Positions 1-20,288 of a stretch of DNA of 20,288 nt are shown one piece after another. Origin of the DNA: a virus. The notes beneath the pieces were generated by a model. That model saw nothing but the letters and a program-made list of their open reading frames with translations, made no database searches and was not told the DNA's origin. Numbering within the stretch: the stretch's first letter is position 1; each line of letters opens with the position of its first letter. The stretch spans positions 1 through 20,288 of IMG/VR virus record IMGVR_UViG_3300009149_000373; one strand, written 5' to 3'. A program made the position numbers and the translations under genes.

Positions 1-401
1 CAAGAGATATAGATATAATAGGCGGAAAGGATTTCACTTTAGATGTAACAAGAGATATAGATATAATAGGCGGAAAGAAAATATTGATTGATGCAAGTGG
101 CGATATTACAATAAATGCACCAAATATAGTTTCGACAACAGATTTGGATAACACAGGAGCATTTACGAATACGGGCCTTGTAACAATAAATGGAAATCTT
201 CAGGTAAATGGCACAGTAACGGCTACAGGGGCTTTATCTGGCGCGTCAATTACCGCTGGTGGAATGTCCGCTACTGGCGGCGCTGTTTCTGCAACAAGCA
301 TGTCTGCAACTGGGGACGTTACAGCTGGCGCGATTAGCTTGAATTCACATACGCATGGCGGGGTTACTTCTGGCGGCGCGTCAACTACTGGGCCTCAGTA
401 A
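1..401 (+). CDS. Baseplate spike protein, Mu gp45/P2 gpV-like (3' part)
   Basis: This is the C-terminal part of a contractile-tail baseplate spike; the frame is open to the window edge, so the start lies outside. It begins with a 16-residue unit (RDIDIIGGKDFTLDVT) whose first half recurs, typical of the beta-helical shaft of gp45/gpV spikes. It then runs through a Gly/Ala/Thr-rich stretch to the ending SHTHGGVTSGGASTTGPQ. The HxH pair in HTH is the motif that binds an iron ion at the spike tip in characterised gpV-type proteins, and the GGASTTGPQ ending is characteristic of this family. A TTG at 84 could be called as a start but is internal. In Mu the next genes would be gp46-gp48, but here those lie on the other strand from 14317 downward. 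Confidence 0.85.
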   Translation, partial: RDIDIIGGKDFTLDVTRDIDIIGGKKILIDASGDITINAPNIVSTTDLDNTGAFTNTGLVTINGNLQVNGTVTATGALSGASITAGGMSATGGAVSATSMSATGDVTAGAISLNSHTHGGVTSGGASTTGPQ

Positions 402-429
402 CTACGTGTAATCAGTGTTGCGCGTAGTT
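400..429. terminator. Hairpin between convergent genes
   Basis: AACTACGTG (400-408) pairs with CGCGTAGTT (421-429): a 9-bp stem including one G-T pair and a 12-base loop. It starts inside the stop codon of the spike gene and lies 9 bases from the end of the opposing gene. The position suits a terminator, but no clear T run follows on either strand, so the role is uncertain. Confidence 0.4.
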
Positions 430-437
430 AAAATAAA

Positions 438-836
438 TCATTCATCATAAAATAATCGCACTGCATTTATGATTTCATCAATGGTCTTTTCTCCACAATG
501 TTTCCATGTTTTCATCAACTCCCTTGTCAGCTTTTTTGTCATGCCGACATTAATAATTTTGTGTCTACGAAGTAAATTTTCGGCCCTTGCAGATAATTCT
601 AAATACATTATCTCCGTTGTGTCTTTTATCTCTTCATGCTTCGCGCGTTGTTCATCGATTACCGAATACTCCCCGCAATAGTCATCATAGAGAAGTACTT
701 TTGGAAATATTCTCATAATATTATCGTCATGCTTTGGCGGGTATCGGTGACATTCACCATGCGACAGGGGTGACCTGTTTCCATCTCTTTCTGTTCTGTA
801 AAGCGGCTTCATGTATTTACATTGTGCACATCTCAT
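438..836 (-). CDS. Four-cysteine (Zn-type) protein with RNA polymerase alpha-CTD-like C-terminus
   Basis: A 132-residue protein of two parts. Residues 1-55 carry CxxC (C3, C6), then GECHRYPP (C29) and YCGEY (C54); this C-x2-C...C..(Y/F)PP...CG(E/Q) pattern recurs in the protein at 17644-17922 and looks like a small metal-binding module. Residues about 80-127 (LELSARAENLLRRHKI...GEKTIDEIINAV) resemble the helix-hairpin-helix fold of the RNA polymerase alpha-subunit C-terminal domain. A role as a transcription modifier is inference. The start uses a cassette AAAGGAGTAATCGATGAG, inside which the upstream gene ends. Last gene of the leftward operon, convergent with the spike gene. Confidence 0.75.
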   Translation of the reverse strand: MRCAQCKYMKPLYRTERDGNRSPLSHGECHRYPPKHDDNIMRIFPKVLLYDDYCGEYSVIDEQRAKHEEIKDTTEIMYLELSARAENLLRRHKIINVGMTKKLTRELMKTWKHCGEKTIDEIINAVRLFYDE

Positions 837-839
837 CGA

Positions 840-1294
840 TTACTCCTTTACCCTTGCATCTCTCTCATTACGAATCCCCCGCTTCTTCATCTGATAGTAA
901 AGTCCCTGCCTTGAGCACCCGATCTTCTCCGCGGCCAAATCCATGGTCTTGGAGTCTTTTATCGCTCCGATTATGGTTTCGTTTGATAGGTCGTTTAATT
1001 TACTCATCGTTTTAGTATCCTGTTTTTTAATTTTCTCATTCAATGACTCACCCATTGCTTTAGACAATCGACCTGCAAGTTTCTTCATGTCGTTAGGTGA
1101 AAGTTCTTCATCATCAGTCATCTTTTTGAGAAGGGATTGTGCGTCCTTTTTGAATTTTGGATCATCGCCTTTACCCTTGCCTGTGTCTCTTGACATAGCA
1201 ATTTGATTGATCATTGCATTTAGTTTTGTGTAGTTAGGGGACGCTTCTTCTAACGCATCGAGTTCTTCTACAATTTCTTGTGCTTTTGACATCA

Positions 1295-1295
<1 letters not shown>
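840..1295 (-). CDS. Hypothetical protein with Fis-type C-terminal HTH
   Basis: 151 residues, highly charged and helical. The C-terminal 40 residues (MDLAAEKIGCSRQGLYYQMKKRGI) form a convincing Fis-family helix-turn-helix (LAAEKIG-turn-RQGLYYQMKK), so DNA binding is likely. The N-terminal about 100 residues are not recognised. The start is ATG at 1295 or 1292; the first overlaps the stop of the upstream gene (TAATGATG), and GGCGGGA precedes it. It could be a phage regulator; a small-terminase-like role is possible but not shown. Confidence 0.75.
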
Positions 1296-1585
<290 letters not shown>

Positions 1586-1678
1586 TCACTCCTTTAAACT
1601 ATCAATCATTTCGATCATCTTTCGAATCTCGTCCAATTCTCTGCCAATATTGAAACTGCCTATTTCTGGTTTGTCCAT
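1586..1678 (-). CDS. Small protein, 30 residues, first gene of leftward operon
   Basis: A 30-codon frame, MDKPEIGSFNIGRELDEI then RKMIEMIDSLKE, beginning at an ATG preceded by a near-perfect AGGAGG eight bases upstream. It lies directly behind a strong promoter and is followed by the YopX-like gene, whose ribosome-binding cassette overlaps its stop codon (AAAGGAGTGA). No family is recognised; predicted helical and charged. Confidence 0.6.
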   Translation of the reverse strand: MDKPEIGSFNIGRELDEIRKMIEMIDSLKE

Positions 1679-1697
1679 GTGTATTCCTCCTACTAAT

Positions 1698-1725
1698 ATA
1701 ATAACATTGTTTTGACATATGTCAA
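1698..1725 (-). promoter_or_regulatory. Leftward sigma-70-type promoter
   Basis: On the minus strand TTGACA (1720-1725) is followed after 16 bases by TATTAT (1698-1703), then by an AGGAGG ribosome site and the ATG at 1678. The -35 box lies inside a perfect palindrome, so a repressor there would block it. Confidence 0.65.
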
Positions 1726-1726
1726 A
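1711..1726. promoter_or_regulatory. Operator-like palindrome O1, TTTGACATATGTCAAA
   Basis: A perfect 16-bp palindrome covering the -35 box of the leftward promoter. Its core ACATATGT is shared with a second palindrome whose centre is 44 bp away, about four helical turns, as expected for two sites bound cooperatively by one repressor. Confidence 0.65.
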
Positions 1727-1753
1727 TGATTTTGTATCTAAGTTTATTGTTTC

Positions 1754-1771
1754 TTTTTACATATGTAAAAA
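1754..1771. promoter_or_regulatory. Operator-like palindrome O2, TTTTTACATATGTAAAAA
   Basis: A perfect 18-bp palindrome with the same ACATATGT core as 1711-1726, located upstream of the leftward promoter and immediately after the stop codon of the 30-residue membrane protein. It could serve as an upstream operator; its position also allows a weak terminator role. Confidence 0.6.
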
Positions 1772-1864
1772 TTACGATAGAAAAATACACATGGTTACCG
1801 CTATTATGATAAGGACCCACATTCCGACTGCTCTATGAAATTTATCCACTTCATTTTCCGGCAT
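1772..1864 (-). CDS. Small single-span membrane protein, 30 residues
   Basis: An ATG frame four bases after the recombinase stop codon encodes MPENEVDKFHRAVG followed by a hydrophobic segment MWVLIIIAVTMCIFLS, one likely transmembrane helix. AGGA lies nine bases upstream, within the end of the recombinase gene. No family is recognised. The tight position between the recombinase gene and operator O2, with a clean membrane-protein composition, argues it is real, but it is short. Confidence 0.5.
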   Translation of the reverse strand: MPENEVDKFHRAVGMWVLIIIAVTMCIFLS

Positions 1865-1867
1865 TTA

Positions 1868-2839
1868 TTAACATCCTGTATATTTCGAAAAAACTTTGTC
1901 ATAAATATCAGATGACTCATCTTTTAGGATTATCTCGTCATTATAAACCTGAAGCATATTGAGCGATTTGTGCCTCGTGAATTTCTGGACCGTATTTAAT
2001 GGGATGTTCTTCTTTATCATCTCGGTTGTAAAGAAATGTCGAAACCCGTGCATCGATGCATTTGTCCCGCATGAAATTTTCAACTTTTTATATATTTGCC
2101 TAATTGCCCAGGTTGATAGTCGCTTTCCTTTGGACCTGTTGCTTGTTGATATAAAAAGCGAACCTGTATGAATTTTCCAAGAATCCATATATGTTTTCAA
2201 AACGTCAATAGTTTTCTCAGAAATATATACACGTTCTTTATCATCGCGCCCTTTTCCAATAATATTCAAATGTCCCGAAAAAAGGTCCACGTCATCATAG
2301 CCTAGGCGGGCAATTTCAACTTGCCTCAAGCCATGCATAGCAGCTAGATAGAATATGGCCTTCATTCGATGAAATTCGGGTGTATTATCAGAATTGTCTA
2401 AAAAACGCGTTATTTTCTTAACTTCTTCGGATGTATGGCCGAATTTCTTATGTCCGATCCCACATTTGAACAATCTTACATTTAGTGTTGGGTCTTTTAT
2501 AAATCCTTGCCGGACCAATTCCCTTAAAAATATTCTGGCGACACCAAGATACTTATTTTTTGACGATGTCTTTAATTCGCAGGTAGATAGTTCTTTTTTG
2601 AAGTCTAGAAAAATATCGAGTGTGATGGGATGGTATTCGCAGAAAGCCAAGAATTGATTAATTCTAGATGCATATTCCTTTCTTGTATTGTCAGAAACGT
2701 CCATTTTTAGGAATATAGACTTGGCCTGATGCGGATTTTTTGCCAAATGTGACAATACAGAAGCAAGTTTTCGGTGTTCTTTTTCTCGATCCTGAATGAT
2801 TTCGTTTATTTCGTTATTCTGGTCTATTTTTTGGAGCAT
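1868..2839 (-). CDS. Tyrosine recombinase (integrase/XerD-like)
   Basis: 323 residues with the full tyrosine recombinase set: R172 (HGLR), K196 (IIGKG), H264-R267 (HGFRH), H290 (TRHKS) and the nucleophile Y299 (LQVY). Residues about 45-125 form a SAM-like core-binding domain (RKEYASRINQFLAFCEYH...). It would catalyse site-specific recombination: integration, excision or, in a phage-plasmid, multimer resolution; with parA present the last is quite possible. The start overlaps the end of the upstream gene by 26 bases. No attachment site could be identified by eye. The region encoding its first codons recurs in degraded form at 3193-3230. Confidence 0.95.
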   Translation of the reverse strand: MLQKIDQNNEINEIIQDREKEHRKLASVLSHLAKNPHQAKSIFLKMDVSDNTRKEYASRINQFLAFCEYHPITLDIFLDFKKELSTCELKTSSKNKYLGVARIFLRELVRQGFIKDPTLNVRLFKCGIGHKKFGHTSEEVKKITRFLDNSDNTPEFHRMKAIFYLAAMHGLRQVEIARLGYDDVDLFSGHLNIIGKGRDDKERVYISEKTIDVLKTYMDSWKIHTGSLFISTSNRSKGKRLSTWAIRQIYKKLKISCGTNASMHGFRHFFTTEMIKKNIPLNTVQKFTRHKSLNMLQVYNDEIILKDESSDIYDKVFSKYTGC

Positions 2840-3182
2840 TATCTTTTTCTAGAATAATATCTGAATCCACACTCTCTTCCATGGTTTTAATTCTTTGCGT
2901 TTCTATAAATTCCATTAAGCGTTTCATCTTTAATTGAATTTCTTCAACTTCAGACTTCACTTTATCCCAACCATTATCATTCAATATGTTGCGATCTAGG
3001 AATTGGCATGCTAGATATTCACCAAAACCATATGATTTTTTAAGTATTATTCTGTCGACTTCTTTTCCTTTTAGCTTTGATATTAAATGGATCTCGTGTT
3101 TTTCAACGTATGTAATATCGTCAAAGATTACCCTATCGAATTTTGTTGCATTTCTTGCATAGAGCTCAATAAAATTACTCAT
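2814..3182 (-). CDS. Hypothetical protein
   Basis: 122 residues, not recognised. The N-terminal half is mixed alpha/beta (FDRVIFDDITYVEKHEIHL) and the C-terminal half is a charged, probably coiled helix (VKSEVEEIQLKMKRLMEFI). The ATG at 3182 has the recurring cassette AAAGGAGTGAGCGATGAG. Its end overlaps the recombinase start, so the two are probably co-translated; a recombinase accessory role is only a guess. Confidence 0.65.
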   Translation of the reverse strand: MSNFIELYARNATKFDRVIFDDITYVEKHEIHLISKLKGKEVDRIILKKSYGFGEYLACQFLDRNILNDNGWDKVKSEVEEIQLKMKRLMEFIETQRIKTMEESVDSDIILEKDNAPKNRPE

Positions 3183-3212
3183 CGCTCACTCCTTTTATTT
3201 CGTTATTACTGT

Positions 3213-3338
3213 CTAGTTTTTGTAGCATTTATCACAAAGCTTATAGTTTAATTTTGGATCATTTGCATCTTTCCCGTCTAATATTTGCTCTGCAAATCCG
3301 CACCCGCATTTTTTACATTCAAATGTTTTCGTGCTCAT
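3213..3338 (-). CDS. Small zinc-ribbon-like protein, 41 residues
   Basis: The frame reads MSTKTFECKKCGCGFAEQ to a C-terminal LCDKCYKN. Two CxxC knuckles (C8/C11 with C13, and C35/C38) form a compact zinc ribbon. It starts with the same AAAGGAGTGAGCGATGAG cassette as its neighbours. Its last codons overlap a degenerate copy of the recombinase start. Confidence 0.7.
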   Translation of the reverse strand: MSTKTFECKKCGCGFAEQILDGKDANDPKLNYKLCDKCYKN

Positions 3339-3349
3339 CGCTCACTCCT

Positions 3350-3832
3350 TTATCGTTTTTTTTTTACCTTAAATCTGGATTTTGAATTTCCGATTATTAT
3401 CGTTATTTTTGCAATTCTTTTGGGCCCAAGTTTCCTTAATGATCTAACATTTAGCTTTGTTAGCGGGATTCTGAATGCGCTTATATGGCTACCTTCTTTT
3501 GTCACTGATATTTTTTGTATGTCTTTTATTTTTTCAGAAAAGAAAGACGGGGACACTCTTAATCTGTCAGAGTGAAACTTTATTTGATATGACCATCTTG
3601 GATTTATTTTTATCTTTTGGTTTGACTCTACCTCGAGATAAATAAACCTTTCTTTGTAATCAATGTGTCCAGATGCACTATAAACAAACCCATTTACACG
3701 CTCATCAATCTCTACTATCAAATTGCTTGTTGGTTGCCCTCTGAAATTCTTTATAATAGAGCTAAAGCAAAATGCATTTGATGATATGATGCAGAAAATA
3801 AATATTAATGCGTATTTTTTAAATATTTTCAT
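3350..3832 (-). CDS. Secreted or periplasmic hypothetical protein
   Basis: 160 residues with a clear signal peptide: MKIFKKYALIFIFCIISS followed by NAFC/FSS, so cleavage near residue 20-23. The rest is predicted mostly beta strand and very basic at the end (SRFKVKKKR). No family recognised. A secreted product encoded in the lysogeny/early region is compatible with a lysogenic conversion or exclusion role, but this is not shown. The start has AGGGGTGAGCGATG, a variant of the recurring cassette. Confidence 0.7.
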   Translation of the reverse strand: MKIFKKYALIFIFCIISSNAFCFSSIIKNFRGQPTSNLIVEIDERVNGFVYSASGHIDYKERFIYLEVESNQKIKINPRWSYQIKFHSDRLRVSPSFFSEKIKDIQKISVTKEGSHISAFRIPLTKLNVRSLRKLGPKRIAKITIIIGNSKSRFKVKKKR

Positions 3833-3835
3833 CGC

Positions 3836-4051
3836 TCACCCCTCTAGCTTCATTATGATGTTTAAATGCATTCCACGAACCTTTGTTTTCAAGGTCAGGA
3901 TGTCTCCGGTCTTTATTTTATCGAATTCTTTTTTTGTAAATGGGATTGTAATCTCTACTGGATCGGGCGATGGAAGATCAAACTCCAAATTATTTGGAAC
4001 ATATGGGATATAGTTCCCATCTATTATTAATTCCGGTTTATCTTTACTCAT
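3836..4051 (-). CDS. Hypothetical protein
   Basis: 71 residues from ATG at 4051 (a GTG at 4054 adds one Met). Predicted beta-rich: PVEITIPFTKKEFDKIKTGDILTLKTKVRG. The cassette AAAGGAGTTAGTGATGAG carries both its ribosome site and the stop codon of the upstream 44-residue frame. Function unknown. Confidence 0.65.
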   Translation of the reverse strand: MSKDKPELIIDGNYIPYVPNNLEFDLPSPDPVEITIPFTKKEFDKIKTGDILTLKTKVRGMHLNIIMKLEG

Positions 4052-4053
4052 CA

Positions 4054-4188
4054 CTAACTCCTTTGACCTCGTTTGTTTTGAGTCGGCCCGCCCAGGATCT
4101 CCCAGACCGTTTTTACCGACTCAGTGTTGCGTGGGGCCGTCGCCCAAATCTTTGTCGACAACTGCGTCGATTGTAAATCCATCGTCAT
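4054..4188 (-). CDS. Possible small protein in a GC-rich island, 44 residues
   Basis: An ATG frame (MTMDLQSTQLSTKIWATAPR...) ending in the ribosome-binding cassette of the next gene. Its base composition is much richer in GC than its neighbours (4080-4165 especially), which suggests a recent acquisition or a structured RNA rather than ordinary phage coding DNA. GAGTCGG near 4080 and CCGACTC near 4115 form an inverted repeat inside it. The ribosome site is weak (AGGTG). Product not recognised. Confidence 0.4.
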   Translation of the reverse strand: MTMDLQSTQLSTKIWATAPRNTESVKTVWEILGGPTQNKRGQRS

Positions 4189-4241
4189 GTTTTCACACCT
4201 ATTTAATCAAAGATATCCATTTCTGGCTGCATTTATATTAA

Positions 4242-4298
4242 AACACACTTTCTATTCCCTAACAACGGTAATTAATATTACAGTTGCTAGGGTGTGTT
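4242..4298. terminator. Long interrupted palindrome, possible terminator or operator
   Basis: The arms 4257-4272 and 4277-4292 (CCCTA.CAAC.GTAAT against ATTAC.GTTG.TAGGG) pair at 14 of 16 positions around a 4-base loop; outer arms AACACA (4242-4247) and TGTGTT (4293-4298) add 6 bp across a 9-base bulge. It begins one base after the stop codon of the HTH gene at 4300. The leftward transcript has UUUUAAU after the outer arm, so terminator is the simplest reading. Confidence 0.5.
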
Positions 4299-4299
4299 C

Positions 4300-4542
4300 C
4301 TAAGCTTCATTTTTTATTCTAAAGGGATCATTTACTGATAAAAACCAAGCGATATCAATACAGAATATTCTACAAAACCTCAAAGCATCTAATATCGATA
4401 GCTTTCTTTTTCCTGATTCATAATAAGATATTTTGGATGGCGTGCAATTTAAAAGGTTTCCAACAAATTCTTGACTAACGCCTTCTTTTTTTCTGATGAC
4501 TTCCATTTTGTATCCTAGTAATTCCTGATACAGATCACTCAT
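4300..4542 (-). CDS. XRE/Cro-type HTH regulator
   Basis: 80 residues. Residues 10-66 form a lambda repressor-like helix-turn-helix: KMEVIRKKEGVSQEFVGNLL, then TPSKISYYESGKRKLSILDALRF. It is Cro-sized, without a dimerisation or peptidase domain. It may regulate the early phage promoters; operators such as 1711-1726 are candidates but no link is shown. The start has GGAGACGTTATGAGTGA, the second recurring cassette type. A large palindrome follows its stop codon. Confidence 0.8.
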   Translation of the reverse strand: MSDLYQELLGYKMEVIRKKEGVSQEFVGNLLNCTPSKISYYESGKRKLSILDALRFCRIFCIDIAWFLSVNDPFRIKNEA

Positions 4543-4566
4543 AACGTCTCCTTAATAATTTAGATC

Positions 4567-4755
4567 TTATCCCAAAACAAGGAAATCTCTATCTGTCCCT
4601 TTTGCAGTTCCTGTCCCATATTCGACAAAAACAAACTTATCATTCATTGATGTCACTATTCCTTCTTCACAGTCGGGATGACTAGCGTCGCCTTTTGCAT
4701 GACGTGGAACATACGTTACTTTATCTCCTACTAAAAATTCTTTTTTATCATTCAT
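4567..4755 (-). CDS. Small phage protein, SH3-like fold suspected
   Basis: 62 residues: MNDKKEFLVGDKVTYVPRHA, then KGDASHPDCEEGIVTSMNDKF and VFVEYGTG. The order VGDKVTY / HPDCEEGIV / VFVEY matches a widespread family of small phage proteins of unknown function and suggests a small beta barrel. GGAGACGTTATG cassette; its ATG overlaps the stop of the upstream frame (ATGA). Confidence 0.7.
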   Translation of the reverse strand: MNDKKEFLVGDKVTYVPRHAKGDASHPDCEEGIVTSMNDKFVFVEYGTGTAKGTDRDFLVLG

Positions 4756-4880
4756 AACGTCTCCTTCATTTCATCAATCTTTCCGCTTATGTTATTTGAC
4801 AGGTACCAAAATCCGTCTGAGTCACCGCCATTATCAATAAACAATCTTGCCACAGCTTCTATAATTTCATTATCATTCAT
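4752..4880 (-). CDS. Small hypothetical protein, 42 residues
   Basis: The frame reads MNDNEIIEAVARLFIDNGGD to a final EMKETL. It begins with the cassette AAAGGAGACGTTATGAATGA, identical in its 5' part to that of the next gene, and ends in the overlap TTATGA. The final KETL is encoded by the next gene's ribosome cassette. Function unknown. Confidence 0.6.
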   Translation of the reverse strand: MNDNEIIEAVARLFIDNGGDSDGFWYLSNNISGKIDEMKETL

Positions 4881-4890
4881 AACGTCTCCT

Positions 4891-5061
4891 TTAATTCTTT
4901 TTAACAAACTTAAAAACACGCTTATAATTTCTATTCAACCATTGCTGAGTGCTGTCCTCTTGCCACCCAAGTTGTCTCGCTATTGCCCTGATAGAAAGCC
5001 CCTCGTTTTGAAGGGCCTCTATCTTTTTTATATCGTAGTCGTATTTTGGTTTAGTTGGCAT
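4891..5061 (-). CDS. Small HTH protein
   Basis: 56 residues from ATG at 5061 (MPTKPKYDYDIKKIEALQ...), preceded by GGAG eight bases upstream; a longer reading to 5166 runs over the neighbouring DUF551-type gene and is rejected. Residues 18-47 (LQNEGLSIRAIARQLGW then STQQWLNRN) are a homeodomain-like helix-turn-helix as in transposase and resolvase DNA-binding domains. Probably a small DNA-binding regulator. Confidence 0.7.
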   Translation of the reverse strand: MPTKPKYDYDIKKIEALQNEGLSIRAIARQLGWQEDSTQQWLNRNYKRVFKFVKKN

Positions 5062-5441
5062 TTTCTTGCTCCAAATATTCAGGTATAGGCATCCAGTGAG
5101 TTGGGTCGATGTATTCTGTTCCCCATGTACCGTCCCAGTAAGTGGTATTCCATGACTCTTCCTCACACCATTCTTCGTTAGGAGGATTATAGAATCCTAT
5201 TTGAGCTGGGGGAAATCCAGGGCCATTTTTAACCTCATTGTTGTAGTCAGAAAAGCCAGCCTCGCCCCCCCCTCAATAAAACCCATGATCCATCTTTAGG
5301 TGCCGTATCTATTGATTTCCATTTAGTGTTATTGTTATTGCTCTCATTTCTAAAACCCTTAATAAAAGCCCGACCTATCGATGATCTAATCATTGCTATT
5401 ATTATAAATAATATTATTAAAGCACTTATCATATCAATCAT
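5051..5441 (-). pseudogene. DUF551-type protein, frameshifted at a G8 run
   Basis: Two frames join into one protein. The first (5441-5247) has an N-terminal hydrophobic segment and then KWKSIDTAPKDGSWVLLRGG. After a run of eight G (minus strand; C8 at 5265-5272) the frame leads to a quick stop. Removing one G gives RGGEAGFSDYNNEVKNGPGF and continues to IDPTHWMPIPEYLEQENAN, stop at 5051. W(K/Q)(S/P)I(D/E)TAPKDG and THWMP(I/L)P are the start and end signatures of DUF551-like phage proteins, so one gene is certain. Whether the extra G is a sequencing error, a true mutation or a slip site for on/off switching cannot be told here. Function of the family is unknown. Confidence 0.85.
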
Positions 5442-5446
5442 GACAA

Positions 5447-5659
5447 CTAAAATGGTCTCATTGGAATATCAGTAATTGTTCTTTCGCCGTCTACTCCAAG
5501 ATCCTCTATATCTCCGATTGATTTAGATCCAAGCTTTTCAAAATGAAGTGAATAATTGCCAGTCTTTTTATTATGAGTTACTACTGGCTCCATTCCATTT
5601 CCTATTCCCAGTCTTTTTGCGTCATCTATTGATTCCTGTCTTTGTGTTTTAATTTCCAT
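5447..5659 (-). CDS. Hypothetical protein
   Basis: 70 residues from ATG at 5659, chosen because AAAGGGAG lies eight bases upstream; the GTG at 5668 would overlap that site. The sequence (MEIKTQRQESIDDAKRLGI...) is hydrophilic, with a beta-like segment GNYSLHFEKLGSKSIGD. No family recognised. Confidence 0.6.
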   Translation of the reverse strand: MEIKTQRQESIDDAKRLGIGNGMEPVVTHNKKTGNYSLHFEKLGSKSIGDIEDLGVDGERTITDIPMRPF

Positions 5660-5696
5660 CTCAATCACTCCCTTTGTTTAATATGAATATATATTA

Positions 5697-5750
5697 GCAT
5701 TGCTATCGTATAATGTCATATTTAAATTATGTGTTATATACTAGCAATGC
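5697..5750. repeat. Inverted repeat GCATTGCTA / TAGCAATGC
   Basis: Two perfect 9-bp arms (5697-5705 and 5742-5750) separated by 36 very AT-rich bases, upstream of the gene starting at 5659. It may be an operator or a leader structure. The right arm lies within a 9-codon frame (5756 to 5727, MVALLVYNT) that has the canonical AAAGGAGACGT ribosome cassette. Confidence 0.5.
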
Positions 5751-5807
5751 CACCATTGACGTCTCCTTTATTCTACCCACGACAAAGTTTATTACGTGCA
5801 ATATGAA

Positions 5808-6105
5808 CTAATAGCCAGGAAAGAGGTCGTCCAACTCCTTTAAGCGTGTGTAGTCTTTTTTAAACAACCATCCAAAAAAACATTTTGTAAGATAAAGCGG
5901 TTGCGTTTCCTCATACCACTGAGCTAAATTTGGATCGACATTTCTCATTGAAACCGGAAGCTCATTTCCTACAAGATACTCTATTCTTTTGTCCAACATA
6001 TGAAGCGGCAATCTAGGCGGGGATTCGATTTTACCCATCACAAACCCCGTCTTTTGGTGCCGTTTCAATTGGCTGCCATTCTCCATATTTTATTTCCTCA
6101 CTCAT
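5808..6105 (-). pseudogene. DUF551-type N-terminus joined by a frameshift to an unknown C-terminal region
   Basis: The ATG at 6105 has a strong site (GGAGGAGAGTT) and begins MSEEIKYGEWQPIETAPKDG, the DUF551-type opening, but the frame stops at 6031. A second frame, open from 6086 to 5808, carries on with FVMGKIESPPRLPLHMLDKR and ends LKELDDLFPGY. Removing one G from the GGGG at about 6046-6049 joins them exactly at PKDG-FVMGK. The second frame's own ATG at 6086 has no ribosome site. This is the second gene of this type in 1 kb with one G too many in a G run. The C-terminal part does not resemble DUF551 clearly, so the joined product is an inference. Confidence 0.65.
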
Positions 6106-6346
6106 AACTCTCCTCCAGTTTTTTGATAGCTTTTAAAGCTCGTGAAATATCTGGAATTCCTGGATTGTAATGCCTAAGCGATCCCATATCATCCAATATT
6201 TTTAACCTTGCAATAATTGGCTCCATTTCTGAGTAGGCATCAACTAGATGGCTATATGAATCAAGCATAAAATTATTTTCTTCTGTATTTTTTATAGCTA
6301 TACAACTGCCTAATTTTGTATTAATAATTAATCTATCACTCATCAT
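6098..6346 (-). CDS. Hypothetical protein
   Basis: 82 residues (81 if the ATG at 6343 is used). MSDRLIINTKLGSCIAIKNT leads a helical remainder (SHLVDAYSEMEPIIARLKIL). Both ends overlap neighbours: the start overlaps the stop of the upstream membrane protein and the stop lies within ATGAGTGA of the next gene, so this is a coupled operon. Function unknown. Confidence 0.6.
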   Translation of the reverse strand: MMSDRLIINTKLGSCIAIKNTEENNFMLDSYSHLVDAYSEMEPIIARLKILDDMGSLRHYNPGIPDISRALKAIKKLEESYE

Positions 6347-6522
6347 TTAATCCAAGTAAAATATAGAATCCAAGGCCAAATGATTATTGATAGCCCATAG
6401 AATGTTATTCTAGTGTAGATATTGAATTCTACATTACGATACGAATTATAAACGTATGATGACCATATCCACACTCCCAATATAACAGTGGAAATTATTT
6501 TTGGAACAAGAAAATCACTCAT
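6343..6522 (-). CDS. Small two-span membrane protein
   Basis: 59 residues from the ATG at 6522, chosen because GGAGAAAGCGATGAGTGA matches the recurring start cassette; a longer frame to 6603 has none. Two hydrophobic segments: VPKIISTVILGVWIWSSYV and ITFYGLSIIIWPWILYFTWI. Unknown function; possible holin-like or superinfection-exclusion protein, without direct evidence. Confidence 0.6.
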   Translation of the reverse strand: MSDFLVPKIISTVILGVWIWSSYVYNSYRNVEFNIYTRITFYGLSIIIWPWILYFTWIK

Positions 6523-6635
6523 CGCTTTCTCCATGAAATACACATAATTGAGAAGCAAAGCAACGCACATATTTTGCATAAGAAAAGTAGAGCTTCTGCC
6601 CATGTTATTATTATTTTAAAAACCATATCACTCAT
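6519..6635 (-). CDS. Small membrane protein, 38 residues
   Basis: The frame MSDMVFKIIITWAEALLFLC then KICALLCFSIMCISWRKR is one long hydrophobic, Cys-rich segment with a basic tail. AAAGGAGACGTTATGAGTGA precedes it exactly as at six other genes, and its stop overlaps the next start (CGATGAG). Product unknown. Confidence 0.6.
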   Translation of the reverse strand: MSDMVFKIIITWAEALLFLCKICALLCFSIMCISWRKR

Positions 6636-6856
6636 AACGTCTCCTTTAATTTAGTTTCCCTAGCTACCAAAAACTCTTTGTGAATTTCAATAATATTTCT
6701 ATAAAAACGAATGTCAGTTTTATGATACTTTTTTTCTTTTAATAAAGGGGATAGAAGCCCATTGTACCTATTAATTTGAAATTCAGACTCTTTTATATCT
6801 TGCTTTATCTTTTCTTTTGTTAACGATTCTGTCCTTACTTTTATCTCCTCACTCAT
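6632..6856 (-). CDS. Coiled-coil hypothetical protein
   Basis: 74 residues from ATG at 6856 (MSEEIKVRTESLTKEKIKQD...), chosen for the AAAGGAGACGTTATGAGTGA cassette. Highly charged heptad-like helix from residue 10 to the end. Ends in KETL, encoded by the next gene's ribosome cassette. Unknown function. Confidence 0.65.
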   Translation of the reverse strand: MSEEIKVRTESLTKEKIKQDIKESEFQINRYNGLLSPLLKEKKYHKTDIRFYRNIIEIHKEFLVARETKLKETL

Positions 6857-7008
6857 AACGTCTCCTTTTCCAAGCATTTTTCATCCAATAGCAATGCTAC
6901 TCTTAATGGACCAATGTCAAAAACTTTGCATCTGCATTTATTATCTACCCTGCCGATTGACCATGGAGGTGAGTATCTAATTACTAAGTTTTTAATTCTT
7001 ATATGCAT
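6853..7008 (-). CDS. Small hypothetical protein, 51 residues
   Basis: The frame reads MHIRIKNLVIRYSPPWSIGR, with CRC and a single later Cys, and ends LEKETL in the ribosome cassette of the next gene (ATGA overlap). Its own start has GAGAAAGCGATG, a variant of the cassette seen at 6522. Function unknown. Confidence 0.55.
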   Translation of the reverse strand: MHIRIKNLVIRYSPPWSIGRVDNKCRCKVFDIGPLRVALLLDEKCLEKETL

Positions 7009-7015
7009 CGCTTTC

Positions 7016-7213
7016 TCATTTATCCCTATACTGACTTTTTACGATATCAGAAAAAGATTTTCCTTTATTTCCAAAATCATTATGGCATGTAAGATTACAA
7101 AAATATGACTCTTCATCAGGTTCATTATTTGATGAAAGCACACCTAATCTCTCTTGGCAATTTGCGCAACTTATAGTTGATTTAATTTTGGTGTTATTTA
7201 TTTTCTCACTCAT
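7016..7213 (-). CDS. Small zinc-finger-like protein
   Basis: 65 residues from ATG at 7213, chosen for AAAGGAGACGTTATGAGTGA; the frame further upstream crosses a hairpin. C-x2-C (CANC) and C-x3-C (CNLTC) spaced by about 22 residues suggest a treble-clef or zinc ribbon. Small phage Zn proteins of this kind often bind host proteins, but the partner is unknown. Confidence 0.65.
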   Translation of the reverse strand: MSEKINNTKIKSTISCANCQERLGVLSSNNEPDEESYFCNLTCHNDFGNKGKSFSDIVKSQYRDK

Positions 7214-7238
7214 AACGTCTCCTTTAATCTTATTTGAT

Positions 7239-7262
7239 AAAGGTGTCGGATTCGACACCTTT
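7239..7262. terminator. Perfect 10-bp hairpin in the leader of the 7213 gene
   Basis: AAAGGTGTCG (7239-7248), loop GATT, CGACACCTTT (7253-7262), followed on the plus strand by TTTAACC. In the leftward transcript it falls directly after the 12-codon frame at 7300-7262 and 26 bases before the ATG at 7213, the layout of an attenuator. A short terminator is the conservative reading. Confidence 0.6.
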
Positions 7263-7300
7263 TAACCTTGTTTAAGCACGATGCTTATTTGATCAATCAC
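7262..7300 (-). CDS. Possible 12-codon leader peptide
   Basis: GTG at 7300 is preceded by AAAAAAGGAGAAAGCG, one of the strongest ribosome sites in the window, yet the frame stops after MIDQISIVLKQG. The stop overlaps the foot of the hairpin at 7239-7262. Either a leader peptide controlling the hairpin or the remnant of a lost gene. Confidence 0.35.
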   Translation of the reverse strand: MIDQISIVLKQG

Positions 7301-7314
7301 CGCTTTCTCCTTTT

Positions 7315-7566
7315 TTAATATAAAATCCAATTATTATTACAGTCTAGGCAATGCATTTTAGTTAATCCGAAATCCTCAAAATCTTTTACTCGGGTAGATT
7401 TGCAATCTTTACATATGGATGATGCCCTTCGATTAAGCTCTCTAATGCTATCGCTAGAGAGTAGTGTTCCTTTAGAAACAAACTTGAGATATGACTCCGG
7501 AACCTCAGACCATTTCTTTCCGGCGTATTTCAATGCGGGGACTATATCTTTATTGTTAAATTCCAT
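7315..7566 (-). CDS. DUF3820-like N-terminus with C-terminal zinc ribbon
   Basis: 83 residues from ATG at 7566 (MEFNNKDIVPALKYAGKKW...), the first ATG after the promoter at 7597-7625. Residues 10-30 (LKYAGKKWSEVPESYLKF) match the GK-W-VP-YL pattern of DUF3820-type small proteins; the C-terminus has CKDC and CLDC, a zinc ribbon. First gene of the long leftward array. Function unknown. Confidence 0.65.
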   Translation of the reverse strand: MEFNNKDIVPALKYAGKKWSEVPESYLKFVSKGTLLSSDSIRELNRRASSICKDCKSTRVKDFEDFGLTKMHCLDCNNNWILY

Positions 7567-7596
7567 TTTGTCACCAGCCTTTATAAGTATAGGTGC

Positions 7597-7625
7597 ATGA
7601 TACATTTAAACTTATGGGGTGTCAA
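7597..7625 (-). promoter_or_regulatory. Leftward promoter of the small-gene array
   Basis: TTGACA (7620-7625, minus strand), a 17-base spacer and TATCAT (7597-7602). Transcription would start near 7590, just before the ATG at 7566. It is the best promoter match in the window on this strand and faces away from parA. Confidence 0.65.
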
Positions 7626-7748
7626 TTACAAATTTAGCCAACATAATATGCGGTATTTTCGGAATTCGGATTTGGCTGAACGTGCTAAAAATTAAAAAAT
7701 CAATATAAATTAAGAACGAATCAGGTTTGGCCAGTATAGAAAACTTAG

Positions 7749-7777
7749 TTGACATTTATCCAAAACTTATATACATT
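7749..7777 (+). promoter_or_regulatory. Promoter of parA
   Basis: TTGACA (7749-7754), 17-base spacer, TACATT (7772-7777), then AAGGGAG and the ATG at 7801. Divergent from the promoter at 7597-7625; the 120 bases between them show no gene. Confidence 0.55.
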
Positions 7778-7800
7778 TATTTAAAAACAAGGGAGTATAT

Positions 7801-8598
7801 ATGAAAGAATGTAAAATAATCACAATAGCTAATCATAAAGGCGGTGTAGCAAAGACCACTACTGCCATAAATTTAGCAGCTGGAATTTTGGAAGTTGATC
7901 ATAGTTCGCGTGTTCTTTTGATAGATACAGATCCACAATGCAATCTGACTATGGCAATGTTTCCATTTAAAAAGCAGGATTATGAAACTGCATTGACCAT
8001 GATTGATGTATTTTCAAAAAAGGCAATAGATAATGAAATAAAAAAGTCAAACATTAAGGGCGTTGATATAATAGCTAGCCATCAAAATTTGTGTTTAACC
8101 GAAAAAGAAATACTTGGCACACCTAGATCAATAAATGGAATGGGTTCATTTATATCAAAAGGTCATTTAAAAGAGCAATATGATTTTATCATAATAGACA
8201 CGCCGCCTAGCCCCAATTCTCCCTTTACAGTTAGCGCTTTGACTTGCTCTGACTATTATATTCTGTGTATAAAAAGCGAAGATTGTTTTTCATTAGAAGG
8301 CATGGGTCATTTTGAATCACTGGCGCAAGAGGTAATGGAAACAACCAATCCAGAATTAATATTGTTAGGACACGTTCTCACTATGTATGACGGGAGAAAT
8401 AAAACCTGTCAGCTTCAGGAGTCAATCGCGCGATCTAAATATGGTGAATCAGTTTTTAAGTCTATTATTAGAACAAACACCGATATATCAAGAGCAAATG
8501 GTGAAAAGGTATCTATTTTTCAAAGAAATAAATGGGTAAACGGCGCAAAAGATTATCTTGATTTTACTAAAGAGTTTTTGGAAAGAATAAGTAATTAA
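7801..8598 (+). CDS. parA: ParA-type partition ATPase
   Basis: 265 residues. The deviant Walker A box KGGVAKTT (residues 13-20) with the signature lysine K13 and the P-loop lysine K18, the A' box LLIDTDPQCNLT and the Walker B FIIIDTPPS identify a ParA/Soj ATPase. There is no N-terminal HTH, so it is the short form. ParA proteins move plasmid copies along the nucleoid with a centromere-binding partner; the partner here would be the product of the adjacent gene, which starts two bases after this stop. Its presence in phage DNA points to a prophage kept as a plasmid. AAGGGAG precedes the ATG. Confidence 0.95.
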   Translation: MKECKIITIANHKGGVAKTTTAINLAAGILEVDHSSRVLLIDTDPQCNLTMAMFPFKKQDYETALTMIDVFSKKAIDNEIKKSNIKGVDIIASHQNLCLTEKEILGTPRSINGMGSFISKGHLKEQYDFIIIDTPPSPNSPFTVSALTCSDYYILCIKSEDCFSLEGMGHFESLAQEVMETTNPELILLGHVLTMYDGRNKTCQLQESIARSKYGESVFKSIIRTNTDISRANGEKVSIFQRNKWVNGAKDYLDFTKEFLERISN

Positions 8599-8599
8599 A

Positions 8600-9781
8600 A
8601 TGAATAATGATGCTTTAAATAAAGAGCTTAAAGATAGCCTTGATTTTACAACAGGCGTTTTTTCATCTCAAAAAAAATCATCTATATTAGGTTTGATTAA
8701 AACTGAAAACATCGACATCGATACAACACCGATACAACATAGTAACAACATAGATACGACAAGCACGATGACATCGATACAACACCGATACAACATAGAT
8801 ACAAAACCGATACAACATAGATACAACATAGATACAGGGTGCGATACAAGCTCCGCTACAACTCCGATACAACATAGATACAACATAGATACGAAACAAG
8901 CCTCTTTTCATGATATTGGTGGCAATGAAAAAACCATCCTTATGATGTTTAATGATATCTGTAAAAGAGCTAACAATAATCAGACTGGTCAAATATATTT
9001 AGATAAGCTTTCCGAGTCATTAGAATGTAAGAAGGAGTCCGCACGAATGGCCTTAAACCGGCTTGTAACAAAGGGATGTATAAAAAGGATTAAATCATAT
9101 AAGGGTAGACCCGGCTGGACTATATACGAAATGAACCATAAAACAAGGAATGAAATACTTGATTTTGAGAGAAACCACGAATCACAACATAGATACAACA
9201 TAGATACAACACCGATACAACATAGTAGCAACATAGATACAGTGTGCGCTACGGGGTGCGATACAAGATCCCCCTATAATAATAAAACTCTTAATAAAGA
9301 TATTATTATTATTCTTAATACAGACGAATTAAATGCGCTCGGTGTTCACTTCGGTAAATCACAGGCCGCGCAATTAACGGCGCTTGGTATATCAGAATTA
9401 TCAGCACAGGCATCAATTGACGCTTTTGTTCACGATTTAAACAATTGGAGTATGGCTAGTGATGGTAAATTTAATAAACGCGCAAATATCGCATATTTGA
9501 TGGGTGCGTTTAGAAACAGTGGCGAGTACACGGCAGTTACACCCGGATTTGAAAGCATTGAAGAAATGGCGATAAGGGAGCAAGCAGAAGCCATTTTGAA
9601 AAAACAAGAGCGCACAAAGCGTGATAAGGCGGTGATTTCAGAAGATGCATTTGAGAACTGGTATGAAAAAATAGATAATGAAAGTTTAATAAAAGCTGTT
9701 CCTGGATTTAATGGGGTTCGTAATGGGGGAATCAAGAGGTTCGCCAAGGCTTATTTTATGGAGGATGTTTATGATGGATAG
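8600..9781 (+). CDS. Winged-helix replication/partition protein with internally encoded iterons
   Basis: 393 residues. Residues about 108-180 (NEKTILMMFNDICKRANNNQ...SARMALNRLVTKGCIKRIKS) form a winged helix. On either side lie linkers (about 38-100 and 194-224) made of the motif TPIQHRYNIDT, encoded by 11-bp DNA repeats. The C-terminal 150 residues (KFNKRANIAYLMGAFRNSG...) resemble the ends of phage and plasmid replication proteins. Directly after parA, it could be the replication initiator, the centromere-binding ParB equivalent, or both. The repeats probably are its own binding sites. Which role applies cannot be decided from sequence. Confidence 0.75.
   Translation: MNNDALNKELKDSLDFTTGVFSSQKKSSILGLIKTENIDIDTTPIQHSNNIDTTSTMTSIQHRYNIDTKPIQHRYNIDTGCDTSSATTPIQHRYNIDTKQASFHDIGGNEKTILMMFNDICKRANNNQTGQIYLDKLSESLECKKESARMALNRLVTKGCIKRIKSYKGRPGWTIYEMNHKTRNEILDFERNHESQHRYNIDTTPIQHSSNIDTVCATGCDTRSPYNNKTLNKDIIIILNTDELNALGVHFGKSQAAQLTALGISELSAQASIDAFVHDLNNWSMASDGKFNKRANIAYLMGAFRNSGEYTAVTPGFESIEEMAIREQAEAILKKQERTKRDKAVISEDAFENWYEKIDNESLIKAVPGFNGVRNGGIKRFAKAYFMEDVYDG
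8711..8898 (+). repeat. Iteron cluster 1 (11-bp unit GATACAACATA)
   Basis: About 15 tandem or near-tandem copies of an 11-bp unit, best copies GATACAACATA and GATACAACACC, with weaker ones such as GATACAGGG and GCTACAACT. The period is one helical turn, so all sites face one side of the DNA. Typical of iteron origins or centromeres. Confidence 0.85.
9181..9272 (+). repeat. Iteron cluster 2 (same 11-bp unit)
   Basis: About eight copies of the same unit in the second linker of the gene. GGGTGCGATACAAG followed by (A/C)TCC occurs near the end of this cluster and also inside cluster 1, so the two clusters are related by duplication. An AT-rich stretch follows. Confidence 0.85.
9272..9322. other. 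AT-rich stretch beside the iterons, possible DNA unwinding element
   Basis: After cluster 2 the sequence becomes almost pure A/T, with ATAATAATA and TATTATTAT as inverted arms. Iteron block followed by an AT-rich block is the usual order of a plasmid origin. It also encodes NNKTLNKDIIIIL of the protein, so it is coding as well. Confidence 0.45.
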
Positions 9782-10781
9782 AAACGAAAACTTAATAAAT
9801 ACCAAAGTATTTAGATTGGTTGGCGCCGGCATGTATTTAATTATAGGCACTTTTATTTATTTCGTATCGTCTTTATTTTTTGATGTGAATTTTTATAAAA
9901 TGTCATTTATTTTTGTCTTTATTGGAATATATTTTCTTTCGTTATCGCTTTACGTTGATGAAACTGCAAAGCCATATAAAAAAAGTTTTATCTATAAATC
10001 AAAACACAATAAAACGAAGTCCGCTTTTATTGTGTTTTTATATTCATTTTTTATTGTTTTTATTTCGATCTCTTTTTTATCCATACTAGGTCAAATTACT
10101 GGAATGAATTATTTTTTAAAAATTTCCAAGCCAGTAAATAATTTTTACATATCTTATATCCATAAAAATGATGCTTTATTAAAGCAAGACACAATGTCAC
10201 AAATTGAAAATAAAGTGAGGCTAATTTCCAATAAAGAAAACGTGCTTCTGCATGATGCAGCTAGAATATTTGTATATAGAAATAGCAATCACAATATAAA
10301 TGAATGGAACAATAAGGACGCTTGGAATCTAAACATGGTTCTTAATATTATGGCTTCTGGCACACAGAAGCCGAGCCTTTCTTGCGGTCCAAGAGCTGGT
10401 GTTTTGAGAAAAATATATAAATATTTAGAAATTAAAAATAGAGTGGTTCATATTTATACTGATAACTATCCAGAATTAAGAAGTCATACAATGAACGAAG
10501 TGATGATAAATAATAAATGGCACATTCAAGACAGCGACTTCAATATTGTTTTTATAAACAAAGAAAACAATGAACGGATCGACGTAAAGACAATGGTTTC
10601 CATTGAAAATTACAAAAGCATTATGCCTTATAACAATGAAATATTAGATTGGGAATATAATAATGCATTGGTATTAAAAGGCTATTTTGAAGTAGCAAAA
10701 TACAGCAAAATTTATTATAAAAAAATCATAAATAAAAATAAATTTTTATCAGAAATTATGATTAGTCAAATATTCAATTAG
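9771..10781 (+). CDS. Membrane-anchored transglutaminase-like (papain-fold) protein
   Basis: 336 residues from ATG at 9771, chosen for GGAGG six bases upstream; it overlaps the end of the previous gene by 11 bases. Three hydrophobic segments (about 13-37, 44-63, 83-108) are followed by a soluble domain with the transglutaminase-type triad: SCGPRAGVL (C205), SHTMNEVM (H239) and NNKWHIQDSDF (D254). Such domains act as proteases, amidases or peptide cross-linkers. The membrane anchor suggests action at the cell envelope. It is not part of any standard Mu-like set, so it may be a moron (lysogenic conversion, exclusion or host modification). Substrate unknown. Confidence 0.7.
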   Translation: MMDRNENLINTKVFRLVGAGMYLIIGTFIYFVSSLFFDVNFYKMSFIFVFIGIYFLSLSLYVDETAKPYKKSFIYKSKHNKTKSAFIVFLYSFFIVFISISFLSILGQITGMNYFLKISKPVNNFYISYIHKNDALLKQDTMSQIENKVRLISNKENVLLHDAARIFVYRNSNHNINEWNNKDAWNLNMVLNIMASGTQKPSLSCGPRAGVLRKIYKYLEIKNRVVHIYTDNYPELRSHTMNEVMINNKWHIQDSDFNIVFINKENNERIDVKTMVSIENYKSIMPYNNEILDWEYNNALVLKGYFEVAKYSKIYYKKIINKNKFLSEIMISQIFN

Positions 10782-10785
10782 TTTT

Positions 10786-11685
10786 TTACGGAATAACTGC
10801 GACAACGTATAGCTCCATATTTCCAGAAACTTGAACTTGGTTGGCACCGGCGTTTGATGCTCTGACTTCAATCTTATTTGAACTGCTATTCAAATTAAAT
10901 GTAATGTCAGTTTGTAGGTTAATATTTTGATTAAGAAGTGCCAAATTAATAGTATTAAAGGCTGATACTGGAGATGCTTGAACATTACCTGTTAGATTAA
11001 AATCCCAATCTGCTAAATCTAGTGCGGATGTACCTTCTTGAGCATTAATTCGGCCACTAAGTGAAAAATACAATTGAGATGGTGTGGCAAGTTTATCTAT
11101 ACTAAAAAGGACTATGTTTGAAACTCCTCCGTTTACTGATTTCTGAAATCTAAATCTTTTTGTTTGAAGTAAACTTAGGTTTGTTATATCTACTGATGCG
11201 CCACCAGAAATAATGTTTCCCAACGCAATATCAAACTCCTCAATAACTTTGCTTATTTTAAATGAGGTTCCGTCATATATTAGTTCTATATAATCTCCAG
11301 CATTTATTAGTCCAGGATTAGGATCTGTTGTGCCATCAGATAGTTTTATGTTTTTAACTCCTACACTATTGATATTAATCGTTGAAGCGCCTGTATTTGT
11401 ATTTACAACAAGAAACCTGATTCGCATTCCTTCAACATATTCAAAAATAGATATTCTTGGGCTTACTGGTTGAAGTAAATAAACATCAGCTGCACTGCCA
11501 CCGGATTCCTCATAGAAATCACCTACTGAACTATACTGTGATATTCCTTTTATAAGCTGAGAGTTATCCCCTGTGTTTACCGATTGATTTGCGCCAGTAA
11601 CAGCGTTGTTAATCTCAGCTACTTTCGTATTATCATCAGTTGATGCGTACGTGTCGCCCGCTATAAATGGTCCAGTAACACCCAT
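10786..11685 (-). CDS. Tail fibre-like protein
   Basis: 299 residues, rich in Gly, Ser, Thr, Asn. Residues 1-60 (GDTYASTDDNTKVAEINNAV) resemble fibre attachment regions, the middle (NTNTGASTININSVGVKNIK) is a beta-repeat often seen in tail fibre and collar proteins, and the C-terminus is all beta. It lies just downstream of the gp48-like gene, where fibre genes sit in Mu-like phages. No clear ribosome site precedes the ATG at 11685; translation may be coupled. No chaperone gene follows, as the next gene is convergent. Confidence 0.7.
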   Translation of the reverse strand: MGVTGPFIAGDTYASTDDNTKVAEINNAVTGANQSVNTGDNSQLIKGISQYSSVGDFYEESGGSAADVYLLQPVSPRISIFEYVEGMRIRFLVVNTNTGASTININSVGVKNIKLSDGTTDPNPGLINAGDYIELIYDGTSFKISKVIEEFDIALGNIISGGASVDITNLSLLQTKRFRFQKSVNGGVSNIVLFSIDKLATPSQLYFSLSGRINAQEGTSALDLADWDFNLTGNVQASPVSAFNTINLALLNQNINLQTDITFNLNSSSNKIEVRASNAGANQVQVSGNMELYVVAVIP

Positions 11686-11700
11686 GAGCGATATTATAGA

Positions 11701-12288
11701 CTAGCAGTTGAAGAAAGTCACTGTTTTGTATGCTGGTATTAATATCCTAATTAAACACTGCAAAATATCAGCTTTTGAAGGATTAGTTAGAAAATCACCT
11801 TTGATTACTATGTCAAATGTTTCTGTTGCAAACACGAATGGGAAAACATAGGGAAAGGCGTTTTCGTCGTCACTAAATATGAAATCAAATGTATATGGAA
11901 ATCCTGGTGGGTTCACAAATGATATTGTAAAGCCAAGAATTGCGCCTAAATTAATAAAATCGGCCTCTGTTTGTACTGACAATGATGTCAGTTTTAATAA
12001 AATGTTATCTCTTCTCTCTTGTTTTGTAGCGGCTATAGGGATGCATGAATCAGGTATCCCTAAAGATGATTCCCACTCATCTAAAAAGATATCCGTTGTT
12101 CTAGGGTCTCGTTGTTCTAAGAATGTTGAAAAAAGATCATAAATCCTTTTTTGTTCTATTGATAAAGATTCAATTAACAGCCTTAAGTTTGAACCAAGTC
12201 TAAATTTTGCTTCATACGCTTTTCCATCAGGGAAAAATTGCGCAAATAAATTAGCGTGTTGCTCCTGTGAAAATTGTTTTATGGTCAT
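11701..12288 (-). CDS. Mu gp48-like baseplate protein (DUF2313/YmfQ)
   Basis: 195 residues. LFAQFFPDGKAYEAKFRLGS and SLSIEQKRIYDL then TDIFLDEWESSLGIPDSC are typical of the gp48/DUF2313 family, followed by TKQERRDNILLKLTS. It links the baseplate wedge to the fibres in contractile tails. Its start overlaps the end of the baseplate J gene at 12288. Confidence 0.85.
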   Translation of the reverse strand: MTIKQFSQEQHANLFAQFFPDGKAYEAKFRLGSNLRLLIESLSIEQKRIYDLFSTFLEQRDPRTTDIFLDEWESSLGIPDSCIPIAATKQERRDNILLKLTSLSVQTEADFINLGAILGFTISFVNPPGFPYTFDFIFSDDENAFPYVFPFVFATETFDIVIKGDFLTNPSKADILQCLIRILIPAYKTVTFFNC

Positions 12289-13844
12289 TATGGATAGGTT
12301 ATTGTGCCTAGTATAGGAAGCTCACTAACACCGATCGTAATGTCGGTCGTTGGCGTGCTTAGCGTAAAGCTATCAAGTAAATTACCGCCTGAATCAACGG
12401 TAGAATTAATTATGGATTCATAATCTATTTTTTTTAGATTAACACCAACCGTCGTACCACTTGAAAAAAATGATTGGAGATTTTCTGATATTGCGGTTTG
12501 CATAGAAGCTGTATTCGGGCTTAATGCAGAAAATGTAAATGGTATTACATTTCCTGTTGGTCCAGAAACGATCACATCTTGATCTTGTATATCAGCGGGT
12601 CTAATTTTATTTATTTGGTCTTTAACGGCGCTAACTTCTCCGGCTGAAGGGATTATGTTTAGTCCTGTCCCGTCATTATCCCTAACAAAGAAAATTCGAA
12701 CTTGCCCTATATTTGTAACTGAAAAATTCACAACAATTGGACCGGTCGCAGGAGATGCTGGCGTTCCAGATACAATATAACCAAATTCAGTAGAGCTAAT
12801 TTTAAGTATTTTCGCGCTAACTACGTTGTATTCAGTTTGATTTGCATTGGTAACGGTTACAATTTGCCCATCAAATAAGCCATGTGGGCTTGCTGTGGTT
12901 GCTTTGGCAAACGTATCAAATCGTTCAAGTGTTGTTGATGAAACGCTGCCTAATAATGAGTTTGGCGTTTGAATAAAAACCCTAGTTACACCAGTCACTG
13001 TTTTTGCTTGCAATTCGATAGCGCTTACATTGAAGTTAGCAACTGGGTTTTGAACCCTAAACAAAAATCGATTCCTTAAAGAATCATCGCTTTCTTCGTC
13101 TGTTCCGCCAGTTACGCCAACAAAAGAAACAAAGCCGGTATCATCAACCCCTGCAATGGGAGAAGATAGCGAAACAGATTCGCCGGATTCAAGATTATTA
13201 GAAGATCCAAATGATAGGCTTTCTACTGTGACATTCGCAAATGTCGACGTTGCTGAAATAACACCCGTAGCAGGAGTCGTTGGTGTTCCTGTAATTGAAT
13301 AAGTAAATGTATTCAAGCCAGTTACAACGACTTTAAAAGTTCCGTTATAATCAGTTTCAACAGCGCCGGAAATAATGATGCTAATATTTGATGAAAAGCC
13401 ATGCGAGGCAGTTGTCGTTACGCTAACAGTTGAACTAACCCGCGTCATAGTCGCTACTGACAATATGGTTGTTTCAATTTGATCCAATACTGTTGTTTGA
13501 TAGGTTTGTCCATTTGTTGAGTTGAATTGGCTATTCAAAGGAATTGTGGTTGCATCAATGCCCGTGAACGTGACTGAGCCAGTGGCTATTGTTGACGGGT
13601 TTGGTGTGATTCCAAATATCGCAGCCCATCTAAGAAGTTCAGCTCCTTCAGTTGTATCCCAAAATGTTAAAAGCTCAACCTGCTCGATTGTTGAATATAT
13701 CTCAGAAGCCACATTTGCAAATGCAACCAAGATTGATCTTATAAAACTGTTTTTTAAAAATGGATCAAGATTATCAATCTCATTTATAACGTCGCTTGCT
13801 TGCCGATTAAATATCTGTTGCGTTGTTGGGATATCTAAAGGCAT
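12288..13844 (-). CDS. Baseplate J-like protein (Mu gp47) with two inserted repeat domains
   Basis: 518 residues. The conserved core is present: N-terminal TTEGAELLRWAAIFGITPNP, the central SPIAGVDDTGF with ESDDSLRNRFLFRVQNP, and the C-terminal VKDQINKIRPADIQDQDVIV. It forms the baseplate wedge. Two copies of a 70-residue beta domain are inserted at about 130-200 and 300-373: TTASHGF...TDYNGTF...TFTYSITGTPTTPATG and TTASPHGL...TEYNVVS...EFGYIVSGTPASPATG. This repeat also occurs in other phage structural proteins. The family is usually around 350-400 residues; the inserts explain the excess. Confidence 0.9.
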   Translation of the reverse strand: MPLDIPTTQQIFNRQASDVINEIDNLDPFLKNSFIRSILVAFANVASEIYSTIEQVELLTFWDTTEGAELLRWAAIFGITPNPSTIATGSVTFTGIDATTIPLNSQFNSTNGQTYQTTVLDQIETTILSVATMTRVSSTVSVTTTASHGFSSNISIIISGAVETDYNGTFKVVVTGLNTFTYSITGTPTTPATGVISATSTFANVTVESLSFGSSNNLESGESVSLSSPIAGVDDTGFVSFVGVTGGTDEESDDSLRNRFLFRVQNPVANFNVSAIELQAKTVTGVTRVFIQTPNSLLGSVSSTTLERFDTFAKATTASPHGLFDGQIVTVTNANQTEYNVVSAKILKISSTEFGYIVSGTPASPATGPIVVNFSVTNIGQVRIFFVRDNDGTGLNIIPSAGEVSAVKDQINKIRPADIQDQDVIVSGPTGNVIPFTFSALSPNTASMQTAISENLQSFFSSGTTVGVNLKKIDYESIINSTVDSGGNLLDSFTLSTPTTDITIGVSELPILGTITYP

Positions 13845-13870
13845 TTAATTTTTTCCTACAGGATTTATAA

Positions 13871-14317
13871 TCATACTAGTTCGGTATTTTCCCATAATTC
13901 GAATTGTTTGCTAAGAACTGAATTATCAAAACGGGTGAATTTAATATTGATTAATATGTTTTCAAACTCTGTTTGAGAATCAGCTGTTATATTTTGAACT
14001 AGTTGATCATTAACCAGCCATTGCAGCGATTCAGACGAATATCCTTCAGAGCTATTCGCTGTCGATTGCGTAGAGAGTGATTGATCAAGAAGCCACAGCT
14101 TTGAACCGATTTGATAGTCAGGATCGTCGTTTTGCTCATTGCCTATCCATCCGCGTCTTCTTGATGGCTCGGGAACCTCAGACGATGTTGCGCGGGCATC
14201 TGTTAATAGGCTCATGATAATGGCGGTATCTAAACCATCTGTTGATTTAAAATCGCCATTTTCGAAATCGATATCATAAAAACTATCTGAATTTTTTTTT
14301 AGTAAAATATCTTGCAC
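13871..14317 (-). CDS. Mu gp46-like baseplate protein
   Basis: 148 residues. MQDILLKKNSDSFYDIDFEN, then FKSTDGLDTAIIMSLLTDAR, SRRRGWIGNE and IGSKLWLLDQS match the phage GP46 family, a baseplate component. It is the first tail gene of this leftward block; the spike gene that normally precedes it lies at 1-401 on the opposite strand. Confidence 0.85.
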   Translation of the reverse strand: MQDILLKKNSDSFYDIDFENGDFKSTDGLDTAIIMSLLTDARATSSEVPEPSRRRGWIGNEQNDDPDYQIGSKLWLLDQSLSTQSTANSSEGYSSESLQWLVNDQLVQNITADSQTEFENILINIKFTRFDNSVLSKQFELWENTELV

Positions 14318-14363
14318 GATTATATTTTATCATAAAAGGGCATGTCTTCCCCATGATTTAGAT

Positions 14364-14618
14364 TTAAACAGAAATTAGGTGCATTTGTTTTTTTCTCAAT
14401 TTATTTCGGTCAAATAATATTAAGTCGCCTTTTCTTATCGCCTCATTTTCAAGTTTTTGAAGTTTATCAGAAGTTTCCTCAATTAGACTCGGCTTAACAT
14501 GAGCCATGATTGCTTGCGCTTTAAAACAAGGTAGGCAATAACCGTCACTTGTTTGTTTGTTTGAAAATGGCTTTTTCTCACCTCTTATATCTTTACAAGC
14601 GCAGCACCTCACATACAT
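14364..14618 (-). CDS. Small zinc-finger protein
   Basis: 84 residues. CCACKDIRGEKKPF then DGYCLPCF gives C-x2-C and C-x2-C spaced for a zinc ribbon, followed by a charged helix. Its ATG overlaps the stop of the gene upstream (ATGTGA). Unknown partner. Confidence 0.65.
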   Translation of the reverse strand: MYVRCCACKDIRGEKKPFSNKQTSDGYCLPCFKAQAIMAHVKPSLIEETSDKLQKLENEAIRKGDLILFDRNKLRKKQMHLISV

Positions 14619-14836
14619 ATCTGAACCTCCTTACTTTCTTGATATTCAAATTCTTTTTGAAAGCATTCGAATTGTTTATCCGATATCTTCCCATCATAAT
14701 GATTGCAATGGTGACAAGAGTCATTTTCAAGTATGCAGTATAGTTCGAAATTATAATGCTTCCCACATGTGTCACATTCCATGACTTCGGGCTGGTCATC
14801 ATACATGCTTTGCGGAGACTCAGTATCAAAGTACAT
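14609..14836 (-). CDS. Small zinc-ribbon protein
   Basis: 75 residues. ECDTCGKHYNF and DSCHHCNHYDG form two CxxC knuckles of a zinc ribbon. An overlapping frame (14593-14829) lacks these features and is rejected. Start and end both overlap neighbours, so it belongs to the coupled four-gene operon 15236-14364. Confidence 0.65.
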   Translation of the reverse strand: MYFDTESPQSMYDDQPEVMECDTCGKHYNFELYCILENDSCHHCNHYDGKISDKQFECFQKEFEYQESKEVQICM

Positions 14837-14997
14837 TATAGAACACCCATGATTTGACGAACTCTTTTTCTAGCGATTTCTTTTAATTCATCAATTGATT
14901 TAGTGTCTAAGTATTCAGAACATTTCATTCCAATTAACATAATTTGATCAGTTGTTTTTGATGCTTTTATCTCGCTTTTAAAGTTTGCGTAAGTCAT
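14836..14997 (-). CDS. Small hypothetical protein, 53 residues
   Basis: The frame MTYANFKSEIKASKTTDQIM then CSEYLDTKSIDELKEIARKR ends QIMGVL with a TAATG overlap to the next gene; its start likewise overlaps the upstream stop. Helical and basic. Unknown function. Confidence 0.55.
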   Translation of the reverse strand: MTYANFKSEIKASKTTDQIMLIGMKCSEYLDTKSIDELKEIARKRVRQIMGVL

Positions 14998-15236
14998 TAT
15001 AGCGCCCCCATTTTTCGAGATAGCTCGACTTCGTAAATAGCATTCAGCATTGAGTATCGAACCGTGCTCAAAGTAACCTTGTATTTATCTTGCACTGTTA
15101 GTATCAAATCACGCATGCCGCTCTCTAGCTCTAATTCTGCCTGGACCCTATTTATTCTTGTTTCTAACTCATCTCTTATCTTGATTGAATCCTCATTATC
15201 TAGTACTTTGTTTTCTTGGTTTAAATTGCCTTTCAC
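14997..15236 (-). CDS. Hypothetical protein, GTG start
   Basis: 79 residues. The GTG at 15236 has AAAGGAGAAAATC upstream. A helical sequence (DELETRINRVQAELELESGM) and VRYSMLNAIYEVELSRK. The frame stays open further upstream to a TAA near 15304 with no start codon, so the GTG start is preferred. Confidence 0.6.
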   Translation of the reverse strand: MKGNLNQENKVLDNEDSIKIRDELETRINRVQAELELESGMRDLILTVQDKYKVTLSTVRYSMLNAIYEVELSRKMGAL

Positions 15237-15332
15237 GATTTTCTCCTTTGGGGCGTATTGTTTTTGAAGTTCAAACGCCTCATAAAATTTTTCTAACTGT
15301 TTAAATTAACCTCCTTTTAACTTGATGCTTAC

Positions 15333-15361
15333 ATTATGATGTAAAACACACCGGAAGTCAA
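15333..15361 (-). promoter_or_regulatory. Leftward promoter of the 15236-14364 operon
   Basis: TTGACT (15356-15361, minus strand), 17-base spacer, CATAAT (15333-15338). An AAAGGAGG site follows at about 15310-15317 but has no start codon at a normal distance; the first gene starts later at 15236. Confidence 0.55.
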
Positions 15362-15387
15362 GCGATTATGTATCGAAATTTCCGGGT

Positions 15388-15415
15388 TTGTTTTTAATGT
15401 ATATTGCGTTATAAT
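15388..15415 (+). promoter_or_regulatory. Rightward promoter of the HTH/lysis block
   Basis: TTGTTT (15388-15393), 16-base spacer, perfect TATAAT (15410-15415), then AAAAGGAG and ATG at 15444. Divergent from the promoter at 15333-15361. Confidence 0.55.
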
Positions 15416-15443
15416 TATTAGGTATTATTAAAAGGAGTGAGCG

Positions 15444-15611
15444 ATGAGTAATCTTGGTAGACCCAAAAAATACGATCCTGAAAAAATTAAAAACCTTTAC
15501 TACAACAGGGTAGCAGAAAACGCATACTCTAAAAAGAAAGAAACACGCAAGCAAATAGCGAGTCATATCGGATGCAGTCTTCAGGCATTAGAACGGTCAC
15601 TCTATAATTAA
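15444..15611 (+). CDS. Small HTH protein, 55 residues
   Basis: The frame MSNLGRPKKYDPEKIKNLYY ends RKQIASHIGCSLQALERSLYN, where the last 20 residues form a helix-turn-helix. It begins with AAAGGAGTGAGCGATGAG, identical to the cassette used at 3182 and 3338 on the other strand 12 kb away. A likely regulator of the lysis block. Confidence 0.65.
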   Translation: MSNLGRPKKYDPEKIKNLYYNRVAENAYSKKKETRKQIASHIGCSLQALERSLYN

Positions 15612-15636
15612 ATTCGTTTCGTGATAGAATAAATTC

Positions 15637-15975
15637 ATGTCTTTTGATTTAAATTCATTTAATATAACTACGCATAACAGCCTCACAAAAATGCAGTATC
15701 AGGAAGTCGTTCGGATAGTAGACACTCGTTTTGATAGTTTAAGAACGGATATTGACTATAAAATTGATGAACTCTTAGTTTTTAATAAAGTAAAATGGGA
15801 ATCACTTGAAGGGTTAAAAGACGCGCTTAAATTAGAAATTAAAAAAGAAATGAAAACCTATAAGTTTGAACATAGTCGATCGATGGCTATATGGGTTGGG
15901 ATTGCTTGTTATATATCGACAATCTTGGGAATAGAAACAAAGCATATAATTGTATTTCTAATAGGGTTATTATAG
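15637..15975 (+). CDS. Holin-like candidate with C-terminal membrane segments
   Basis: 112 residues. Residues 1-80 are a charged helical region (TRFDSLRTDIDYKIDELLV); residues 82-112 (MAIWVGIACYISTILGIE, then IIVFLIGLL) are hydrophobic with one or two membrane spans. It lies 7 bases before the endolysin gene, the usual holin position. Sequence alone does not prove holin activity; spanin or a lysis regulator are alternatives. Confidence 0.55.
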   Translation: MSFDLNSFNITTHNSLTKMQYQEVVRIVDTRFDSLRTDIDYKIDELLVFNKVKWESLEGLKDALKLEIKKEMKTYKFEHSRSMAIWVGIACYISTILGIETKHIIVFLIGLL

Positions 15976-15982
15976 GCAATAT

Positions 15983-16456
15983 ATGAATTTAACCGAATCT
16001 ATAACAGAAAATTTTACGTTTAAAGAGTTTATCGTTTCTGATGATCGCCCTGACCTTATTCCATATTGTTATGATCTTTTCAGACAAAGAGAAAAGATAA
16101 ACACTATCCAACTTGTGCATTCAATAATTCAACCAATAAGGGAAAAATTTAAAGAGATAATGACCATTAAAAGCGGATTTAGACCGCCTATTTTAAATCA
16201 AGCCATCGGGGGTGCTCAAACAAGTGATCACCTCACATCATTGGCGGCTGATTTTACATGTGAAAACTTAATTGGCGTTTATTACTGGGCGTACCACACT
16301 AACTTGCCATATAGACAAATTATCCTCTATCCTAACCAGAACTTTATTCATGTATCTATAAATACCCCTGATAAAGAGTATAAACATGAGGCACTAATCA
16401 AGTGGGATGGCAATAGCAAATATTTACCTTTCACCGGTTCAAAATTAACTAAATAG
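15983..16456 (+). CDS. Endolysin, peptidase M15 (D-Ala-D-Ala carboxypeptidase-like)
   Basis: 157 residues. KSGFRPPILNQAIGGAQTSD leads to the zinc motif SDHLTSLAADF (H83, D90), and FIHVSI provides the third ligand H123; this is the M15 (peptidase_M15_3) arrangement. It would cleave peptidoglycan cross-bridges at the end of infection. No signal peptide is seen, so it probably needs the holin-like neighbour upstream. Confidence 0.9.
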   Translation: MNLTESITENFTFKEFIVSDDRPDLIPYCYDLFRQREKINTIQLVHSIIQPIREKFKEIMTIKSGFRPPILNQAIGGAQTSDHLTSLAADFTCENLIGVYYWAYHTNLPYRQIILYPNQNFIHVSINTPDKEYKHEALIKWDGNSKYLPFTGSKLTK

Positions 16457-16465
16457 GAGTTCAAA

Positions 16466-16882
16466 ATGTTTGATTATATTAAAGCAGCACTAAGATGGAT
16501 ACTAAGATTAGAAACTTTAAAAAACGCGTTATTCGCGGTTAGAATAGCAAATAATATTTATGGAAAGCTAGGGGCAAAGCTACCAAAAAAGTACGGAAAA
16601 GAAATAAAAAGAAAATTAGAAATTGCACAAGAGGCAATGGACTCGATTCAATCAGCACTGCCAAACGAATTAACCAATCAATGGGCGGAAAAGATAACAT
16701 CAAGCCAAGACATTAAAACATGGGGTGACTTTAAGGCAGCAATATCACCGAGTAAGCATGGTCAAGGAAACGACGGGATCAATCTATCATTGCAAGGCGA
16801 AATAAAAGGCGTTCCATATAAAATTGGTTACACACTTGATAATGGTGGAATTGAAGCATCATCAAGCTTGTTTTCCATCTGA
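16466..16882 (+). CDS. Hypothetical protein of the lysis block
   Basis: 138 residues. An amphipathic N-terminus (MFDYIKAALRWILRLETLKN), a basic helix (KKYGKEIKRKLEIAQEAMDS) and a beta-like C-terminus (EIKGVPYKIGYTLDNGG). AGGAG precedes the ATG. Not recognised; position suggests lysis or head-tail accessory function. Confidence 0.6.
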   Translation: MFDYIKAALRWILRLETLKNALFAVRIANNIYGKLGAKLPKKYGKEIKRKLEIAQEAMDSIQSALPNELTNQWAEKITSSQDIKTWGDFKAAISPSKHGQGNDGINLSLQGEIKGVPYKIGYTLDNGGIEASSSLFSI

Positions 16883-17103
16883 TTTTTCTTTAAGACGCCA
16901 AGCCATTTAATTTTTGGATTAGTTCCATCAAAGAGGTTTTCTGCATTCTTATTTTTAAAGTTGAATACTCTTTTGTCTATATAAATAGGCTTTGGTTTTA
17001 GATTGAATTTTATAACTACTTTCTCAGTGGCCCATAAGAAGTAAATAATATAAAAAAGAATGAAACAAACTGTTAAAAATGCGATGTAAAAAATAACCAG
17101 CAT
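16828..17103 (-). CDS. Membrane-anchored hypothetical protein
   Basis: 91 residues. A long N-terminal membrane helix (MLVIFYIAFLTVCFILFYII...) followed by a soluble tail with VVIKFNLKPKPIYIDK. The start lies two bases after the stop of the 53-residue gene. The last 55 bases overlap the end of the opposing 16466 gene, which is unusual; the true stop is not in doubt on either strand. Function unknown. Confidence 0.5.
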   Translation of the reverse strand: MLVIFYIAFLTVCFILFYIIYFLWATEKVVIKFNLKPKPIYIDKRVFNFKNKNAENLFDGTNPKIKWLGVLKKNQMENKLDDASIPPLSSV

Positions 17104-17105
17104 TT

Positions 17106-17267
17106 CTAACGGTTTTTAAGAGATTCTTTTGGCTCTAATTCCTCGATCTTTTTCTTTATGGAGTCAATTACTCTATCAACATGATCGTGCCCGTCCTTTA
17201 GCTCTTGAAGGGCTACTAATGCATCCATTAGGATGCCTATTAATTCATATAGCTTTTGTTTGTTCAT
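17106..17267 (-). CDS. Small helical protein, 53 residues
   Basis: The frame MNKQKLYELIGILMDALVAL then QELKDGHDHVDRVIDSIKKK is a charged helix pair with no recognised family. Its ATG overlaps the stop of the DUF1064 gene (ATGA), so it is translated by coupling; the ribosome site is weak. Confidence 0.55.
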   Translation of the reverse strand: MNKQKLYELIGILMDALVALQELKDGHDHVDRVIDSIKKKIEELEPKESLKNR

Positions 17268-17647
17268 GTCTCTAAAAAAATTATATCAGGATATTTAATT
17301 TTGAATAGCTTACGCTTTATAATGTAAGAAGCTATTTTTTTAGTAGCGACACTCTTAACATCCTCAACAACTTCTTGTTTCATAAAATTGTCATAATAAT
17401 AAAAATCGGATTTATAGGTCACTGGCCGTTCATCTTCCTGCTTTGGGATTAAAAGAAACACACGTTGTCTATCCAATGATTTAATTTCACCGGCTGATTT
17501 TCTGATGCAAAGCTCAAGATATCGATTCATTTCTTTTTTTGAATCAAATTTGTCCCCATCACGAAAATTGATAATGTTCCCAAACTTTTTTTGTTTGCTT
17601 TGTTTTCCCAGTAATTTGTATTCAAAAACAGATAGTTTATTGCTCAA
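17264..17647 (-). CDS. DUF1064-family phage nuclease
   Basis: 127 residues from a TTG at 17647 that overlaps the upstream stop. FDSKKEMNRYLELCIRKSAG, EIKSLDRQRVFLLIP, VTYKSDFYYYD and VVEDVKSVATKK follow the order of DUF1064, predicted to be a small PD-(D/E)XK nuclease: E (KKE), D (SDF) and E-x-K (VEDVK) as active-site residues. It probably cuts branched or recombining DNA, in line with the replication gene upstream. Confidence 0.8.
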   Translation of the reverse strand: MSNKLSVFEYKLLGKQSKQKKFGNIINFRDGDKFDSKKEMNRYLELCIRKSAGEIKSLDRQRVFLLIPKQEDERPVTYKSDFYYYDNFMKQEVVEDVKSVATKKIASYIIKRKLFKIKYPDIIFLET

Positions 17648-17922
17648 TACTTTCTTTCAAATTGCCCGCATACTTTCGTCTTCTCTATTTCTGGAAAGTC
17701 ACTAACCCAAGTCATGCCATGCCTATTCCCAACCATGACATTGAATGGCGGAAATTTCTTACAAAGGCCCGTCCCAACCTTTCTCAAATCAACTAGAGAA
17801 TTGTCAAAATGATTACACTTTTCACATCGTCTTTCTGTCGAAGCTGTCGATCTCACTTCTTGTCTATTTCTATGTTCTAAAACCCACTCTTGCGTCGGTT
17901 TTTTTAGTCTTGTCTGTTGCAT
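17644..17922 (-). CDS. Four-cysteine (Zn-type) protein related to the 438-836 module
   Basis: 92 residues. CEKCNHFD (C33, C36), GLCKKFPP (C54) and KVCGQFE (C85) repeat the C-x2-C...C-(K/H)-x-(F/Y)PP...CG pattern of the N-terminus of the 438-836 protein. An N-terminal basic region of 30 residues replaces the alpha-CTD-like part. Probably metal binding; partner unknown. Confidence 0.65.
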   Translation of the reverse strand: MQQTRLKKPTQEWVLEHRNRQEVRSTASTERRCEKCNHFDNSLVDLRKVGTGLCKKFPPFNVMVGNRHGMTWVSDFPEIEKTKVCGQFERKY

Positions 17923-17982
17923 TAGTCACTCCTTGCTATTATATTTCGCATTTTAACAGTAAATTTGTCAGTTTTAAAATAA

Positions 17983-18945
17983 CTAACAAATTTCTTCATT
18001 AGCTAAAACATATGCCATCTGCTTAACCAAGCCACTGTTAATCGAGATATTTGTGGCGCTTGGGCAGTCCCTAGAAACCGATTCTCTGGCTTTTCTTAAA
18101 ATTCTTAAGCGATCCCTTTCTGTTAATTTATTAAAGGCATCTCGCCTCCGCTTATATTGCTCTGATCGAGCCAAATTTTTAACCTCACGATCTTTCTCGA
18201 AGTCTTCATTGGTCCTTGTGTCAATTTCTTTCAAAACCTCGTTATCGGCTAAATTTCTAGCCTGTTTTATTAGACTAGAAATTTCATGATCTTTGTATCC
18301 CCCTTGTAGACCATTGATCATGCATGAAACATAGCTGTCAGGGTCTTTTAGGCCAGATACAGAATTTGATTTAATCTTAGCGATGTTGAAACAAAAGTTT
18401 AAATTCGACTGACAAAACTCAACTGGATTTATTAAAAATTCCTCGTTTTTAAAAATCTCCAAAAAAGACGACGACGACATAAGCAAAGTGTCGTCGTCGT
18501 CTTTTTTATTAGTATTAATATTATTTATAGTATTAATACTAATCTTCTCTTCTCTTCTCTGTCGCGTTACGTAACTGTTCGGTAACGCGTTACATTCTTT
18601 ATTATCAATTTTTTCTAATTTATTTATTTCATTGTTTTTAACTAGATTTATTGATCTATGTTTTCTGACACGTTCTTTTGTCTTGGCTTTTTTATCAGCT
18701 ATGTCTTGAGCATCTCTTAAGACCTTCTTAAGGATGTCTTGAAGGTCTCTTGAGTGGTTTATAAGCTTTTTTTCAAGACTTTTAATGGTCTTATGATGGG
18801 CTACTCCAAGCAGTTGCTTGTCTGTTGGAACGTGGCTTAATCTAGATGTTAAAGCCATGATATTGATCCATGCTCTAAACTCTTTATCTGACAGGTCGTT
18901 ATACTCCCAGAGAATGTGATTCGTCTTAACTTTTATCCAATCCAT
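17983..18945 (-). CDS. Phage replication initiator (lambda O / replisome organiser-like)
   Basis: 320 residues. The N-terminus MDWIKVKTNHILWEYNDLSD with AWINIMALTSRLSHVPTDKQ is the winged-helix opening of phage replisome organisers. KERVRKHRS and VTRQRREEK mark the usual hydrophilic linker (about 90-165), and the C-terminal half is helical. Such proteins bind the origin and recruit the host helicase. The origin often lies inside the linker-coding part, and here that part (18461-18593) holds three strong inverted repeats. TAGGAGG precedes the ATG. Confidence 0.75.
   Translation of the reverse strand: MDWIKVKTNHILWEYNDLSDKEFRAWINIMALTSRLSHVPTDKQLLGVAHHKTIKSLEKKLINHSRDLQDILKKVLRDAQDIADKKAKTKERVRKHRSINLVKNNEINKLEKIDNKECNALPNSYVTRQRREEKISINTINNINTNKKDDDDTLLMSSSSFLEIFKNEEFLINPVEFCQSNLNFCFNIAKIKSNSVSGLKDPDSYVSCMINGLQGGYKDHEISSLIKQARNLADNEVLKEIDTRTNEDFEKDREVKNLARSEQYKRRRDAFNKLTERDRLRILRKARESVSRDCPSATNISINSGLVKQMAYVLANEEIC
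18461..18507. repeat. Perfect 19-bp hairpin inside the replication gene
   Basis: AAAAAAGACGACGACGACA (18461-18479), 9-base loop, then its exact complement (18489-18507). It encodes DDDDTLLMSSSS. It has GC arms flanked by A6 and T6, so it also looks like a terminator in both directions. Confidence 0.85.
18508..18543. repeat. Perfect 13-bp AT inverted repeat next to the hairpin
   Basis: ATTAGTATTAATA (18508-18520) and TATTAATACTAAT (18531-18543) with a 10-base loop, directly abutting the previous hairpin. The block is nearly all A/T, a candidate unwinding region. Confidence 0.8.
18563..18593. repeat. Inverted repeat CGCGTTAC / GTAACGCG
   Basis: Perfect 8-bp arms at 18563-18570 and 18582-18589; the right arm also lies in the 12-bp palindrome GTAACGCGTTAC (18582-18593). 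Between this and the AT block is a TCTTC tandem (18543-18560). Together the cluster resembles a phage origin. Confidence 0.7.
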
Positions 18946-19214
18946 ATATGTATCCTCCTAAAATCAAACTTCTCTATAAGGCCGGCATTTTGTTTATCAA
19001 AAACGCACCCGTGTCGGTACAGAAGTATTAATGGTTAAATTTTCTGAAGATTTATAAACCCGGAGTTTAATTATAAGCCAAAATAAAATAAAGTAAAGTT
19101 GTTTTTTTAACTTCAAATTAGCTAAAAAAAGCGCGACTAACATAGTTTTTTTTTATAATTCAAGTTTTTTAAAAAGATAAATCGAAAAAGTTAGGTATTA
19201 TTTTTTAAGTTGGT
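18946..19214. other. Intergenic region, AT-rich
   Basis: No gene seen. It holds the promoter at 18973-19000 on its left, a T-rich stretch around 19108-19125 with AAGTT/AACTT arms, and otherwise nothing recognisable. Confidence 0.5.
18973..19000 (-). promoter_or_regulatory. Candidate leftward promoter of the replication gene
   Basis: TTGATA (18995-19000, minus strand), 16-base spacer, TATAGA (18973-18978), then TAGGAGG and ATG at 18945. Confidence 0.5.
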
Positions 19215-20138
19215 TTATGCCGGGTTCAGTTCATCTACGTTTATTGTTTGAATTGCTGATGCTCTTTTCAGTCCTGTTTTGCATATTCGGTCATTATAAA
19301 ATTGACATTCTAGGCAGTGACTATAGTTAGCTGTACGGAATGGGTCGTCGTAGGAAGCTAAGACCTGTTTAATTATGTCTTCAAACCAAGCGAAGCTCTT
19401 TTCAGTGGGCATAATATGAAACAGCTTTGTCAAAGGTGGTTTTTCAATCATGTGTTCAATCGTTCCTGATTCAACTACGAGGTAGTAAATTGGCAGCACC
19501 TCGCCCGTTTTCTTCGCAATTATGTATGGATAAGCAAAAGCCTGAAGATAGTCTTTCATCGCGCTTTTTCCATCCCATGGCTTTATTCCAAACAGATCGT
19601 TATCATTCCCGAAGCCCCATATCTTTGGGATTGATCCTGTAAATTTTAAATCAATGATCCCTTTGTATTCTACGCCGTGATATTCTATTGTCCCAATATA
19701 GTCTGCCTCTCCGGTTAGCTTGAATTTATTGGTAGTTAGGGATAGTTTTTGAAATGGCTTTCCTTTTTTAAATATTGGCTTGACGTGTTGCGCATAAATC
19801 TTGGTTGCATCAAGTGTTTTTTGCGATATACCTTGACAAATATTCTTCCATTCGTGCTCGTCCTTTATTTCGTCAAACACATAAGATTCAAATATATTGC
19901 CCATTTTCATTGGTTTTGTTTGAATAAAGTCATTATTTAGGCACTGATGATATTTTTCTTGGCAGTCAAAGAAGTTTTTAATGTTTGACTGGCGAAGCTT
20001 TTTTAATGGCGAATATAGCTTTTGATGAACTCGTTGCTTTGATATCCCATATTTATCACCGATCCATTGAAATGTTTTCTTTGGCTTTTGGTTTCTATAT
20101 TGAAGTATCTTTTCGCTAGTTAGGTTAATCATATTCAT
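19215..20138 (-). CDS. HTH plus PD-(D/E)XK nuclease, Cas4/AddB-like
   Basis: 307 residues from ATG at 20138. Residues 22-50 (FQWIGDKYGISKQRVHQKLY then KKLRQ) resemble sigma-70 region 4 HTH. The nuclease core follows: E84 in MGNIFE, D146 in TGEADYIG, D163-x-K165 in IIDLKF, and the Q199-Y203 motif of RecB-type exonucleases. C275, C278 and C286 (HCLECQF...RICKTG) with C59 or C66 fit the iron-sulphur cluster of Cas4/AddB enzymes. Likely a phage recombination or end-processing nuclease. The frame continues upstream through a hexamer repeat coding for Ala-Met/Ala-Leu; that extension is judged not to be protein, but the ribosome site for 20138 is weak, so the start is uncertain. Confidence 0.8.
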   Translation of the reverse strand: MNMINLTSEKILQYRNQKPKKTFQWIGDKYGISKQRVHQKLYSPLKKLRQSNIKNFFDCQEKYHQCLNNDFIQTKPMKMGNIFESYVFDEIKDEHEWKNICQGISQKTLDATKIYAQHVKPIFKKGKPFQKLSLTTNKFKLTGEADYIGTIEYHGVEYKGIIDLKFTGSIPKIWGFGNDNDLFGIKPWDGKSAMKDYLQAFAYPYIIAKKTGEVLPIYYLVVESGTIEHMIEKPPLTKLFHIMPTEKSFAWFEDIIKQVLASYDDPFRTANYSHCLECQFYNDRICKTGLKRASAIQTINVDELNPA

Positions 20139-20142
20139 TCCC

Positions 20143-20288
20143 GCCAGAGCCAGAGCCAGAGCCATCGCCATAGCCATAGCCAGAGCCAGAGCCAGGGCCA
20201 GAGCCAGGGCCAGAGCCATCGCCATAGCCATAGCCATAGCCAGAGCCATCGCCATAGCCATCGCCATCGCCAGAGCCATAGCCATAGC
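20143..20288. repeat. Hexanucleotide repeat array, at least 24 copies
   Basis: GCCATA, GCCAGA, GCCATC and GCCAGG hexamers in mixed order from 20143 to the window edge without a break. GC-rich against an AT-rich background. It lies directly upstream of the nuclease gene, and copy number changes would alter its promoter spacing or an N-terminal extension by two residues per unit. Confidence 0.9.

Follow-up and report, generated by a model that had tools for sequence, protein, structure and literature searches.

The locus described here raises the question of why the gene that follows parA in a phage genome should carry an 11-bp direct repeat on both sides of its DNA-binding domain, whether the DNA or the encoded peptide is being kept, and what such an arrangement might serve. 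The window, which is the whole stretch of DNA analysed and corresponds to the 20,288-base IMG/VR virus record IMGVR_UViG_3300009149_000373, contains phage tail and baseplate genes together with a tyrosine integrase. On its plus strand, parA (7801..8598) encodes a Walker-type partition ATPase with the motif KGGVAKTT (Pfam AAA_31, 5.7e-39; phrog_164 ParA-like partition protein, 1.4e-52) and is separated by a single base from an ORF (8600..9781, plus strand) for a putative centromere-binding-type protein of 393 aa. This protein consists of an N-terminal tail, an array-encoded linker, a winged helix, a second array-encoded linker and a C-terminal domain. The tail (8600..8710) is a candidate ParA-contact segment, given that relatives have short basic or hydrophobic N-termini that have been exchanged independently of the winged helix-turn-helix (wHTH). 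The wHTH itself (8906..9169), with the approximate recognition helix ESARMALNRLV and the wing GRPGW, was supported by AlphaFold2 (pLDDT mostly >90), by profile matches to wHTH entries and by Foldseek, which returned winged helices including the pNOB8 centromere-binding protein 4rs8. The C-terminal domain (9314..9778) is predicted to be all-helical with a long helix (AlphaFold2 mean pLDDT 90) and had neither a fold match in the PDB (Foldseek best E 1.9) nor a relative by sequence. The protein and its family have no model of their own in Pfam or NCBIfam, no ParB-family match was seen in either, and no match to Rfam was found. The locus has the composition of a type I partition system, in that one operon encodes both a Walker ParA ATPase and a DNA-binding partner. 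The arrays are direct repeats, in contrast to the palindromic parS of type Ia ParB (ParB/Spo0J). A 21-22-bp repeat upstream of parA (7740-7788) was discarded as it consists of merely two imperfect copies.

The ORF contains 18 units of approximately AACATAGATAC at 11-bp steps, of which 13 precede the winged helix (5′ array, 8714..8892) and five follow it (3′ array, 9186..9240), supporting the proposal of the first-pass annotation, made from the letters alone, that the gene holds its own iteron array as the linkers flanking the winged helix. The period of 11 stated there for a unit written as GATACAACATA was also recovered (Tandem Repeats Finder: 15.9 and 5.3 copies for the two arrays), but the array is less regular than that form implies, with a number of imperfect copies and with occasional gaps of 23 and 35 bp that break the 11-bp beat. 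As 11 cannot be divided by three, the reading phase changes from one unit to the next, and the window arrays indeed make use of all three phases, as had been claimed. A perfect array of the window unit would place an in-frame TAG every 33 bases. In none of the five units lying in the phase where it would stop translation is TAG present, CCG or TCG being found instead, and it is kept in 11 of the 13 units of the other two phases.

We compared the arrays with synonymous alternatives. When the linker peptides were re-encoded with codons drawn from the window's other genes, the 11-bp score reached a mean of 6.0 and a maximum of 27 in 1000 draws, against an observed score of 78. Codon choice in the arrays follows the DNA unit and not the usage of the phage, with AAC for all nine Asn (35% elsewhere), TAC for all four Tyr (19% elsewhere in the phage) and CCG for all four Pro (10% elsewhere in the phage). 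Permuting the gene's own codons among synonymous positions gave no shuffle out of 500 that reached the observed value, a narrow result for the window gene (maximum 75 versus 76), and most homologues clear the same test by a clear margin. The rest of the record is free of arrays, with two scattered matches in parA and two in the remaining 17.6 kb. The original argument that selection on the protein could not maintain such a pattern was too quick, as an in-frame 33-bp duplication gives it as well; it is the synonymous recoding, never coming near the observed periodicity, that settles the question in favour of the DNA period, as had been asserted, over the peptide. The 11-bp observation is real, and it extends well beyond the window.

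Direct searches of viral contigs and phage records yielded no close relatives of the window protein, and the exact two-unit string had no match in viral contigs, because the unit differs in each relative. The entry point to the family was a single plasmid match, pBdHAGR4 of Bdellovibrio (27% identity), in which the genes are ordered alike and the 11-bp arrays differ in sequence. Starting from pBdHAGR4, we collected 145 plasmid records, chiefly from Piscirickettsia (137) and otherwise from Legionella, Fluoribacter and Bdellovibrio, as well as 34 genome contigs and additional viral contigs, so that parA and a wHTH gene with 11-bp arrays recur in Legionella, Piscirickettsia, Bdellovibrionota and phages. 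Among 42 loci compared, the sole gene families common to nearly all were the array gene (40) and parA (38), adjacent and co-directional. The linkers of the parA-linked members contain 11-bp, rarely 12-bp, arrays that score above all 500 synonymous shuffles in most cases; the negative control consisted of wHTH relatives from marine archaea and Verrucomicrobia, next to which no parA was found, and these lack arrays. An 11-bp period that persists alongside varying linker residues, the outcome predicted in the first-pass annotation, was seen in dozens of homologues, and the refuting outcome, a conserved peptide repeat with the DNA unit destroyed, was not seen.

A fresh set of members was gathered with the wHTH profile alone from Legionellaceae (27/140 genomes) and one Bdellovibrionota class (12/144). 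The strongest period was 11 or 12 in 25 of these 28 new members, and in 14 of the 28 the 11-bp score exceeded all 300 shuffles; two loci with no recognised parA (L159 and L161) were without an array. Family-wide, stop triplets were found in 0/81 units in the stop phase versus 220/304 in the other phases; the first figure is forced by the open frame, and only the second, for triplets kept outside the stop phase, counts as evidence. Many loci share ancestry, and the family counts are therefore not all independent.

Other repeat layouts were seen within the family. One viral gene (L034:2527-3834) has a 12-bp unit (AAACCTAGAGAT) that is read in frame as a KPRD peptide repeat and represents a natural in-frame alternative to the 11-bp beat. 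In genes from Legionella and Piscirickettsia (L049, L051, L053, L065 and L020), higher-order repeats of 102 or 120 bp contain clusters of two to four 11-bp units, and the dominant higher-order periods in the genes of these two genera are multiples of three.

The units themselves vary in an ordered way. Across 25 distinct units, the outer positions are near constant (AAA followed by C or G, and C in last place) and the middle is variable, each lineage having its own unit on the common frame AAA[C/G]NNNNNAC. The 5′ and 3′ arrays within a gene agree at 10.3 of 11 positions, compared with 7.1 between genes and a maximum of 8.55 in 10,000 permutations. A group of viral contigs represents natural domain swaps, in which the block of array, wHTH and array differs and the DNA for the N-terminus and the C-terminal domain is nearly identical: L079 and L093 are 95.5% and 97.1% alike at the nucleotide level in these two parts, but their wHTHs are 35% identical and their units different. 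The reverse is seen for L029 and L031, with wHTHs 96% identical and the same unit, but N-termini 28% and C-terminal domains 50% identical. In one further gene (L100:8608-10041, gene positions 304-367), the units of its own type are preceded at the array edge by roughly three L029-type units and two L093-type units, possibly a fossil of earlier specificities.

Recognition-helix residues co-vary with the variable half of the unit. The dipeptide KK in this helix goes together with units of the form ..GAGAC (5/5 versus 0/22), and members with the same helix dipeptide have more similar units (permutation p 5e-5, for a dipeptide chosen after inspection). The sole member without the GRG-W wing (L015) is also the sole member without the AAAC core. 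Such co-variation would be expected if the wHTH bound each unit directly. Furthermore, Bdellovibrio HAGR004 harbours four co-resident family plasmids with four different units, as would be expected if the unit sets incompatibility, and in other genomes with two or three members the units likewise differ.

Of the two functions that the first-pass annotation had left side by side, an embedded origin or an embedded centromere, we infer the second, for which non-coding units upstream of parA, separate initiators and parA linkage speak; the origin finds less support. In nine of 28 loci, from Legionella, Fluoribacter, Piscirickettsiaceae and one other gammaproteobacterial locus, 8-18 further copies of the gene's unit were located in the non-coding DNA ahead of parA, at a distance of no more than 700 nt, and other places had few copies or none. 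Plasmid centromeres are usually situated in such a position, before the operon (PMC5016525, PMC9426499). The Legionella-type proteins end after the wHTH and have neither a further domain nor a hairpin of the kind described below. On pLD-TEX-KL (L072:25883-26387) and p3PS4 (L074:6267-6525), whose array proteins also end there, long intergenic 11-bp arrays are located between parA and a divergent gene for a separate O-like Rep initiator, and these are unannotated centromere candidates. A peat phage (G003) with the longer form of the protein encodes its own O-like initiator as well as RecT and an exonuclease.

We consider it probable, judging from sequence and gene order, that parA and the array gene form a type I-like partition module, its centromere lying within the gene that encodes the centromere-binding protein. 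In the window, ParA and the protein of 8600-9781 would constitute a plasmid-type partition module, probably one that maintains the prophage outside the chromosome. Each 11-bp unit would be bound by the winged helix; with units about one helical turn apart and on the same face, many copies of the protein could stack into a partition complex, which ParA would move via the protein's N-terminal tail, the tail being suggestive of such a contact. The whole centromere of this phage, about 18 units, would then be situated inside coding sequence and translated as two flexible linkers around the winged helix, with the units in the TAG-stop phase patched by CCG or TCG, and the identity of the unit would set incompatibility.

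Alternatively, the array protein could act as an initiator in the manner of the RepA_N Rep of pSK41 or of lambda O, with the wHTH binding iterons in an embedded replication origin, the hairpin after the 3′ array serving for unwinding or priming and the C-terminal domain recruiting the host replication machinery. The order of parts is that of pSK41 Rep, with a wHTH, an ori-encoded linker and a C-terminal domain, for which chimeric genes are also known (PMC5703833), and the AT-rich hairpin lies directly after the 3′ array, an AT-rich stretch being found beside the array in part of the family. The wHTH has weak matches to initiator profiles (phrog_186, 270, 428 and 678; best E 3.7e-5 for the window), and the matches to generic wHTH families are of similar strength. 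No other Rep was recognised on pBdHAGR5 or its near relative pBdHAGR4, so the array protein could be the initiator there, and Pfam recognised no separate Rep among the proteins scanned from pBdHAGR2, 3 and 5, which is not proof of absence. The GC-skew minimum of pBdHAGR2 is within approximately 2.5 kb of the array locus, but that of pLD-TEX-KL falls inside the gene for its O-like initiator, and with significant skew in two of six plasmids the measure is not decisive as a test for origins. DnaA boxes formed no consistent pattern across loci. Together with the separate initiators of pLD-TEX-KL, p3PS4 and the peat phage, the Legionella-type members that lack both C-terminal domain and hairpin, and the near-universal ParA linkage, this makes an embedded origin unlikely as the general explanation; it is possible for the members with a C-terminal domain, which also encode the conserved hairpin. 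That one protein and one array serve both replication and partition in these members, and partition alone in those of the Legionella type, would fit the existence of two protein forms, with and without C-terminal domain and hairpin, that share the same wHTH and array logic, but a phage whose protein includes the C-terminal domain encodes a separate initiator, and we regard such a double role as improbable. Least credible is an ordinary coding tandem repeat, a slippage product either kept for its peptide linker or neutral. Higher-order repeats of 33, 45, 87, 102 and 120 bp, all multiples of three, speak for it, but the period is destroyed by synonymous recoding, the same unit also occurs in non-coding DNA, the 5′ and 3′ arrays agree across an unrelated domain, and the unit changes with the wHTH. 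This explanation is already largely contradicted by the recoding tests and by the arrays in non-coding DNA, and we give it very little credence.

Members with a C-terminal domain often encode a run of the form SSSS..NN..TTTT right after the 3′ array, the DNA of which is a near-constant inverted repeat, TAGTAGTAGT and ACTACTACTA around a short AT-rich loop (for instance L029:3352-3390, L032:3352-3387 and L043:3867-3914, among others). Its folding was stronger than that of synonymous shuffles in ten members (z -2.9 to -7.6), and it is independent of the wHTH cassette, remaining unchanged when the cassette changes. A search of viral contigs with nothing but the hairpin led to 15 family genes or contigs with 11-bp arrays; many other matches from this search were chance trinucleotide repeats and were set aside. 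The window has an AT variant at the equivalent position directly 3′ of the 3′ array, TATAATAATAA...TTATTATTATT (9275..9313, plus strand), which by itself is not beyond chance. The hairpin may serve for unwinding or priming, or may act as a structure in the mRNA.

How does the putative embedded centromere relate to known systems? Type I and Ib partition loci likewise have a Walker ParA gene followed by one for a DNA-binding protein with a short, variable N-terminal tail, and a further point in common is that direct repeats precede the operon in the Legionella-type members. Type Ib loci, as reviewed in PMC5016525, encode small binding proteins and have the centromere ahead of the operon, whereas in the present family DNA binding falls to a winged helix and the gene itself contains the array, in large part or completely. 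The parC centromere of plasmid R1 (type II) also consists of 11-bp repeats, and in ParMRC repeat recognition decides incompatibility (PMC9426499). These are direct repeats bound by a dedicated adaptor, but R1 has an actin-like ParM and a ribbon-helix-helix ParR, and its repeats flank the promoter, outside coding sequence. In pSK41, the wHTH protein Rep has its binding sites in its own gene, where they encode the linker, and chimeric genes occur (PMC5703833). The likeness to the candidate binding sites described here is one of layout alone, as pSK41 has four Rep boxes, present only after an N-terminal wHTH, and a replication function, and belongs to Firmicutes; the RepA_N domain (PF06970) was absent from the Pfam matches of the members scanned. 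The repABC plasmids, with oriV inside repC (PMC3155836), are a further case of a cis-acting maintenance site in the coding sequence of an operon with a ParA-family protein, but repC is without iterons and the site is an origin, not a centromere. The pNOB8 centromere-binding protein (PDB 4rs8) is similar in having a winged helix (TM-score 0.66-0.70 on the target), a structural likeness in a very common fold.

The open-access literature searched gave no precedent for a ParA-linked array of candidate centromere sites that is part of the coding sequence for its own binding protein, is read in all three frames and flanks the DNA-binding domain on either side. As embedded cis-sites are known for origins (RepA_N, repABC) and such a ParA-linked array was not found, the embedded, cassette-swapped centromere would be the new part of a system whose kind, ParA-type partition, is known. 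That the arrangement recurs with other site sequences in plasmids and phages of Legionella, Piscirickettsia, Bdellovibrio and further hosts points towards a family of plasmid-inheritance modules that are self-contained and undescribed. We lean, with some reserve, towards a widespread and undescribed class of partition, or partition-replication, systems in which the gene for the binding protein contains the centromere and reads it in all three frames. The wHTH and array would be exchanged together as a single specificity cassette, set between N- and C-terminal modules that evolve separately, ended by a second embedded DNA or RNA hairpin and allowing plasmids and phages a quick switch of incompatibility group.

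Such a class would offer a maintenance system for plasmids without a recognised one, 137 Piscirickettsia plasmid records matching the family; for the plasmids of P. salmonis LF-89, no iterons had been found and the replication mechanism was not inferable for three of the four (PMC6963756). One stretch of DNA here carries two codes, candidate protein-binding sites repeating every 11 bp and codons every 3 bp, with even the stop codons patched, and the cost of this overlap is therefore measurable. The natural swaps of wHTH and array are, moreover, a ready dataset for studying the code of protein-DNA recognition and the rise of incompatibility groups.

Two further repeats were noticed in the window. 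Inside a minus-strand ORF (17983-18945), 18-bp arms, AAAAAAGACGACGACGAC / GTCGTCGTCGTCTTTTTT, form a perfect inverted repeat around an 11-nt loop (18461-18507; stem folding at -27.7 kcal/mol). The repeat is coding (DDDDTLLMSSSS), and its trinucleotide stem resembles the hairpin style of the iteron genes. The ORF matched no protein family and may be the phage's own replication gene. At the end of the record (20143-20288), another minus-strand ORF (19215-20288), which runs off the record, has about 24 copies of a hexanucleotide (GCCATA/GCCAGA) encoding (AM/AL)n before a PD-(D/E)XK-like protein, apparently a variable repeat in coding sequence that is truncated where the record stops.
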